64,000 bases of DNA from Aphanothece saxicola GSE-SYN-MK-01-06B (GTDB lineage Bacteria; Cyanobacteriota; Cyanobacteriia; PCC-6307; Cyanobiaceae), in assembly GCA_019359745.1 (NCBI GenBank), contig JAHHGT010000006.1, positions 62,001-126,000 of the forward strand, read 5' to 3'. Below, piece after piece: positions 1-64,000 of this stretch; the first letter of the stretch is position 1; the number at the start of each line of letters is the position of its first letter. The position numbers and the translations under genes were made by a program. Below the pieces are notes generated by a model that saw only the letters and a list, made by a program, of their open reading frames with translations, was not told the DNA's origin and did no database searches.

Positions 1-837
1 ACTCAGGGCAGCCAGGGCCAGATCGCCGCAGACGCTGCCGTAGGCACCCAGCCATAGATCCAGGGCGTCGGCCGCCAGCCGGTCGCCGCCGGCGGCGGCC
101 CGCGCCACTTCGGCGGGCAGGTCGGCCTGGGAGGGCCCATCACCAGCCCCGATCCAGAGCTGGGCCCTGTCGCTGAGGGGATGGTCGCCATCGGGGTGGC
201 GGCAGCCGAGCAACCAGCGGGCCACATGGCCCAGGCCCGTGCCGCTCACCACCCGCTCGATCGACACCCGATCGAGGCCCAGATCGGCTTTGAGCCACTG
301 CTTCAGGTCCCACTCCTGCTGGCAACGGGGGGCGAACTCCCCATGGGCCGCTTCGCTGGGGAGGGCCCGCAGGCCGGCGGCGGTGGGCAGCCCCAGGGCC
401 ACCCCCAGGCCGGTGCCGGCCCCCAGCACCAGCATCGGCGCCAGCGGGTCGCGGTCGCCGTCCCGGATCAGGGCGAACTGGCCGGCCCCGAGATGGGGCA
501 GGCCGTAGATCAGCACCTCGAAATCGTTGACCAGCTCCACCAGGGGCAAGCCGCAGCGGTCGGCCAGGCTTGCGGTCTCGAGCTGCCAGGGGAGATTGGT
601 GAGCTTCACCCGTCCCCCTTCCACCGGTCCGGCCACGGCGAAACAGGCGGCGGCGGGGGTTGTGCCGCCGGCGGCACCGGCGGTGGCCAGGAAGTGGCGC
701 ACCATCGGGGCCAGGTCCTCCCAGGCCGCCGAGACGAACCGCTCCTCCAGCAGCAGCTCGAGCCGGTCCGCGTTCGAGCGCCAGAGGCTCAGCAGGGTCT
801 TGGTGCCACCGATGTCGCCCGCCAGCAGGAGGGTCAT
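1..837 (-). CDS. glk: Glucokinase (C-terminus cut by window edge)
   Basis: ATP-dependent phosphorylation of glucose to glucose-6-phosphate in the cytoplasm. The reading frame is open from an ATG at 837 to the left edge, giving 279 residues of a family that usually has about 320-350. The N-terminus reads MTLLLAGDIGGTKT, the phosphate-binding loop of ROK/hexokinase-fold glucokinases. Further on come LVNDFEVLIYGL and VLGAGTGLG, the typical sugar and adenosine site segments, and an EFAPR motif. Its start overlaps the thrS stop by four bases (ATGA), so it is probably translationally coupled to thrS. The product call rests on motifs and is firm; the C-terminus is not visible. Confidence 0.9.
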   Translation of the reverse strand, partial: MTLLLAGDIGGTKTLLSLWRSNADRLELLLEERFVSAAWEDLAPMVRHFLATAGAAGGTTPAAACFAVAGPVEGGRVKLTNLPWQLETASLADRCGLPLVELVNDFEVLIYGLPHLGAGQFALIRDGDRDPLAPMLVLGAGTGLGVALGLPTAAGLRALPSEAAHGEFAPRCQQEWDLKQWLKADLGLDRVSIERVVSGTGLGHVARWLLGCRHPDGDHPLSDRAQLWIGAGDGPSQADLPAEVARAAAGGDRLAADALDLWLGAYGSVCGDLALAALS

Positions 838-2681
838 GCCAGGGCCAGGGTGGCCAGCCGGCCGGCATTGGCTGCCGCGGCGGCGGACACCAGGGCGTCA
901 GCCTCGACGCTGCCCAGATCCCCCTGGCGGCGACTGCGCAGGCTGACGCTGCGGGTCTCGGCCTCCCGGGCACCGATCACCCCCAGCACGGGGATCTTCA
1001 TCTGCTCGCCGTTGCGGATCAGCTTGCCCAGCCGATCGCCGCTGTGGTCGATGCCGGCGCGGATGCCGGCGGCCGCCAGCTGGCCCTTGAGCTCTTCGGC
1101 CCAGGGGAGGGCCTCATCGGTGACGGGCAGCAGCCGCACCTGCTCGGGGGCGAGCCAGAAGGGGAAATCGCCGGCGTAGTTCTCCACCATCACGCCGAAG
1201 AAGCGCTCCAGGGAGCCGAAGATGGCGCGGTGGATCATGATCGGCCGCGAGCGGCTGCCATCGGCCGCCACGTAGTGGAGATCGAAGCGCTCCGGCAGGT
1301 TGAAGTCGAGCTGGATGGTGGAGCACTGCCACATCCGGCCGATGGCGTCCTCGATCTTGAGGTCGATCTTGGGGCCGTAGAAGGCCCCGCCCCCCTCGTC
1401 CACCTTGTAGGCCCAGCCCTTGCGCTCCAGGGCCTCCACCAGGCCGGCGGTGGCCAGGTCCCAGACGGCGTCCTCGCCGATCGACTTCTCCGGTCGGGTG
1501 GAGAGGTGGATCTCGTAGCTGCGGAAGTCGAACGTGGAGAGGATGCGCTCGGTGAGGTTCAGGACCCGCAGGATCTCATCGGAGATCTGCTCCGGCAGAC
1601 AGAACACGTGGGCATCGTCCTGGGTGAAACCACGCACCCGCATCAGACCGTGCATCACCCCGGGCCGCTCGTAGCGGTAGACGGTGCCGAGCTCGGCCCA
1701 GCGGATCGGCAGCTCCCGGTAGGAGCGCAACCGGCTGGCGTAGGTGAGCACATGGAAGGGGCAGTTCATCGGTTTGAGCTGGTACTGCCGCTCATCCACC
1801 GCCATCGGCCCGAACATGCTCTCGCTGTAGAAATCGAGGTGGCCCGAGGTCTTCCAGAGGTTGAGGTCGGCCACGTGGGGGGTGTACAGCAGCTCGTAGC
1901 CGTCCTCGAAGTGGGCCGCCCGCCAGAAATCCTCGATCAGCAGCCGCATACGGGCGCCGCGGGGATGCCAGAACACCAGGCCGGCGCCCGCCTCCTCTTC
2001 GATCGAGAAGAGGTCGAGGTCGGTGCCGAGGCGCCGGTGATCGCGGCGCAGGGCCTCCTCCTTGCGCCGCCTGTGCTCCGCCAGCTGCTCCGGGGTCTCC
2101 CAGGCGGTGCCATAGATGCGCTGCAGCTGGGCGCGTTTCTCGTCGCCGCGCCAGTAGGCCCCGGCCACGCTCTCGAGGGCGAAGGCCTTGGGGTGAAGCT
2201 CGCCGGTGTTGGCCACGTGGGGACCGGCGCAGAGGTCCCACCACTGGTCTCCCAGGGTGTAGAGGGTGATCGGCTCAGTCAAACCGGCCAGGATCTCCAG
2301 CTTGTAGGGCTCGTTCTGGCCCCGGATGCGGCGCTCCGCCTCCTCCCTGCTCACCTCGATGCGCTCCAGGGGCAGCTTGCGGGCGATGATCTTGCCCATC
2401 TCCTTCTGGATCGCCTTCAGGTCGGCCTCGGTGAAGGGATCCGGGTTGTCGAAGTCGTAGTAGAAGCCGCTCTCGGTCCAGGGACCGATGGTGACCTGGG
2501 CCTTCGGGAAGAGCTTCTGCACCGCCATGGCCAGCACATGGCTCATCGAGTGGCGGATCCGCAGCAGCTGGGGGCTTTCGCTGGTTTTCGGCAGCACGAT
2601 GGCGGCGCCATCGGTGGTGGCACCACTGGAGGAAGCGGGGATGGAGGCCGGTGGCACCGGCGAAGGGGGCGCGGACGTCAT
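834..2681 (-). CDS. thrS: Threonyl-tRNA synthetase lacking the TGS domain
   Basis: Class II synthetase that charges tRNA-Thr. From the ATG at 2681 the protein has 615 residues. After about 40 variable residues it enters the editing domain directly at RIRHSMSHVLA, whose HxxxH is the editing-site motif. The catalytic core shows motif 2 (YRYERPGVMHGL) and the zinc-site region NCPFH. The N-terminal TGS domain of E. coli ThrRS (642 residues) is missing, as in other short bacterial forms. A longer frame reaches 2816, but its extra 45 residues are arginine- and proline-rich and overlap the divergent TM2 gene, so 2681 is preferred. It is followed by glk with a 4-bp overlap. Confidence 0.95.
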   Translation of the reverse strand: MTSAPPSPVPPASIPASSSGATTDGAAIVLPKTSESPQLLRIRHSMSHVLAMAVQKLFPKAQVTIGPWTESGFYYDFDNPDPFTEADLKAIQKEMGKIIARKLPLERIEVSREEAERRIRGQNEPYKLEILAGLTEPITLYTLGDQWWDLCAGPHVANTGELHPKAFALESVAGAYWRGDEKRAQLQRIYGTAWETPEQLAEHRRRKEEALRRDHRRLGTDLDLFSIEEEAGAGLVFWHPRGARMRLLIEDFWRAAHFEDGYELLYTPHVADLNLWKTSGHLDFYSESMFGPMAVDERQYQLKPMNCPFHVLTYASRLRSYRELPIRWAELGTVYRYERPGVMHGLMRVRGFTQDDAHVFCLPEQISDEILRVLNLTERILSTFDFRSYEIHLSTRPEKSIGEDAVWDLATAGLVEALERKGWAYKVDEGGGAFYGPKIDLKIEDAIGRMWQCSTIQLDFNLPERFDLHYVAADGSRSRPIMIHRAIFGSLERFFGVMVENYAGDFPFWLAPEQVRLLPVTDEALPWAEELKGQLAAAGIRAGIDHSGDRLGKLIRNGEQMKIPVLGVIGAREAETRSVSLRSRRQGDLGSVEADALVSAAAAANAGRLATLALA

Positions 2682-2799
2682 GAAGGGCACCTGTTGAAAG
2701 CATGGTATCGAGGCCCACCGGTGGGCCCCTCCCCCACGCCGCCACCGGGGACCGTTGCCGCCCGGCAGCGGCCCTAAGTTGAGGAAGCTGAGCACCCTG

Positions 2800-3333
2800 A
2801 TGGCTGCCCGACCCACGCCAGGACCCGTCCAGAGCCCGGAGCAGCGGCCAGCCCCCAGCCGCCCCGCGGGGTTGGCACTGAACCGGGCCGCCGAACGGCG
2901 TAGTGTCGCCCTCAGCTATCTGCTGTGGTGCACCTGCCTGGTGGGGCTGTGCGGCCTGCCGCGCTTCTACAACCGCAAACCCCTCAGCGGCACCCTCTGG
3001 CTGCTCACCTTCGGCCTCTGCGGCATCGGCCAGCTGCTGGATCTGGTGCTGGTGCCGGACATGGTGCGGCAGGCCAACCAGTCCTTGCTGCTGGAGGAAG
3101 CCCTGGCCGGGAACGACACGGCGGCCTTTCCACCGATCGAGCGGCAGCTGCTGCAGCTGGCCCGGCGGGCCGGCAAGGCCGGCTTCACCCTCAACGATGC
3201 GCTGCTGGAACTCCACCTGCCCCCCCAGGCCAACAGCAGCGTGGTCAGTGCCGAGATCGAGAAGCTGCTGATCAGCGACCTGCTCGATGTCGGCAATGAC
3301 GAACGGGGACGGGTGGTCTACCGGGAACCCTGA
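2800..3333 (+). CDS. TM2 domain-containing membrane protein
   Basis: A 177-residue protein from the ATG at 2800. After about 40 proline-rich residues it has two hydrophobic helices with the TM2 signature: YLLWCTCLVGLCGLPRFYNRK followed by GTLWLLTFGLCGIGQLLDLV. The RFY between the helices and the GxxxxxD ending are what define the family. The cytoplasmic C-terminal part is helical, with a winged-helix-like look (FTLNDALLELHLP). TM2 proteins have no settled function in bacteria. It diverges from thrS and converges with the lytic transglycosylase gene, ending 6 bases before that gene's stop. Confidence 0.8.
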   Translation: MAARPTPGPVQSPEQRPAPSRPAGLALNRAAERRSVALSYLLWCTCLVGLCGLPRFYNRKPLSGTLWLLTFGLCGIGQLLDLVLVPDMVRQANQSLLLEEALAGNDTAAFPPIERQLLQLARRAGKAGFTLNDALLELHLPPQANSSVVSAEIEKLLISDLLDVGNDERGRVVYREP

Positions 3334-3339
3334 GCCGAG

Positions 3340-4104
3340 TCAGGCGCTGGCGAACCGGCGCAGCCGCTCCAGTTCCCGCTGGTAAAAGCGCTGAAGTTCG
3401 CTGCGGTCCTTCACCGGCTGGCCGTAGTGGCTGACGCCATCAAGCGTCGGCAGGGAGGCCCACTCCGGCGCCAGCTGCGCCAGTACCTCAGCGGTGAGGC
3501 CGTGGCGATCGAAGCGCTGCAGCGCCCCCCGCTCGTGCACCAGATGCAGGGCCGCCTGATCCTGGCTGGCGGGACGGAAATCCCGCAGCTGAAGCTCCGA
3601 GGCGGCCTGGTCCCAGGTGGTGGGCAGGAACTGATAGGCACCGGCGGCGGCGCTGGCGTAACGGCGGCGCACGACGATGGCCGGATGGCGGCTGAGATCG
3701 TCGAAGCGATCACCGCCGTAGAGCACCTGGTAACCCACCTGGCTGCCACCGACCCAGGTGCCTTCGGCGAAGCGGATCGTGTTGAGCAGGGCCCGCCGTT
3801 CCGGGGTGATGCCGTAAGGGCCGCCCCCCGGTTGCCGCTGTGCGGCCGCCACGGCGGGCCGGGGGCTGGCCTGCACCACGTCCGGGGCCGCCGCCGGTGG
3901 CACCGGAGCGGCCGGCCGCTGCACGATCGGCAGCAGCAGCAGCAGCACCAGGGCGAGAGGGCCGTGCTGGTGAGGCCTGGGCGGTGACTGGAAAGGGCGA
4001 CGCAAGGGCAAGCGGTCGTCAGGGGACCCTGACCTTGCCCAGGCCCAGCCCCCGAAGGCGAGACCCCTGCGCCCGTACTGGACAGAACGGGACCCGACGT
4101 GCAT
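3340..4104 (-). CDS. Phage lambda R-like lytic transglycosylase (GH104) with N-terminal membrane anchor
   Basis: Predicted murein-cleaving enzyme of up to 254 residues. Residues 107-205 follow lambda endolysin R closely: NTIRFAEGT (likely catalytic Glu114), GYQVLYGG, a DLSRHP turn, then SAAAGAYQFLPTTW and LVHERGALQRFDR. Residues 49-62 (GPLALVLLLLLPIV) form a signal anchor or signal peptide, followed by a proline/alanine linker, so the domain should face the periplasm. The start is uncertain. The first 45 residues are arginine-rich, and a TTG near 4011 would leave a more normal signal peptide. There are no phage genes nearby, so this looks like a domesticated wall enzyme. Confidence 0.8.
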   Translation of the reverse strand: MHVGSRSVQYGRRGLAFGGWAWARSGSPDDRLPLRRPFQSPPRPHQHGPLALVLLLLLPIVQRPAAPVPPAAAPDVVQASPRPAVAAAQRQPGGGPYGITPERRALLNTIRFAEGTWVGGSQVGYQVLYGGDRFDDLSRHPAIVVRRRYASAAAGAYQFLPTTWDQAASELQLRDFRPASQDQAALHLVHERGALQRFDRHGLTAEVLAQLAPEWASLPTLDGVSHYGQPVKDRSELQRFYQRELERLRRFASA

Positions 4105-4309
4105 GGGCCGCCCTGAGGCGAGGCCGTCTCTCAGGAAAACTTCAGTTCGGAGCGGGAGATGGCCGGCCCCGACCTGGCCGCCGCCTGCACCGACCCGGCA
4201 CTACCAACAAGGCCTTACACCCTCGCCGAACGATCAGTTGTGGTGATCAATACATAACGAATGATTCACGCTTTGCGGCAGCGCCTTGCCATCCGGGCGT
4301 GGCAACGCT
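4105..4309. other. Intergenic region between trpS and the transglycosylase gene
   Basis: About 205 bases without a supported gene. It holds a short AT-rich patch (about 4236-4272), unusual here, which could carry the promoter of the leftward transglycosylase gene, although no clear -35/-10 pair can be read. An inverted repeat TTGCCA(8)TGGCAA at 4286-4305 lies just past the trpS stop and might end trpS transcription, but it has no T-run. Confidence 0.4.
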
Positions 4310-5347
4310 TCAGTTCGGTGCCAGAAATCCCAGGGCGCTGCGGACCCGCTGCAGCGTTGCTCCGGCCACGGCCGCAGCCCGCTCCCGTCCATCCCGCAGA
4401 ACGGCCTCCAGGCTGCCCGGATCACTGCGGAGCTCGGCGTAGCGCTGCTGCACGGGCCGAAGGGCTTCCACCGTGGCCTCTGCCAGCAGGGGCTTGAAGC
4501 CACCCCAGCCCATCGCGGCACACTCCGCCGCCGCGCGCTCGCGGCCGACGCCGGACAGCAGGGCGTAGAGCCCCAGCAGGTTGTCGGCCTCCGGCCGCTC
4601 CGGGTTGCCGAACTCCAGCCCCATGACCGGATCGGTCTTGGCCCGCTTGATCTTGCGGGTGATCAGCTCAGGGGGGTCCAGCAGGGTGATGCGGGAACCC
4701 TCGTTGGGATCGCTCTTGCTCATCTTGGCGCTGCCGTCGGTCAGGCTCATCACCCGTGCCCCCTCCTTGAGGATCAGGGGCTCGGGCACCTTGAGAATCG
4801 GGTGCTCCGGGTCGGGGGCGTAGCGGGCGTTGATGCGCTGCTGGGCGATGTCACGGGCCAGTTCGAGGTGCTGCTTCTGGTCTTCCCCCACCGGCACCCG
4901 ATCGGCGTCATAGAGAAGGATGTCGGCGGCCATCAGCACCGGGTAATCCAGCAGCCCGACGGAGACGTTGTCGCCCTGCTTGAGCGCCTTCTCCTTGAAC
5001 TGGATCATCCGCTCCAGCCAGTTGAGCGGCGTCACACAGTTGAGCAGCCAGCAGAGCTCGCTGTGGGCGCTCACCTGGCTCTGCACAAACACCGTGGCCC
5101 GCTGTGGGTCAATGCCGCAGGCCAGGTAGAGGGCGGCGGTGGTGAGGGTGTCCTCGGCCAGACGCTTCGGATCGTGGGGCACCGTGATCGCGTGCAGGTC
5201 GACCACGCAGAAGAAGGTCTCGTGGCTCTCCTGCAGATCCACCCAGTTGCGGATGGCCCCGAGCCAGTTGCCCAGGTGCAGGGCGCCGGTGGGCTGGACA
5301 CCGGAGAGCACCCGGGGCCGCGCCGGCGCGGTGCTGGTCTGGCTCAC
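4310..5347 (-). CDS. trpS: Tryptophanyl-tRNA synthetase
   Basis: Class I synthetase charging tRNA-Trp, 345 residues, the usual bacterial length. The N-terminus has SGVQPTGALHLGNWLG, where HLGN is the HIGH-type signature. KMSKS is intact in GSAKMSKSDPN. FFCVVDLHAIT and LMAADILLYDADRVPVGEDQ are typical of TrpRS and line the Trp and adenylate sites. The ATG at 5347 overlaps the stop of the upstream gene by four bases (ATGA), so the two form an operon. Confidence 0.97.
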   Translation of the reverse strand: MSQTSTAPARPRVLSGVQPTGALHLGNWLGAIRNWVDLQESHETFFCVVDLHAITVPHDPKRLAEDTLTTAALYLACGIDPQRATVFVQSQVSAHSELCWLLNCVTPLNWLERMIQFKEKALKQGDNVSVGLLDYPVLMAADILLYDADRVPVGEDQKQHLELARDIAQQRINARYAPDPEHPILKVPEPLILKEGARVMSLTDGSAKMSKSDPNEGSRITLLDPPELITRKIKRAKTDPVMGLEFGNPERPEADNLLGLYALLSGVGRERAAAECAAMGWGGFKPLLAEATVEALRPVQQRYAELRSDPGSLEAVLRDGRERAAAVAGATLQRVRSALGFLAPN

Positions 5348-5907
5348 GCGTCTGGGGTGGCGTCGACGTCGGTTTCCGCCGCGGCGATCGGGGGTTCAGC
5401 GGGCTCGGTGACGGCGTCCGGAGCCACCTCGGCGTCCTCAGAAGACGTTTCAGCCGCCTGCTCCTCGGCAGGGGCTTCGGGCTCAGTCACCTCCACGGGC
5501 ACCGGAGGCTTGCTGGGCCGGGCAAAGGGATCGATGCGGACGGCGGCCTGGCCGCCACGGCCCCCGGAGCGGGGCTGGCCGTCGCCGCCGATGACGCGGC
5601 GGGGCTCCCCACCCCCGCGGGACACCGGGGCCCGGGAGCCCGCCTGGGCCTTGTGCTCGGTGACCAAGGCCTCGAGCTGGCCCTTCTCCAGCTGGTCGGC
5701 CAGGGTGCGCAGGGCGAATCCCAGCACCGCCACGGTGGAGCGCAGGCCGAAGGCGTCCTGCAGGGCGCGGGCCGCCTGCAGCTCGTTGTCGCTGAGGCGG
5801 ATGCGGAAGCCGCCCGGCTCCCGGTTCGGCCCGGAACGGCCACCGCGCTCGGGGGAGTCCCCCCGGCCGGAGCCCACGGGGTGAGGGGTGTTGGTGTCGT
5901 CGCCCAT
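5344..5907 (-). CDS. Conserved cyanobacterial hypothetical protein, acidic C-terminus
   Basis: A 187-residue protein from the ATG at 5907; a TTG five codons upstream is less likely. Residues about 30-85 form a small helical domain (GGFRIRLSDNELQAARALQ, then a leucine-rich helix ending ADQLEKGQLEALV) that resembles short DNA- or protein-binding domains, but no family is claimed. The rest is low-complexity: a glycine/arginine-rich stretch followed by an acidic alanine/glutamate tail. It overlaps trpS by 4 bp and lies 15 bp after the next upstream gene, so all three are probably co-transcribed. Confidence 0.65.
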   Translation of the reverse strand: MGDDTNTPHPVGSGRGDSPERGGRSGPNREPGGFRIRLSDNELQAARALQDAFGLRSTVAVLGFALRTLADQLEKGQLEALVTEHKAQAGSRAPVSRGGGEPRRVIGGDGQPRSGGRGGQAAVRIDPFARPSKPPVPVEVTEPEAPAEEQAAETSSEDAEVAPDAVTEPAEPPIAAAETDVDATPDA

Positions 5908-5922
5908 GGCCGCAGCCTGCAA

Positions 5923-6519
5923 TCAGGGGCAAGTGTCGCGCATCGACGGCCTGCCGCCGCCTGCGTCGGGCCCCAGCCACAGCAGCCGATGCCTGCCCAG
6001 GCGCGCCGGACCCTCGCGCCGGGCCAGCACCAGCAGCGGCACGCACCGTGAGCTCTCCAGCGCGAAGCTCCGGCGGTACTGCTGGAGAAGGTCGAGGTAG
6101 GTCTCCAGGGTCCAACCCTGGGTCCCCCGTTCCTGGGCGGTCCAGTACTTGCGCAGGGCGTCCCGGCAGGCCTCGGCCCCGAAGTCCTCCCAGCAGACCC
6201 GTTCGGCCTCCCACGCCGAAAGACCGGCCGCCACCAGCTCCCGGTAACGGCACAACTCGGGGGCCTCCTGGCTGCAGTCCGGAGGCAGCCGCTGGGCAAG
6301 ATGCTCCACCGAGACCCGGCTCAGGCGCAGCCAGCAGCGCTCAAGCAGCAGCACCGGCAGGCCGCCGTGCCAGTGGTCTGAGCGGCGCAGTTCCTCGTGG
6401 GCGCAGCGCAGCTGTCGCAGATGGTCTTCCAGCAGGAAGAGGCCATCCACCGTCGCGGCCAGGCCGGCACGGGCATCGGAAGACGGCACGGTGCGGACCC
6501 GGACGACATCACAAATCAT
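5923..6519 (-). CDS. Conserved hypothetical protein
   Basis: 198 residues from the ATG at 6519 (MICDVVRVRTVPSS). The annotated start is preferred because the longer frame adds residues with no character. No membrane helix or signal peptide is visible. The protein is rich in Leu, Arg, Glu and Trp, consistent with an all-helical soluble fold (LFLLEDHLRQLRCAHEELRR, WTLETYLDLLQQYRRSF). I do not recognise the family. It sits head of a trio with the acidic hypothetical gene and trpS. Its start region faces the divergent membrane-protein gene, leaving about 105 bp for both promoters. Confidence 0.6.
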   Translation of the reverse strand: MICDVVRVRTVPSSDARAGLAATVDGLFLLEDHLRQLRCAHEELRRSDHWHGGLPVLLLERCWLRLSRVSVEHLAQRLPPDCSQEAPELCRYRELVAAGLSAWEAERVCWEDFGAEACRDALRKYWTAQERGTQGWTLETYLDLLQQYRRSFALESSRCVPLLVLARREGPARLGRHRLLWLGPDAGGGRPSMRDTCP

Positions 6520-6625
6520 GCTGCGTCCCGCCGGGGTCTGCAGGGGGGACGGCTTAAGGCAGCTGGTCTGGGGTGTGAGCCCCAGCACTTCTGAGCTAGA
6601 GAGGCATCGCCGCCGGCAGCCCCCC

Positions 6626-8059
6626 GTGACGTCCCAGGACCCCCTGCGCCCAGCCGCACTGTCGTCGCTGCTGTCCTCGCCGCTGTCGTCGTCGCTGTCG
6701 TCGCTGCTGTCGTCGCTGCTGTCCGCCGGCTGGGGCCGGCAGGCCCTGTTGCTGGCCGGGGGCGTGCTGGGGGGCGAGTTGATCCTGCAGGCGCTACCCG
6801 GAGAAGGCTGGGGCCTGATGGGATTGGCGGGGATCGCCGCCGGCTGGTGGTGGCTGGGGCGGCGGCCCTCCCGGCTGGCGGCGCCGACCTTGCCCAGCAG
6901 CTTCGAAGCCTGGTTGCGGCGCTGCGACGCCTTGCTGCTCCAGTTCGAGCAACTGGAAGGGGGACCCGGTGAGGGCCAGGCGCGACGCCGTCAGGCCCTC
7001 GCCACCCTGCGCGAGGAGGGGGGCCGTTCCGGTCTGCATCTGGCCCTGGTGGGCTCCATGGCCCCGGACGCCGCCTGGGCGCCCCAGCTGCAGCGGGCCC
7101 TGCGCGGCCGGCTGGCCCTCAGCCTGCGCTGGGGCGACGCCCTTCCGGCGGTGAGCCTGGAGCGCCGCTGGCCGGACGGACTGGCCGCCGCCGACGTGGT
7201 GCTGTTTCACCTGAAGACCCCCCTGCGGGCCGCCGATCTGCGCTGGCTGGAGGCGGTGCCGGCGGGTCAGCCGCTCTGGCTGCTGGTGCAACCGGAAGCC
7301 GCCTGCCATCCCCAAGCTGTGGCAGACGAACTGGTGTCCCAGTGGCCGGCCGCCGTCCCGGAGCGGCTGCTGCCCTGGGATGGCAACCCCGACAGCCTGA
7401 TCGACAGCCTGCAGCCCCTGGGCCACTGGCTGAACAGCGAAGCACCGGCTCTGCGGCGGGGCACCCCGCTGCGGCGCAGCGAGGAGCTGCACCGCCACTG
7501 GCAGGCGGAGCTGGAGTGCCTCCGGCGGCAGCGGCTCGTGCAGCTGCAGCAACGCACCCAGTGGCTGGTGGCGGCGGGGGTGTTCGCGGCCCCCCTGCCC
7601 TCGCTGGATCTGGTGGTGCTGGCGGCGGCCAACGGCCTGATGCTGCAGGAGATGGCCCGTCTCTGGGACTGCCCCTGGACCCTGGAGCAGCTCAAGGCCG
7701 CCGCCGTCGAGCTGGCCAAGGCCTCGCTGCTGCTGGGGGTGGTGGAGTGGAGCAGCCAGGCCCTGGTGGCGGCGGTGCGTCTCCACGGGGCCACCTGGCT
7801 GGTGGGCGGCGCGCTCCAGGCCCTGAGCGCGGCCTACCTCACCCGGGTGGTGAGCCATGCCATGGCCGATGTGCTGGCCCTCTCGGCTGGCGTGCAGGCG
7901 CCGGACCTGGAGCGCATCAAGCGGGAGGCGCCGCTGCTGGTGGCGCGGGCGGCCGAGGCCGAAAAGCTCGACTGGCCGGGGTTCCTGCAGCAGGGACGCG
8001 ACTGGCTCGGCCAGCAGCTGGCCTCGCCGGCGAACGGCTCCCTGCCCGCCAGCTCATAA
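6626..8059 (+). CDS. Membrane-associated protein of YcjF/DUF697-like type
   Basis: 477 residues from a GTG at 6626. The frame stays open upstream but overlaps the divergent gene, so the GTG is preferred. Residues about 12-33 are a Ser/Leu repeat tract, followed by two hydrophobic helices (QALLLAGGVLGGELILQAL and GLMGLAGIAAGWWWLG). A soluble middle part looks like a degenerate P-loop GTPase domain without a Walker A. The C-terminal 200 residues have glycine/alanine-rich helices (WLVAAGVFAAPLPSLDLVVL, ATWLVGGALQALSAAYLTRV) like the DUF697 membrane domain. Its role is unknown. The family call is by pattern only. Confidence 0.6.
   Translation: MTSQDPLRPAALSSLLSSPLSSSLSSLLSSLLSAGWGRQALLLAGGVLGGELILQALPGEGWGLMGLAGIAAGWWWLGRRPSRLAAPTLPSSFEAWLRRCDALLLQFEQLEGGPGEGQARRRQALATLREEGGRSGLHLALVGSMAPDAAWAPQLQRALRGRLALSLRWGDALPAVSLERRWPDGLAAADVVLFHLKTPLRAADLRWLEAVPAGQPLWLLVQPEAACHPQAVADELVSQWPAAVPERLLPWDGNPDSLIDSLQPLGHWLNSEAPALRRGTPLRRSEELHRHWQAELECLRRQRLVQLQQRTQWLVAAGVFAAPLPSLDLVVLAAANGLMLQEMARLWDCPWTLEQLKAAAVELAKASLLLGVVEWSSQALVAAVRLHGATWLVGGALQALSAAYLTRVVSHAMADVLALSAGVQAPDLERIKREAPLLVARAAEAEKLDWPGFLQQGRDWLGQQLASPANGSLPASS
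6659..6724 (+). repeat. In-frame CTG/TCG codon repeat tract
   Basis: Twenty-two codons made almost only of CTG (Leu) and TCG/TCC (Ser), with a repeating CTGTCGTCGCTG core broken by one CCG. It encodes an amphipathic Ser/Leu stretch just before the first membrane helix. Its purity at DNA level suggests slippage expansion. Confidence 0.8.
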
Positions 8060-8068
8060 AGAAAATTC

Positions 8069-8090
8069 ATGAAGTCTCTTCATCACTTTT
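8069..8090 (+). terminator. Weak terminator-like hairpin before psbA
   Basis: ATGAAG-TCT-CTTCAT, a perfect 6-bp stem with a 3-nt loop, is followed within 3 bases by five T residues. It lies 10 bases past the stop at 8059. The stem is AT-rich and would be weak, so it may be chance. Confidence 0.25.
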
Positions 8091-8168
8091 TATTGCGCTC
8101 AAGCCCGATTGCCTGAAGGATCATTGCGGGATCGTCGCATCCAGAAAGGCGTTACTTAATGTGAATCG

Positions 8169-8185
8169 ACCTCCCTTGTGGAGGT
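8169..8185 (+). promoter_or_regulatory. Hairpin holding a GGAGG in the psbA leader
   Basis: ACCTCC-CTTGT-GGAGGT is a perfect 6-bp stem that contains a Shine-Dalgarno-like GGAGG about 32 bases before the psbA ATG. The real start has no strong SD close to it. The element may influence psbA mRNA stability or ribosome loading; that is inference. Confidence 0.4.
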
Positions 8186-8216
8186 ATTTCTGAACTCATC
8201 CACCCGTCTTACTTCC

Positions 8217-9293
8217 ATGACCACTGCCCTCCGCAGCGGCCGCTCCGGAAGCTGGGAAAGCTTCTGTAGCTGGGTCACCTCCACCAACAACCGCATCTAT
8301 GTCGGTTGGTTCGGTGTGCTGATGATCCCCTGCCTGCTGGCTGCCGCCATCTGCTTCATCGTCGCCTTCATCGCGGCGCCCTCCGTCGACATCGACGGCA
8401 TCCGTGAGCCCGTCGCCGGCTCCCTGATCCAGGGCAACAACATCATCTCCGGTGCCGTTGTTCCTTCCAGCAACGCCATCGGCCTGCACCTCTACCCCAT
8501 CTGGGAAGCCGCCAGCCTCGACGAGTGGCTGTACAACGGTGGCCCCTACCAACTGGTGGTCTTCCACTTCCTGATCGGCATCTCGGCCTACATGGGCCGC
8601 CAGTGGGAGCTCTCCTACCGCCTGGGCATGCGCCCCTGGATCTGCGTCGCCTACTCCGCCCCCCTCTCGGCGGCGTTCGCGGTGTTCCTGATCTACCCCT
8701 TCGGTCAAGGTTCCTTCTCCGACGGCATGCCCCTCGGCATCAGCGGCACCTTCAACTTCATGTTGGTGTTCCAGGCTGAGCACAACATCCTGATGCACCC
8801 CTTCCACATGCTGGGTGTGGCGGGTGTGTTCGGTGGCTCCCTGTTCTCCGCCATGCACGGTTCGCTGGTGACCTCCTCCCTGGTGCGTGAAACCACCGAG
8901 AGCGAGTCCCAGAACTACGGCTACAAGTTCGGCCAGGAGGAAGAGACCTACAACATCGTGGCTGCCCACGGTTACTTCGGTCGCCTGATCTTCCAATACG
9001 CCTCGTTCAACAACAGCCGCAGCCTCCACTTCTTCCTGGCGGCCTGGCCGGTGGTGGGCATCTGGTTCACCGCCCTGGGCGTGAGCACGATGGCCTTCAA
9101 CCTGAACGGCTTCAACTTCAACCAGTCGATCCTGGATGGTCAGGGCCGGGTGATCAACACCTGGGCCGACGTGCTCAACCGTGCCGGCCTCGGCATGGAA
9201 GTGATGCACGAGCGCAATGCGCACAACTTCCCGCTCGATCTGGCCACCACCCAGTCGATTCCCGTCGCCCTGCGCGCCCCGGCGATCGGCTGA
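8217..9293 (+). CDS. psbA: Photosystem II D1 protein
   Basis: D1 reaction-centre subunit that binds P680, pheophytin, QB and the Mn4Ca cluster in the thylakoid membrane. The protein has 358 residues from the ATG at 8217 ([13 protein letters not shown]), with the five expected membrane spans. The C-terminal [13 protein letters not shown] carries Mn-cluster ligands and the processing site after Ala, followed by a 15-residue extension. The residue corresponding to position 130 is Gln ([12 protein letters not shown]), the feature of the low-light D1:1 form; numbering is shifted by one owing to a shorter N-terminus. It is monocistronic, with a leader hairpin before it and a strong terminator after it. 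The codon bias is extreme, as expected for a highly expressed gene. Confidence 0.99.
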
Positions 9294-9337
9294 TCCGCGA
9301 TCGGCCTGGCCTCACTGGCCTGGTGATCCATCCCCCG

Positions 9338-9361
9338 GCCCCCTCTGCAGAGGGGGCTTTT
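9338..9361 (+). terminator. Rho-independent terminator of psbA
   Basis: A perfect 9-bp GC-rich stem, GCCCCCTCT paired with AGAGGGGGC across a 2-base gap, is followed at once by TTTT. It lies 45 bases after the psbA stop codon. Confidence 0.9.
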
Positions 9362-9405
9362 CTGTGGGCTGGCCTGGCCACTGAACGGGGGTCACAGCCG
9401 CCAAA

Positions 9406-10425
9406 ATGTTCGTACCAAACTTTCTTGTTCCCCAAGCCTGCATGCCCCAGATCCGCAAGGATGGCCACGGCCTCGGCCAACGGTTGAGGAGAGCTCTGCT
9501 GGGCGCCGCCCTTGTCGTGCCGCTGCTGGCCGGGGGCTGTGGGAGCAGGCCGGCGGAGAACGGAGCGGCCCCCGGAGCCCCTGCGACGAACGCGGCGCCG
9601 GACGGGCGGCCCCTGGTGCTCACCACCTTCACGATCCTGGCGGACATGGCCCGGCAGGTGGCGGGCGAGCGGGTGCGGGTGGAATCGATCACCAAGCTCG
9701 GCGCCGAAATCCACGGCTATGAGCCCACCCCCAGCGACCTGAAGCGGGCCTCGGGCGCCCAGATGGTGCTGGAGAACGGCTTCGGGCTGGAGCGCTGGGC
9801 CGAGCGCTTCTACGCCAGCCTCCGGGATGTCCCCCATGTGACGCTCACCGAGGGGATCGCCCCCCTGCCGATCGCCGGCGACGCCTACCAGGGCAAGCCC
9901 AACCCCCACGCCTGGATGTCCCCCCGGCTGGCGAAGGTCTATGTGGAGAACATCCGCCGTGCCCTCACCCAGCTCGACCCCGCCGGCGAAGCCACCTTCC
10001 GCCGTAACGCCGTGCGCTACAGCGCCCAGCTGGACGCCCTCGACAGGGAGCTGAAGGCCTCCCTCGACCAGATCCCCCCACCCCAGCGGGTGCTCGCCAC
10101 CTGCGAGGGAGCCTTCTCCTATCTGGCCCGCGACTACGGACTCACCGAGGCCTACCTCTGGCCGGTGAACGCCGAATCCCAGGTCACCCCCCAGCGCATG
10201 GCCCGGTTGATCGCCCTGGTGAAGGAGCGGCGGGTCCCGGCGGTGTTCTGCGAAAGCACGGTCAGCTCCGAGCCCCAGGAGCAGGTGGCCAGGCAGTCGG
10301 GGGCCCGCTTCGGGGGGGTGTTCCATGTGGACTCCCTCTCCCTTCCGGACGGCCCGGCCCCCAACCTGCTGGAGCTGCAGCGTCATAACGTAAGAACCCT
10401 CCAAGCGGGTCTGGCGGGGAGCTGA
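9406..10425 (+). CDS. mntC: Manganese ABC transporter, substrate-binding lipoprotein
   Basis: Periplasmic Mn2+ receptor of MntABC, needed to supply the PSII Mn cluster. It has 339 residues from the ATG at 9406; a second ATG at 9442 gives a tidier signal peptide. A lipobox-like LAGGC puts the lipid Cys at 45. Four metal ligands line up with those of Synechocystis MntC at constant offset: His103 (AEIHGYEPTP), His168 (NPHAWMSP), Glu234 (CEGAFSY) and Asp309 (FHVDS). Cys233 and Cys282 match the two cysteines that form the redox-sensitive disulfide in Synechocystis MntC. It is followed after 4 bases by mntA. Zn transport is possible, but the Glu/Asp ligand set favours Mn. Confidence 0.92.
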   Translation: MFVPNFLVPQACMPQIRKDGHGLGQRLRRALLGAALVVPLLAGGCGSRPAENGAAPGAPATNAAPDGRPLVLTTFTILADMARQVAGERVRVESITKLGAEIHGYEPTPSDLKRASGAQMVLENGFGLERWAERFYASLRDVPHVTLTEGIAPLPIAGDAYQGKPNPHAWMSPRLAKVYVENIRRALTQLDPAGEATFRRNAVRYSAQLDALDRELKASLDQIPPPQRVLATCEGAFSYLARDYGLTEAYLWPVNAESQVTPQRMARLIALVKERRVPAVFCESTVSSEPQEQVARQSGARFGGVFHVDSLSLPDGPAPNLLELQRHNVRTLQAGLAGS

Positions 10426-10429
10426 ACCG

Positions 10430-11224
10430 ATGCCCTCGCGCCTTCCCCACCTCAGCGGAAACGAGCGCATCTCGGTTCGGCATCTGTGCGTCGAGTACCA
10501 CGGGGTGGTGGCTGTCCACGACGCCTCCCTGCATCTCGATGCCGGCACCATCTGCGCCCTGGTGGGGATGAACGGGGCCGGCAAGTCCACCCTGTTCAAG
10601 GCCCTGATGGGCTTCGTGCGCCCGTCGGCCGGCAGCATCGCCATCAACGGTCTGCCCCTGAAGGAGGCCCGTCGGGCCAGGGCGGTGGCCTATGTCCCCC
10701 AGACCGAAAGCGTCGACTGGAACTTTCCGGTCAACGTCCACGAGGTGGTGATGATGGGACGCTACGGCGCCATGAATCTGCTGCGCATCCCGCGGCCGGT
10801 CGATCGGGAGGCGGTGAAGGAGGCCCTGGACCGGGTGGATCTTTGGCCCTTGCGCGACCGCCAGATCGGAGCCCTCTCTGGCGGCCAGCGCAAACGGGCC
10901 TTTCTGGCGAGGGCCCTGGCCCAGGGCGCCTCGGTGATGCTGCTGGATGAGCCCTTCAACGGCGTCGACATCCGCACCGAGAAGCTGATGATCGAGCTGT
11001 TCGAGCAGTTCCGTCGTGAGGGGCGCACCTTGATGATTTCCACCCACGACCTGTCCCATGTCACCGGTTTCTGCGACCAGGTGGTGCTGATCAACAAGAC
11101 CGTGCTCGCCTACGGCGAGACCGCCTCGGTGTTCACCAGCGAGAACCTGGCCCTGACCTTCGGCGGCCTGCGGCTGGAGGCCGCACCCGCCGCAGCCACC
11201 GACCCCGATCCGCAGACGCCATGA
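10430..11224 (+). CDS. mntA: Manganese ABC transporter, ATP-binding protein
   Basis: Cytoplasmic ATPase of the Mn2+ importer, 264 residues. Walker A is GMNGAGKST, the Q-loop is in AYVPQTESVDW, the signature is LSGGQRKR, Walker B is VMLLDEPF and the switch His is in ISTHDLSHV. It lies between the receptor (4 bp upstream) and the permease, whose ATG overlaps this stop by four bases (ATGA). The set is one operon. Confidence 0.95.
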   Translation: MPSRLPHLSGNERISVRHLCVEYHGVVAVHDASLHLDAGTICALVGMNGAGKSTLFKALMGFVRPSAGSIAINGLPLKEARRARAVAYVPQTESVDWNFPVNVHEVVMMGRYGAMNLLRIPRPVDREAVKEALDRVDLWPLRDRQIGALSGGQRKRAFLARALAQGASVMLLDEPFNGVDIRTEKLMIELFEQFRREGRTLMISTHDLSHVTGFCDQVVLINKTVLAYGETASVFTSENLALTFGGLRLEAAPAAATDPDPQTP

Positions 11225-12093
11225 CCACCCTGCTCACCTGGTTGGTCGAACCGCTGCAGCAGGAGTTCATGGTGCGGGCCCTGCTGGTCAGCACCTTGGT
11301 CTCCTGTGTCTGCGGCCTGCTGTCCTGCTACATGACGCTCAAGGGCTGGGCCCTGATGGGCGATGCGGTGTCCCATGCGGTGATGCCCGGTGTGGTGATC
11401 GCCTACGCCCTGAATCTGCCCTTCGCGGTGGGGGCCTTCGTCTTCGGCGTCGGCTCGGTGGCCCTGATCGGCTACATCAAGCAGATGACCCGGATCAAGG
11501 AGGACACGGTGATCGGGCTGGTGTTCACAGGCTTCTTCGCCCTCGGTCTGACGCTGATCTCCAAGGTGCGCAGCAGCATCGACCTGTCGCACATCCTGTT
11601 CGGCAACGTGCTGGGCATCAGCTCCTCCGACATCCTCCAGACCGTGCTGATCAGCCTGCTGGTGCTGACCGTGCTGGTGGTCTTGCGCAAGGACCTGCTC
11701 CTGTTCTGCTTCGATCCCACCCACGCCCGCTCGATCGGTCTCCATACCGGCGTGCTGCACTACCTGCTGCTGTCGATGCTCTCGCTGGCGGCGGTGGCCG
11801 GCCTGCAGACGGTGGGGATCATCCTGGTGGTGGCGATGCTGGTCACGCCGGGGGCCACGGCCTACCTGCTCACCGATCGCTTCGACCGCATGGTGTGGCT
11901 CTCGATCCTGTCGGCGGTGATCTCCAGCGTGGCGGGGATCTACTGGAGCTACTGGATGGATGCCTCCACCGCCGGCTGCATCGTGCTGGTGCAGACCCTG
12001 TTGTTCCTGCTGTGCTTCCTGCTGGCGCCCCGCCATGGCCTGCTGGCCCAACGGCGCCGTTCCCCGCGGGCGTCCCGCTTTCCGTCCGCGTGA
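11221..12093 (+). CDS. mntB: Manganese ABC transporter, permease protein
   Basis: Integral-membrane subunit of the ABC-3 (zinc/manganese) permease family, 290 residues with about eight hydrophobic helices. Typical features are MTLKGWALMGDAVSHAVMPG near residues 38-57 and LQTVGIILVVAMLVTPGATA in the second half, the family's most conserved block. It overlaps mntA by four bases upstream and the DUF4336 gene downstream by a GTGA overlap at 12090-12093. Confidence 0.95.
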   Translation: MTTLLTWLVEPLQQEFMVRALLVSTLVSCVCGLLSCYMTLKGWALMGDAVSHAVMPGVVIAYALNLPFAVGAFVFGVGSVALIGYIKQMTRIKEDTVIGLVFTGFFALGLTLISKVRSSIDLSHILFGNVLGISSSDILQTVLISLLVLTVLVVLRKDLLLFCFDPTHARSIGLHTGVLHYLLLSMLSLAAVAGLQTVGIILVVAMLVTPGATAYLLTDRFDRMVWLSILSAVISSVAGIYWSYWMDASTAGCIVLVQTLLFLLCFLLAPRHGLLAQRRRSPRASRFPSA

Positions 12094-13298
12094 GCGAGCC
12101 AGCCAACGTCGCTGCGACACCCTCGCCCGCCGATCAACGCTGGCCCTGGTGGCCGCTGCTGCCCCTCTACCCCTACGGCCGCCGCCGCACCCTGGTGCGG
12201 GAGCTGATCGCCGGGCGGTTGTGGAGCTTCGAGCAGGTGCAGGGGGTCTGGTACGTGGCCGTGCCGATCCGGATGCTGGTGCTGCGGGTGCGCGAAGGGC
12301 TGCTGCTCTACGCACCTGTGGCGCCCACCGCCGAAGTGAGGGCCCAGCTGCACCAGCTGGAGGAGCGCCACGGCCAGGTGTGCACGATCGTGCTGCCCAC
12401 CGCCTCGGGGCTGGAGCACAAGCTGCCGGTGCCGGCCATGGCCCGGGCCTTCCCCAACGCCCAGGTGTGGGTGTCGCCGCAGCAGTGGAGTTTCCCGCTG
12501 CCGCTGCCGCCCGCCTGGCTGGGGTTCCCCGCCGCCCGCACCCGGGAGCTGCTGAGCGATGGCGTGCCCCACGGGGATCAGCTCGACTGGTTGCCCCTGG
12601 GCCCCCTGGACCTGGGGCTGGGCACCTTCCTGGAGATCGCCTGCTTCGATCGGGCCAGCGGCAGCCTGTTGCTCACCGATGCCCTGGTGGCGATTCCGCC
12701 GGAGCCGCCGGCGGTGTTCGATCTCGATCCCACGCCGTTGCTGTTCCATGCCCGCGAGCGGGGCGATGAACCGCTGCTGGACGATCCAGGGCGGCGGCGC
12801 AAGGGCTGGTGGCGGATGGTGCTGTTCGCCACCTACCTGCGGCCCCGGCCCCTGGAGGTGCTGCCCCTGGGCGAGGTGCTGCGCCACTGCCTGGCACCGG
12901 GCTGCCGCGGCGCCAGGGCCCATTTCGGCTTCTACCCGTTCCGCTGGCTGCCAGGCTGGCAGGAGGATTTCGAGGCCCTCACGCCAGGTGGCCGCAGCAG
13001 TCTGCAGGTGGCGGCGGTGCTGGAGCGACTGGTGTTCCCCCGCCAGCGGGCCGCCCTGGTGGCCTGGATCCGCGGGTTGGCGAACCTGAAGGATCTGCGC
13101 TGGGTGGTGCCGGCCCACCACGATGCGCCGGTGGCCAGCTCAGCGACGCAGCTCACCGCCCTGGCCGATCGGATCGAGGCGGGGGATTGGGCCCCGGATC
13201 AGGGAGCCTGGGAAACCCTGGCCGGCATCGACAACACCCTGGTGCGCCTGGGGTTGGTGCCGGGGGACGCCCACCAGAGCCCCAAGCCCCAGCCCTAA
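12090..13298 (+). CDS. DUF4336 domain-containing protein
   Basis: 402 residues from a GTG that overlaps the mntB stop (GTGA). The sequence has the features of DUF4336, a family of cyanobacteria and plants with a metallo-beta-lactamase-like outline: WYVAVPIRMLVLRVREGLLLY at the start, then PTASGLEHKLPVPAMARAFP, then WVVPAHHDAPV near the C-terminus. Its function is unknown. Overlap with mntB means it is probably expressed with the Mn transporter, which may hint at a metal-related role; this is inference. It converges with the DUF760 gene, whose stop overlaps its own. Confidence 0.75.
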   Translation: MSEPANVAATPSPADQRWPWWPLLPLYPYGRRRTLVRELIAGRLWSFEQVQGVWYVAVPIRMLVLRVREGLLLYAPVAPTAEVRAQLHQLEERHGQVCTIVLPTASGLEHKLPVPAMARAFPNAQVWVSPQQWSFPLPLPPAWLGFPAARTRELLSDGVPHGDQLDWLPLGPLDLGLGTFLEIACFDRASGSLLLTDALVAIPPEPPAVFDLDPTPLLFHARERGDEPLLDDPGRRRKGWWRMVLFATYLRPRPLEVLPLGEVLRHCLAPGCRGARAHFGFYPFRWLPGWQEDFEALTPGGRSSLQVAAVLERLVFPRQRAALVAWIRGLANLKDLRWVVPAHHDAPVASSATQLTALADRIEAGDWAPDQGAWETLAGIDNTLVRLGLVPGDAHQSPKPQP

Positions 13299-13654
13299 AG
13301 CTCCAGTTCGCCGGGGTCGTCGTCCAGACCGGTCTCGAAGCCACCGCTGCCGAGCATGGCCGATTCCAGCTCCATGCGCTGCTCCATCTGGCGCAGGAAG
13401 TAGCCGGTCATCATCGCCGAGGCCAGCAGGCCAGCGAGGTTGTCGCGGCTGGCCTGGATCTTCACCTCGAACTGCTCGCCGGGCAGCATGCCCAGCAGCC
13501 CCTGGACGTTGTGACGAATGATGTCCTGGATGTCCCCGGTGGCCGAGCGCGCCACCCTCTGCAACACGTCCGGGGACTGTTCCTGCAGGTACTGGATCAG
13601 CGAGTTGTCGCTGATCGCCTCGTTATCGGCGGTCAGGAACTCCGGGTTGAACAT
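13295..13654 (-). CDS. DUF760 domain-containing protein
   Basis: 119 residues from the ATG at 13654. It carries the DUF760 pattern of cyanobacteria and plastids: SLIQYLQEQSPDVLQRVARS, then GDIQDIIRHNVQGLLGMLP and ASAMMTGYFLRQMEQRMELE. It is a short, helical, soluble protein of unknown role. Its last four bases overlap the end of the convergent DUF4336 gene. Confidence 0.8.
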   Translation of the reverse strand: MFNPEFLTADNEAISDNSLIQYLQEQSPDVLQRVARSATGDIQDIIRHNVQGLLGMLPGEQFEVKIQASRDNLAGLLASAMMTGYFLRQMEQRMELESAMLGSGGFETGLDDDPGELEL

Positions 13655-13703
13655 TTCCCCTCCGGTGTGCGCTGTAACACGACGTGCACCCTAACGCAGT
13701 CTT

Positions 13704-14312
13704 TCAGGAGGCTTCCTCAGCGTGGGGAGAGGAGAACCCAACCGGACCGAACCGGGCCAGGGGCCAGTAGCGCCAGATGGCCGTACCGATCAGATCCGCC
13801 TCCGGCAGGGGGCCCCAGAGATGGGAATCGAGGCTGGCATTGCGGTTGTCCCCCAGCACCAGCACCTCGCCGTCGGGCACCTCGATCGGCTCCAGGGCGT
13901 AGGTCATCGGTTCGCGGGCCCAGTCCGGCTCGGCGGGGGTGCCATTGCGCCAGAGCTGGCCGTCCCTCACTTCCACCCGGTCGCCGGACACCGCCACCAC
14001 CCGCTTGATCAGGGCTGTGCGCGGGTCGTAGCCGGCCTCCTGCAGCCGGGCCGGCGGGTGAAACACAACGATGCTGCCCGTGCGCACACCGCTACCGAAA
14101 CGGGGCGTGAGCTTCTCCACCAGGATCCGGTCCTGGAGCTGCAGGGTGGGCAGCATCGAGCCCGACGGGATCCAGCGGGGCTCCACCACCACCCAGCGCA
14201 GCAGCAGCGCCAGCAGCACCCACAGCATCAGGCGGGCCAGTTGCTGCAGCAGCCCGCTGGGCCTGCCCGGGGGGGCAGGGGCAGGCCTGGCGATGGTGGA
14301 GTCGCTGCCCAT
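13704..14312 (-). CDS. lepB: Signal peptidase I
   Basis: Membrane-anchored serine protease that removes signal peptides at the periplasmic or lumenal face. It has 202 residues from the ATG at 14312; a longer frame to 14384 would overlap menD. One N-terminal helix (LARLMLWVLLALLLRWVVV) is followed by PSGSMLPTLQ, which holds the catalytic Ser. ALIKRVVAVSGDRVEV holds the general-base Lys, and GDNRNASLDSHLWGPL is the third family box. It diverges from menD with about 53 bp between the starts. Confidence 0.95.
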   Translation of the reverse strand: MGSDSTIARPAPAPPGRPSGLLQQLARLMLWVLLALLLRWVVVEPRWIPSGSMLPTLQLQDRILVEKLTPRFGSGVRTGSIVVFHPPARLQEAGYDPRTALIKRVVAVSGDRVEVRDGQLWRNGTPAEPDWAREPMTYALEPIEVPDGEVLVLGDNRNASLDSHLWGPLPEADLIGTAIWRYWPLARFGPVGFSSPHAEEAS

Positions 14313-14365
14313 GGCGTTGCCGTCGATGAGGATGATTCCCCCATCCTTAACAGTGGAGCTCCCCG

Positions 14366-16165
14366 GTGGCCGGGCCCCCGTCATCCCTGGCCAATGTGCA
14401 GGCAGCCCTGACGCTGCTGCGTGCCCTGCGCCGTGGCGGCCTGGCCCATGCGGTGCTCTGCCCCGGCAGTCGCTCGGCGCCCCTGGCGGTGGCCGCCGCC
14501 CTGCTGGAGCCGGGCGGCCTGCAGTTGCACACCGCCATCGATGAGCGCAGCGCCGCCTTCTTCGCCCTCGGCCTGGGCCGGGGCAGCGGCCAGCCGGCGG
14601 CGGTGATCACCACCTCGGGCACGGCGGTGGCCAACCTGTTGCCCGCCGCTGTGGAGGCCGATTTCGGCTGCCTGCCCCTGCTGCTGCTCACGGCCGACCG
14701 GCCGGCCCAGCTCAAGGGCTGCGGCGCCAACCAGAGCGTCAACCAGGAGGCCTTTCTGGCCTGCAGCTGCCGCTGGCTGGGCAGCGGCGCCCCCGAGGGG
14801 CTGGCGGCGATGGCGCCCAGGGAACTGGAGGCCCTCGCCGCCACCGCCCTGGCCGCCGCCCGGGGGGATGGGGCCGGACGCGGCGCCGGAGCGGTCCACC
14901 TCAACCTGCCCTTCGCCGAACCGCTGCACGTGGGCGGTGGGGAGCTGAGCCAGCTGGCCGCCACGCTCTCCGGCCAACCTCCGGAAGCCGGCGGCGCGGC
15001 CCCGCCGGGGACCCCGCCGGCAGCTCCCCGCTTCGCCACCGGAGACACCGCGACCCTGGACCCCGACCATCCCGGCGTCGTGGTGGCCGGCCCCTGGCGG
15101 GGCAGCCCCGCCGCCTGGCCCGCCCACGTGGAGGCCCTGCGTCGCTGGCAGCGGCGCAGCGGCTGGACCGTGCTGGCCGATGCCCTCTCGGGCCTGCGCG
15201 GTTTGCCGGGACTCGCCACCGTGAAGGCCTACGACCTGATCCTGGCGGAGGGCTCCTCCAGCGCGGCGGCGATCGGGGGCCTGCAGGTGTTGCGCCTGGG
15301 GCCCCTGCCGGCCAGCCGTCGCCTGCAGCGCTGGCTGGCGGCCCAGGGCGGACCCCAGGTGCTGGTGAGTCAAGGGGACGGGCGCCCCCTCGATCCGCTC
15401 CGTTTGGTGCGGGCCCAGTGCGGCGCCGGCCTGGCGGCCTGGCTGGCGGGCCAACCACACGAGACCTCGGCAGGCGAGCCCGCTGGGGAATCGCTGGCGC
15501 TGGCGGAGCGCTGGCGCCAGACGGAGGCTCAGGTGCAGGCGCTTCTGGAGCAGGAGCTGGCCGAAGAGCAAGGGGAGCCGGCCCTGGCCCGCCGGCTCAG
15601 CGGGCTGCTGCCGGCGGGGCTGCCGGTGCTGCTGGCCAACAGCAGCCCGGTGCGCGACTGGGAAAGCTTCGCCGACCCGGGCGCCCCGCCCCGGCCGGTG
15701 CACGGCTTCCGGGGGGCCTCGGGGATCGACGGCACCCTCTCGAGCGCCTGCGGCCTGGCTGAGGCCCTGGGGGAACTGGTGCTGGTGAGCGGCGATCTGG
15801 CCCTGCTTCATGACAGCAACGGCTGGCTGTGGCGAAGCCAGCTGCGGGGTCGCCTCACCGTGGTGCTGATCGACAACGGCGGCGGCGGCATCTTCGAGCA
15901 GCTGCCGATCCGCACCGAGCCGGCGGCGGCGATGGATTTCGAGCGCCTGTTCGCCATGCCCCAGGCGGTGGATCCCCTGGCGCTGGCGGCGGTGCACGGG
16001 GTGCCGGGCCGGCGGGTTGAGGGCCTGGCCGCCCTGGGAAGCGACCTGGCCTGGGCCCGGCAGCAGCCGATGGCGCTGCTGGTGATCAGCACCGACCGGC
16101 GCCGAGATGCCGCCCTGCGGCGGCGGCTGCGCACAATGGCCGCAGCCCAGGTCACGCCCCCATGA
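14366..16165 (+). CDS. menD: MenD, SEPHCHC synthase
   Basis: Thiamine-diphosphate enzyme joining isochorismate and 2-oxoglutarate in phylloquinone (photosystem I quinone) synthesis. It has 599 residues from a GTG at 14366. The N-terminal half has [12 protein letters not shown] and [18 protein letters not shown], whose Glu activates the cofactor. The C-terminal half has the ThDP-Mg motif region [14 protein letters not shown] and [13 protein letters not shown]. It overlaps menB by four bases (ATGA), so the two steps are co-expressed. Confidence 0.95.
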
Positions 16166-17016
16166 CCCCCCTACCCCCGCCCCTGCCGCGCTGGACCAGC
16201 GCCGGCGACTACAGCGACATCCGCTTCGAGACCAGCGGCGACGGGATCGCCCGGATCAGCCTCAACCGGCCCGAGAAGCGCAATGCCTTCCGGCCGCTCA
16301 CGGTCCAGGAACTCTGTGATGCCTTCAACCGGGTGCGGGACGACCCCTCCATCGGTGTGGTGCTGTTCACCGGCGAGGGGCCGGCCGCCGACGGTGTCTG
16401 GGCCTTCTGCGCCGGAGGCGACCAGAGCGTGCGGGGCGATGGGGGGTACCTCGACGCCTCGGGGCTGCCGCGGCTGAATGTGCTCGACCTCCAGCGGATC
16501 ATCCGCAGCCTGCCCAAGGTGGTGATCGCCCTGGTGGCCGGCTACGCCATCGGCGGCGGCCAGGTGCTGCACCTGCTCTGCGACCTGAGCCTGGCAGCCG
16601 ACAATGCCGTGTTCGGCCAGACCGGCCCCCGGGTGGGCAGCTTTGATGCCGGCTTCGGCGCCGGCTACCTGGCCCGGGTGGTGGGGCAGCGCAAGGCCAG
16701 GGAAATCTGGTTCCTCTGCCGGCGTTACAACGCCGATCAGGCCCTGAGCATGGGGCTGGTGAACGCCGTGGTGCCCCTGGAGGATCTGGAGCGGGAAGGG
16801 GTGGCCTGGGCCCGGGAGGTGCTGCAGCACAGCCCCACGGCGATCCGTTGCCTCAAGGCCGCCTTCAATGCCGAAACGGACGGCCTGGCCGGGATCCAGG
16901 AACTGGCGGGTCAGGCCACCCATCTTTTTTACCGGACCAGCGAAGGCCAGGAGGGGCGCAATGCCTTCCTGGAGAAGCGGGACCCGGACTTTTCGGACGC
17001 GCCCTGGCTGCCCTGA
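16162..17016 (+). CDS. menB: 1,4-dihydroxy-2-naphthoyl-CoA synthase
   Basis: Crotonase-fold enzyme that closes the naphthoquinone ring, following MenD, MenC and MenE in phylloquinone synthesis. It has 284 residues. [13 protein letters not shown] and [20 protein letters not shown] form the oxyanion-hole and CoA-binding segments. [19 protein letters not shown] and [12 protein letters not shown]-like sequence ([14 protein letters not shown]) are MenB-specific. It lies downstream of menD with a 4-bp overlap. Confidence 0.96.
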
Positions 17017-17057
17017 GCAGCCCCGGGGCATACTTCAGTTCGTGGGAGCAGCGACCG

Positions 17058-18029
17058 GTGTCCGCCTATCCGATCCCGGACAACGAAGCTGAGCGCCAGG
17101 CGGCCCTCGACGATCAACACATCCTCGATACGGAGTCCGACGAGGATTTCAACCGCATCACCCGCCTGGCCAGCCAGATGCTGGGGGTTCCGATCGCCCT
17201 GATCTCCCTGGTCGATCGCCAGCGGCAGTGGTTTCTCTCCCGGGTGGGCCTGGAAACGGACGAAACACCGCGCGAGCAGGCCTTCTGCGCCCACACCATT
17301 TGCTCCGACGACGTCATGGTGGTGAGTGACGCCACCGAGGATGAGCGCTTCAAGGACAATCCTCTGGTAACGGGTAACCCCAACATCCGCTTCTATGCCG
17401 GTGTGCCCCTGCAGACCCGCTCCGGCTTCAACCTGGGCACCCTGTGCGTCATCAGTCCCCAACCAAGGCAGCTGGCCGGCGGTGAGCACCAGCTGCTGCA
17501 GGATCTGGCCGGCATGGTCACCCAGTACCTGGAATCCAGGCGCAACGGCTACCTCTGTCCGCTCACCGGCCTCCAGAACCGCCGCCCCTTCTTCGAGGCG
17601 GGCCAGCGGGAATTCCTGCGGGCGCAGCAGAACGGCGATGCCCTCACCCTGATGCTCATCGGCCTCGACGATTTCCAGGCCTTCCGCGCTCGCTTCGGCA
17701 CCCAGCAAGGCGACGGGGTGCTCCAGGAGGTGGCCAGGAGCCTGCGCTCAGGCCTGGGGGACGGCGCCCTGTACGGGCGGGTGACCGAAGCCGAATTCGC
17801 CGTGTTGCGCACCGGCCTCGAGGGCCAGGAGGGCCAGTCCCTGGCGGAGAGCCTCCGGGCCGGGTTGGCGCTGCAGGGCTGGGTGGTGGATGGCGTCCGT
17901 CACCCCCTCCCGGTCAGCCGGGGGGTGGCCAGTCTCAGCGCCAAGGACACCAGCTTCAAAGAGATGTTCCAACGGGCCGAAGCGGCCCTGAACCAGGCCA
18001 GGCTGTCGGGGATGGCGGCGGACGACTGA
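17058..18029 (+). CDS. GAF domain protein with degenerate GGDEF domain
   Basis: 323 residues from a GTG at 17058; upstream sequence in this frame belongs to menB. Residues about 5-160 are a GAF domain (AFCAHTICSDDVMVVSDATED and IRFYAGVPLQTRSGFNLGTL are characteristic). Residues about 165-320 have the fold pattern of a diguanylate cyclase domain (DPLTGLxNRR-like CPLTGLQNRRPF, then LMLIGLDDFQAF). The active-site loop reads GRVTEAEFAVL instead of GGDEF, so it should not make c-di-GMP. It may act as a sensory or binding protein. It lies next to three hybrid kinases, with its 3' end converging on the first of them. Confidence 0.8.
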   Translation: MSAYPIPDNEAERQAALDDQHILDTESDEDFNRITRLASQMLGVPIALISLVDRQRQWFLSRVGLETDETPREQAFCAHTICSDDVMVVSDATEDERFKDNPLVTGNPNIRFYAGVPLQTRSGFNLGTLCVISPQPRQLAGGEHQLLQDLAGMVTQYLESRRNGYLCPLTGLQNRRPFFEAGQREFLRAQQNGDALTLMLIGLDDFQAFRARFGTQQGDGVLQEVARSLRSGLGDGALYGRVTEAEFAVLRTGLEGQEGQSLAESLRAGLALQGWVVDGVRHPLPVSRGVASLSAKDTSFKEMFQRAEAALNQARLSGMAADD

Positions 18030-18041
18030 GCCCCGGGTGCG

Positions 18042-19985
18042 TCAGTGAGCCTGCACCGCCTCGTAGGCCCGGGACAGGGCCGATTGCAGTGACTCGACCC
18101 TGATCGGCTTGCCGATGAAGTCATTCATGCCGCTGGCCAGGGCCGCGGCACGGTCGCTCTCGCGGATGTTGGCGGTGACCGCCACGATCCAGGGCCGGAC
18201 CTCGGGCCCAGCCTGTGCCCGGATCCGGCGGGTGGCGTCGAATCCGTCCAGTTTCGGCATGCGCAGATCCATGAAGATGATGTCCGGATCCAGCCGGCGT
18301 TGCTCCAGCAGGGCCTCTTCCCCATCGCGGGCCACGCTGACCCCGTAGCCAAGGCGCTGCAGCATCAGTTCACAGACGCGGGCATTGACGGCATTGTCTT
18401 CGGCAAGAAGGATCCGCAGGGGATGGTGGGCGGCGAAACTGGCGGCTGTGGTCTCCCCATCCGGCCTCGCCGGGGGGCTCGCCGGTGCGGAGGACGCGGG
18501 GATCGCCAAAGGAAGCGTCACCGTGAAGGAGCTGCCTTCGCCGGGCCGGCTTTCGAGTTGGAGCGTCCCCCCCATGGCGACCACCAGGTGGTGACAGATG
18601 GCCAGGCCCAGCCCCGTGCCGCCATGGGCGCGGGTGCTGGAGGAATCGCCCTGGGTGAAGGGCTGGAAGAGGGCCGCAACGGAAGCAGCGGCGATGCCGC
18701 AACCGGAATCGCGGACGCTGAACACCAGGGGCACCCGGCCGTCGCTGGGGCCAGCCTGCAGCGAAACGGCCACGGCCACCTCCCCACGGTCGGTGTACTT
18801 GATCGCATTGCTGAGCAGGTTGACCAGGATCTGCCTGAGGTGGAGGGGATCCGCCAGCACCACATCGGGAATGGCGGCGTCAAAGGAGAGGGCGGTCGTC
18901 AGGCCTTTCGCCTGTGCCTGCTGGGCAAACAGCGTCATTACGTCGTCGAACAAGGGTCGAAGACGGCAGGGGGCTGAATCAATCACCAACTTGCCGCTGT
19001 CGATCGCTGCGAAGTCGAGCAGTTGGTTGAGCAGGAGGAGCAGGGATTCGCCGGAGTTCCTGACCGTCTGCAGGCAGGACTGCTGGTGGTCCGTCAGAGC
19101 GGTGCTGAGCAGGATGTCGGTGAGTCCGATCACACCATTCAGCGGCGTGCGCAACTCGTGGCCCATGGTGGCCAGGAAGGTGCTCTTGGCGAGGTTGGCC
19201 TGCTCGGATTCGAGCGCCGCTCGGCGAGCAAGATCTCCCGCCTGCAGGCTGACCTCCAGGGCCCGGGCGTTGGATCGCAAGGACCGCCAATGGAGCACAC
19301 CCGCCAGCCCTGAGAACAACGCACTCCCGGCCAAAGAGAGGCCCAGGCTCAGGCGCAGCGGAAACAACTGCTGATTCAGGGTCGCCATGGTGAGATCGAC
19401 GCCCACCAGCCCCACCGGCTCACCGCCTGCGTCGCGGATGGGGGCAAAGCTGCTCAGGAAGGTTCCCCACTGATCGGTGTAGGGAACGGAACTCACCTCG
19501 ACCGTGCCGGAACGGGCCGCCCGGCGAGCCGCGTTGGGGGCGTCCGCATAGCGCTGGCCAATGTTCAGCGTACTGACATTGTCCCCGGGGTTTGTGAAGT
19601 AGACCGTACTGTCAAGAACGAAACGAAGGTCCGTCGCAGGCCCCCTGAGGGTGTAGGCGTAATAGACATCAGGCACCGAACGCCTGAGCCTGATCAGGGG
19701 ATCGGTGGCCTGTCGATAGAGAGACCCTCCCTTCTGGGCAGGCTGGGTGATTCTGCTGTGAAGATCAGCGTCAATCTCCGATGCGGTGAACAACGCCAGA
19801 TCACGCAGTCGCTCCTGGATGGTCGTGAAAAGTGTGCGCTCAGCCACCCGATAGGTGATGGTCAGGGCCGTACTGGCGATCGCCATGATCCCGAGGGCCA
19901 AGAGAAAGCCGTCCCTGGCCATCTTGGCCTTCGATGTGGAGACGACCTCCGCTCTGATCACTCGTCCCTGTCCTCGTTTTTCCAA
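18042..19985 (-). CDS. Hybrid histidine kinase: periplasmic sensor, kinase, receiver
   Basis: 647 residues. An N-terminal helix (about 26-44) and a second at about 212-232 frame a roughly 165-residue extracytoplasmic Cache/PDC-like sensor. It ends in FAPIRDAGGEPVGLVGVDLTM, typical of that fold. The kinase core has His276 in LATMGHELRTPLNG, an N-box at LVNLLSNAIKYT and GTGLGLAIC. The C-terminal receiver has acidic EDN, phospho-acceptor Asp573 (FMDLRMP) and Lys626. It is the last gene of a minus-strand trio, starting one base after the previous stop. Its target is unknown; no DNA-binding regulator is adjacent. Confidence 0.9.
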   Translation of the reverse strand: MEKRGQGRVIRAEVVSTSKAKMARDGFLLALGIMAIASTALTITYRVAERTLFTTIQERLRDLALFTASEIDADLHSRITQPAQKGGSLYRQATDPLIRLRRSVPDVYYAYTLRGPATDLRFVLDSTVYFTNPGDNVSTLNIGQRYADAPNAARRAARSGTVEVSSVPYTDQWGTFLSSFAPIRDAGGEPVGLVGVDLTMATLNQQLFPLRLSLGLSLAGSALFSGLAGVLHWRSLRSNARALEVSLQAGDLARRAALESEQANLAKSTFLATMGHELRTPLNGVIGLTDILLSTALTDHQQSCLQTVRNSGESLLLLLNQLLDFAAIDSGKLVIDSAPCRLRPLFDDVMTLFAQQAQAKGLTTALSFDAAIPDVVLADPLHLRQILVNLLSNAIKYTDRGEVAVAVSLQAGPSDGRVPLVFSVRDSGCGIAAASVAALFQPFTQGDSSSTRAHGGTGLGLAICHHLVVAMGGTLQLESRPGEGSSFTVTLPLAIPASSAPASPPARPDGETTAASFAAHHPLRILLAEDNAVNARVCELMLQRLGYGVSVARDGEEALLEQRRLDPDIIFMDLRMPKLDGFDATRRIRAQAGPEVRPWIVAVTANIRESDRAAALASGMNDFIGKPIRVESLQSALSRAYEAVQAH

Positions 19986-19986
19986 C

Positions 19987-21624
19987 CTACCGCCTGCCCA
20001 AGCCTTGCCGTGACACCCGGGCCCCGCGCCAGTCGCGGTAACGCTTCAGGGCGTCACAGAGGTCGGCAAAACGCAGTGGTTTGGAGAGAAAGTCGTTCAT
20101 CCCAGCCGCCTCGCAGGCCTCGCGTTGGGAGTGAAACGAATAGGCCGTCAGGGCAATGATGTACGTCTCCGTAAAGCCCTCACGTCGCAGTTGGCGCGTG
20201 GCCGCCAAGCCATCCAGACCGGGCATGGCCACATCCATCATCACAAGATCAAACGGGCCGTCCCTGACGCTTTGGACAGCCGCCTGCCCGTCCCCCACCG
20301 ACTCCACGCTGAGATTCAATCGGGCCAGCATCAACTCCAACACCCGCTGATTGACGCGGTTGTCATCGGCCACCAGGATGCGGATCCCAGAGTCAACACC
20401 TTCAGCGGGGTCGGTCTTGATGGCCTCCTGAGGGGCCGGCTCCGCCAACGCGAAGGGAAGCTCAACGGAGAAACAACTGCCCGTACCCAGGGTGGACGCC
20501 ACGGAGATGTCCCCCCCCATCAGCTGGCAAAGACGGGAGCAGATGGCGAGGCCCAGCCCGGCGCTCTGTTGGGTCTGGCCCGGGTTGGAATGGCCGATGA
20601 ATTCCTCAAAGATGAACGGCAGGGTCTCGGCGGCAATGCCAATGCCCGTATCGGACACACGGAACAGGAGCGTCACGTCGCTGTCCTGCCGTCGCAACGC
20701 CTCAACGCTGAGATGAATCTCGCCCACATTGGTGTATTTGCAGGCATTGCCCAGCAGATTCAACAGGATCTGCCGCAGCTTGAGGTCATCGCCGATCAGC
20801 CACCGCGGTGTGTCCGGAGCCACCTGGAGCTGCAGGCTGAGGCCTCGGGTGGACGCCTGATGCTGGAACAGTGCCGCGAGGTCATGGAGTAGAGAATGGA
20901 GATCAAAGCTCCTGGGATTGAGTTGGAGTTTCCCAACTTCGATCTGCGAGATGTCCAGGATGTCATTGACCAGACCCAACAGATAGGCGCCGCTGTCATG
21001 AATCGTTGTGAGCATCTCTCGTTGCTCCGCATCCATGGAGCTGCTGAGCAACAGATCCGTCATGCCGATCACGGCGTTCAACGGCGTTCTGATCTCATGG
21101 CTCATGGTGGCCAGAAACCGGGTTTTGGATTGGCTGGCCGCCAACGCCTCATCGCGGGCCTGCTGCAGCTCCAGCGTTCTCTGGGCCACCTGCTCCTCCA
21201 GCTGATCCCGGGCGTCGATCAACCGGTCCTGGGCCTGGACGATCGCGCTCTGATCCCTGAACGTGAACACCAGGGACGGTTTGGCCGGCAGATTGACGGT
21301 GGCCCAGGACACGGCGATGACGCGCCGGGGCGGCGCCTGCAGCAACTCCCAGGTGATGGTCCCTTCGGAAGCCGAACCCCAGAACGGCTGCGTCTCTCCG
21401 GATTCCGTCAGCTCGCCATGGCGGTGCCTGGGAAGGATCCTGTCGAGGGGATGGCCGAGGCTCTGCAGGCGGGACAGGCCCACAAAGCGGTCGAACGAGG
21501 CATTCGTCCATTCCACGATGCCGTCGAGATCGGTGAAGGCCAGGGCCTCTTCAACGGCTCCCAGGGCCGATTCCAGCCTCCCCAGGGTGGTCCGTAGCTG
21601 GGCGACCAGGTTCTGATCCGGCAT
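19987..21624 (-). CDS. Cytoplasmic PAS hybrid histidine kinase with receiver
   Basis: 545 residues, no membrane helix. Residues about 15-125 form a PAS domain (FTDLDGIVEWTNASFDRFVG). A coiled coil at 128-165 joins it to the kinase, with His176 in [15 protein letters not shown]-box LLNLLGNACKYTN and GLGLAIC. The receiver at about 415-535 has Asp464 (MMDVAMPG) and Lys515. It starts 7 bases after the lone PAS gene stops and ends one base before the periplasmic hybrid kinase, so the three are one transcription unit. The PAS ligand cannot be read from sequence. Confidence 0.9.
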   Translation of the reverse strand: MPDQNLVAQLRTTLGRLESALGAVEEALAFTDLDGIVEWTNASFDRFVGLSRLQSLGHPLDRILPRHRHGELTESGETQPFWGSASEGTITWELLQAPPRRVIAVSWATVNLPAKPSLVFTFRDQSAIVQAQDRLIDARDQLEEQVAQRTLELQQARDEALAASQSKTRFLATMSHEIRTPLNAVIGMTDLLLSSSMDAEQREMLTTIHDSGAYLLGLVNDILDISQIEVGKLQLNPRSFDLHSLLHDLAALFQHQASTRGLSLQLQVAPDTPRWLIGDDLKLRQILLNLLGNACKYTNVGEIHLSVEALRRQDSDVTLLFRVSDTGIGIAAETLPFIFEEFIGHSNPGQTQQSAGLGLAICSRLCQLMGGDISVASTLGTGSCFSVELPFALAEPAPQEAIKTDPAEGVDSGIRILVADDNRVNQRVLELMLARLNLSVESVGDGQAAVQSVRDGPFDLVMMDVAMPGLDGLAATRQLRREGFTETYIIALTAYSFHSQREACEAAGMNDFLSKPLRFADLCDALKRYRDWRGARVSRQGLGRR

Positions 21625-21631
21625 CGCCGCC

Positions 21632-21979
21632 TCAGGCCAGCGGACGGAGGGTTGCCGCGAACACCCAGCTCTCCCCCCGTCGCTCGGCCACGATGAAGTG
21701 CTCGGAGTTGATGGCTTGCCCGTCTTTGCAGATGGTCATCAGCTCCAGGGGATGGTTGAGGATCTGGGACTCACCAATGATCTGGAAACGGGAGAAGCCC
21801 AGGTGGTGCGCATCCTGATAAGCGGCTGGCAGAATCATGGAGAGGGATTGGCCCATGAGATCATCCAATGTCCAACCGTAGATGGACTCAAACAGATCAT
21901 TGATCTCCACGATCAGCCCTTCCTGATCGGCGGCGACAAAGGGAAGGGATTGGCGACGGAGCTCTTCGATCGTGACCAT
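21632..21979 (-). CDS. Stand-alone PAS domain protein
   Basis: 115 residues from the ATG at 21979 (an alternative ATG is at 22012). It is a single PAS domain with the usual opening FVAADQEGLIVEINDLFESIYGW and the end WVFAATLRPLA. No output domain is present, so it must act through a partner, most likely the PAS kinase encoded 7 bases downstream. The position YTWTLDDLMGQS-like (GWTLDDLMGQSLSMILP) fits PAS proteins with regulatory ligand-binding roles, but no cofactor ligand can be assigned. Confidence 0.75.
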   Translation of the reverse strand: MVTIEELRRQSLPFVAADQEGLIVEINDLFESIYGWTLDDLMGQSLSMILPAAYQDAHHLGFSRFQIIGESQILNHPLELMTICKDGQAINSEHFIVAERRGESWVFAATLRPLA

Positions 21980-22100
21980 GAATCTCGCTGTGGAGGCGGC
22001 CGGCCTGTTCATAAACTGTAGCGGTGGGGCCGATGGGCTCGCTTCAGCCGGGACAAGTCACGGTCCACGACCCCCCAGCGGAAGGGCCCACGTAGAAGCA

Positions 22101-22466
22101 ATGGTAAGATCAGTAGAATTTGAGCTTCAATGTGTGGATGATCTTTCCATCCTGAAACCCTTGGGCCTGCTTGATGCCCTGAGTGGAGCGGAGTTGCGGC
22201 AATCGGTTGGTTCGATTCTGGCAGAGAAGCCCAGAAACATCCTGATTGATTGTCAGGGCATTGACTTCATGGACAGCAGCGGATTCGGCGCCTTGGTGTC
22301 CGTGCTCAAGCGCGTCAGGGAACAAGGGAAGCAACTGTTTCTTTGCGGTCTGTGCAGCCAGGTGCGCATTGTTCTGGAGCTCACCGGCACCGAGAAGGTG
22401 TTCACCATTGTCCCGAACAGCGAGTCGTGCATCGCTCTCCTTTCGGCCGATCCTTCAAACACCTGA
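22101..22466 (+). CDS. STAS domain anti-sigma factor antagonist
   Basis: 121 residues from the ATG at 22101. The longer upstream frame overlaps the divergent PAS gene and has no STAS features. FMDSSGFGALVSVLKRVREQG contains the conserved phosphorylatable Ser pair (59/60) of SpoIIAA/RsbV proteins. Such proteins bind and titrate an HATPase-type kinase when unphosphorylated, and PP2C phosphatases reactivate them. The receiver-PP2C gene ends 36 bases away on the opposite strand. No RsbW-like kinase is adjacent; the nearest in this window is at 40290. Confidence 0.85.
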   Translation: MVRSVEFELQCVDDLSILKPLGLLDALSGAELRQSVGSILAEKPRNILIDCQGIDFMDSSGFGALVSVLKRVREQGKQLFLCGLCSQVRIVLELTGTEKVFTIVPNSESCIALLSADPSNT

Positions 22467-22502
22467 AGCCATCGCTGCATCCCTAAGGGAGTCCGCCAGA
22501 GA

Positions 22503-23675
22503 TCAGGACAGCAGGACGCGGATCACGGAATAGTCATCGGTGAAGGGTGCATTGTCCGTGACATCGTGGATCTGGGACAGCAACCGATCGAGGCCATCGT
22601 CATCAGCGAGAAGACCGCGGCACTGCTCCACCAGCTCCATGAATTCGGGCAACGTCCCCATCACTCCACCGGGCCGGGGCACTTCATAGAGGCCATCGCT
22701 GTAGACCAGCAGACAGGCCCCCTCACCAACCTCCAGGCTCTCGGTGCCATAGGTCGAATCGTCGAACAGCCCCACGGCCATGCCCTGACCCTTGAGCCAA
22801 TGGCAGGGGAACGCCCCGGTACGATTCCACAGCAGGGCTGGGGGGTGGCCCGCACTGGCAAAGCGCAGGGTTCGGCTGGAGAGCTGATAGACCCCGTACC
22901 AAAGCGTCAGGTACCGGCCCTGGTGACGCTCCATCGGAAACCCGGCGTTCAGGGTCTGCAGCACCGCAGCCGGATCCCGCAGATCAACGGGCAGTGAGCG
23001 GGAGCGCAACTGATTGTGGACGGAGATCGAGGGGAAGGCCGCCGCCAGGCCATGGCCGGAACCATCGGCGAGGTAGATGACGAAGTGGTCGTCATCCAGC
23101 CAGAAGAAGTCGAAGGAATCACCGCCCAGTTCATGGCAGGGCTCGAAACGGGAGTCCGCCCGCACCGCACCGCCCATGGGCTCAGGGAGCAGGGATCGCA
23201 CATAACTGGCCGCCTCCTCCAGCTCCTGATCCAGCCGCCGCTTCTGCTGGTGCAACTCACTCGCCAGCAGCTTCAGCCGTTCATTGGCCTGGTGCAGGCG
23301 GATGCCGGAGCGAACCCGGGCCAGCAGCTCGTCGGGATCGACCGGTTTGGACAGGAAGTCGTCAGCGCCGCAGTCCAGCCCCTCCACCCGGTCCTCCACA
23401 CGCGAGCGGGAGGTCAGCAGGATGAAGTGGGCCGATTCCAGGGCCGGTTCCGCCTTGAAGGCCCGGCAGACGTCCAGGCCATTCATGCCGTCCATCAGCC
23501 AGTCGCAGAGGATGACCGTGGGGGGGCAGAGGCGAGCCTGAACAAGCGCCGCCTCGCCCGAATCCGCCACCAGGATCTGATACCCCTGCGACCGCAGTCG
23601 CACCTCGAGAATGCGGGAATGGATGCGGTCGTCATCCACCAGCAGGACCGTGATCGGTGCGGAGCTGCCATCCAT
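22503..23675 (-). CDS. Response regulator with PP2C (SpoIIE/RsbU-type) phosphatase output
   Basis: 390 residues from the ATG at 23675; a longer frame to 23768 overlaps the upstream kinase gene. The receiver (about 8-125) has Asp58 (ILCDWLM) and Lys110. A coiled coil (130-160) leads to a SpoIIE-type phosphatase domain, with metal-binding Asp residues in ELGGDSFDFFWLDDD and ADGSGHG (Asp204) and LLVYSDGLYEVP near the C-terminus. Such proteins dephosphorylate STAS antagonists when their receiver is phosphorylated. It starts 5 bases after the HNOBA kinase stop, so that kinase and its Hpt domain are the likely phosphodonor. Confidence 0.92.
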   Translation of the reverse strand: MDGSSAPITVLLVDDDRIHSRILEVRLRSQGYQILVADSGEAALVQARLCPPTVILCDWLMDGMNGLDVCRAFKAEPALESAHFILLTSRSRVEDRVEGLDCGADDFLSKPVDPDELLARVRSGIRLHQANERLKLLASELHQQKRRLDQELEEAASYVRSLLPEPMGGAVRADSRFEPCHELGGDSFDFFWLDDDHFVIYLADGSGHGLAAAFPSISVHNQLRSRSLPVDLRDPAAVLQTLNAGFPMERHQGRYLTLWYGVYQLSSRTLRFASAGHPPALLWNRTGAFPCHWLKGQGMAVGLFDDSTYGTESLEVGEGACLLVYSDGLYEVPRPGGVMGTLPEFMELVEQCRGLLADDDGLDRLLSQIHDVTDNAPFTDDYSVIRVLLS

Positions 23676-23680
23676 GGGGA

Positions 23681-26209
23681 TCAGGCTTGCACAGGACGGC
23701 GCTGCCGCAGGGCTTCGCTCACCCGTCCAGCCTCGACGAGCAGCTGGTCGACTCTGACCTGGGGCCACAGTTCCGGATCGGAGCGCAGGCTCTCCTCAAC
23801 CTCAGCGCAGAGGCCGGCCAGGCGCAGGGCCCCGAGGCTGGCGCTGGGGGAGCGCAGGGTATGGGCGGCCGCGATCATGGCGGGGGCATCGTGGTACTGG
23901 TGGGCCATCACCAGCGCCGAGACGAGACGCATGGCGTCATCAAGGAAGAGGTCGATGAGCTCCTGGAGCACGGCCGCCGCCCCGTCCCCCATGGCCTGGG
24001 CCAGCTCCTCCCAGGCGGCAGCATCGATCGGGTCGTCCCCTCCCCCCGCCGGAGCCTCGGGTTGGGCGCGGGGGTGGTAGTGCTCCAGGGCATAGGTGAG
24101 CTGGGCAGGCACGATCGGCTTGGCCAGAAAGTCGTCCATGCCGGCCTGAAGGCAGGCCTGGCGATCCTCCGGACGGCCATGGGCCGTCATGGCGATGATC
24201 CAGGGCTGGACGAACGGAGCCGGCAGCCGTCGGATGGCCCTTGTGGTGGCATAGCCGTCCAACTCCGGCATCTGTACATCCATGAACACCACCTCGAATG
24301 GGGTGTGCCGCACGGCGGCGATCGCCTCTGAGCCCGAAGCCACGGCAACAGCCTGGTAGCCCAGACGCTGCAGCAACTGAACAGCCAGCTGGCGGTTCAC
24401 GGGGATGTCATCGACCACGAGCAGCCGCAGCGGCAACCGATCGGCCAGGCGATGGGAACTGCCGTCCGAAGCAGGCGCGGCCGCCAGGTTGGGCGGCCCG
24501 GACAGCCGCCGCTCCGCTGGACTCTGCAGTTGCTGGGTCAGGGCCAGTCGGAGCTGCTCCAGTCGCACGGGCTTGGTGAGCATCACGGGAGGCGTCACGG
24601 AGAGCGACGACAGCTCAGACACCTTGCACCGGTCGGCCAGGACGATCCAGGGGCGCGCCCGGAGCAAGGGATCCTGCAGAAACGGCGGCGGAGATGTCTC
24701 CCCTTCGCAGCCAAGCAGACGACCATCGATGACCACGGCCCCAGCCTCGCTAGCGGCGATCTCGGGGTGGGCGACCCGCATGGGGAGCTGGCAGAGATCG
24801 GGAGCGATCACCGGCAGCCCCATCCAGCCCAGCTGTTTGTGCAGCAGGGCTCGGAGGGTGGGATTGGCGATCAGCAGCAGGATGGCGGCCGCCTCCGGCG
24901 CCGGAACCGGGTGCAGCCCCGCGTTGCAGCCCGCCGGAGCGGCCGGATCGAGATGCAGCAGCACGTTGAACGTGAAGACACTGCCGACGCCCTCCTGGCT
25001 GGCCAGGCTGATGGCTCCCCCCATCAACTCGCACAGACGACGGGTGATCGCCAGACCGAGGCCCGTGCCGCCGTAACGCCGCGCCGTGGAGGGATCGGCC
25101 TGACGGAAGGGTTCGAACAGCAGGGGAATCAGCGCCTCGGACACGCCGATGCCGGTGTCCCGGATCTGAAACGTGAACCGGCAGGGGGTCGGCTGACCGG
25201 CCTCAGCGACCTGGGGCTCCGCTGACACCGTGACGACAATCTCCCCCTGGGAGGTGAATTTGCCCGCATTGCTCAGCAGATTCCAGAAGATCTGGCGCAG
25301 ACGGGTGAGATCGCCAATGACGGCGGTAGGCAGGCTGGGATCGATGTCCAGGATCAGTTCCACCTCCTTGTCCAGCAGGCGAGACACACTCAGATCGAGG
25401 GCCTCTTCGATGCAGATCCGCAGGTCGAAGCGCTGTTCATCCAGCTGCATGGCACCGGATTCGATCTTGGAGAAGTCGAGAATGTCATTGATGATCGTCA
25501 GCAGGGAATCGGTGCTGCTGTTGATGATCTCGACATACTCCCGCTCCACGGGCTTCAGCTGGGAATCCTGCAGCAGGCCGGCCATGCCGATGATGGCGTT
25601 CATCGGGGTTCTGATCTCGTGGCTCATCGTGGCCAGAAACGTATCCTTGGCGGCATTGGCCTCTTCGGCAGCCTGCTTCGCCATCTGCAGCTCCGCGTTG
25701 AGCGTGGACAGACGCTGGGTCGACTCCCGCAACTCCCCCCGCTGCGTCGTCAGGATCTCGTTGAGCTGCTGGCTTTCCCGGAGCGCCACATTCCTGGCCT
25801 GCAACAGGAAAAGAAAGTCAACCAAGGAGTCGTGCAAAGGAAAGTCATTGATCTTGAGTCCGAGGGCTTTGAGATCCTCCAGCTGCAGCAGACAGGGTGT
25901 ACCCACGAACAGCAGCTGTTCCTTCTCATCAAGACAACAGATCTGACCCTTCAGTTGCAACGGGATCGCGACGGACTTGAGAATCACATGGCGGCCTGTG
26001 CAATCACCCAGACTGGAAAAGTCCATGGGCACATCAGGGCGTAAAAGCAGAAAGTGGTCGTCGAGGCGTTGCCCCAACAGTTCCGGGACCGGAAGGATGC
26101 GACGCAGGACAGAACCGGCGGAACAGATTCTCAGCTCACGCTCAACGATGAGATGAAAAGGAAACAGAGGATCGAGAAGATGGTCTGGTATGGGCACGGA
26201 CGGCACCAT
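23681..26209 (-). CDS. HNOBA-domain hybrid histidine kinase with pseudo-receiver, receiver and Hpt
   Basis: 842 residues. Residues about 15-140 match the HNOBA domain found beside H-NOX in soluble guanylate cyclase: [37 protein letters not shown] and [14 protein letters not shown] coiled coil (about 140-190) leads to the kinase: His197 ([13 protein letters not shown]), N-box [20 protein letters not shown]. Residues about 440-560 look like a receiver without phosphorylation residues. A true receiver (594-710) has Asp644 (FMDVQMPE) and Lys697. The C-terminal Hpt has His783 in [12 protein letters not shown]. It follows the H-NOX gene by 16 bases and precedes the PP2C regulator by 5. Expected role: kinase controlled by haem-bound NO through H-NOX. 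Confidence 0.92.
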
Positions 26210-26225
26210 CAGAAACGACGAAGCT

Positions 26226-26825
26226 TCATTCGTGCTTCATGCCGTCATCCGGCAGCCCGGCAGCTGAATCGGATGGCGGTGAAAGGCGAATCTGGAACAG
26301 GTCCGTGGCATCGCCCCGGTCGCGAGACGCCATCTGTTTGACCTCAAGGGGGGTTTCAAAGCGCTTCCCAAGGCCGTGAAGCAGCCCGGTGACCATCGGG
26401 GCCAGGCCTTGGCGCTTGGATCGATACTCCAGTTGCATGGACGCATCGGCACTGTGCACACAACGGAAGGAGGGCGGTTGCAGGGCAGGAAAGGACACGG
26501 CAGCACGGGCGTGCAGGTTGTCGAGTTGATTCAGGAAGTCCGGCAGGCTTTCCCCCGTGCTCTCGAGAAGCTGTTCGTAGCCCTCTGTGGCCGTGTAAGT
26601 GATCCAATACTCGCCAAAAGCCTGCATGATCTGATCACCTGAGAGGCCAAGTTCCGCGCTGCCCGCCGCCACCAGACGATGGGTCACGTCGTCGGGATAG
26701 GCTTGGTACGTTGAAAAGAAATCCAGATCCTGGAGATCGGCACGTTCCTTGATGCGCTGCCACACCGCCTCGCCGTGGTGGGTGGTCACCATCTGCTGGA
26801 TGGCCCGGTTGACAAGCCCGTACAT
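26226..26825 (-). CDS. H-NOX haem domain gas sensor
   Basis: 199 residues opening with [10 protein letters not shown], the usual H-NOX start. The proximal haem ligand is probably His104 ([12 protein letters not shown]). The porphyrin-propionate motif YxSxR is intact at Tyr134-Ser136-Arg138 (EYRSKR). After it comes [15 protein letters not shown], with no Tyr at the distal pocket position that gives O2 binding in the Thermoanaerobacter protein. A five-coordinate, NO-selective haem is therefore expected from family knowledge. The last 20 residues are a polar extension. It is the first gene of an operon with the HNOBA kinase and PP2C regulator. A 7-bp inverted repeat lies just upstream. Confidence 0.93.
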
Positions 26826-26834
26826 CCTTGAACG

Positions 26835-26854
26835 GCTAGATAAAACAATCTAGC
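26835..26854 (-). promoter_or_regulatory. Palindromic operator candidate upstream of H-NOX
   Basis: A perfect 7-bp inverted repeat, GCTAGAT-6 bases-ATCTAGC, ends 9 bases before the H-NOX start codon. It has no T-run on either strand, so it is unlikely to be a terminator. The only SD-like sequence (AAGG) directly abuts the ATG. The palindrome could therefore span the promoter or transcription start and act as a repressor or activator site; this is inference. Confidence 0.45.
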
Positions 26855-26885
26855 TCAGGGGATCCGAGGGGCCCGGCGTCGACCG

Positions 26886-27995
26886 TCAGATCGCGTCGGG
26901 AAGTTGATCGAGGCACCACTGGAAATCGCTGCGCACCTGTTCACGCACGGGGCGATGGTCGAACGGGCGCCCGCGGTTGGCCAGAATCGCTTCCAGCGCC
27001 GAGGAAGGATCCAGGCTGGCCAGATCACAGCCGGGTAGGTCGAGACGCCGGCAGAGGTCCCTGCCCTTGTTGGAATAATGCAAATGATAAGGAACCCGGC
27101 CAGCCGCCAGCGCGAGAACCGCCGTGTGAAACCGAACGGCAATCACGCTGTCGACCAGAGCGAACAGGGCCATCGCCAGCTGCCAGCTCGGGACTGCCGC
27201 ATCGGTGACGAACGGGTTCAGGATGGCCGTGCCGGGGGCCCGTTGCTGGATGGCGGCGGCCACCTCGAGATCATTGTCAGAGCCATAGGCGCCCGACTGG
27301 ATCAACACGATCGGTCTCAGTCCGGCTCCTGTAAGTTCAACGCTGAGTTGCGAGATTTTGGCAACGAAGGCCCCATTGTCATGGCCGTACATGCTGTCGA
27401 AACCACGCACGGAGAGCACGGCCGCCTGGGACGGATCAATCCCTAACCGATCCAGGCATTGCCGGGCTGTGGCCTCCGCCAAGGGGGAATTCTCCAGCAC
27501 AAAGGCAATGTCATACGACAAGCGTGCTTGCACCCCTGCGGCGCAAAGTCGCTCGAAACTTTCGGCATCCCGCACACAGACAGCCGCCAGGCGCTTGAAA
27601 TAGCGCTGCAAAAGGAGAAAGCTGAGGCCGTGGCAGGAGCGTGGAATCGACTGGCCGAACAGGATGGTGTGCTTCGGGCTATGCCTCAGTTCAGCCAGAT
27701 TCTTGAGGAACGCCTTGGTAACAAACCATTCACGCGAGTTATTAAAGATGTCTCCCCCAACGCTGACATAGACCGCGCAGTTCCTGGGACGTTCAGGCAA
27801 GAACGTGACCCCAAGGGTGGCATCGGGATGTTCATCCTGAACGCAACCCACCAGCTCTACATCAGGCAGCAACTTACGAAAGGCACTGTAGATGGCTGCA
27901 TCCCCCAGATTCAGGGTGCTGTAGGCGTTGATCAGGCCAATGCGCACGGGGGAAGGCAGAAGAAGAGAACAGTGATGAAAACGGTCTTGAGCCAT
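26886..27995 (-). CDS. Polysaccharide pyruvyl transferase family protein
   Basis: 369 residues; predicted to transfer pyruvate from PEP to a sugar of a cell-surface polysaccharide. The family pattern is clear: RIGLINAYSTLNLGDAAIYSAF at the start, SVGGDIFNN, TILFGQSIPR, AVCVRDAESFERL and, near the C-terminus, DSVIAVRFHTAVLALAAGRVP. An in-frame GTG at 27947, directly before RIGLINAY, is an alternative start. A promoter-like pair lies 50-80 bases upstream. It faces the same way as the H-NOX operon but is separated from it by about 60 bases with a palindrome, so read-through is possible. Confidence 0.85.
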   Translation of the reverse strand: MAQDRFHHCSLLLPSPVRIGLINAYSTLNLGDAAIYSAFRKLLPDVELVGCVQDEHPDATLGVTFLPERPRNCAVYVSVGGDIFNNSREWFVTKAFLKNLAELRHSPKHTILFGQSIPRSCHGLSFLLLQRYFKRLAAVCVRDAESFERLCAAGVQARLSYDIAFVLENSPLAEATARQCLDRLGIDPSQAAVLSVRGFDSMYGHDNGAFVAKISQLSVELTGAGLRPIVLIQSGAYGSDNDLEVAAAIQQRAPGTAILNPFVTDAAVPSWQLAMALFALVDSVIAVRFHTAVLALAAGRVPYHLHYSNKGRDLCRRLDLPGCDLASLDPSSALEAILANRGRPFDHRPVREQVRSDFQWCLDQLPDAI

Positions 27996-28248
27996 CTAAC
28001 GCTTGATGCTTGAATCCAGAGCGAAGCAGGAGCTAGCCATCAATTCTCATCTTATCAGCCCAGCTCAAAAGGCAAAGATGGGATGGAACGGGTCGCCCTC
28101 TCGACGCGACCTATGCAGGACCGGCAACCAATCAGAAGACTTGTTGTGAGCCGCAAGCCCTGGATTCCTCTCGGCTGAAGGGGCCAGGCAGGTCGAGCAA
28201 GCCAGGCCATCAGCGATCAACACGTCTAGCCTGGCAGCACAGACAGAA
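27996..28248. other. Intergenic region with a possible promoter
   Basis: 253 bases between the leftward GT8 gene and the leftward pyruvyl transferase gene. Apart from the promoter-like pair at 28049-28076 I see no coding potential, tRNA or strong hairpin. Confidence 0.5.
28049..28076 (-). promoter_or_regulatory. Sigma-70-type promoter candidate for the pyruvyl transferase gene
   Basis: Read on the minus strand: TTTGCC (-35 like), 16 bases, then TGA-TAAGAT, an extended -10. The predicted transcript start would be about 45 bases before the ATG at 27995. This is one of few readable promoter pairs in the window. Confidence 0.4.
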
Positions 28249-29139
28249 TCAGGAAGATCGAACGAGGCGTCGCAGTTTCCCCTTCACCATCTCCAAGGTA
28301 GGAACAGAACGGACAAACTTACGATAGGCCGCTCCTATACCAAACAATTGAACCGGACGCTGACCAGCAAAGGCAGTGCGGTCCAGCAGTGCAAACCATC
28401 GATCTTGAAAGTTTGCGGCATAATCAGCATGCCACGGCTTGACTTTCCCGAGGAAATGGATGATGCCGTCTGAAAAGTTGGCATCGGCTTTGCCCTTGGT
28501 GGTGTTCCATTTCGGATCGAGAACCACCCAGTCGCCAGCCAAAACAATATTCAGAGCATCCTGATCCATTTGGTCAAGCAAATCATAGTTATCCTGTGCA
28601 ACCACCAAAGCCTTCGCCTGGATCTCATGGCGTCTCCACGCCTCCAGATCCATGACTATCACTCCTGAGTTAAAGTACTGCTGAGGGTTCTCTAACTTCA
28701 ACTTGTCACGCAGGCGCTGCTGCTGCTGTGGAGTGTCGATACCACCATCAATAACGCAAGCACTGGATTTACCCTGCAGATCAAGAGTCTGCAGCTCGAG
28801 CAGGTCCGAACAAACGATCAAGTCTGTATCCAAGTAAATGCAGCGGGAAACATCCGCCAGGTATTCTGGGATAAAGAAACGGGCATAGGGAGATTTGCTC
28901 TTGACAAGCAGAGTGCTGCGGAAGTTATTGACCCGCTCTAAATCGAAATCGATGAAGCTGATTGTGCCAAGGTTGGGAGCTTGCCAGGAATTGGAAAGGC
29001 TCTGCTTATCCTCGAGGGATAGATCAACGCAAATGGCATAGACATTAAGGGTCGTACTACAAGCCTCCAAAGCAGAACGAACGGTGACCGCCGCTCCCCA
29101 AAGATAATTCGCCGTTGCCACAATGACAATGTTAACCAT
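28249..29139 (-). CDS. Glycosyltransferase family 8
   Basis: 296 residues from the ATG at 29139, with AAGG six bases upstream; a TTG nine codons earlier is weaker. A retaining GT-A enzyme, cytoplasmic, using a nucleotide-sugar donor. NIVIVATANYLWGAAVTVRSAL is the GT8 opening, YLDTDLIV has the metal-binding DxD, FNSGVIVMDLEAW and IIHFLGKVKPWH are the other two GT8 boxes. It stands alone between two gene-free stretches (253 and about 800 bases). It looks more AT-rich than the housekeeping genes and probably adds a sugar to the exopolysaccharide made by the neighbouring operon. Confidence 0.88.
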   Translation of the reverse strand: MVNIVIVATANYLWGAAVTVRSALEACSTTLNVYAICVDLSLEDKQSLSNSWQAPNLGTISFIDFDLERVNNFRSTLLVKSKSPYARFFIPEYLADVSRCIYLDTDLIVCSDLLELQTLDLQGKSSACVIDGGIDTPQQQQRLRDKLKLENPQQYFNSGVIVMDLEAWRRHEIQAKALVVAQDNYDLLDQMDQDALNIVLAGDWVVLDPKWNTTKGKADANFSDGIIHFLGKVKPWHADYAANFQDRWFALLDRTAFAGQRPVQLFGIGAAYRKFVRSVPTLEMVKGKLRRLVRSS

Positions 29140-29960
29140 CGTACCTTCAGGGACCTGCCTTACCAATTTAGCTCAGCATTGTGATTCAGACTCGTCATGC
29201 TGGCCAAAGTGGCCGCCAAATCTGACAGGACTCCGGTGATTTCTATAGTTTGTCTCTTGGGGTTTGCCGGTGCCCGGGGGTAACATGATTAAGTTTGATG
29301 GTCAAGTCTAGATTATGGTCGTTCGATGTTGCAGTAAAGCCGTCAGGCAAGGCCCTCGGAGCTGACATCAGGCAACGGAAGCCATCACTCACTCCTCGGA
29401 GTGTGGCGAGAGTTCATCAAAGCGTGTCACGCAAGGCTCGGGGAGAGGGCCAGGGCTCACCCAATGGTTCAGCTTGAATCCGGATCTGGCAGGTGCCACG
29501 CCATCGCCAGTAGCGTTGAGATGGCGTGCATCACCACCTGCAGGCCATCCCTGCGACGTGGCCAAGCCCGCCAGACCACAGCTGCTGTGAGCCACTCAGG
29601 TCCTAGCCTCGCCGTCAGCGTTGGAGTCAATGGCGGAGAAAGCACCCCGGTGCCGTCGCGCCCGTTGGCCAAAGACTTAAGGGAATGAACAGGATAGTCG
29701 GCACGCACGGAACGACTGCGCAGGGCTAGGCTTGGATATTGGGAACTTTGGGAGGCGCCGACACCACCGAAGACTGACAGACCAGCCAAGGGCAAGGCGG
29801 ACACACGTTGAACCGGTCCTGGATTCAGGCGACAGGAATCATCAAGCGATTGAGTGAAGGATCGGCAATCGCGCCGGGTTAAAGCCCTTAGCTCACCACT
29901 ACTGACACGCTAAGCTTGAGTGATGAAGTCAATCAAGGAATCTTCCCTAGATCGACACTG
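29140..29960. other. Large intergenic region upstream of the polysaccharide export operon
   Basis: About 820 bases between the divergent GT8 and export genes. Several short frames exist (60-110 codons, for example 29295-29477 and 29469-29804), but none has a start with an SD, a recognisable domain or normal codon use. I see no tRNA or transposase remnant. The region must contain both operon promoters. Its length is far above the window's norm, so it may be a regulatory region, a decayed gene or an sRNA locus. Confidence 0.5.
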
Positions 29961-31004
29961 ATGTCGAAACTTCAATCATGGCTTCTTGGAGTGGCTTGTT
30001 TTGTTGGCACTTCAGGATCGGCATGGGCTTTACCGATCTCACCAGGAGATCGGGTCAAGTTGACCATTCCGGAAGGGGAGGAGTTCAGTGGAATCTTTGA
30101 GATCAATCTGAACGGAGAGCTTGAGCTTCCCTTTTCCAAGGGCATCTATGCTGTGGGTCTTGAGCCGGAACAGCTTCAGAAGCGTGTTTTTCAAGCCCTG
30201 GTGCAACAAGGCTTTTTTCAGCCATCTTTTCTCAGGGTCAGTCTGAGCGTCATCCAATGGGCACCTGTCCCGGTCTTTGTCATTGGTTCCGCTTTTCAGC
30301 CTGGCCGGTTATTGATCAACGAGTTGAGTGACGTCGAGCAGACCCAGACTCCTGTTCAACTTTCGGGGCAAGCCCCGCTCAATCGGATGCTCACCACGGC
30401 CCTCCGTCGTGCAGGAGGCATTACTCCAACGGCCGATGTCGCCGCGATCCAGGTGAAACGAGGTTCGAAAAGGCAAGTGATTGACATGTCCGGTGCTTTC
30501 ACGGGAGAACCATTTAACGACATCCCACTCATTGCCGGTGATCAAGTCATTGTTCCGGACACCGGTACCGTCAATCCACTCATCGTTCGCCCTTCTCAGA
30601 TTACGCCCGCTGAAGTTGAAATTAACATTTCCAATCTGACCGTCCCTGCAGCTGGAAACTCTGTTGCTGGTATTGGCACTCAGGCCAGGAATTTTCCCTA
30701 TGGATCTCGTCTCTCCCATGCGGTTATCTCGGCCAACTGTGCTGGTGGAACCATGGTCACCAATGCGCGACGCCGAGCCATCCTGGTGAGAACAGAAAGG
30801 ATCTCGGGCAAGACGACTGCCTACGAAAGGGGAGTAGAAGATCTTCTTCGCTCATCTACAGACAACGCCAACAACCCCTATCTCATGGCAGACGATGGTG
30901 TTGCTTGTTACGACTCCAAGATGACCAACTTCCAGGCTGTCCTTGGCATTTTTACTCAGTTTCTGAATCCAGCTGTTTTGATTTATGATCGCAGTATTCC
31001 CTAG
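29961..31004 (+). CDS. Polysaccharide export protein (Wza/OPX family)
   Basis: 347 residues from the ATG at 29961. A signal peptide (SWLLGVACFVGTSGSAWA) precedes the Poly_export domain LPISPGDRVKLTIPEGEEFSG...INLNGELELPF. A SLBB-type region follows (VFVIGSAFQPGRLLI, LTTALRRAGGITPTADVAAIQVKRG). Its role is export of the polysaccharide across the periplasm and outer membrane, together with the chain-length protein encoded 7 bases downstream. There is no lipobox Cys. The C-terminal 100 residues are unusual for the family and not recognised. Codon use is AT-richer than outside the locus. Confidence 0.85.
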   Translation: MSKLQSWLLGVACFVGTSGSAWALPISPGDRVKLTIPEGEEFSGIFEINLNGELELPFSKGIYAVGLEPEQLQKRVFQALVQQGFFQPSFLRVSLSVIQWAPVPVFVIGSAFQPGRLLINELSDVEQTQTPVQLSGQAPLNRMLTTALRRAGGITPTADVAAIQVKRGSKRQVIDMSGAFTGEPFNDIPLIAGDQVIVPDTGTVNPLIVRPSQITPAEVEINISNLTVPAAGNSVAGIGTQARNFPYGSRLSHAVISANCAGGTMVTNARRRAILVRTERISGKTTAYERGVEDLLRSSTDNANNPYLMADDGVACYDSKMTNFQAVLGIFTQFLNPAVLIYDRSIP

Positions 31005-31010
31005 AATCGA

Positions 31011-32522
31011 GTGAAAGACTCTCCACCGTTCATCAGAAGAATCAAGCCTAAGGTGCAGGCCGTGCAAGAACCCTTGGGCAAGGCGACACGACTGTTTGCT
31101 GAACAGTTCCGAAATATTCCTGGGTTGAAGGTACCCGATCCAAAGGGGTGGTGGAAAAGACTGAGTCGAACCGACAAGCTTCGCTGGAGTCGCTATCTTT
31201 TCGTGTCCACTTGCACGAATGGCTTGATATGGGGTACCAGTATTCTGTATCTCGCACTTGCGAAGCCTGTCTATACCAGTTCCTGGGCTTTGGTCCTACC
31301 TGGAAGCGCCAACGCTGTGAATTTAAGCCTGCCTGAGATTGGTCAAGCCACGGCATCGAACGAATCCCTCGGCTTGGCAACCTTTGATCCTCGTGCCAAC
31401 TATGAATACATCTTCGTTAGCGAACAGGTTTTAGCAAGGGCTGCCAAGATTGCGAATATCCCTAAGGCGGATTTCGCCAAGCCTCGCATTAAGAACATTG
31501 ATAATACAACGCTGATGCAGATTGACACCACCGGTCCATCTCCCTTAGATGCACGCAAGCGTGCCTATGCGTTGCATGACGCCATGGTAGAGCGTCTCAA
31601 TGAGCTCCGTGTCAGCGAGATCGAGCAGCGGCAGGGTCCAGCACAGGAGATTCTGCTGGAAACCCAGCAGAAGCTTGAGACGGCGCAAAAACAAGTTTCT
31701 GCATACAAGCGCCAGTCTGGCCTCACTTCTATCGAACAGGTTGAAATCCTGTCGGCTAATATTGAGCAGCTACGCAAACAGAGAGCCGAACTTGCTGCTC
31801 AGCAATCACAGGCTGAGAGTCGATTGCAGAAGTTGAGTCGTAGCCTGGGACTGTCTCCTTCAGAGGCCGCAGATGCGTTCAAGTTGCAGGTTGATCAGAT
31901 CTTCCAACAAAATGTGAAGGACTACAGCGAAGCCACGTCTATACTCAAGGTCCAACTGTCTAAGTTCGGCCGCAATAATCCTCGGATTCTCAAAGAGATC
32001 AAGCGGCAAGAGTCTGCCAGACAGGCAATGAATCAGCGTGCCACAGAGCTGCTCGGTCGCCCTCCATCGACCCAGACTCTCACAAAACTGGCGTTGACTG
32101 GTGCCAGTTCGGGCCGCGATTCACTCTTCCAGAACTTGGTGAACTACCAGTCAGATGCGTCTGGTGCAGCTTCACAGGTTCGCAAGCTTGATCAGCAGAT
32201 CAGCTCTCTGGAGGGGCGACTCAGGCTGATGTCCCAGAGACAGTCTTCGTTGGAGAACCTTAAGCGGAATGAACAGATCGCAGAAGCAGTTTTTGCATCC
32301 ACATTGGCCAAACTGGATCTTGGTCAGGCGAACATCTTTGCAGCTTTCCCGCTGATTCAGATTGCTGTTGAGCCATCCTTGCCAGAAAAAGCTACGTCAC
32401 CGAAACGAACCTTGGTGCTTGCTGGTTCAGCATTTGGTTCCATCCTTACGACTGTAGGTCTTTGGATCCTATGGATTCGCAAGCCTTGGATCAAACGAGT
32501 TGCCAATTGGATTTCTACATAA
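31011..32522 (+). CDS. Wzz/GumC-like polysaccharide chain-length protein (no kinase domain)
   Basis: 503 residues from a GTG at 31011. Two membrane helices, one at about 60-80 (YLFVSTCTNGLIWGTSILYLAL) and one near the C-terminus (LVLAGSAFGSILTTVGLWIL), bracket a long periplasmic coiled coil (about 190-430). This is the polysaccharide co-polymerase layout, with LPEKATSPKRTLVLAG as the Pro-rich motif before the second helix. There is no C-terminal BY-kinase and no separate kinase gene nearby. It controls chain length together with the polymerase and links to the OPX channel. Confidence 0.85.
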   Translation: MKDSPPFIRRIKPKVQAVQEPLGKATRLFAEQFRNIPGLKVPDPKGWWKRLSRTDKLRWSRYLFVSTCTNGLIWGTSILYLALAKPVYTSSWALVLPGSANAVNLSLPEIGQATASNESLGLATFDPRANYEYIFVSEQVLARAAKIANIPKADFAKPRIKNIDNTTLMQIDTTGPSPLDARKRAYALHDAMVERLNELRVSEIEQRQGPAQEILLETQQKLETAQKQVSAYKRQSGLTSIEQVEILSANIEQLRKQRAELAAQQSQAESRLQKLSRSLGLSPSEAADAFKLQVDQIFQQNVKDYSEATSILKVQLSKFGRNNPRILKEIKRQESARQAMNQRATELLGRPPSTQTLTKLALTGASSGRDSLFQNLVNYQSDASGAASQVRKLDQQISSLEGRLRLMSQRQSSLENLKRNEQIAEAVFASTLAKLDLGQANIFAAFPLIQIAVEPSLPEKATSPKRTLVLAGSAFGSILTTVGLWILWIRKPWIKRVANWIST

Positions 32523-32535
32523 CAAGGGGTCTTCA

Positions 32536-33867
32536 TTGGGACTTAAAACGCTTCTTTCAAAGGCATTCCAGTCTGAGGATGATCTTCGGCCGAGAAATTG
32601 GCCTGAACGATTGGTCTGGTGGTCCATTGTCTGTACCTATCCTATCTGGCTCGTCGGTGGACTCTATGTTGTGGGATCCGTACTGTGCTGGCTACTTCTT
32701 GGTTGCCTGCTGATCAAGATCCTGGCCCGAATGGATCACCCAGAGGACAATGAAGAGATTTCCATATCACCTGTGATCTGGCTTTGGATCATCGGCATGA
32801 TCATCATGGAAGTTGCCTTGATTGCTGGACATGTCAACTTCAACCTCGGGACTGGAGCGATCATCAAGTCCACGATTGGTTGGGCCAAAGGCTGGGCCGC
32901 CCTGGCTCTCTATCCACTGGCGGGAGCTCTGCCGATTCGGAGCAGCATTCCTACACGTGCCATTTGCATCGTGGGCTTTCATACGCTCCTGATCATGCCG
33001 CTTCTTCTGCTAACCCCGCATCTGGGCCTGCCAGAAGTGCTCTATGTCTCGCCACTGAGAGCCGTCGGTGGCCCAGGAAATGAATTCTTTGATGTTCCAC
33101 TCTACGAGATTGACGGTAGCACCGGTGACCTTCGCTGGCGGCTCTTCTCCCCTTGGGGGCCAGCCCTTGGTTTTGTTGGAAATATCAACTTCATGATATG
33201 TCTGCTGGAAAAGGATCGAAAATGGAAGGTTCTCGGCATCATTGGCTCGATCGTCATGTGCTTCGTCTGCAAGTCGCGCCTTGCCCAGCTTGCCATCATC
33301 TTGATCCCAACCGTTACGGCGGTGGTTTCCAGGCTCCGCAAACCGTCTATGCTGATATCTCTTGGAGTTGTATCCTATCTTGGTGGTATCTTCGCCACCT
33401 CCATTCTTACTGCCATCAGTGATTACTGGGAAGGCTTTAAAGGCGCTCGGGCTGGCTCTACGCGTGTTCGGTTTGCGTTAAAGCGAATTGCGTTCCATCG
33501 CTGGGAGACAGAAGCTCCGATCTGGGGGCATGGTGTTGTCGAGGGCGGCCCCCACCTGGTTGAGTACATGGCCATTGGCTCCCATCACACCTGGGCTGGG
33601 GTTCTTTTTGTGAAGGGGATTGTTGGCTTCGTCGCTCTGGCTGTTCCCATGTTGGTTACAGGGCTTGATCTCTTGCGCCGTGCAGCTAGTTCCCGCTATC
33701 AACTTGGCTCAGCTGGACTGGGAATCATCATTCTACTCTTTATGTACACATTTGGCGAGAACCTCGAGATTCTTGTGTACCTCTTTTGGCCAGGAATGTT
33801 GATCATGGGAATGGCCCTGCAGGAGAAGAAAGGCCCCCTCCAGCCTGAGGTTCTGCCCGTATCGTGA
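32536..33867 (+). CDS. O-antigen polymerase/ligase-like membrane protein (Wzy candidate)
   Basis: 443 residues. The TTG at 32536 is chosen because AAGGGG lies 6 bases before it, just after the upstream stop; a TTG at 32500 would lie inside the previous gene. About eleven hydrophobic segments surround a large periplasmic loop. AFHRWETEAPIWGHGVVEG and IGSHHTWAGVLFVKGIVGF resemble the Wzy_C/O-antigen ligase motif (WGHG...SHNxxL-type). It is the best candidate for the repeat-unit polymerase of the locus. Such proteins are poorly conserved, so polymerase and ligase cannot be told apart by eye. Confidence 0.75.
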   Translation: MGLKTLLSKAFQSEDDLRPRNWPERLVWWSIVCTYPIWLVGGLYVVGSVLCWLLLGCLLIKILARMDHPEDNEEISISPVIWLWIIGMIIMEVALIAGHVNFNLGTGAIIKSTIGWAKGWAALALYPLAGALPIRSSIPTRAICIVGFHTLLIMPLLLLTPHLGLPEVLYVSPLRAVGGPGNEFFDVPLYEIDGSTGDLRWRLFSPWGPALGFVGNINFMICLLEKDRKWKVLGIIGSIVMCFVCKSRLAQLAIILIPTVTAVVSRLRKPSMLISLGVVSYLGGIFATSILTAISDYWEGFKGARAGSTRVRFALKRIAFHRWETEAPIWGHGVVEGGPHLVEYMAIGSHHTWAGVLFVKGIVGFVALAVPMLVTGLDLLRRAASSRYQLGSAGLGIIILLFMYTFGENLEILVYLFWPGMLIMGMALQEKKGPLQPEVLPVS

Positions 33868-33969
33868 ATCAACCATCCAACCAGCAAGAAGCAGCTTTGA
33901 TGCGATGATGAACCATCCAGTGGCAGGAGGCTGTCCAATGACAGCTCGGACGCGTGGGGTTAGCCCTTG

Positions 33970-35250
33970 ATGCGCCTGCTCAGCAGCCTGAAACGGTTCA
34001 TCCCGAAGGATCGATTCATCCGCAACATCGGCTGGATGGGCGTCGGGGAGTTGGGAATTCGCGTCTCACGGCTGCTGGCCACGGTTCTGCTGGCCAGGCT
34101 GCTGAGCCCCAGGGACTACGGCCTGGCCGCCATCGTGTTGACGTCCGGCGAACTTGTCAAGGTCTTCACACGCAACGGTATCGGCGACAAGATCGTGCAG
34201 GCCGATGAGGAGGATGTCCAGGAGATCTGCCAGACGGCATGGAGCCTGAACTGGATGATCGGCTTCAGCCTCTTTCTCGTGCAGATCATTGGTTCGTTTA
34301 TCTTTGCAAGCATTTATAAAGACAACGCGCTCATCCTGCCGATCATCGTGGTGAGCTTCAGCTATCTGATCTACCCACTCTCCATGGTCCAGACGGCTTT
34401 GGTGCGCAGGCAGAATCGGCTGAAGTTCTACAGCATGACCAACCTCGCAGCCGTTGTCACCGACAACCTGCTGACGGGGATCTTTGCACTCATGGGCATG
34501 GGCATGTGGGCGATTGTGCTGCCCAAGCTGTTGGTGGCTCCCGTCTGGGTCGCCATGATGTTGCACTTCGAGCCCTGGCGGCCTGTCATGACCTTAACGC
34601 TCAAGCGCTGGAAATCCGTGCTCGGGTTCGGCAGTCGCATCCTGGGTGTGGAGATGCTCAACACCTTCCGAGAGAATGTGGACTATCTGCTGATCGGTCG
34701 GTTCATCGGTGTCAAAGCGCTTGGGGTTTACTACTTCGCCTTCAACGCGGGATTGGGCCTGAGCCTGAGTGTGATCAATGCCCTGTCCGTCTCCATCTAC
34801 TCCGACTTCTGTGACGTCAGAGGCCATCCCGCCGAACTGAAGCAACGCTTCAGCAAGAATCTGCTCACCATCACCAAAGTGATCGTACCCGTTGTGGCGG
34901 TCCAATGCACCCTGGCCCCTATCTATGTACCGATTGTTTTTGGGCAGAAGTGGGTGACGGAGGGTGCCGTGCCGATCTTGATGCTGATCTGCCTGTCGGC
35001 CCTGTCACGTCCCTTTGCCAACGCCTCCTCGATGCTGTTCCGAGCCGTGGGCTTGCCCCAGGTGGATCTGCTTTGGAACCTGGCCTTCACCGTGGCCCTC
35101 ACCGTGGCCATCCTGATCGGCACGATCTGGGGATCCCTGGGCGTGGCCGTGGCCGTGGCTGCGGCCCATCTCACGCTGCAGCCGATCTACCTGATGATGG
35201 GGCATCGGCTGCTGCGAAGGATTCAGATCACTCAGCCGGCAAGCCTGTAA
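33970..35250 (+). CDS. Lipopolysaccharide flippase, Wzx/PST family
   Basis: 426 residues from the ATG at 33970 (a TTG lies directly before it). About twelve membrane helices. RNIGWMGVGELGIRVSRLLATVLLARLL and DYGLAAIVLT form the family's N-terminal signature, and VDYLLIGRFIGVKALGVYYFA the central one. It would flip the undecaprenyl-linked repeat unit across the inner membrane. It stands between the polymerase and three glycosyltransferases, completing a Wzx/Wzy pathway. Codon use here returns to the GC-rich norm, in contrast to the polymerase gene before it. Confidence 0.88.
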   Translation: MRLLSSLKRFIPKDRFIRNIGWMGVGELGIRVSRLLATVLLARLLSPRDYGLAAIVLTSGELVKVFTRNGIGDKIVQADEEDVQEICQTAWSLNWMIGFSLFLVQIIGSFIFASIYKDNALILPIIVVSFSYLIYPLSMVQTALVRRQNRLKFYSMTNLAAVVTDNLLTGIFALMGMGMWAIVLPKLLVAPVWVAMMLHFEPWRPVMTLTLKRWKSVLGFGSRILGVEMLNTFRENVDYLLIGRFIGVKALGVYYFAFNAGLGLSLSVINALSVSIYSDFCDVRGHPAELKQRFSKNLLTITKVIVPVVAVQCTLAPIYVPIVFGQKWVTEGAVPILMLICLSALSRPFANASSMLFRAVGLPQVDLLWNLAFTVALTVAILIGTIWGSLGVAVAVAAAHLTLQPIYLMMGHRLLRRIQITQPASL

Positions 35251-35427
35251 GCCACCGTCGCAAGCCTGAGGCTTCAACATTGTCATGCCGTTGAGGGCGC
35301 GGTCAGCGCGCGGTTATGGTGATTGAAGCTTTCGAGCCTCGCTGCCCCCGCCGCAGGCCTGGATCTCGTTCGTGGTGCCATGGGTGCCATCAGAGCCATC
35401 CCTGACGTCCGCCCGCCTGACTGCCTC

Positions 35428-36273
35428 GTGAAGATCTACGCCATCTGCCTGATCAAGAACGAGGGCGATGTCATTGCTGATTGTCTGGTTCATGCGCTGA
35501 CGTTCTGCGATCGCATCTTTGTTCTTGACAACGGCAGTACGGATGGCACGTGGGAAACCGTTAACGCCCTGGCGAAGCAATATCCAGCGATTGTGATTGA
35601 AGAGCAGCTCCTGGTGCCCTTTCGAGATGGGATGCGCTCGGTCGTCTACAACAAATACAACCACGAACTGGGTGATCGGGATTGGTGGCTGCGGCTCGAT
35701 GGGGATGAGTTCCTCGAAGGGGACCCCCGGCAGGTGCTGGCCAAGGCCAACCGTGAAAAAGCTGACTTCGTGACGGCCTGGAATCTTCAGTTCTACTACA
35801 CGGATGCCGATTACAAGAACTGGGCGTCCGAGAAGCTGGAAACCAACCGACCCATCACCGAGCGTCGTCTCTACTACTCAGCCAATTGGCGGGAATACCG
35901 CTTCTTCCGCAACCAGCCCGATCAACCCTGGAACGAGGCACTGGCCCCACAGTGGCCCGATGGACTCACCAAAGCCTGCTCGCAGCGTCTCTACAATCGC
36001 CACTACCCTTACCGCACTCCTGACCAGATCAAAGAAAAGCTTCAGGCCCGTTTTGGCCATGAACAGTTTCGCCATATCAACTCGGTCGACTGGACATCCA
36101 AGTTGTTGCCTGCGCGCCAGCTGAACCACTTCCAGGAAGGTCAGCCGCCAACGATCAACAAGTTCGATTACTACGCCAAACGCCTGCGGATGATCCGCAT
36201 CACCCTGATGGGGCGTATCAGGGCCATCTTGCGTCGGCTTCAAGGTGGCCACCGCACCAGCCATACGTCGTAG
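35428..36273 (+). CDS. Glycosyltransferase family 2
   Basis: 281 residues if the GTG at 35428 (VKIYAICLIKNEGDVI) is the start. An ATG at 35380 and a TTG at 35323 are in frame upstream. The GTG is preferred because related proteins begin MKIYAICLIKNE. Inverting GT-A enzyme with LDNGSTDGTWE and the metal-binding LDGDEFLEGD. The C-terminal half has many aromatic residues and no membrane helix. First of three GT2 genes that probably build the repeat unit on the lipid carrier; donor sugar unknown. Confidence 0.85.
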   Translation: MKIYAICLIKNEGDVIADCLVHALTFCDRIFVLDNGSTDGTWETVNALAKQYPAIVIEEQLLVPFRDGMRSVVYNKYNHELGDRDWWLRLDGDEFLEGDPRQVLAKANREKADFVTAWNLQFYYTDADYKNWASEKLETNRPITERRLYYSANWREYRFFRNQPDQPWNEALAPQWPDGLTKACSQRLYNRHYPYRTPDQIKEKLQARFGHEQFRHINSVDWTSKLLPARQLNHFQEGQPPTINKFDYYAKRLRMIRITLMGRIRAILRRLQGGHRTSHTS

Positions 36274-36281
36274 CCGCCAGG

Positions 36282-37292
36282 ATGGCGAACATTGATGACC
36301 ACGAGACCGCACCACCTGTTCCAGAGTCAGCCGAGCTGGACGGACCGGCCATTGCCGTGGTGGTTCCGATCTATAACGCGGCGCCGCACCTCGAGCAAAC
36401 CCTGCGCTCCGTGCAGAACCAGAGCCTGAGCAACTGGGAACTGATCGCCGTGGATGACGGTTCCAGCGACGACAGCCTCGCGATCGTGTCGTGCCTGTTC
36501 GGGGACGATCCCCGGGTGCACCTGGTGAGCCAGGCCAACGCCGGGGTCTCGATGGCCCGCAATCGCGGGGTGGCCCTCAGCCGTGCACCCCTGATCGCCT
36601 TCCTCGATGCCGATGACCTCTGGCATCCAGACAAACTGCGCCTGCATGTGGAGCACCACGCCAATCATCCTGATGTCGGCATGAGTTTCGCCCGCGTCGC
36701 GTTCCTGTCCCCTGGGGGAACACCCACCGGCCTGCTGGCGGCCCTGCCCCGGCCATCGCATCGGCCGGTGGATTTTCTCTGTGAGAACCCCACCAACACC
36801 ACCTCCAACTGGGTGCTGCGGCGGCAGGTGTTCGAAGCGGTGGGCGGATTCGTCGCCGACATGAGTTATTCCGAGGATCTGGAATGGCTGCTGCGGGTGG
36901 CCTGCGATGGCCGTTGGCCGATCGCCGGGTTGCCGCAGGTGCTCACCTACTACCGCACCTCGGCCGGGGGACTGTCCTCGAGCCTGCAGCGCATGGAGCA
37001 GGGCTGGCTGCGGCTGATCCAAGAGGCCCGTCGCTATGCGCCCGAGCTGGTGGCGCGCCACTTCGCCACGGCCCAGGCCATCCACCTGCGCTACCTGGCC
37101 CGGCGCTCCCTGCGCCTGGGAGGTGCCCCCAGCATCGGCACCGACTTCATGCTGCGCTCCCTCCGCTCGGATTGGCGGATCCTGCTGCGGCAGCCGCGCC
37201 GTACCGTGCTGACGGCCCTGGCCGTTTTCGCCCGACAGCTGCTGGTCCCCTTCGGCCGCCTGGGTGGCCGCCACGACAAGGCACGGCCATGA
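36282..37292 (+). CDS. Glycosyltransferase family 2
   Basis: 336 residues from the ATG at 36282. GT-A fold: IAVVVPIYNAAPHLEQTLRS, AVDDGSSDDS, NAGVSMARNRGVALS and the catalytic-site FLDADDLWHPDK. YSEDLEWLLRVACDGRW is the ED motif of inverting GT2 enzymes. The C-terminus holds a basic amphipathic helix (LRSLRSDWRILLRQPRRTVL) that could bind the membrane. Starts 8 bases after the previous gene. Its similarity to the next gene, including the C-terminal extension, suggests that the two arose by duplication. Confidence 0.9.
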   Translation: MANIDDHETAPPVPESAELDGPAIAVVVPIYNAAPHLEQTLRSVQNQSLSNWELIAVDDGSSDDSLAIVSCLFGDDPRVHLVSQANAGVSMARNRGVALSRAPLIAFLDADDLWHPDKLRLHVEHHANHPDVGMSFARVAFLSPGGTPTGLLAALPRPSHRPVDFLCENPTNTTSNWVLRRQVFEAVGGFVADMSYSEDLEWLLRVACDGRWPIAGLPQVLTYYRTSAGGLSSSLQRMEQGWLRLIQEARRYAPELVARHFATAQAIHLRYLARRSLRLGGAPSIGTDFMLRSLRSDWRILLRQPRRTVLTALAVFARQLLVPFGRLGGRHDKARP

Positions 37293-37326
37293 TGACCTTC
37301 GCCAACGCCCCCCTGCCTGTGAGTGC

Positions 37327-38364
37327 ATGGCCATGAGCCAATCCCCCCTGGTCTCGGTGGTGATGCCGCTGTACAACTCCGCCGCCACGGTGAGGGAAAG
37401 CCTGGAATCCGTTCTCAGCCAGACCTACCCCAACCTGGAGATCCTGGTGGTGAACGACGGCTCCACCGACGACGGGGTGGCGATCTGCCAGGGGTACGCC
37501 GACGCGCGGATCCGTGTGGTGCATCAGCAGAACCGGGGCCTGGCCGGGGCGCGGAACACAGGCATCCGGCAGGCCAAGGGGGAGTTCCTGGGATTTCTGG
37601 ACAGCGATGATCTGTGGCTGCCCACCAAGGTGGAGCGCCATGTGGCCCATCTGCAGGCGCGGCCGGAGGTGGGGGTCAGCTTTTCCCGCTCCGGATTCAT
37701 CGATGAGACCTCCAGACCGATCGGGATCTACCAGATGCCGCGATTGGAGGGCATCACGCCGGAGATCGTCTTCTGCCGCAATCCGATCGGCAACGGCTCG
37801 GCCGTGGTGATCCGGCGGGATGTCTTTGCTGCCATTCGCTTTGAGGCGAATCTCTACGGCGAGATGGAAGATTTTTACTTTGACGACACCTTCCGACAAT
37901 CCGAAGACATCGAGTGCTGGCTGCGGATTGCGCTCCAGACGCACTGGCGCATCGAGGGCATCCCCGAGGCCCTGACGCTCTACCGCATCAGCGACGGCGG
38001 ACTCTCGGCCAACCTGATGAAGCAGTACGCCTCCTGGGAGCGGGTTCTGCTCAAGACCGAAGCCACCCACCCTGACTTCGTCGCCCGATGGGGCTCCAGG
38101 GCCCGGGCCTATCAGCTGCGCTACCTGGCCCGCCGGGCCACCCGCCAGCGGGATGGGGCGCTGGCCGTGCGTCTGCTGCACCAATCTCTGGCCACCGACT
38201 GGAGGGTGCTGCTGGAGGAACCACGACGTACCCTGATCACGCTTCTGGCCGCCTACCTGCTGCGGGTGTTGCCGGAGGCTCCCTACCGCTGGCTGGAGCG
38301 TCTGATGCTGCGCTCCACGGGAGCCAGTCAGCAGCGGCGCATGCGTGGGGAACGGAGCCGATGA
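37327..38364 (+). CDS. Glycosyltransferase family 2
   Basis: 345 residues from the ATG at 37327 (a second ATG at 37333 is equally likely). Motifs: VSVVMPLYNSAATVRESLES, VVNDGSTDDG, NRGLAGARNTGIRQAKGE and FLDSDDLWLPTK. QSEDIECWLRIALQTHW carries the ED motif. Its C-terminus (LLHQSLATDWRVLLEEPRRTLITLLAAYLLRVLP) mirrors the preceding enzyme. It overlaps the PssD-like gene by four bases (ATGA). Confidence 0.9.
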   Translation: MAMSQSPLVSVVMPLYNSAATVRESLESVLSQTYPNLEILVVNDGSTDDGVAICQGYADARIRVVHQQNRGLAGARNTGIRQAKGEFLGFLDSDDLWLPTKVERHVAHLQARPEVGVSFSRSGFIDETSRPIGIYQMPRLEGITPEIVFCRNPIGNGSAVVIRRDVFAAIRFEANLYGEMEDFYFDDTFRQSEDIECWLRIALQTHWRIEGIPEALTLYRISDGGLSANLMKQYASWERVLLKTEATHPDFVARWGSRARAYQLRYLARRATRQRDGALAVRLLHQSLATDWRVLLEEPRRTLITLLAAYLLRVLPEAPYRWLERLMLRSTGASQQRRMRGERSR

Positions 38365-38816
38365 AGATCCTGCTGGTCTGCTCATCAGGGGGGCATTTCA
38401 AGGCGCTGCAGCAGCTGGCCGATTTCTGGCAGCGCCATCCCCATCTCTGGGTCACGTTTCGAACCGCCACCACCGAAACGGCCCTGGCCCAGGAGCAGGT
38501 GCTCTGGGCCCACAGCCCCACGAACCGCAACCTGCCGAATCTGCTGCGCAACCTCTGGCTCGCGTTGCAGGTGATCAGCAGCGAGCGGCCGGACGTGATC
38601 CTTTCCACCGGCGCCGGTGTTGCTGTTCCCTTTCTTCTGATCGGTAAACTGTTTGGATGCAAGACCGTGTTCATTGAGTCCGTGACCCGCATTCAAACGC
38701 TCAGTCTTTCGGCACGACTTGTCCATCCTTTTCTTGATATTCTCTACGTTCACTGGCCCCAGCTGCAGCTTCGTTATCCCCGCGCCGAGCTTGTCCAAAG
38801 CACGATCGGATCATGA
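38361..38816 (+). CDS. pssD: PssD/Alg14-like glycosyltransferase membrane subunit
   Basis: 151 residues from the ATG at 38361, opening with MKILLVCSSGGHFKALQQLA, the Alg14-type glycine loop. RPDVILSTGAGVAVPFLLIGKL and KTVFIESVTRIQTLSLS are the conserved family parts. It acts as the membrane-recruiting half of a two-subunit glycosyltransferase whose catalytic half is the next gene, overlapped by four bases. In related systems the pair adds glucuronic acid or galactose as the second sugar of the repeat unit. Confidence 0.88.
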   Translation: MKILLVCSSGGHFKALQQLADFWQRHPHLWVTFRTATTETALAQEQVLWAHSPTNRNLPNLLRNLWLALQVISSERPDVILSTGAGVAVPFLLIGKLFGCKTVFIESVTRIQTLSLSARLVHPFLDILYVHWPQLQLRYPRAELVQSTIGS

Positions 38817-39292
38817 TTCTCATCAGCGTCGGTACGGAGCAGTTCCCCTTCAACCGGCTGATGCAGTGGGTGGAGCTGCTGATCCAGCAGGAGCTGATCA
38901 ACGAGGACATCGTTGTTCAGTACGGGACGTGTACCTTTCTCCCCAGTGGTACCACGGTCTATCGGTTGGTCAAGGAAGACACCTTTCGGTCCCTGATTCG
39001 CAAGGCACGGGTGGTGATTGCCCATTGCGGGGAGGGCACGGTGCTGCTGCTTGATGAGATGCAGCAGCCCTTCATTCTGGTGCCACGCAGTGTTCGCTAT
39101 CAGGAGCATGTCGACGACCACCAGGTGGAACTTGCCCTGGCGCTGACGGAAATGGGCGTACCGATTGCCTGGAGTCCGGGTGATCTGGTTCGCTTTCTTG
39201 AGGCCCCGTTCAAGACGTCGATCAGTGATGTGACGGACAGTTCCGCCCAGTCCCTGTGTCGCAGTCTCCAGAGCCATTTTTCTCCGACATGA
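38813..39292 (+). CDS. pssE: PssE/Alg13-like glycosyltransferase catalytic subunit
   Basis: 159 residues opening MILISVGTEQFPFNRLMQWVE. ARVVIAHCGEGTVLLLDEMQQPFILVPR is the Alg13/MurG-type nucleotide-sugar site (usually HAGxGT; here HCGEGT), and YQEHVDDHQVELA follows as expected. It works with the PssD-like subunit encoded upstream. It is linked by 4-bp overlaps to genes on both sides, including the STAS-sugar transferase. Confidence 0.88.
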   Translation: MILISVGTEQFPFNRLMQWVELLIQQELINEDIVVQYGTCTFLPSGTTVYRLVKEDTFRSLIRKARVVIAHCGEGTVLLLDEMQQPFILVPRSVRYQEHVDDHQVELALALTEMGVPIAWSPGDLVRFLEAPFKTSISDVTDSSAQSLCRSLQSHFSPT

Positions 39293-40293
39293 TGGCGCAG
39301 CCGTCCTCCTCCCAGCCTGCTTTCGTCAGGACCGTCCTGAACGGCAGCCTGTTTCTGCAGCTGCCACCACGGCTCACCGTCAGCGAAGCGGTGGCTTTCC
39401 GTGCCGGCTTCGCCGACTGGCTGGCTGAGGTGGATGGTCTGCGGCAGGTGGTTCTGGATTTCGGCCAAACCGCCGTCATCGACAGCAGCGGCATCGGCGC
39501 CCTGGTGGGCGCCATCAAGACCGCCAAGGAGCAGGACGTTCCCCTTTGCGCCTGGAGCCTGCACCGGCAGGTGTTCCTGGCCCTGCAGATGACCGGGCTG
39601 GAGAAGGTGTTGCCTGTGGCGGCCCATTCCGAGGGCCTGCTCCCCCAGCTCTCGCACGTCGAAGATCAACGTCCCCCCCTGACGCACCCCTCGGTGCGTT
39701 CCGGGCTCAAGCGATTCATGGACATCTGTGGTGCACTGATCGGGCTTGGCGTCACGGCGCTGCTGTTCCTGCCCATGGCGTTGGTCATCCGTCTGGACAG
39801 CCCGGGGCCGATCCTGTTCAGCCAGGTTCGCTGCGGCTGGATGGGCCGCCATTTCCGCATCTGGAAATTCCGCTCGATGGTCAGCAATGCCGAGGTGCTC
39901 AAAGCCACAGTGGCGAACCAGGCCCAGGGGGCCTTCTTCAAAAACGACAACGACCCCAGAATCACCAAAGTGGGCCGCATCCTGCGCAAGACCAGCCTTG
40001 ATGAGCTGCCCCAGTTCTGGAACGTGCTGATCGGCGACATGAGCCTGATCGGAACCCGGCCAGCCACACCCGATGAGGTCCTTCGCTATGCCATTCCTAG
40101 TTGGCAGCGCTTTGATGTCCGTCCCGGGCTGAGTGGCGAATGGCAGGTGAGTGGCCGGTCGTCGATCCGTGATTTCGAAGATGTGATCAGGCTCGACCTC
40201 AGATATCAGCAGAATTGGAGTCTGGCCTATGACCTGAAACTGATTGCCAAAACGTTCCTTGTGCTTCTGAGCAAGGATTCGGGGGCGGCATGA
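39289..40293 (+). CDS. STAS domain fused to initiating bacterial sugar transferase
   Basis: 334 residues from the ATG at 39289, which overlaps the PssE-like stop. Residues about 12-115 are a STAS domain like RsbV/SpoIIAA, with the phosphorylatable Ser66/67 in VIDSSGIGALVGAIKTAK. Residues about 137-330 are a monotopic phosphoglycosyltransferase: hydrophobic re-entrant helix (ICGALIGLGVTALLFLPMALV), SPGPILFSQVRCG, IWKFRSM, then TSLDELPQFWNVLIGDMSLIG with the Asp238-Glu239 catalytic dyad. It would load the first sugar phosphate onto undecaprenyl phosphate. The usual WcaJ N-terminus is replaced by STAS. The next gene, overlapping by 4 bases, encodes an RsbW-like kinase. Confidence 0.93.
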   Translation: MMAQPSSSQPAFVRTVLNGSLFLQLPPRLTVSEAVAFRAGFADWLAEVDGLRQVVLDFGQTAVIDSSGIGALVGAIKTAKEQDVPLCAWSLHRQVFLALQMTGLEKVLPVAAHSEGLLPQLSHVEDQRPPLTHPSVRSGLKRFMDICGALIGLGVTALLFLPMALVIRLDSPGPILFSQVRCGWMGRHFRIWKFRSMVSNAEVLKATVANQAQGAFFKNDNDPRITKVGRILRKTSLDELPQFWNVLIGDMSLIGTRPATPDEVLRYAIPSWQRFDVRPGLSGEWQVSGRSSIRDFEDVIRLDLRYQQNWSLAYDLKLIAKTFLVLLSKDSGAA

Positions 40294-40790
40294 ACCCAGG
40301 CTTCTCAGCAGATGCATGGCGAGCGACAAGCGAACTGTCCGTTGATAGCGATCTCGGCCAACTGGAGGCCGTGCTGGCTTGGTTTGAACGACAACAGCAC
40401 CCTGACGTTCCCCAGGATCTCTGGATGCAGGCACAGCTCGCGCTTGTGGAAGGTTTCACCAATGCCGTTCGTCATGCCCACGGCCACCTGGTTGCGCCGC
40501 CCCAGGTGCACCTTTCACTGCAGCGATCCAGCCAGGCATTCTGCATTGAGATCATTGACCACGGTGAACCCTTCGACTTCACAGCGGCACTGGCCAGAGT
40601 GGAAGCGGAGACCACAGCCAGTGGGCACGACCCCCTGGCCCGTGAGGCCCATTGGGGACTGGTGATGTTTCTGAAGCTCCAGAAGGACTATGGCTGGACG
40701 ATCAGCCATTACAGACGTGATGACGGGACCAACGGCCTGTCCCTGAGCCACCCCCTCAGGGCGGATGAATCGGTTGTCGGGTCATACTGA
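40290..40790 (+). CDS. RsbW-like anti-sigma factor/serine kinase (HATPase)
   Basis: 166 residues from the ATG at 40290 (ATGA overlap with the STAS-transferase gene). GHKL ATPase domain with N-box ALVEGFTNAVRHAHGH (Glu54, Asn58) and G1 box IEIIDHGEPFDF, followed by HWGLVMFLKL. Proteins of this type bind and phosphorylate STAS domains. Gene overlap with a STAS-bearing enzyme suggests that its target is that domain rather than, or as well as, a sigma factor. It could also act on the STAS protein encoded at 22101. It is the last gene of the polysaccharide operon, and its end overlaps a convergent gene. Confidence 0.88.
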   Translation: MNPGFSADAWRATSELSVDSDLGQLEAVLAWFERQQHPDVPQDLWMQAQLALVEGFTNAVRHAHGHLVAPPQVHLSLQRSSQAFCIEIIDHGEPFDFTAALARVEAETTASGHDPLAREAHWGLVMFLKLQKDYGWTISHYRRDDGTNGLSLSHPLRADESVVGSY

Positions 40791-41220
40791 AATACTCCGG
40801 ATGGCAACGGGCGGGTTGGAAGACCGACCAACGGGTCCAGAGATGGAGGTAGTAGTTGGTGCCCTGCGGTCCCCGTCCCCAACCATTGTCCAGGTTCTGG
40901 CCCCAGATGATGCTGTTGGCTTCCAGCGACGATCTCTTCTCCTTAGGGAGCTTCATCAGATCGCCCCGGTAGAGGATTCTGCGGCCCCTGTAGTAAAAGC
41001 TTGGCTCCATGGCCAGGCCCCGGACCTTCTCATCGAGTCTGAACCAGACTTTCTTGCTCTTGTGAAGTAACCAGAAGCTCCTTGAGCAGGTCGGCGGTAC
41101 GGCGTCGTTCTTGTAGCTGTAGAGAACGCCGGGATGGTGGTCCAGCGACCCAAGCGATGCAGCCGTGATCTCCAGACCCATGAGCAGAGCGGCGGACGTC
41201 CTGGCAGCGATCCGATGCAA
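40756..41220 (-). CDS. Hypothetical secreted protein
   Basis: 154 residues if started at the TTG at 41220; an ATG at 41181 gives 141. The N-terminus could be a signal peptide (ARTSAALLMGLEITAASLG). The rest is rich in Tyr, Trp, Arg and Lys (YYRGRRILYRGDLMKL, NYYLHLWTRWSVF) and contains no known domain. The last 35 bases overlap the end of the RsbW-like gene. I do not recognise it. Confidence 0.45.
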   Translation of the reverse strand: MHRIAARTSAALLMGLEITAASLGSLDHHPGVLYSYKNDAVPPTCSRSFWLLHKSKKVWFRLDEKVRGLAMEPSFYYRGRRILYRGDLMKLPKEKRSSLEANSIIWGQNLDNGWGRGPQGTNYYLHLWTRWSVFQPARCHPEYFSMTRQPIHPP

Positions 41221-41285
41221 CCGTCCCTACCGTCCCGGTCATCGCTGTCAACGTAGCTCGTGGCAGCTTTTCGCTGGCTACGATC

Positions 41286-41876
41286 GTGTGTCAGCCCCAC
41301 GCCGACAGACTCCCGACCGTGTATCGCCGCGCCGTCCTGCCCCTGGCCGTTGCCATGATCGGCTGCATCAGCGGGGCGTTGGTGCCGGCGCCATCGCTTG
41401 CCGCCTCTCCCCCCTCCGAGACGGCCACCGCCAGCCCGGCCGCACGCCAGCTGGTGCTGAACCGACGCCAACGCCTGCTGACGGTGATGGACGGGGAACG
41501 GGAAGTGCGCCGTTTCCGCGTCGGTGTGGGCATGCCCGGTTGGGAGACGCCGGTGGGGTCGTTCAGCGTGATCGAGAAGACCGCCGATCCGATCTGGGAG
41601 CATCCGGCCAAGGGTGTGCGCATTCCCCCGGGCCCCACCAATCCCCTTGGTTCGCGTTGGATCGGTTTCCACCGTGACTGCAAGGGCCGGCGCGGTTTCA
41701 ACGGCCAGGAGCATCTGGAAGTGAAGGGGTGCGTCACGTCCGGCTTCCATGGCACGCCGAACCGTAACAGCGTCGGCGGCGCGGTGTCCCATGGCTGCGT
41801 GCGGTTGTTCGACGAGGACGTGAAGGAGCTGTTCGAGCTGGTTCAGGTGGGCACTCCGGTGACGGTGCTGCCCTGA
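41286..41876 (+). CDS. L,D-transpeptidase (YkuD family)
   Basis: 196 residues from a GTG at 41286; a GTG at 41319 gives a cleaner signal peptide (VYRRAVLPLAVAMIGCISGALVPAPSLA). The YkuD domain runs from QLVLNRRQRLLTVMDGERE to the end, with the catalytic site in HGTPNRNSVGGAVSHGCVRL (His and Cys). Periplasmic enzyme that forms 3-3 cross-links in peptidoglycan or attaches proteins to it. An insert with two Cys residues (RDCKGRRGFNG, VKGCVTSGF) may form a disulfide. Independent transcription unit. Confidence 0.9.
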   Translation: MCQPHADRLPTVYRRAVLPLAVAMIGCISGALVPAPSLAASPPSETATASPAARQLVLNRRQRLLTVMDGEREVRRFRVGVGMPGWETPVGSFSVIEKTADPIWEHPAKGVRIPPGPTNPLGSRWIGFHRDCKGRRGFNGQEHLEVKGCVTSGFHGTPNRNSVGGAVSHGCVRLFDEDVKELFELVQVGTPVTVLP

Positions 41877-41936
41877 GCCGGGGGAGCGCAGAGGTGCAGC
41901 CCGTAGAGTGCCGCTCGCACCAGGGATCAAGAGCGG

Positions 41937-43481
41937 ATGAGGGTTCTGTTTGCCGCCGCGGAGTGCGCTCCGATGATCAAGGTGGGGGGCATGGGAGACG
42001 TGGTGGGCTCCCTGCCACCGGCTCTGGCGGCCCTGGGCCACGACGTGCGCATCATCCTGCCGGGCTACGGCAAGTTGTGGAGTCGCCTGAAGATTCCCGC
42101 CGAGCCGATGTGGCGCGGCCACGCCATGGGCACCGATTTCGCCATCTACGAAACCCGCCATCCCAGCTGCGGCCTGACCATCTATCTGGTGGGTCATCCG
42201 GTGTTCGATCCGGAGCGCATCTACGGCGGTGAAGACGAAGACTGGCGCTTCACCTTTTTCGCCAACGCCACGGCTGAATTCGCCTGGAACGGCGGCTGGA
42301 AACCCCAGGTTCTGCATTGCCACGACTGGCACACCGGCATGATCCCGGTGTGGATGCACCAGGACCCCGAAATCAGCACGGTGTTCACCATCCACAACCT
42401 GCGATATCAGGGTCCCTGGCGCTGGAAGCTGGATCGGATGACCTGGTGCCCCTGGTACATGCAGGGTGACCACACCATGGCCGCGGCCCTGCTCTATGCC
42501 GACCGGGTGAATGCCGTCTCGCCCACCTACGCGATGGAGATTCGCACGCCCGAATACGGCGAGCGCATCGACGGCCTGCTGAACTTCATCAGCGGCAAGT
42601 TGCGCGGCATCCTCAACGGCATCGACACCGAGGACTGGAATCCCGCCACCGATCCCACCCTGCCGGAACCGTTCTCGGCCGACGATCTCTCCGGCCGCAG
42701 CGCCAGCAAGCGCCTGCTGCAGGAACGCATGGGGCTGGCCGTGAGTCCCCGCAGCTACCTGATGGGCATGGTGAGTCGGCTGGTGGATCAGAAGGGCGTC
42801 GACCTGCTGCTGCAGGTGGCCGACCGGGTGCTGGCCTACAGCGACAGCCAGTTCGTGGTGCTGGGAACGGGTGAGCGCGGCTACGAGTCGGGCCTGTGGC
42901 AGATGGCGGCCCGCCACCCCGGACGCTTCGCCGTGTTCCTCACCTACGACGACGCCCTGTCGCGGCTGATCTATGCGGGCAGCGATGCCTTCCTGATGCC
43001 GAGCCGCTTCGAGCCCTGCGGCATCAGTCAGATGCTGGCCATGCGCTACGGCTCGATTCCGGTGGTGCGCCGCGTCGGTGGGCTGGTGGACACCGTGCCC
43101 CCCAACGACCCCAGCGCCGGCACCGGCACGGGCTACGGCTTCGATCGCTACGAGGCCATCGACTTCTACACCACGATCGTGCGCTCCTGGGAGGCCTACC
43201 GCAACGAGCCCAGCTGGCAGGAGCTGCAACGCCGGGCCATGACCACCGACTTCAGCTGGAACCGCTCGGCCCTGGAGTACGACGCCATGTACCGCGAGGT
43301 CTGCGGCGTCAAGGAGCCCACCCCCGACGCCGCCCAGGTGGAGCGCTTCTCCCAGGGCCAGGGAGCCGACCCGAGCCTGTTGAACGACGAGCCCAGGCCG
43401 GACGTGGTCACCAAGGAACCCCCGCCGGCACCGCGCCCCCGCAACCCCCTGGCCCTGCTGCGTCGCCGCAACGACTCCTGA
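41937..43481 (+). CDS. glgA: Glycogen synthase (ADP-glucose)
   Basis: 514 residues, GT5 family, GT-B fold. [22 protein letters not shown] contains the ADP-glucose-binding Kx[26 protein letters not shown] and [21 protein letters not shown] are diagnostic, with the catalytic Glu in the last. It extends glycogen chains from ADP-glucose, storing carbon fixed by day. The C-terminal 45 residues are a Pro/Arg-rich tail not found in shorter homologues. It is followed after 11 bases by a membrane protein gene and then murF. Confidence 0.97.
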
Positions 43482-43492
43482 GTCCAGCGCCC

Positions 43493-44188
43493 ATGGCTGA
43501 TCCGGTTCCGCCACCCTCCGATCTGCCGGCGCCCTACGCCAGTCCCTGGGGCCAGCTCGGCCACGCCGCACGGGCCGTGCTGGCGTCGCTGCGGCTGAAG
43601 CTTCGCGAACTGTGGCGGCGCAACCGTGAGGGGGACCTGTCGGTGCCGGGCTTCTGGCCCCAGGGCCTGGCCCCCCTGTTCTGGCCCTTGCTGCTGGCCA
43701 CATTGCTGGCGCTCAGCCTGGCGCTGGCGGGACAGGTGTGGCGCGGGCTATCCCAGACGGCGCCGCAGGCGCCTGGAGAAGCTGCCGCCACTGGGGTGCA
43801 GATGCCGGCCCCAACCGTCGCGGCGCCAGCACTGGAGGCCCCTCCCCCCGTGGCCGTGGACAAGCCCATGCCCCTACCGGAGCCGGAGCCACCGCCGCCC
43901 CTGGAGCTTGATCCTCTTCTGGCACTGCTGGCCCAGGACGATCCCGACCATCTGATCGCCTCAGCCCATCCCGCTCCCGCCGAAGGCCGGCTGGTGCTCA
44001 CCATGGCTCCGGCCTACACCACCCTTGGTGAAACGAACCGGCGGCGCTGGGCGGAGCGCTGGCAGCAGCGCGCCCGGGCCCTCGGTTACGAACGGCTGGA
44101 GCTGGTGGACGGCCGCCAGCGGCTGCTGGCCCGCGCGGCCCTGGTGGGCTCCGGCATGATCCTGCTCGATCCCGGTGCCCCAGGCTGA
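43493..44188 (+). CDS. Proline-rich single-pass membrane protein, unknown
   Basis: 231 residues from the ATG at 43493; sequence upstream in this frame is inside glgA. One hydrophobic helix at about 60-80 (APLFWPLLLATLLALSLALA) follows a basic N-terminal part (LRLKLRELWRRNR), so the C-terminus is likely outside. A Pro/Ala/Glu linker (85-140) leads to a small globular end domain (LVLTMAPAYTTLGETNRRRW to the C-terminus). Function unknown. It touches murF by one base (TGATG), which suggests co-expression with wall synthesis. Confidence 0.7.
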   Translation: MADPVPPPSDLPAPYASPWGQLGHAARAVLASLRLKLRELWRRNREGDLSVPGFWPQGLAPLFWPLLLATLLALSLALAGQVWRGLSQTAPQAPGEAAATGVQMPAPTVAAPALEAPPPVAVDKPMPLPEPEPPPPLELDPLLALLAQDDPDHLIASAHPAPAEGRLVLTMAPAYTTLGETNRRRWAERWQQRARALGYERLELVDGRQRLLARAALVGSGMILLDPGAPG

Positions 44189-45609
44189 TGCCGCTGCCGT
44201 TCGAGTCCTTGCGCCAGCTGTGGGGCGAGCCCCTGCTGGCCCCCGGAACCACCGCCCCGGAAGGCTTCGCCAGCGTGAGCACCGACAGCCGCGGCGATCT
44301 GGCCGGCGCCCTGTTCGTGCCGCTGGTGGGGGAGCGCTTCGATGGGCACCGCTTCCTGGCTGAGGCCCTCAGTGCCGGGGCGGCGGCGGCTCTGGTGCAG
44401 CGGGATCGCCTGGCCGAGGCCAGCGTGGCGGAGCTGGTGGCCGGCGGCGGCGGCCCCATCTGGCTGGTGGAGGACACCCTGGTGGCCTACCAGGAGCTGG
44501 CCCTGCTGTGGCGGCGCCGGCTGGGACTGCCGGTGGTGGCGGTGACCGGCTCGGCGGGCAAGACCACGACGCGGGAGCTGATCAAGGCCGCCCTGGACTC
44601 TCTGGGGCCGGTGGTGGCCAGCAGCGGCAACGAGAACAACGACGTCGGGGCGCCCCTCACCCTGCTCAAGGTCAACGAGGCCACGGCGGCCCTGGTGGTG
44701 GAGATGGGGATGCGGGGCCTGGGGGAGATCGATCGCCTCAGCCGCTGCGCCGCACCGGATGTGGCCGTGATCACCAACATCGGCACCGCCCACATCGGCC
44801 GCCTGGGGAGCCGCGAGGCGATCGGCCAGGCCAAGTGCGAGATCACCTCCGGCCTGGGGCCGGGTGGGGTGCTGGTGATTCCGGCCGGGGATCCGCTGCT
44901 GGAGCTTTCCCTGGCGAAGGTCTGGGGGGGACGGGTGCTGCGGGTCGCCCTGGAGGACGAGCTGGCGGGGTTCCCGTCCGGGACGCCGGCGCCGGACCTG
45001 GTGGGACGGCTGGAAGGCCCTCACCTTCACCTGGCGGGCGGGCCGAGCCTGCGTCTGCCCCTGGAAGGACGCCACAACGCCCGCAACCTGCTGCTGGCGG
45101 TGGCGGTGGCCCAGGACCTGGGCGTGCCGGCCACGGCCCTGCTCGATCTGGCGGTGGAACTCCCCGGCGGCCGGGCCCGACGCTGGCGCCTGGGCGGGGT
45201 GGAGCTGCTCGATGAGACCTACAACGCCTCTCCTGAAGCGGTGCTGGCGGCCCTGGAGCTGCTGGCCGCCTGCGGCACCGAAGCGGGGGGCCGTCTCTAC
45301 GCGGTGCTGGGCACGATGCTCGAGCTGGGGGAACGCAGTCTCGAGCTGCATGCCCAGGTGGCCGCCCGGGCTTTGGCGCTGGGCCTCGACGGCTTGTTGA
45401 TCGTGGCCGCCGAAGCCGAAGCGCAGGCGATGGAAGCCGCCGCCACCGGCCTGCCGCGCCTGCAGCGGGTGGCCTCCCCCGAAGCGGCGGCCGCCGTGCT
45501 GCTCGACTGGCTGCAGCCGGGGGACCGGGTGCTGCTCAAGGCCAGCCGCGGCGTGGCGATGGAGCGGGTGATTCCACTGCTGGAAGCCAACCTCGGACCC
45601 GCCGCTTGA
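44188..45609 (+). CDS. murF: UDP-N-acetylmuramoyl-tripeptide--D-alanyl-D-alanine ligase
   Basis: Adds D-Ala-D-Ala to the UDP-MurNAc-tripeptide in the cytoplasm. 473 residues, the usual size. The ATP loop is VTGSAGKTTTRELIKAAL; ASSGNENNDVGAPLTLL and VVEMGMRGLGEID follow. LPLEGRHNARNLLLAVAVA and LLDETYNASPEAVLAAL are central and C-terminal family boxes. The start overlaps the preceding stop by one base. Confidence 0.96.
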   Translation: MPLPFESLRQLWGEPLLAPGTTAPEGFASVSTDSRGDLAGALFVPLVGERFDGHRFLAEALSAGAAAALVQRDRLAEASVAELVAGGGGPIWLVEDTLVAYQELALLWRRRLGLPVVAVTGSAGKTTTRELIKAALDSLGPVVASSGNENNDVGAPLTLLKVNEATAALVVEMGMRGLGEIDRLSRCAAPDVAVITNIGTAHIGRLGSREAIGQAKCEITSGLGPGGVLVIPAGDPLLELSLAKVWGGRVLRVALEDELAGFPSGTPAPDLVGRLEGPHLHLAGGPSLRLPLEGRHNARNLLLAVAVAQDLGVPATALLDLAVELPGGRARRWRLGGVELLDETYNASPEAVLAALELLAACGTEAGGRLYAVLGTMLELGERSLELHAQVAARALALGLDGLLIVAAEAEAQAMEAAATGLPRLQRVASPEAAAAVLLDWLQPGDRVLLKASRGVAMERVIPLLEANLGPAA

Positions 45610-45622
45610 AGCCGGCGCTTCT

Positions 45623-45651
45623 CCCCATCAGGATGGGGCGGTCAGCGCCCC
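45623..45651 (+). promoter_or_regulatory. Two overlapping hairpins before the YbjQ-type gene
   Basis: CCCCAT(4)ATGGGG at 45623-45638 and GGGGCG(5)CGCCCC at 45635-45651 share the same GGGG, so they cannot both form. The second stem ends 6 bases before the ATG at 45658. They could be a murF terminator remnant or a leader switch; there is no T-run. Confidence 0.3.
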
Positions 45652-45657
45652 GTCCCC

Positions 45658-46023
45658 ATGGTGAAACCCGTGTTCGTGACCACCACCTTCACGATCGAGG
45701 GCTATGACATCACCGCCTACCGGGGCCTGGTGCGCGGCATCGTCGTGCGCTCCCCCACCCTGGTGCAGGGCTTTCTGGGCGGGCTCAAGCAGATCGTGGG
45801 CGGCCGGATCGGCGCCTACACCGAGATGTGCGAGCAGGCCCGGGAGCAGGCCTATGAGCAGATGATCCAGCACGCCCGGGCCCTGGGTGCGAATGCCATC
45901 GTCGGCACCCGTTACGACGGTTCGGAAGTGCAGGGCGGCACCGCCGCCGCCACCGAAGTGCTCTGCTACGGCACCGCGGTGGTGGTGGAACCCCGGCCCA
46001 GCAGCAGCGGCAGCAGCGCGTAG
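45658..46023 (+). CDS. YbjQ/UPF0145 family protein
   Basis: 121 residues from the ATG at 45658. FVTTTFTIEGYDITAYRGLVRGIVVRS, GGRIGAYTEMCEQAREQAYEQMIQHARALGANAIVG and GTAVVVEP fit the small pentameric YbjQ/UPF0145 family, called heavy-metal-binding in databases on weak evidence. Cytoplasmic. It follows murF by 48 bases with two overlapping hairpins between. Its last 58 bases overlap a possible small gene on the other strand. Confidence 0.88.
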   Translation: MVKPVFVTTTFTIEGYDITAYRGLVRGIVVRSPTLVQGFLGGLKQIVGGRIGAYTEMCEQAREQAYEQMIQHARALGANAIVGTRYDGSEVQGGTAAATEVLCYGTAVVVEPRPSSSGSSA

Positions 46024-46178
46024 AGGAGCAGCAGGGCCAGAAAGACACCGCCGGAGACCGGGTCGCGGTCGATGAGGATCTCCCGCAGGGGGAGCTGCCG
46101 CAGCACCAGCCCCACCGCCAGCTCCGCCGCCACCATGAAGGCCAGCGCGAAATAGGTGGCGGCGGCGCGCAGGATCAC
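45966..46178 (-). CDS. Small two-helix membrane protein (tentative)
   Basis: 70 residues from a GTG at 46178 (VILRAAATYFALAFMVAAEL). Two strong hydrophobic helices (about 6-26 and 43-60) separated by LRQLPLREILIDRDPVSGG. The charge pattern and helix spacing look like a real small membrane protein, and the interval would otherwise be gene-free. The last ten codons overlap the end of the YbjQ gene in antisense. The frame is open far upstream, so the start is uncertain. Not recognised as a family. Confidence 0.4.
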   Translation of the reverse strand: MILRAAATYFALAFMVAAELAVGLVLRQLPLREILIDRDPVSGGVFLALLLLYALLPLLLGRGSTTTAVP

Positions 46179-46271
46179 CTTGGCAGCGACAAGGCGACAC
46201 GACCATGCTCGGCCGTCTGACGACACTCCGGCGACTCTGTCCGATTGTGGAGAACCAGCAGGAGACGCCCC

Positions 46272-47255
46272 ATGCCTTTCCCAACCAGCACGGCCCTGCG
46301 TCTGGGCGCTTGGGCAGGGGGCGCCGTCGCCACGGCCTCGCTCCTGGCGGGGGCGTCGCTGCCCCTGGTGGCGGCTCCCCAGACCCCGCCGCTGCAGGGC
46401 ACCAGCTGGCAGCTGGTGGGGATCCAGTCGATGGATGACGCCCAGGGGCTGAGGCGTCCGGCGGACCCCTCCCGCTACACCCTCTCGCTCCAGGCCGATG
46501 GCCGGGCGGTCCTGCAACTCGACTGCAACCGCGCCATGGGCCCCTGGCAGGTGCAGCCCAGCGCCGAACCCAGCAACGGCGGTTTCCGCTTCGGCCCCCT
46601 CGCCAGCACCAAGGCCCTGTGCCCGGCGCCCAGCCTGGGGGAACTGCTGGCCCGCCAGCTTCCCTACGTGCGGGGCTACCTGCTGCGGGACGGCCGGCTG
46701 AACCTGAGCCTGCTGGCCGATGGCGGCATCCTCATCTGGGAACCCCGCGCCGACACCGGAACCACCTACAGCAACAGGCCCGATCCGGCGCTGGAGGCGG
46801 CGATCCTGGCAGCCTCCCCGGACCTGCGCCGCACGCCGGGGAGCACCGCCGGGGGCGTGGGGCGGATCAGCTACGTGCATGCCCGCACCGACCTTGATGG
46901 GGATGGCCGTCAGGACGTTCTCGTGTACCTGATGGGTCCCTACGTCTGCGGCACCGGTGGCTGCACCCTCCAGGTGTTCCGCCAGGAGGCCCGGGGCTAT
47001 CGCCTCGTCACCAGCTTTCCCACCAGCCGCCTGCCGGTGATCGTCCCGGCGGCGGGCCGCAGCCGCTGGCGTGATCTCTGGCGCCTGCAGTCCGGCGGCG
47101 GCGCCCCGGCCACCTGGGTGCGCGAGACGTTCGACGGCCGGGGCTACCGCAGCAAGGAGAGGATCCCTGCTGCCGGCGCAGCGCCGGCCGGCACCGCCGT
47201 GCTGAGCGGCGATCCCTCCCTGGCGGATGGGGCGCCGCTGGTGCCGCGCCCCTGA
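46272..47255 (+). CDS. META (HslJ-like) domain secreted protein
   Basis: 327 residues from the ATG at 46272. A signal peptide (LRLGAWAGGAVATASLLAGASLPLVAA) is followed by a META/HslJ domain: LQGTSWQLVGIQSMD, LQADGRAVLQLDCNRAMGPW and FGPLASTKALCPAPSLGELLARQL. After that, VHARTDLDGDGRQDVLVYLMGPYVCGTGGCTL has a calcium-loop-like DLDGDGRQD and a Cys pair. Probably periplasmic; the role of META proteins is unclear, although HslJ is linked to heat and novobiocin tolerance. Converges with pyrC. Confidence 0.75.
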   Translation: MPFPTSTALRLGAWAGGAVATASLLAGASLPLVAAPQTPPLQGTSWQLVGIQSMDDAQGLRRPADPSRYTLSLQADGRAVLQLDCNRAMGPWQVQPSAEPSNGGFRFGPLASTKALCPAPSLGELLARQLPYVRGYLLRDGRLNLSLLADGGILIWEPRADTGTTYSNRPDPALEAAILAASPDLRRTPGSTAGGVGRISYVHARTDLDGDGRQDVLVYLMGPYVCGTGGCTLQVFRQEARGYRLVTSFPTSRLPVIVPAAGRSRWRDLWRLQSGGGAPATWVRETFDGRGYRSKERIPAAGAAPAGTAVLSGDPSLADGAPLVPRP

Positions 47256-47282
47256 TTCATGACGGCGGCCATGGGCTGGGAC

Positions 47283-48371
47283 TCAGCCCTCCTCCGCCAG
47301 CCGCCATTGGAGCACCTGGCCGGCATGGAAAGGCACAAGGTCGGTGGCGGCTCCGCCCTCGCCTTGGCCGTGCAGACGCGGCGGCACCGTGTGGGGCTCC
47401 CGCACCAGCGTGATCGTCCCTTCGTTCAGGGGCAATCCGTAGAAGGCGGGGCCATGCAGGCTGGCGAAGCCCTCCAGGCGCTCGAGGGCTCCCTCCTGCT
47501 CGAACACTTCCGCGTAGCTCTCCAACGCATGGGGGGCGTTGTAGATGCCGGCGCAGCCGCAGGCGCTTTCCTTGGCCGAGCGGGGATGGGGGGCCGAATC
47601 GGTGCCCAGGAAGAAGCAGGGCTCCCCCGAGGTGGCTGCCTGGCGCAGGGCCAGCCGGTGCCGTTCCCGCTTGGCCACCGGCAGGCAGTAGAAGTTCGGC
47701 CGCAGGCCGCCCTGGAACATGGCGTTGCGGTTGATGTGCAGGTGGTGGGGGGTGATGGTGGCGGCCAGGTTGGGCCCTGCCTGGCGCACGAAGGCGACGG
47801 ACTCGGCGGTGGTGATGTGCTCCAGCACCACCTTCAGGCCGGGATGGCGCACCAGCAGCGGCGCCAGGTGGCGCTCGATGAACACCGCTTCGCGGTCGAA
47901 GATGTCGATCTCCGCGTCGGTCACCTCGCCGTGGATCAGCAGGGGCATGCCGATCCGCTCCATCGCGGTCAGCACCGCCTCGATCCGGGCCAGGTCGGTG
48001 ACGCCGGCGGCGGCGTTGGTGGTGGCGTGGGCCGGGTAGAGCTTGCAGGCGGTGAAGACCCCCTCGCGGTGGCCGCGCTCGATCTCCTCGGCCGCGATCG
48101 TGTCGGTGAGGTAGGCCGTGAGCAGGGGGGTGAAGCGGCTGCCCTCGGGCAGGGCGGCTCGAATGCGGGCGCCGTAGGCCACGGCGGCCGCCACCGTGGT
48201 GATCGGTGGGCTGAGATTCGGCATCACAATCGCCCGCGCAAAGGTGCGGGCCGTGGCCGGCGCCACCAGCTCCAGCAGGGCACCGTCGCGCAGGTGCACG
48301 TGCCAGTCATCGGGGCGCCGCAGGCGCAGGTTCTGGGGCGAGGCGTTCGAGCCGGCTGGAGACGCTGCCAT
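47283..48371 (-). CDS. pyrC: Dihydroorotase
   Basis: Zinc amidohydrolase forming dihydroorotate in pyrimidine synthesis, 362 residues, E. coli PyrC (type II) class. RRPDDWHVHLRDGALL holds the first two metal His. CKLYPAHATTN holds the carbamylated Lys. LLIHGEVTD, VVLEHITTAESV, ATITPHHLHINRN and GTDSAPHPRSAKE supply the remaining ligands and the catalytic Asp. The gene just upstream on the strand (YqhA-like) stops 2 bases before its start. Confidence 0.96.
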   Translation of the reverse strand: MAASPAGSNASPQNLRLRRPDDWHVHLRDGALLELVAPATARTFARAIVMPNLSPPITTVAAAVAYGARIRAALPEGSRFTPLLTAYLTDTIAAEEIERGHREGVFTACKLYPAHATTNAAAGVTDLARIEAVLTAMERIGMPLLIHGEVTDAEIDIFDREAVFIERHLAPLLVRHPGLKVVLEHITTAESVAFVRQAGPNLAATITPHHLHINRNAMFQGGLRPNFYCLPVAKRERHRLALRQAATSGEPCFFLGTDSAPHPRSAKESACGCAGIYNAPHALESYAEVFEQEGALERLEGFASLHGPAFYGLPLNEGTITLVREPHTVPPRLHGQGEGGAATDLVPFHAGQVLQWRLAEEG

Positions 48372-48373
48372 CT

Positions 48374-48919
48374 TCAGGGGAGCGACCGGCTGCCATTGGC
48401 CGTGACCAGGTAGCCACTCAGGGCCAGCAGCAGCACGCTCAGGCAGAAGAAGGCCAGGGAGGGGCCGTCCTTGATGGGCAGGGTGAGCATGGCCTTGAAG
48501 GCGGACACGATCAGCGCCACCACCAGCACCTTGACCAGCTTTTCCTTGAGCTGGTCGAGGCTGCGGATGTCCAGCAGGCCGCCACCCCCCTGGTCGTGCT
48601 CCCGGGCCGCCTCGATCGGCGAAATCAACAGCTCATACACCCCGTAACCGAAGATCAGCAGGGCGATGCCGATCAGGTAGAGATCGATCCCGGACACGAT
48701 CGCCCCCAGCAGTTCGGCCACGAACTCCTTGTCGAGCTGGTCCACCTTGCCGAAGGCGGCCAGGGCCTTGCCGATCTCCAGGGTGCCCAGCACAAAGGCC
48801 ACCACGGTGCTCACCAGACTCATGATCACCGGCAGGATGGCGACCAGGCGCAGACGCCACAGCACCCTCTCGAAGCGTTGCTCGAACCGCTTGAAGCGGC
48901 CCTTGAGCGCAGAAGCCAT
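48374..48919 (-). CDS. YqhA family (UPF0114) membrane protein
   Basis: 181 residues from the ATG at 48919. Family pattern: RFEQRFERVLWRLRLVAILPVIMSLV at the start, then three more helices. GIDLYLIGIALLIFGYGVYELLISPIE is the most typical block, and LKEKLVKVLVVALIVSAFK follows. UPF0114 proteins are inner-membrane proteins of unknown function. It is followed two bases later by pyrC. Confidence 0.88.
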   Translation of the reverse strand: MASALKGRFKRFEQRFERVLWRLRLVAILPVIMSLVSTVVAFVLGTLEIGKALAAFGKVDQLDKEFVAELLGAIVSGIDLYLIGIALLIFGYGVYELLISPIEAAREHDQGGGGLLDIRSLDQLKEKLVKVLVVALIVSAFKAMLTLPIKDGPSLAFFCLSVLLLALSGYLVTANGSRSLP

Positions 48920-48960
48920 GCGGCGCCGATGCAGTCGGCTAACCCTAGGCAGCACCCCGC

Positions 48961-50535
48961 TCAGCGCTGCGGACGTCCCAGAAGGAACACCACCGCCATG
49001 GCCAGATAGCCCAGGGCCCAGGGGGTGCCGCTGCCCCAGCCGGGGTCGAGAACCGTGTCGGCCAGAGTGAAACTCCAGGCATGGATCAGCCCCAGCCAGG
49101 AGGCGGCCGCCGCCACCAGGGCGCCGAGGGCGGCGGCGCGGAAGCGCTGCTCGATCACATAGACGAGCATCGCCGCCAGCAGCATGGCCGGCAGGATCTG
49201 GCCCTGCTCGAGGGCGAAGGCACCGGCGGCCCACACATCCGCCTGCTGCAGCGGCGGCAGCAGCTGGGGGCCGAAGGGATTGGCCGGGGTGCCGCTGCCT
49301 CCGGCCCGCAGCCCCGCCTTCAGCATCAGGGAGCCCCAGCCGGCCAGGCCGGGCAGGAGGCCCAGGGCGACGGCGGGGGCATGGGCCGGCGGTGTGGCCT
49401 GGAACGCCTGGGCCGCCATCACCAGGGCGATGTAGAGCACGATCGCCATGCCGGCCTCGATCGGCACCAGCTGGCCCACCACCCCGAACAGCCCCAGCAG
49501 GCAGCCCAGGCCCATCACCAGCCCGTTGAGCCAGGAGTAGCCGATGCGGGCGCCCATGCCCTTCCAGCCGGGATGGCCGATATAGATGGTGGTGGGGAAG
49601 CAGGACCCCAGCAGGGCGGCGGCCACCGTGCCGATGCCGTTGATCAGCAGCGAACTCTTCACCGGGTAGGCATCGCCGGCCGCCTCGGCGCTCTCCAGGT
49701 TCTGCAGCGACCCCAGCAGGTTGAACAGGCCCATCGGCACCGTCACCCCCAGCCAGGGCAGCAGGGCGTCGCGGCCGGCCCAGAGGGCGCCCAGCTGGGG
49801 CACGGGCAGGTGCAGCCCGACCTGTGCAAGGTTGGTCTGCCAGGTGGGGCCATCCAGCCGCAGCAGGCCCGTGGCCGCCGCCAGGACGATGCCCACCAGC
49901 ACCGCCAGCACGCCGCCCGGCAAGGGAAGCCGGGCCTGGCCGAAGTAGGCCAGCAGGATCACCGCCAGCACCGCCAGCCCCACCATCGGGACGGCGTAGG
50001 TGCGCAGCAGGAAACCCAGACCGATGTAGCCGAGGGCGATGCCCGCCAGGGTGGAAAGCAGGGCGGCCCGGGGCAGCCAGTGCCGCAGGGGGGCCACCAG
50101 GAAGGCGCCCCCCGCCTCGATCAGCCCCGACCCCAGGCAGGCCAGCAGGCCGGCGCGCCAGGAGAGCAGGGAGGCGGCCTGGGGATCCAGGCCCTGGCCG
50201 GTGGCCGCCAGCTTCACCGGCAGCATCACCAGGAACACATAGGCGAACAGGCTGACCGTGTTGATGCCGTAGGGCAGGGCGGTGCGGTCGTCCCGGCCCT
50301 CGCGCCGCCCCAGGCGGTGGGCCTGAACGGCGTAGGCCACGTTCCCCACCACCAGGCTGATGCCCGTGGCCGGCAGGATCGTGCCGAAGATCAGGCCATC
50401 GGGATACCCCAGCACGCCGCGGCAGAGGGCCACGATCAGCAGGATCTGGATCAGGTTGTCGAGGCCGAGCCCCAGGAAGCCATCAAGGTCGCCGCGCACC
50501 CACCAGCGGGGGGAGGCTGCGTTGAGCTCAGCCAT
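48961..50535 (-). CDS. NCS2-type permease
   Basis: 524 residues from the ATG at 50535, with about thirteen membrane helices. [22 protein letters not shown] is the N-terminal signature of a cyanobacterial group of the nucleobase/xanthine (NCS2, AzgA-related) family, and [26 protein letters not shown] together with [19 protein letters not shown] are the substrate-site helices. Substrate unknown; xanthine/guanine or a sulfate/organic anion are possible by family. Its first 8 bases overlap the def stop. Confidence 0.8.
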
Positions 50536-51022
50536 GGGACAGCCCCGCCGGCATCCGATCCGGAAACAGCACCCCATCGAGGTGGTCGCACTCGTGCTGC
50601 ACCACCCGGGCGTGGAAGCCCTCCACCTCCCGCTCGAACGCCTGCCCCTGGCCGTCGAAGCCCCGGTAGCGCAGGCGGCGCCAGCGGGGCACCCGGGCCC
50701 GCCAGCCGGGCACGCTCAGGCAGCCCTCCCAGGCGCCGTCGTCTTTTTCGTCGCCGAGGGGCGTGAGCACGGGATTGATCAGCACCGTCTCCGGGATGGG
50801 GGGCGCCTCCGGATAGCGCGGGTTGTGGGTGATGCCGAAGATCACCACCCGCAGGGGCACGCCGATCTGGGGGGCCGCCAGGCCGGCCCCATCGGTGGCG
50901 GCCATGGTGTCGCGCAGGTCGTCGAGCAGCGCCGGCAGGGCGGGGTCATCGAACCGCTGCACCGGCGCACTCACCTGGCGCAGGCGGGGATCTCCGATGG
51001 TCAGCACGTCACGGACGGCCAT
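50528..51022 (-). CDS. def: Peptide deformylase
   Basis: Removes the formyl group from new proteins; metal enzyme. 164 residues from the ATG at 51022; a longer frame to 51109 is Ala/Gly-rich and overlaps the divergent promoter region. All three motifs are intact: [19 protein letters not shown] (metal Cys) and QHECDHLDG (metal His pair and catalytic Glu). [18 protein letters not shown] is a normal N-terminus. Divergent from the formyltransferase gene, with 85 bases between. Confidence 0.95.
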
Positions 51023-51107
51023 GGGCGGCTCTGGATCGGCCCCACTGTGCCGCCTTCCGGCCGCCCCGTCCGTACCATCCGCAGATGATGCTGCGCCCGG
51101 CGACGCC

Positions 51108-51980
51108 ATGGCCGTGAGCTCCCTGCGGGTGGCCGTGCTCTGCTGCGACGGCCTCTACCAGCGCCACCTGGTGCGGCGGGCGGCCGAGGCGTTCACCCTG
51201 GTGGGGGTGGTGCTGCAGGTGTCACCGCCCGAGAGCCGCAGCAAGCTGGCCCGGCTGGCGAAGTACCGCCGGCCGTTGCGGCTGCTGCGCCAGCTGGTCG
51301 CGCGCGTGCTGCTGCGGCCCCACGACCGCCGCGGCGCGGCCCTGCAGCGGCAACTCTTCCACCACAACGGCGCTCCGCCGGCGCTGCCGGAGGGGGTGCC
51401 CGTGCTGATCACCTCGGCCATCAACGAGGCGCGCACCGCCGACTTCCTGCGCCAGGTCGCCCCCGACATCGTCCTGGTGAACGGCACCCAGCTGCTGCGG
51501 GCGCCGGTGCTGGCGCTGATCCCCGCCATCCGCCACGGCCTCATCAACCTGCACACCGGCCTGTCGCCCTATTCGCGCGGTGCCAACTGCAACCTCTACA
51601 TGCTCATGGAGGGGCATCCGGAGCTGGTGGGGGTCACGGTGCACCACATCGACCCCGGCATCGACAGCGGCGACATCATCCTGTCGGCCCACGTACCGAT
51701 GGAAGCGGACGACGACGTCGAGACCATCGAGGTGCGCAGCTTCCAGGTGGGCATCGAGCTGCTGATCGAGGCGGCCCGCCGGCTCGAGGCCGGCACCGCG
51801 CCCCGCGTGCCCCAGTGGGAGAAGGGCAAGCTGTTCCTGCGGCGCACGGGCTACGTCTACGAGCCCTGGCAACGGCTGCTGGCCAACCGCCGCATCGCCC
51901 GGGGCCTGGTGCGCGCCTACCTGGCCGACCAGCCGCGGCGCGACGGGGCCGTCCGGGTGGTGCGGGGGGAGCAGCCGTGA
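51108..51980 (+). CDS. Formyltransferase family protein
   Basis: 290 residues from the ATG at 51108. The N10-formyl-THF-type transferase fold is seen in [29 protein letters not shown] and [19 protein letters not shown], which supply the catalytic Asn-His-Asp set. It is not Fmt (no C-terminal tRNA domain) or PurN (different N-terminus), and resembles sugar-N-formyltransferases or related modification enzymes. GTGA overlap with a polysaccharide deacetylase gene supports a sugar-modifying role. Substrate unknown. Confidence 0.82.
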
Positions 51981-52984
51981 GTCGCCTGGGGCGTGTCGCC
52001 AACAGGGCAGCGGACCTGCTGTTCCTGCCGCCGCTGGATCGCCTCTGGCGCCGGCGCCTGCGGGGGAAGGTGCTGTGTCTGCTGTACCACCGGGTGGACC
52101 AGCCGGGCCGGGTGCCCTTCCTCGACCGCTTCGGGGTGCCGCCGATCCCCCCCGGGGAGCTGGCCGCAGAACTGGGGTTCCTGCAGCGCCGCGGCGCCCG
52201 CTTCCTCACCTACGCCGATCTGCGGGCGGGCCGCTTCCCCTCCGCTGAGGAGTTCGGGGTGATCGTCAGCTTCGATGACGGCCTGCGCTGCAACTACGAG
52301 GAGGGGCTGGAGGTGCTTGCGGCGCTGGGCGTCCCCGCCGTGTTCTTCCAGTCGTCCGGGATGCTCGCCGGCGGGGTGCTGGTCTGGGAGCACGCCCTCT
52401 ATTGGTACGGCACCCACCCCACCCTGGCGCCCCGGCTGGCGGAACTGGCCCGGCAACGGCTGAAGCTGCCTGCCGAACTGGAGGGGGCGGCCCTGATCGC
52501 CCGGCTGCGGGATGGCACCCCCGTGGCGCGGGTGCAGGATCTGCTGGCGGAGCTGGCGGAGCGCTGGGGCACGGCCGGCGAGCTGGCGGCGGCGGCCGAG
52601 CACCTTTATCCCAGCGAGGCCCACCTGATCCGGGCCCGGGACGCCGGCCACGAGCTGGGCAGCCACGGCCACCACCACGTGCCCCGCTGCAACATCAGCC
52701 CGGCGACGTTCGAGCAGGAACTGGTCCGATCAAGCGCCGTGCTCAGCCGGGTGCTGGGGGAGCCACCCCAGTCGTTCTCCTATCCCTTCAACAGCCATCT
52801 GCCCGGCGACGACCAGATCTGCGGCCGCCATTTCCGCCAGGTGGCCACGGTCGATGGGGCCCTGCTCACCGCCTCGACGCCGGCCCTGGCCCTGCCCCGC
52901 TTCACCTGGCCGGGGCCCCATCCCAACCGGCTGCGCCGCCGCCGCTGGCTCTGGACCGGAACACTGGCCTGGCCAGGGAGATAG
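51977..52984 (+). CDS. Polysaccharide deacetylase (NodB homology)
   Basis: 335 residues from a GTG overlapping the preceding stop (GTGA). GKVLCLLYHRVDQPG starts the domain, FGVIVSFDDGLRCNYEEGL has the metal-binding and catalytic Asp pair, and HELGSHGHHHVPRCNIS provides the metal His residues. FSYPFNSH is the later family motif. A helical insert (about 140-215) separates these motifs. No signal peptide is visible, so it may act in the cytoplasm on a nucleotide- or lipid-linked sugar, perhaps making the free amine that the adjacent formyltransferase uses. Confidence 0.85.
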   Translation: MSRLGRVANRAADLLFLPPLDRLWRRRLRGKVLCLLYHRVDQPGRVPFLDRFGVPPIPPGELAAELGFLQRRGARFLTYADLRAGRFPSAEEFGVIVSFDDGLRCNYEEGLEVLAALGVPAVFFQSSGMLAGGVLVWEHALYWYGTHPTLAPRLAELARQRLKLPAELEGAALIARLRDGTPVARVQDLLAELAERWGTAGELAAAAEHLYPSEAHLIRARDAGHELGSHGHHHVPRCNISPATFEQELVRSSAVLSRVLGEPPQSFSYPFNSHLPGDDQICGRHFRQVATVDGALLTASTPALALPRFTWPGPHPNRLRRRRWLWTGTLAWPGR

Positions 52985-53008
52985 GGTCTGGTTTCCTTCC
53001 TCGCTGCG

Positions 53009-53674
53009 ATGGCCTGGCCCCTGGCCGTGTTCGACGGGTCCATCAGCCTCACCACCCTGGAATCCCTCCTCCACGACTGGGGGTACTGGGTGGTGTTCGG
53101 CGCCATGCTGCTGGAGAACGCCGGCGTGCCCCTGCCCGGCGAAACGGTGACCCTTCTGGCGGGCTACGCGGCCGGCAGCGGCCAGCTGCAGGTGCTTGGC
53201 GTGATGGGGGCCGCGGCCGGCGGAGCGATCCTGGGGGACAACATCGGCTACTGGGTAGGGCGCCGGGCCGGCTGGGGCCTGCTGCTGCGGGCCGGACGGC
53301 TGCTGGGCCGCGGCCCCGAGCAGATGGAGGCCCTGCGGGAGCGCTTTCTGCGCCACGCCGGCAAGTCGGTGCTGCTGGGGCGCTTCGTTGCGGTGCTGCG
53401 GGTGCTGGCCGGCCCGATCGCCGGGGCGGTGCGGATGCCCTACCGCCGCTTCCTGCTGTTCAACATGCTGGGGGCCGTGCTCTGGGCCTCGACGATGGTG
53501 GGCCTGGCCTGGCTCGGCGGGCGCTGGATCCCCTTCGATCAGATGGTGAAAGGTGTCGTTGAATTTGGGCTCGGCGCCCTGGTGCTGCTGGTGATCGTGC
53601 TGGTGGTGCCGAAGCTGGTGGCCCGCTTCGAGGAGGCCCAGCTGGAACGGGAGGCCAAGGATCCGCCCGCCTGA
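53009..53674 (+). CDS. DedA family membrane protein
   Basis: 221 residues, four to six membrane helices. AMLLENAGVPLPGETVTLLAGYAA contains the conserved Glu and PGE of DedA proteins, and GRFVAVLRVLAGPIAGAVRMPYRRFLLFNMLGAVLWA the conserved Arg-rich half. Family members flip lipids such as undecaprenyl phosphate or phosphatidylethanolamine across the inner membrane. Follows the deacetylase by 24 bases and may share its transcript. Confidence 0.9.
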   Translation: MAWPLAVFDGSISLTTLESLLHDWGYWVVFGAMLLENAGVPLPGETVTLLAGYAAGSGQLQVLGVMGAAAGGAILGDNIGYWVGRRAGWGLLLRAGRLLGRGPEQMEALRERFLRHAGKSVLLGRFVAVLRVLAGPIAGAVRMPYRRFLLFNMLGAVLWASTMVGLAWLGGRWIPFDQMVKGVVEFGLGALVLLVIVLVVPKLVARFEEAQLEREAKDPPA

Positions 53675-53695
53675 GCGGATCGGGCCGGGAGTGTC

Positions 53696-55516
53696 CTAAA
53701 GGCCGAAATACCGGCAGAGCAGCCAGGGAACCGTCAGCGCCAGAGTGATCGAGAGGGGAGCCCCGAAGCGGGCCATGTCCAGGAAGCGATAGCGACCCGG
53801 ACCGAAGACCATCAGGTTTGTCTGGTAGCCGATCGGCGTGAGGAAGCTCTGGCTGGCGGCGAAGGTGATCGCAAAGATGAAGGCCATCGGCGGCAGCCCC
53901 AACCCCTTGGCCAGTTCCACGGCAATCGGCAGCAGCAGCACCACGGTGGTGCCGTTGCTAAGGGCCTCGGTGAACGCCTGCCCGAGCACGACCACCACCA
54001 GCAGCACGGCGTAGGTGGGCCAACCCTGCAGGGTCCTCAACAGATCCTCGGCCAGAGCTTCGGCCAGGCCGGTCTTCTGCATCGCCACGCTGAAACAGGA
54101 CAGGGACCCCAGCAGCAGGATCACGTCCCAGCGGATCGAGCGCTGCACCTCCCCGGGCCGTAGACAACCCGTGGCCACCATGGCCACCATCGCCAGAAGC
54201 ACCGCCGCCATCAGCGGCAACACCTTCAGCATCGGCAGCAGGATCATCAGGGCGGCGATGAGCATGCCGGTCAACTTGCGGTCGGTGGTGGGCAGATCCT
54301 TCTCCAGCTCATCGAGAAGCACCAGGTCGTTGTTGGCCTGCATGCCACGGATGGCGTCGAGGGGGGCTTGCAGGAGCAGCACGTCGCCGGCCTGCAGCAC
54401 CACGCGTCCCAGCAGCTCGCGCAGCACCTGGTTGCCACGCCGCACCGCCAGCATGGTGGCGTTGTACCGCTGGCGGAAGCGCAGGTCACGGACGCTGGCA
54501 CCGACCAGGCTGGAGCCGTTGGGCAGCAGCACCTCCACCACCCGTTGGGGCGATTCGGTGGCCCCGCTGAGTTCGCGCAGATCGTCCTCCTGATCGCCGA
54601 CCGGCGCGAGGGTGACGGTGTGCTCCTGTTGCAGCCGCAGCAGGTTGTCCCGGTTGCAGCGCAGCAACAGCCGGTCACCGGCCTGAAGCTGCAGATCGGC
54701 CAGAGGGGCGCTGAAGCTTTCCGGCCCCCGATGCAGTTCCAGCACGTCCACGTCGAAGCGTCGCTGCAGGCGGCTGTCGTGCAGGGAGTTGCCGATCAGC
54801 TCGGACCCCGGCGGGATCAACACGTCGGTGATGTAGCCCTCCCGGGCCAGGCTCACCAGCATGTCGTCGTCGCTGGAGCCCCGATCCGGCAGCAGGCGCT
54901 CCGAAAAGAAAAAGATGTAGACGCTGCCGATCAGCCAGACCGGGATGCCGATCGCCGTGAAACTGAACAGATCAAGGGAGCCATACCCCAGTTGCCGGCT
55001 GACGTCACTGGCCAACAGGTTGGTGGAGGTTCCAAGCAGGGAGATCGTCCCCCCCAGAATCGTGGCGAAGGACAACGGCAGCAGCACCTTGGAGGGGGAG
55101 ATGCCCCGTCGCTGGCACCAGCCCTCCAGCACCGGCAACAGGGTGGCCACGATCGGGGTGTTGGGAATGAAGCCGGAAAGCGGAGCCACCACCCCCACCA
55201 GCAAACCGATCATCCGCTTCGGGCTGCGCACGGCATCGGAGCCGATCAGGGCCCGCAGCCGGTCGAGGCCGCCGCTGCGGAACAGACCGGAGGCCACCGC
55301 GAACAGCCCCATCAAGGTGATCAGGGCAGGGCTGCCGAAACCCTTGACCGCCTCCTCGGGAGTCAGCACCCCCAGGGTGACGAGCAAGGCGGCCGCCAGC
55401 AGGCCCGTCACTTCGGGCGCCAGCTTGCCGGTGACGAAGAGCACGATCGCCAGGATGAACACGGCGAGCGTGATCAGCCCCTCTCCGGTGGTGGCAACGG
55501 CGAGAAAACTCTGCAT
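53696..55516 (-). CDS. SLC13 (DASS) family permease with two TrkA-C domains
   Basis: 606 residues. Membrane half-repeats at about 14-200 and 415-606 carry the paired Na+-site segments LLGTSTNLLASD and NGTTVVLLLPIAVEL. Between them (about 205-400) are two RCK_C/TrkA-C modules, MLVSLAREGYITDVLIPPGSELIG and RVVEVLLPNGSSLVGASVRDL, each ending in GDRLLLRC or GDVLLLQAP. Such proteins move sulfate or dicarboxylates with Na+. TrkA-C domains often bind nucleotides, including c-di-AMP. Converges with dedA. Confidence 0.88.
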   Translation of the reverse strand: MQSFLAVATTGEGLITLAVFILAIVLFVTGKLAPEVTGLLAAALLVTLGVLTPEEAVKGFGSPALITLMGLFAVASGLFRSGGLDRLRALIGSDAVRSPKRMIGLLVGVVAPLSGFIPNTPIVATLLPVLEGWCQRRGISPSKVLLPLSFATILGGTISLLGTSTNLLASDVSRQLGYGSLDLFSFTAIGIPVWLIGSVYIFFFSERLLPDRGSSDDDMLVSLAREGYITDVLIPPGSELIGNSLHDSRLQRRFDVDVLELHRGPESFSAPLADLQLQAGDRLLLRCNRDNLLRLQQEHTVTLAPVGDQEDDLRELSGATESPQRVVEVLLPNGSSLVGASVRDLRFRQRYNATMLAVRRGNQVLRELLGRVVLQAGDVLLLQAPLDAIRGMQANNDLVLLDELEKDLPTTDRKLTGMLIAALMILLPMLKVLPLMAAVLLAMVAMVATGCLRPGEVQRSIRWDVILLLGSLSCFSVAMQKTGLAEALAEDLLRTLQGWPTYAVLLVVVVLGQAFTEALSNGTTVVLLLPIAVELAKGLGLPPMAFIFAITFAASQSFLTPIGYQTNLMVFGPGRYRFLDMARFGAPLSITLALTVPWLLCRYFGL

Positions 55517-55589
55517 GGCAACGGCCTGATGTCAGCGATCTAGCAGGTCAATCCCGCTGCCGCTGCCCCGAACGAATGAATCATCCCCC

Positions 55590-57485
55590 TCAGAGGTAGA
55601 ACCCCACCGTGGTGACGACCCGGGTGCCGCGCTCGCGCAGGGCCCGCCGCAGGTGAATCGTCGATTGGTTGTGCAACAGGTTCTCCCAGCGGTGACGGGT
55701 GACGAACACCGGCAGCACCACCATGCAGAAGGCCTCGTGATCCTTACGGTGCTGCATCTCGAAGCGCCGCACGAAGTCAACCACCGGGTCCACCAGGGAG
55801 CGGTAGGGGGACTCCAGCACTTCCAGTGGGATGTCCGGCAGCTGGCGGCTCCATTGCTCGCGGAAGGCCTCGGCGCGACCGCCACCCAGGTCCACATGCA
55901 CGGCCACCAGGTCGCTGGCGGTGCTGCGGGCGAAGCAGAGGGCCTCAAGGCTGCCCCGGTGCAGCTGGCCCACCAGCACCACCGTCGGGGTGCCCCCACC
56001 GGCGGGCGGGGCAGCCGGCAGCGGCAGGGGGCCCTCGCCGGTCAGGCGCAGACGCCTGGCCACGTCGTCGTAGTGGGAGCGAATCCGCAGGTAGAGCGTC
56101 ACCAGCAGGGGGATCGCCAGCACCACCACCCAGGCCCCCTGGGTGAACTTGCTGACCAGCAGCACCACGCCCACCACGGCGGTGATCCCGGCGCCGATGC
56201 CATTGATCAGCGCCCGTGAGCGCCAGCCCCGATCGCGCAGCTTCCACCAGTGCACCACCATCCCCGCCTGGGAGAGGGTGAAGCTGATGAAGACACCGAC
56301 GGCATAGAGGGGGATCAGGCGGCTGACGCTGCCGTCAACGATCACCAGCAGCAGGCCGGCCACGCCGCTGAGGGCAAAGATGCCGTTGCTGAACACCAGC
56401 CGGTCGCCCAGGGAGCAAAGCTGGCGCGGCAGAAAGCCGTCCTGGGCCAGGAAGGCCGACAGCCGCGGGAAATCGGCGTAGGCGGTGTTGGCGGCCAGCA
56501 GCAGGATCAGCAACGTCGCCAGCTGCAGCACGAACAGGAGCGGTCCATCGCCGAAGATCCGGTCGCCCAGCTGATAGAGCAGCGTGGGTCCGTTGTCCTG
56601 CACCACCAGCCCGCCCTGGCTGGCCAGGGCGCTGATGCCGCTGAACATCAGGGCCAGCATCAGCACCATCACCCCCAGCACCCGGCGGGCGTTGCGCCAC
56701 TCCACTGGCTTGAAGGCCGCGACGCTGTCACTGATCGCCTCGATGCCTGTGAGGGCAGCACATCCGGAGCTGAAGGCCCGCATCAGCAGCAGGGGGCCGA
56801 TGGCCTGCAGACCCTGGCTGCCCTGGTGCGCCGCCGCCAGCAGCCGTTGCTGCTCCGCCAGCGGCAGGGGCGGGAGCTGCCCCAATCCCAGCTTGAGGAA
56901 CCCCGCCACCAGCAGGGTGACGACGGCCCCCATGAACAGATAGGTGGGCAGGCTCAGGAACCTGGCGCTGGAGCTCACCCCCCGCAGGTTGGCGAGCATC
57001 ACCAGCAGCACCGCCAGCAGGCACAGGGGCACCCGCACCGCGGCCAGGCCGGGGAAATAGGAGGTGAGGGCAGCGATGCCGGCGGCCACACTCACGGCCA
57101 CGGTCAGGACGTAGTCGATCGAGAGGGAGGCTCCGGCCACCAGGCCAGCGCCCTGGCCGAGGTTCTGCTGCGAGACCCGGTAGGAGCCGCCCCCCTGCGG
57201 GTAGGCCTTGATCGTCTGCCGGTAGCTGCTGGCCACCACCAGCATCAGGGCCACGATCAGACCCGTGATCGGCAGGGTGAACGGCAGGGCCGCCGCACCG
57301 CCCATCCCCAGCACCAGCACGATTTCCTGGGTGGCGTAGGCCACCGAGGAGAGGGCATCGGAGCTGAGAATCGCCAGCGCCTCGGCGTTGCTGTAACGCT
57401 CGCCGTGGTGGGCGCTGGTGGGCAGGGGAGTGCCGATGAGCCGGCGCCGCAGGGTATCGAGGCGGGGCATGCGGCGTCGGATCAT
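55590..57485 (-). CDS. APC-superfamily permease, KimA-like (probable K+ uptake)
   Basis: 631 residues. Twelve membrane helices follow a short basic N-terminus. SDALSSVAYATQEIVLVLGM and YPQGGGSYRVSQQNLGQGAGLVAGASLSIDYVLTVAVSVAAG are typical of the KimA/YdaO group of H+-K+ symporters. The cytoplasmic C-terminal about 170 residues (PTVVLVGQLHRGSLEALCFARSTASDLVAVHVD) resemble a universal-stress-protein fold, as in KimA. Amino-acid transport is an alternative reading. Divergent from a Kef-type antiporter gene and next to other ion transporters, which favours K+. Confidence 0.82.
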   Translation of the reverse strand: MIRRRMPRLDTLRRRLIGTPLPTSAHHGERYSNAEALAILSSDALSSVAYATQEIVLVLGMGGAAALPFTLPITGLIVALMLVVASSYRQTIKAYPQGGGSYRVSQQNLGQGAGLVAGASLSIDYVLTVAVSVAAGIAALTSYFPGLAAVRVPLCLLAVLLVMLANLRGVSSSARFLSLPTYLFMGAVVTLLVAGFLKLGLGQLPPLPLAEQQRLLAAAHQGSQGLQAIGPLLLMRAFSSGCAALTGIEAISDSVAAFKPVEWRNARRVLGVMVLMLALMFSGISALASQGGLVVQDNGPTLLYQLGDRIFGDGPLLFVLQLATLLILLLAANTAYADFPRLSAFLAQDGFLPRQLCSLGDRLVFSNGIFALSGVAGLLLVIVDGSVSRLIPLYAVGVFISFTLSQAGMVVHWWKLRDRGWRSRALINGIGAGITAVVGVVLLVSKFTQGAWVVVLAIPLLVTLYLRIRSHYDDVARRLRLTGEGPLPLPAAPPAGGGTPTVVLVGQLHRGSLEALCFARSTASDLVAVHVDLGGGRAEAFREQWSRQLPDIPLEVLESPYRSLVDPVVDFVRRFEMQHRKDHEAFCMVVLPVFVTRHRWENLLHNQSTIHLRRALRERGTRVVTTVGFYL

Positions 57486-57575
57486 CCGATGAATGCTTTA
57501 GGACGCTAAGGGCCGTGGGCTTGGCCGTCCTTGGCGTCCCACCCCACCGGCTTCCGGCCTGGGCTGATTCGCGCC

Positions 57576-58745
57576 ATGGGACCCACCTCGCTGTTGAGCA
57601 CCCTCCTGATCTTGTTGATGGGCGTGCTCCTGGCGCGGCTGTCGGCGGGCTGGATGGCGCGCTGGGCGGTTCCGGCCATCGTTCTGGAGCTCGCCATGGG
57701 CTTCGTGCTCGGCAACACCGTGGTGCCCTTCACGGCCCTGGCGCCCCTGAGCGGTCTGACGGAGCTGGGGGTGCTGACCCTCTTTTTCCAGGTGGGGCTG
57801 GAGGTGCGCGGCGACCTGCTCACCTCCCGCAGGGGCGCGATCCTGCGCACGGTGGCGCTGAGTTTCCTGACGCCGCTGCTGGCCTTCTGGCCCCTGCAAA
57901 GCGCCTTCGGCCTCTCCACACCCACCACCCTGCTGTGCCTGGCGGTGCTGAGTGCCACCGGCACGGGTGTGACCCTGCGGCTTCTCGCCCAGCGCGGGGC
58001 CCTGCAGACCCCCTCGGGCCGACTGCTGGTGGGGGTGTCGGTCCTGGATGATCTGCCGGCCATCGGCCTGCTGGCGATCGCCACCGCCAGCGCCGGCCTG
58101 CGGCTGGGCAGCCAGGGGATCGGCTGGGCCGGTCCCCTGCTCGGCCTGGTGCTGGCGTTGCTCAGCTGGCTGGCGGTGGCGCACTGGGCCCGCCACCACA
58201 GCCGGCGGCCCACCAGCGCCCTGGCGATCCTGATGCTGCTGATCGGTTCGGCCTGGGTGGGGGAGGCCTGCGGGCTGACCAGCCTGCTGGGGGCCCTCTG
58301 GGGTGGGGTGCTGATGGCCCGGCTGGGGCCGGTGGAGGGGGAGGTGCAGCGGGTGCTGACCGTGCTCTCGGAGGTGTTTCTGCCCCTCTATTTCATCAGC
58401 GTGGGCATGCGCATCAGCGCCGGCACCCTGCTGCAGCCGGCGGCCTGGAGCCTGGCGGCGGCCCTGATCGTGATGGCGGTGCTGAGCAAGCTGGCCTGCG
58501 GCCTGGGCATCGATCGCAACGACAGGGCCGCAGGTGTGGACCGCTGGCTGGTGGTGTTCGGCCTGATCCCCCGGGGCCTGCCGGGGCTGGTGTTCGCCAC
58601 CACGGCCCTGAACCAGGGCCTGATCGATCCGTTGCAGTTCTCCTCCCTCGTGCTGATGGTTGCGTTCACCACGGTGGTTGGCCTGCTGCTGCTGGAGCGG
58701 CGATTGCAGCGCGGCGCGCCTGTCCTGGAACGGGCGCAAAGCTGA
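57576..58745 (+). CDS. Kef-type cation/proton antiporter (CPA2)
   Basis: 389 residues from the ATG at 57576; an in-frame TTG at 57531 is less likely. About eleven to twelve helices. ELGVLTLFFQVGLEVRGDLL and LVGVSVLDDLPAIGLLAI carry the paired acidic residues of Na+/H+ exchanger-fold CPA2 proteins, and FFLPLYFISVGMRI-like sequence (EVFLPLYFISVGMRIS) the cross-over helix. No C-terminal RCK domain. Probably exports K+ or Na+ in exchange for H+; faces the KimA-like gene across about 90 bases. Confidence 0.88.
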   Translation: MGPTSLLSTLLILLMGVLLARLSAGWMARWAVPAIVLELAMGFVLGNTVVPFTALAPLSGLTELGVLTLFFQVGLEVRGDLLTSRRGAILRTVALSFLTPLLAFWPLQSAFGLSTPTTLLCLAVLSATGTGVTLRLLAQRGALQTPSGRLLVGVSVLDDLPAIGLLAIATASAGLRLGSQGIGWAGPLLGLVLALLSWLAVAHWARHHSRRPTSALAILMLLIGSAWVGEACGLTSLLGALWGGVLMARLGPVEGEVQRVLTVLSEVFLPLYFISVGMRISAGTLLQPAAWSLAAALIVMAVLSKLACGLGIDRNDRAAGVDRWLVVFGLIPRGLPGLVFATTALNQGLIDPLQFSSLVLMVAFTTVVGLLLLERRLQRGAPVLERAQS

Positions 58746-58798
58746 CGAACGCCACCGCAAGGTGTGACTAAGGTTCGGGCGATTCGTGAACCGCCACG

Positions 58799-61564
58799 TT
58801 GAACACCGTCCCCACCGCGAGCCCCTGGCACGCCCTGGCACCTGAAGAGTGCCTCAAGGGGCTCGAGGCCAGCGCCGACGGCCTGAGCACGGCCCAGTGC
58901 GCTGAGCGGCTGGCCAGGGTTGGCCTGAACCGGCTGGAGCTCAAGGCCGGGCGCAGCAATCTGCGCATCCTCTGGGACCAGTTCAGCAACGTGATGCTGA
59001 TCATGCTGCTGGCGGTGGCGGCGGTGTCGGCCGGCGTGGCCTATGCCGCCCAGCGCTTCCCCAAGGATGCGATCGCCATCGTGCTGATCGTGGGCCTCAA
59101 CGCCCTGCTGGGTTACCTGCAGGAAAGCCGCGCCCAGCAGGCGCTGCAGGCCCTGCGCGACATGGCCCAACCCCTGGTGACCGTGCGTCGGGACGGCATC
59201 TGGGAGCGGCTGCCCAGCGAGCAGCTGGTGCCGGGGGATCTGATCCGGGTGGAGGCCGGGGACCGGGTGCCGGCCGATGCCCGCCTGCTGGAGGTGGCCG
59301 AACTGGGCCTGCGCGAGGCGGCCCTCACCGGCGAGGCCGAAGCGGTGAACAAGCTGGCCGTGCTGGTGCTCGATGCCTCCACCCCCGTCCTGGAGCGCCA
59401 GAACTGTCTGTTCCAGGGCACCGAGGTGGTGCGCGGCCGCGGGCTGGCGGTGGTCAGCGCCACGGGCATGGACACCGAACTGGGCAAGATCGCCCAGATG
59501 ATCAACACGGCGGGTGGCGAGACCACACCGCTGCAGGAACGGCTCGACGGGCTTGCCAATGTGCTGGTGGTCTCCGCCCTGGCCCTGGTGGCCCTGGTGG
59601 TGGCCCTGGGCTGGCTGATGGGCCAGAAACTGCTCGATCTTCTGGAGGTGGCCCTGTCGATGGCGGTGGCGATCGTGCCCGAAGGGCTGCCGGCGGTGAT
59701 CACCGTGACCCTGGCGATCGGCACCCAGCGGATGGTGCAGCGCGCCGCCCTGATCCGCCGCCTGCCGGCGGTGGAGGCCCTGGGTTCGGTCACGGTGATC
59801 TGCACCGACAAGACCGGCACCCTCACCCTCAACCGCCAGGTGGTCCAGGAGCTGCGCAGCGGCACCACAGCGCTGGCGGTCAGTGGCAACGGCTACGACC
59901 CCCACGGCGCATTTCAAGCCACCGAGCTCCCCGCCCCCGCCGGAGCCACCGCTGGTGTGGCCCCAGGCGGCAGGAACCTGCTGCTCCAGGCCGGGGTCCT
60001 CTGCAGCGACGCCGAACTCAAACAGGAACCCGACGGCCGCTGGGAAATCCTCGGCGATCCCACCGAGGGCGCCCTGGTGGTGGCGGCGGCAAAGGCCGAC
60101 CTGGATGGCTTCGCCCTGCGCAGCCACTACAAGCGCGACGCCGAGATCCCCTTCAGCTCCGAGAGGCAGCTGATGGCCGTCTGGGTGCTGGACCCCGACG
60201 GCAGCCTGCAGGCCCCCCTGGGGGCCACGGCCGCCGGCTCCACCACCTTGATGATCAGCAAGGGGGCCCCCGAGGTGATCCTCGGCACCTGTGACCGCTG
60301 GCTCGACGCCTCCGGCGTGGCTCCCCTCAGCGACGACCAGCGCCAGTGGTGGCTGGAGCACGCCAGGGATCTGGCCGCGTCCGGTCTGCGGGTGCTCGCC
60401 TTCGCCTGCGCCCCCCACCATCCCAGCCCCGAGCACGAACTGGAGCACCAGGTGTTGCTGGGTCTGATGGCCCAGCTCGATCCCGCCCGCCCCGAGGTGG
60501 CCATGGCCGTGGCCCGCTGCCGGGAGGCCGGCATCCGTCCGGTGATGATCACCGGCGACCATCCCCTCACCGCCCGGGCCATCGGCGTCAACATCGGCCT
60601 GGTGGAGCCCGGTGCCGAGGTGGTGCTCGGCCGCCAGCTGGAGGAGGCCGATGCGGCCGGGCTGGCCGCGATCGTGGCGCGCTGCAACATCTATGCCCGG
60701 GTGCCGCCCGAGCAGAAGCTGCGCATCGTCAAGGCCCTCCAGGGCCTGGGCCAGGTGGTGGCCATGACCGGCGACGGCGTTAACGACGCCCCGGCCCTCA
60801 AGCAGGCCCACATCGGCGTGGCCATGGGCATCACCGGCACCGAGGTGAGCAAGGAGGCCTCCGACATGGTGCTGCTGGACGACAATTTCGCCACGATCGT
60901 CAATGCGGTGGAGCAGGGCCGGCTGGTGTACGCCAACATCCGCCGCTTCATCAAATACATCCTCGGCAGCAATGTCGGCGAGCTGATCACCATCGCTTCG
61001 GCTCCCCTGCTGGGGCTGGTGGGGGTGCCGATGACCCCCCTCCAGATTCTCTGGATGAACCTGGTCACCGACGGGGTGCCGGCGCTGGCCCTGGCCCTGG
61101 AACCCGGCGAAGCCGGCCTGATGCAACGCCCCCCCGCCGAGCCCGGTGAATCGATCTTCGCCCGGGGCATCGGCAGCTACATCCTTCGCATCGGCGTGGT
61201 GTTCGCCGTCATCACGATCACGATGATGGTGCTGGCCTCCCGGGCCGGTGCCCCCTGGAAGACGATGGTGTTCACAATGCTGTGCCTGGCGCAGATGGGG
61301 CACGCCCTCGCGGCCCGCAGCGACCGGCCGCTGGTGCAGGTGAATCCCTTCACCAACCCCTGGCTGCTTGGGGCTGTGGTCTTCACCAGCCTGCTGCAGT
61401 TGTCGCTGCTGTACGTCCCGGTGCTGGCCAAATTCTTCGGCACCGTGCCCCTTTCAGCCCGTGATCTGGGCATCTGCGTGGGCTTCAGTCTGGTGTTCTT
61501 CCTGTACCTGGAACTGGAAAAAGTTTGGCGGCTCAGGCGTCGCCGTCGCAGCGCCAACGCCTGA
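58799..61564 (+). CDS. P-type cation ATPase, Ca2+ (type IIA) family
   Basis: 921 residues from a TTG at 58799, the best available start. Order of parts: N-terminal cation_N region, two helices, actuator with LTGEAE (TGES variant), [19 protein letters not shown] in M4, phosphorylation site CTDKTGTLT, nucleotide-binding region, hinge [22 protein letters not shown], and M5-M10 including [18 protein letters not shown] in M6. PEGLP plus the M6 NxxTDG set fits SERCA/PMR-like Ca2+ export; Mn2+ or Na+ cannot be excluded. It follows the antiporter by 53 bases. Confidence 0.92.
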
Positions 61565-61617
61565 GTCCCGCACCGCCCCCGGCCGACTGATAACGAGTGC
61601 TTGGTGAACCCATAGGT

Positions 61618-61652
61618 CTTTCCTTCGTGGAAAGGCCTCAGCTCTTCGGCTG
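61618..61652 (+). promoter_or_regulatory. Tandem hairpins in the ndhF leader
   Basis: CTTTCC-TTCGT-GGAAAG at 61618-61634 is followed by CAGC-TCTTCG-GCTG at 61639-61652, about 55 bases before the ndhF ATG. No T-run follows, so a structured leader is as likely as a terminator of the ATPase gene. Confidence 0.35.
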
Positions 61653-61708
61653 GGATCTTAGTGTTCGCCACCACGCGGGCCATCTCCGGTCCCGACCGTT
61701 CTCCCGCC

Positions 61709-63625
61709 ATGACCCTGTTCTTCGCCCAGACGGCCTGGCTGGTTCCGCTCTACCCCCTGGTGGCGTCCCTGCTCTCGTTGCTTTGGTCTCCGGGGCTGAT
61801 CTCACGCACGGGCCCACGCCCCTGCGGCTATCTCAACCTCACCCTGGTGAGCGTGGCCTTCGTCCACAGCGCCGCCGCCCTGATGGCGCTGCATTCCAAT
61901 TCCGGCGCCGGTGCGGCCGCTCTCTACAAGCCCCTCGCCTTCGGCTGGACCTGGCTGGAGACCGCCGGGCTCAAGGTGAGCTTCGACGGCCTGATCACCG
62001 AGCCGGCCCTGATCGCGATGACGGTGATCACCGGCCTGCATGTGCTGGTGCAGATCTATGCCATCGGCTATCTGGAGATGGACTGGGGGTGGCCCCGCTT
62101 CTTCGGGTCCCTGAGCTTCTTCGAGGCCGGTCTGTGCGCCCTGGTGCTCACGGACTCGCTGTTCTTCAGCTATGTGATCCTCGAGCTGCTCACCCTGGGG
62201 ACCTACCTGATCGTGGGCACCTGGTACAACCAGCCCCTGGTGGTCAAGGGCGCACGCGATGCGTTCCTCACCAAGCGGATCGGCGACCTGATTCTGCTGG
62301 CGGGCCTGATCGCTCTGCTGCCGATCACCGGCACCTGGAACTTCCATGGGCTGCAGGCCTGGGCCGCCGATCAGGTCAACAACGGCAACCCCCTTCCCCA
62401 GTTTCTGCCGTTGATCCTGCTGGCCTTGATCGCCGGGCCGATGGGCAAGTGCGCCCAGATCCCCCTGCACCTGTGGCTCGATGAGGCCATGGAGAGTCCG
62501 TTGCCCTCCACCGTGCTCCGTAACTCGGTGGTGGTGGTGGGCGGCGCCTGGGTGCTGCTGCGGCTCGAGCCCCTGATCGAACTGAGCCCCCTGGTGCAGA
62601 CCGTGCTCGTGATCGTGGGCGGAACCACTGCCCTGGTGGCCTCCCTGATCGCCCTCGCCCAGATCGATGTGAAGCGCGCCCTCTCCTTCCTGGTGAGCAG
62701 CTGGCTCGGCCTGCTGTTCGTGGCGGTGGGTCTGGGCGGCATCAGCGTGGCCGATCACCTGATGCTGGTGTATCCCCTACCGATGGCGCTCCTGTTGATG
62801 GTGATCGGCGCCATCGTGATCACCAACGTCACCCAGGACCTCACCCAGCTCGGGGGCCTGTGGAGCAAGCGTCCTCTGATGGGCCTGGCCTTCCTCACAG
62901 GCGCCGCCGGCCTGATGGCCTTGCCGCCGTTCGGTGGCTTCGCCGCCCTGCGCGAGCTCATGGAGCTCACGGCCGAGAGCTCCCATCCGGTGCTGCTCGG
63001 TTGCCTGGTGCTGTTCACCAATGCCCTGATCAGCGCCGGCCTGATCCGGGTGTTCGGTCTGATCTGGGGCGGGCGTCCGTCGGTGTTCACCACCCGCTCC
63101 GCGGAGGTGCTGTGGTTGATGGCCCTGCCCACCTTCGTGCTCATGGGTCTGGTGCTGCACCTGCCGCAGCTGATGGTGATCAACGGCGTCTTTGCCCTGT
63201 CCCCCCTTCCGGGCTGGGGTCCGCTGGCGGTGCCCCTGCTGATCTCCACCCTCGTGGGCGGCGGCCTCTCGGCAGCGTTTTACCTGCGGCCCCACCCCCT
63301 GGCCCATCTGCCCGCGGCCCTCGGCGGCCTGCAGGACTGGCTGGCCCACGACATGCAGACCGAGCGCTTCTACCACCGCACCGTGGTGTGGCTGGTGGTG
63401 GCCCTGGCCCGGCTCAGCGCCTGGTCGGATGACCGGCTGATCGATGGCTTCAGTGGTGCCTCCGGCAGTGCCGCCCTCGAGGGTGCTCGCCGCCTCAGCT
63501 TCACCACCTCCGGCCGCTCCCAGGCCTATGCCCTCACCCTCGTTCTCGGGGTGCTGCTGATGGCCGCCTGGCTGCTGGCCTCCGCCCCTTCCGTTCCGTC
63601 CGAACTCGTTCGCCCGTTCCGCTGA
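61709..63625 (+). CDS. ndhF4: NAD(P)H-quinone oxidoreductase subunit 5, CO2-uptake type (NdhF3/F4)
   Basis: 638 residues from the ATG at 61709; the longer frame adds no hydrophobic sequence. About sixteen helices of the NuoL/NdhF antiporter-like fold, with VQIYAIGYLEMDWGWPRFFGSLSFFEAGLCALVLTDS, the Lys-containing PMGKCAQIPLHLWLDEAMESPLPSTVLRNSVVVVGGAWVL and a C-terminal lateral helix region. It lacks the sequence style of respiratory NdhF1, and an ndhD gene follows at once, as in CO2-uptake NDH-1 operons (ndhF-ndhD-cup). NdhF4 is preferred because such cyanobacteria usually keep this version; NdhF3 is possible. Acts in the thylakoid membrane, driving CO2 hydration. Confidence 0.85.
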   Translation: MTLFFAQTAWLVPLYPLVASLLSLLWSPGLISRTGPRPCGYLNLTLVSVAFVHSAAALMALHSNSGAGAAALYKPLAFGWTWLETAGLKVSFDGLITEPALIAMTVITGLHVLVQIYAIGYLEMDWGWPRFFGSLSFFEAGLCALVLTDSLFFSYVILELLTLGTYLIVGTWYNQPLVVKGARDAFLTKRIGDLILLAGLIALLPITGTWNFHGLQAWAADQVNNGNPLPQFLPLILLALIAGPMGKCAQIPLHLWLDEAMESPLPSTVLRNSVVVVGGAWVLLRLEPLIELSPLVQTVLVIVGGTTALVASLIALAQIDVKRALSFLVSSWLGLLFVAVGLGGISVADHLMLVYPLPMALLLMVIGAIVITNVTQDLTQLGGLWSKRPLMGLAFLTGAAGLMALPPFGGFAALRELMELTAESSHPVLLGCLVLFTNALISAGLIRVFGLIWGGRPSVFTTRSAEVLWLMALPTFVLMGLVLHLPQLMVINGVFALSPLPGWGPLAVPLLISTLVGGGLSAAFYLRPHPLAHLPAALGGLQDWLAHDMQTERFYHRTVVWLVVALARLSAWSDDRLIDGFSGASGSAALEGARRLSFTTSGRSQAYALTLVLGVLLMAAWLLASAPSVPSELVRPFR

Positions 63626-64000
63626 TGGGATCGTCCTCGCTCCTGCTTCTCCTGGCCGCACCTCTGGCCGGCACCCTGCTGCTGCCCCTGCTGCCGGCAA
63701 CCGTTCCTTCCGTTCGGGTCCGTGGCATCGCGGCCCTGTTCGGCGCCCTTCAGCTGCTGGTGGGCCTGCTCTGCTGGCAGCACCCCCCCGCCGACCTTCA
63801 GCTCTCCTGGCTGCCGAAACTCGGGCTCAGGCTCGATCTCGGTCTGGATGGCCTCTCGCTGCCGCTGGTGCTGCTCACCGCGCTGATCACCTCTCTTTCG
63901 ATCCTCTCGGCAGCGCCTGACCAGTCCCGGCCGCGGCTGTTCTTCTCCCTGATGCTGGCCACCAACCTGGGTGTCGTCACGGGTTTACTGGCCCGCAACG
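63625..64000 (+). CDS. ndhD4: NAD(P)H-quinone oxidoreductase subunit 4, start only
   Basis: The ATG at 63625 overlaps the ndhF stop by one base (TGATG). The frame is open to the window edge (125 codons seen, about 500 expected). The N-terminus is hydrophobic (SSLLLLLAAPLAGTLLLPLLP) with LSWLPKLGLRLDLGLDGLSLPLVLLTALITSLSILSA, the usual start of NdhD/NuoM, where the D-G-L-S loop precedes helix 3. Product of the same CO2-uptake NDH-1 operon; the isoform is inferred from ndhF. Confidence 0.85.
   Translation, partial: MGSSSLLLLLAAPLAGTLLLPLLPATVPSVRVRGIAALFGALQLLVGLLCWQHPPADLQLSWLPKLGLRLDLGLDGLSLPLVLLTALITSLSILSAAPDQSRPRLFFSLMLATNLGVVTGLLARN

Follow-up and report, generated by a model that had tools for sequence, protein, structure and literature searches.

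The 64,000-nucleotide stretch of DNA analysed here, referred to as the window, derives from the freshwater cyanobacterium Aphanothece saxicola GSE-SYN-MK-01-06B and carries two overlapping genes encoding a formyltransferase (FT) and a polysaccharide deacetylase-like protein (DAC). The genes, their catalytic motifs and the two flanking genes are located as follows (window positions):

51108 to 51980, plus strand: formyltransferase (FT), PF00551, ATG start, TGA stop, 290 amino acids
51546 to 51554, plus strand: catalytic Asn147 and His149 of FT, within one motif, both invariant (n = 54 sequences)
51663 to 51665, plus strand: catalytic Asp186 of FT, invariant (n = 54 sequences)
51977 to 51980, plus strand: GTGA junction, start codon of DAC over the stop codon of FT, 4-nt overlap
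51977 to 52984, plus strand: CE4 (NodB-fold) polysaccharide deacetylase-like protein (DAC), PF01522, GTG start, TAG stop, 335 amino acids
52274 to 52279, plus strand: motif 1 of DAC, Asp100 and Asp101 (SFDDG); Asp100 invariant, Asp101 conserved in at least 90% (n = 44 sequences)
52664 to 52678, plus strand: motif 2 of DAC, His230 and His234 (HGHHH), both invariant (n = 44 sequences)
53009 to 53674, plus strand: DedA (VTT domain, PF09335), downstream neighbour, judged to lie outside the unit
50528 to 51040, minus strand: peptide deformylase (def, PF01327), divergent upstream neighbour, which marks the insertion site and lies outside the unit

The equivalent junction in Caenimonas (L057) reads ATGA instead of GTGA. 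In a codon comparison of the window with five relatives whose FT is 76-96% identical, dN/dS values of 0.15-0.31 were obtained for FT and of 0.27-0.46 for DAC; against the more distant cyanobacterial MAG L060, the values were 0.58 and 0.48, respectively. Judged by these ratios, both genes are under purifying selection. FT and DAC had been described as a coupled pair in the first-pass annotation, and this description is borne out by the 4-nt overlap, the intact catalytic residues and the purifying selection: the pair is real and conserved and is probably functional, and its two genes are probably translationally coupled. Among the relatives, L050 (8870-9873) and L056 (8001-9875) have a disrupted deacetylase frame, and L056 a disrupted formyltransferase frame as well; the neighbouring genes are present at both loci, and the breaks reflect either decay or sequencing error.

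DedA begins 24 nt downstream of DAC and had initially been proposed as part of the system, in the role of a candidate lipid transporter. This proposal does not hold, since DedA is retained in same-genus genomes that lack the pair and adjoins the pair in none of the 70 loci outside the close relatives. In the same-genus genomes G163 and G187 (L140 and L142), def is immediately next to DedA, with no pair in between, and in G062 (L141), a third genome of the genus without the pair, DedA is present and the stretch yielded no def. The pair of L060 is located between a permease-like gene and an APC transporter, with neither def nor DedA beside it. A tblastn search with the window DedA against 71 loci returned only the same-lineage locus L058 and a 36% paralogue around 6 kb off in L060, a single query at 1e-3 by which diverged DedA proteins could be missed. 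As the def-DedA site is occupied in some genomes and empty in others, the pair is a variable insert at this site, with DedA as a bystander. The window further encodes a 538-amino acid protein (48961-50577, minus strand), which is hydrophobic by eye and matches nothing in Pfam or NCBIfam up to E 0.01; it is kept in the close relatives, in L060 and in two pair-less genomes of the same genus.

Classification of the formyltransferase and the deacetylase

FT belongs to the Formyl_trans_N superfamily: it matches PF00551 above the cut-off (E 2.4e-14, 53.9 bits against 26.1) and possesses the Asn-His-Asp triad (N147, H149, D186), of which Asn147 and His149 are equivalent to Asn102 and His104 of ArnA, and Asp186 corresponds to ArnA Asp140. 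In a Foldseek search with the AlphaFold model of FT (mean pLDDT 96.1), Fmt ranked first, with the hydrolase domain of 10-formyl-tetrahydrofolate dehydrogenase (FDH), WbkC and ArnA at similar levels, and a search of solved structures with the single FT sequence placed FDH enzymes at the top. The FT family profile, compared to solved structures, returned ArnA first, other sugar N-formyltransferases near the top and one Fmt in seventh place. Since the single sequence leads to FDH and Foldseek to Fmt, the assignment as a sugar enzyme rests on the profile; profile and fold similarity together point to a putative sugar N-formyltransferase.

Several established families were considered for FT and rejected. 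As an Fmt, it reached 46.3 bits on TIGR00460 (cut-off 201.5; Bacillus Fmt as control, 406.6 bits) and it contains PF00551 only, without the C-terminal Fmt domain. As a PurN, it reached 45.4 bits on TIGR00639 (cut-off 150.1), on which the PurN of the window genome itself (L001), found on a separate tree branch, scored 220.4 bits. As an ArnA, it reached 46.4 bits on NF005998 (cut-off 777; Salmonella ArnA, 1236.8 bits) and it consists of one domain without a fused dehydrogenase. The curated cut-off for dTDP-Qui4N formyltransferases was likewise not reached.

A tree of 56 rows was built from FT sequences of 36 of the 80 wide-survey loci described below, one window sequence, four cyanobacterial FTs and 15 comparators, among which ArnA is the only known sugar formyltransferase. 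In this tree, the FT family makes up a clade of 41 rows (support 99/96), which is separate from Fmt, PurN, PurU and ArnA and carries the motif HxGLSPYxRG. With the curated cut-offs missed and the clade well supported, FT does not fall with Fmt or PurN; neither this grouping nor a lack of conserved pairing, the two outcomes named beforehand as refuting the first reading, was observed. The window FT groups with its cyanobacterial relatives, followed by Caenimonas (91/61), and a seven-row group (100/100) comprises the window FT group, Caenimonas and three further proteobacterial sequences; this nesting with proteobacterial sequences suggests horizontal transfer. In a phage collection, all matches among the 15 listed of 20 matched records were partial (42-61% of the query), including that of P-SSM7, which is annotated as a PurN-type enzyme, and no FT relative was found in a scan of viral contigs. 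WbkC, VioF, the QdtF type and PseJ act on amines made by aminotransferases. FT resembles these enzymes in its fold and its Asn-His-Asp triad, with 17-27% identity in the fold matches; however, it falls into a clade of its own in a tree in which ArnA alone represents the known sugar enzymes, it carries the clade motif, and it has a dedicated deacetylase partner.

DAC is a CE4/NodB-fold deacetylase according to its match to PF01522 (E 6.4e-16, 58.9 bits, cut-off 23.1) and its metal motif of Asp-Asp and H-x3-H, the second part of which we take to be of the H-[S/T]-x-x-H type with Gly replacing Ser/Thr. The AlphaFold model of DAC (mean pLDDT 93.3) contains a helical insert at residues 137-210, approximately. 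Its nearest folds in Foldseek are IcaB (E 4.8e-12), PgaB and PplD, all deacetylases of GlcNAc-containing glycans, whereas ArnD appeared only at rank 47 (E 4.5e-3); in a comparison of the DAC profile with ArnD, hhalign gave a probability of 1.8%. An assignment of DAC as an ArnD deformylase was rejected, with NF011923 not among the family matches obtained up to E 0.01 (ArnD control, 521.2 bits), and so was an assignment as a PgaB/IcaB polysaccharide deacetylase, for which DAC scored 15.6 bits on TIGR03938 against a cut-off of 321.9, even though the fold is alike.

IcaB, PgaB and PplD act outside the cytoplasm, on polymers. DAC shares with them the CE4 fold and the metal site of Asp-Asp and His-His; however, it has the added helical insert and no signal peptide is apparent in a hydropathy scan, in which the top 19-residue value within the first 60 residues was 0.36. 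Many, though not all, DAC relatives start just 6-15 residues ahead of the first strand, Y/FHRV. The lack of an apparent signal peptide, which had already been remarked upon, is thus matched by the mostly short N-termini of the relatives, and a cytosolic location is the natural reading: DAC is probably cytosolic.

Distribution and genomic context of the pair

A search for conserved pairing, which had been named as a check, was run and revealed the same pair again in widely divergent bacteria and in archaea. The wide survey covered the best 80 of 239 FT relatives found among 84,980 species, picked by FT similarity alone, and therefore leans towards FTs like that of the window; deacetylases were identified with a profile of DAC that was built up over four rounds. 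In 65 of these best 80 loci, DAC directly adjoins FT and shares its strand, with FT first in 32 and DAC first in 33. In the remaining 15 loci, DAC is one gene away in two, FT lies less than 1 kb from a contig end in four, and DAC is absent in nine, all of which have FT more than 1 kb from the contig end. After leaving out 10 close cyanobacterial relatives, adjacency was found in 55 of 70 loci. An exact 4-nt overlap, with the start expected for the downstream gene over the stop of the first, is present in 29 of the 63 loci with both starts placed, among which the close cyanobacterial relatives count as non-overlapping owing to the late start codons assigned to them. The four-letter pattern NTGA, which occurs in 51 of the 65 adjacent pairs, easily arises at TGA stops and was hence not used as an overlap count. 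Sequence distances among the FTs are correlated with those among the DACs (r 0.935, 55 pairs), much of which would result from shared ancestry alone. Seven of the nine loci without DAC are planctomycete (L065, L076, L080, L081, L083, L088 and L115); ten neighbouring ORFs scanned from some such loci contained no deacetylase family, and DUF4910, a putative peptidase family that is discussed below, was not found in them either.

In a sample of 201 genomes of the window's family, the close pair is present in 8 of 11 same-genus genomes and adjacent in all eight, with a broken deacetylase frame in one copy. Profile searches of the same sample gave an FT-family match in 14 genomes, with DAC adjacent in 12 of these (the exceptions being G001 and G120), and any match to the DAC profile in 23. 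A sample of 369 genomes from the class of Caenimonas yielded 23 FT matches in 21 genomes. An adjacent same-strand CE4 gene accompanies four of these (L199, which is Caenimonas itself, L203, L213 and L214), and in L207 a CE4 gene lies beside FT on the opposite strand in divergent orientation. Eleven of the 23 FTs carry a GGLSP motif, namely two with a DUF4910 neighbour and nine without an adjacent deacetylase. Eight of the latter nine and L207 were read further: a Wzy-like ligase lies beside FT in six of these nine regions and an alpha-toroid protein in eight, and a match to the DAC profile is found around 6 to 9 kb off in two. That GGLSP-type FTs are mostly unpaired counts against strict pairing in the wider FT family. 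Taken together, FT-DAC pairing is widely conserved, yet not universal, and a GGLSP-type sister subfamily is without it. The GGLSP-type formyltransferases of L222-L229 are located in exopolysaccharide-like loci, mostly beside the Wzy-like ligase and the alpha-toroid protein, and the region contains an asparagine-synthase-like gene in six of these eight loci.

The partnership also occurs in other forms. L218 (1222-2838) contains a single 539-amino acid frame in which a formyltransferase domain is followed by a CE4 domain at the C-terminus, both above the Pfam cut-off; this fusion was found once among the 23 FT matches of the Caenimonas-class sample. In three loci of distant genomes, a DUF4910 putative peptidase lies beside FT:

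L211, 116 to 1501: DUF4910 protein beside FT, Caenimonas-class sample
L215, 2267 to 3655, minus strand: DUF4910 protein beside FT, Caenimonas-class sample, assigned by sequence match to L211 only
L161, 6403 to 7755: DUF4910 protein beside FT, cyanobacterial relative

It is possible that these DUF4910 proteins are amino-sugar deacylases. Moreover, in all four plasmid records matched at 1e-15 by the FT of Antarctobacter (itself included), a PIG-L gene overlaps FT by 4 nt. Three of the PIG-L partners match PF02585, and the fourth matches the BshB1/BshB2 bacillithiol deacetylase models below their cut-off. A haloarchaeal plasmid FT has a CE4 partner with a 4-nt overlap, which is diverged and was missed by the DAC profile. 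Both the PIG-L-linked and the haloarchaeal FTs fall outside the 41-row clade, at weakly supported positions, and thus represent parallel cases; FT may have been joined to a de-N-acylase-type partner more than once. The PIG-L pairs were all found in plasmid records: a PIG-L motif search of the 80 loci gave no match, and a PIG-L query matched one opposite-strand ORF around 4 kb from FT in L091.

Neighbour families were tallied from 107 and 96 selected flanking ORFs, with the close cyanobacterial loci left out where stated. Of the 80 loci, 5 have NeuB in the vicinity of the pair, and three more have an epimerase-type gene only. The archaeon L103 shows the order DAC-FT-NeuA-NeuB-NeuC, in which NeuC passes its curated cut-off and NeuB remains below its own. 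In G017, a small-genome relative of the window's family, the pair is surrounded by NeuB, NeuC, a PseF-like gene, which is below the cut-off, and a DegT aminotransferase. The Caenimonas-class loci include NeuB beside FT in L221 and an epimerase-type gene in L216. A family 2 glycosyltransferase is encoded directly upstream in the three proteobacterial loci L057, L061 and L063. An asparagine-synthase-like amidotransferase is seen near FT on the same strand in L071, L074, L079, L084, L085, L094, L095, L109, L113, L114, L122, L124 and L125; in nine loci, mainly of Bacteroidota, such a gene is directly upstream of DAC. An amidotransferase would suit an N-formylated uronamide. The surroundings of relatives thus comprise asparagine-synthase-like genes as well as glycosyltransferases and methyltransferases. 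In eight Nitrospirota loci (L066, L068, L075, L090, L093, L106, L116 and L118), moeA is located directly upstream of the pair, a linkage unexplained by a role in sugar modification.

The genes next to the window pair include no recognisable glycosyltransferase or sugar gene. Nonulosonic acid was rejected as the organism's own substrate, since the window genome has no match to NeuB (PF03102), and the substrate is therefore probably a hexosamine or a derivative. Among the same-genus genomes, NeuB is found in two of the eight with the pair and in one of the three without it.

A predicted acetyl-to-formyl exchange

Formyltransferases that depend on N10-formyl-tetrahydrofolate can act only on a free amine present in the cytosol, and nitrogen derived from UDP-GlcNAc is already acetylated. 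As this nitrogen is blocked, a formyl group on it, be it at C2 of a hexosamine or at C5 of a nonulosonic acid, cannot be obtained by an aminotransferase and a formyltransferase, which would explain a deacetylase encoded beside the formyltransferase. A cytosolic deacetylase tied to FT, together with a slot that can be filled by other amide hydrolases next to related FTs, fits an exchange of acyl groups. We consider it likely, with a probability of roughly 70%, that FT and DAC constitute a cytosolic acetyl-to-formyl exchange module, which acts on a GlcNAc-derived amine and provides a formyl sugar for a surface glycan. The metal-dependent CE4 enzyme would N-deacetylate an amino sugar in which the acetylated nitrogen stems from UDP-GlcNAc, and FT would then formylate the freed amine with N10-formyl-tetrahydrofolate as donor. 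The sugar acted upon may be nucleotide-activated or attached to a polyprenyl carrier on the cytosolic side of the membrane, and the N-formylated sugar, likely an N-formyl hexosamine or a derivative in the window organism, would be incorporated into the surface glycan. The pairing, the gene overlap, the one fusion, the intact catalytic residues and the other hydrolases in the slot beside related FTs are direct observations, from which we infer the substrate, the order of the steps and the product. Deacetylation followed by N-formylation, as first suggested, is the best-supported chemistry because other de-N-acylase families fill the slot beside related FTs. A broader proposal, on which we would place even odds, is that the wide FT group joined to CE4, PIG-L and DUF4910 de-N-acylases, once by fusion, constitutes a widespread bacterial and archaeal cassette converting N-acetyl to N-formyl groups on hexosamines and nonulosonic acids.

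ArnA and ArnD provide the main alternative. ArnA formylates UDP-Ara4N, and the undecaprenyl-linked product is deformylated by ArnD, whose fold is of the NodB type and which is named a deformylase by NF011923. By analogy, the formyl group added by FT could protect an amino sugar or drive its transfer, and the NodB-fold enzyme would subsequently remove it to leave a free amine. Like the window pair, the ArnA formyltransferase domain and ArnD combine a PF00551 formyltransferase with a NodB-fold hydrolase, and the adjacent arnA and arnD genes of a Salmonella plasmid, which are annotated for the opposite chemistry, overlap by 4 nt too. This alternative is retained because the arnA-arnD layout serves formylation followed by deformylation; however, we judge it unlikely. 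FT lacks the dehydrogenase domain and stays far below the ArnA cut-off (46.4 bits against 777), DAC is IcaB/PgaB-like and far from ArnD in profile, fold and family comparisons, and the neighbours of the window pair include no recognisable ArnB, ArnC or ArnT gene. Furthermore, the slot beside related FTs can be occupied by PIG-L proteins, a family that, to our knowledge, does not deformylate. In the preferred acetyl-to-formyl exchange, the order of the two reactions is predicted to be reversed compared to the Arn enzymes.

The two enzymes could also act in parallel, with DAC modifying one residue of a glycan or lipid-linked precursor and FT another. Both look glycan-modifying, and the glycosyltransferases, methyltransferases and asparagine-synthase-like genes around the relatives would suit such a division of labour. 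However, neither in the window nor in the gamma MAG L059 were glycan genes recognised next to the pair, its order flips between phyla while adjacency is kept, and the two domains are fused in L218, all of which makes independent action rather improbable. Least probable is a substrate other than a glycan sugar, for example a cofactor or a lipid head group. The moeA gene upstream of the pair in 8 of 80 loci and the window pair without recognised glycan genes beside it would agree with such a substrate, but many of the other contexts are glycan or nonulosonic-acid loci, the nearest folds of DAC are glycan deacetylases, and the nearest solved relatives of the FT profile are sugar formyltransferases.

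In the N-formyl sugars whose biosynthesis is known to us, the formyl group is placed on an amine freshly added by an aminotransferase. The nitrogen at C5 of nonulosonic acids comes from C2 of GlcNAc. In the haloarchaeon Halorubrum sp. PV6, which makes 5-N-formyl-legionaminic acid, a formyltransferase gene has been proposed within the leg cluster (PMC6137143). The pathway resembles the system described here in that a nonulosonic-acid cluster contains a candidate formyltransferase and the N-formyl group is on C5; it differs in that the window genome has no NeuB and in that the main text of PMC6137143 mentions no deacetylase, gene 1052 of the cluster being left unnamed in that main text. 2-formamido-galacturonic acid occurs in some Pseudomonas O antigens, according to a title cited in PMC7555982, and a review on Pseudomonas LPS (PMC7168646) contained none of the terms looked for on this lead. 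Among the matches listed in the literature searched, which mostly excludes subscription journals, no description of a deacetylase-formyltransferase pair was found, and those accessible texts that contain both 'formyltransferase' and 'polysaccharide deacetylase' concern arn genes or unrelated genes. Within the same body of accessible literature, no described route was found for formyl on a GlcNAc-derived nitrogen.

The novelty of the pair lies within known N-formyl sugar biosynthesis and no new kind of chemistry is involved. For a formyl group on GlcNAc-derived nitrogen, the conserved deacetylase-formyltransferase pair offers a directly testable answer, and it would allow N-formylated glycans to be predicted from genomes across many phyla. 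It also offers a function for the DUF4910 proteins in glycan loci, which, if the broader cassette is real, are predicted to be amino-sugar N-deacetylases; the origin of N-formyl groups at C2 or C5, as in 5-N-formyl-legionaminic acid, would then be explained as well. For the cyanobacterium itself, it is tempting to speculate that a lineage-restricted acyl change at the cell surface could matter for recognition by phages or grazers.
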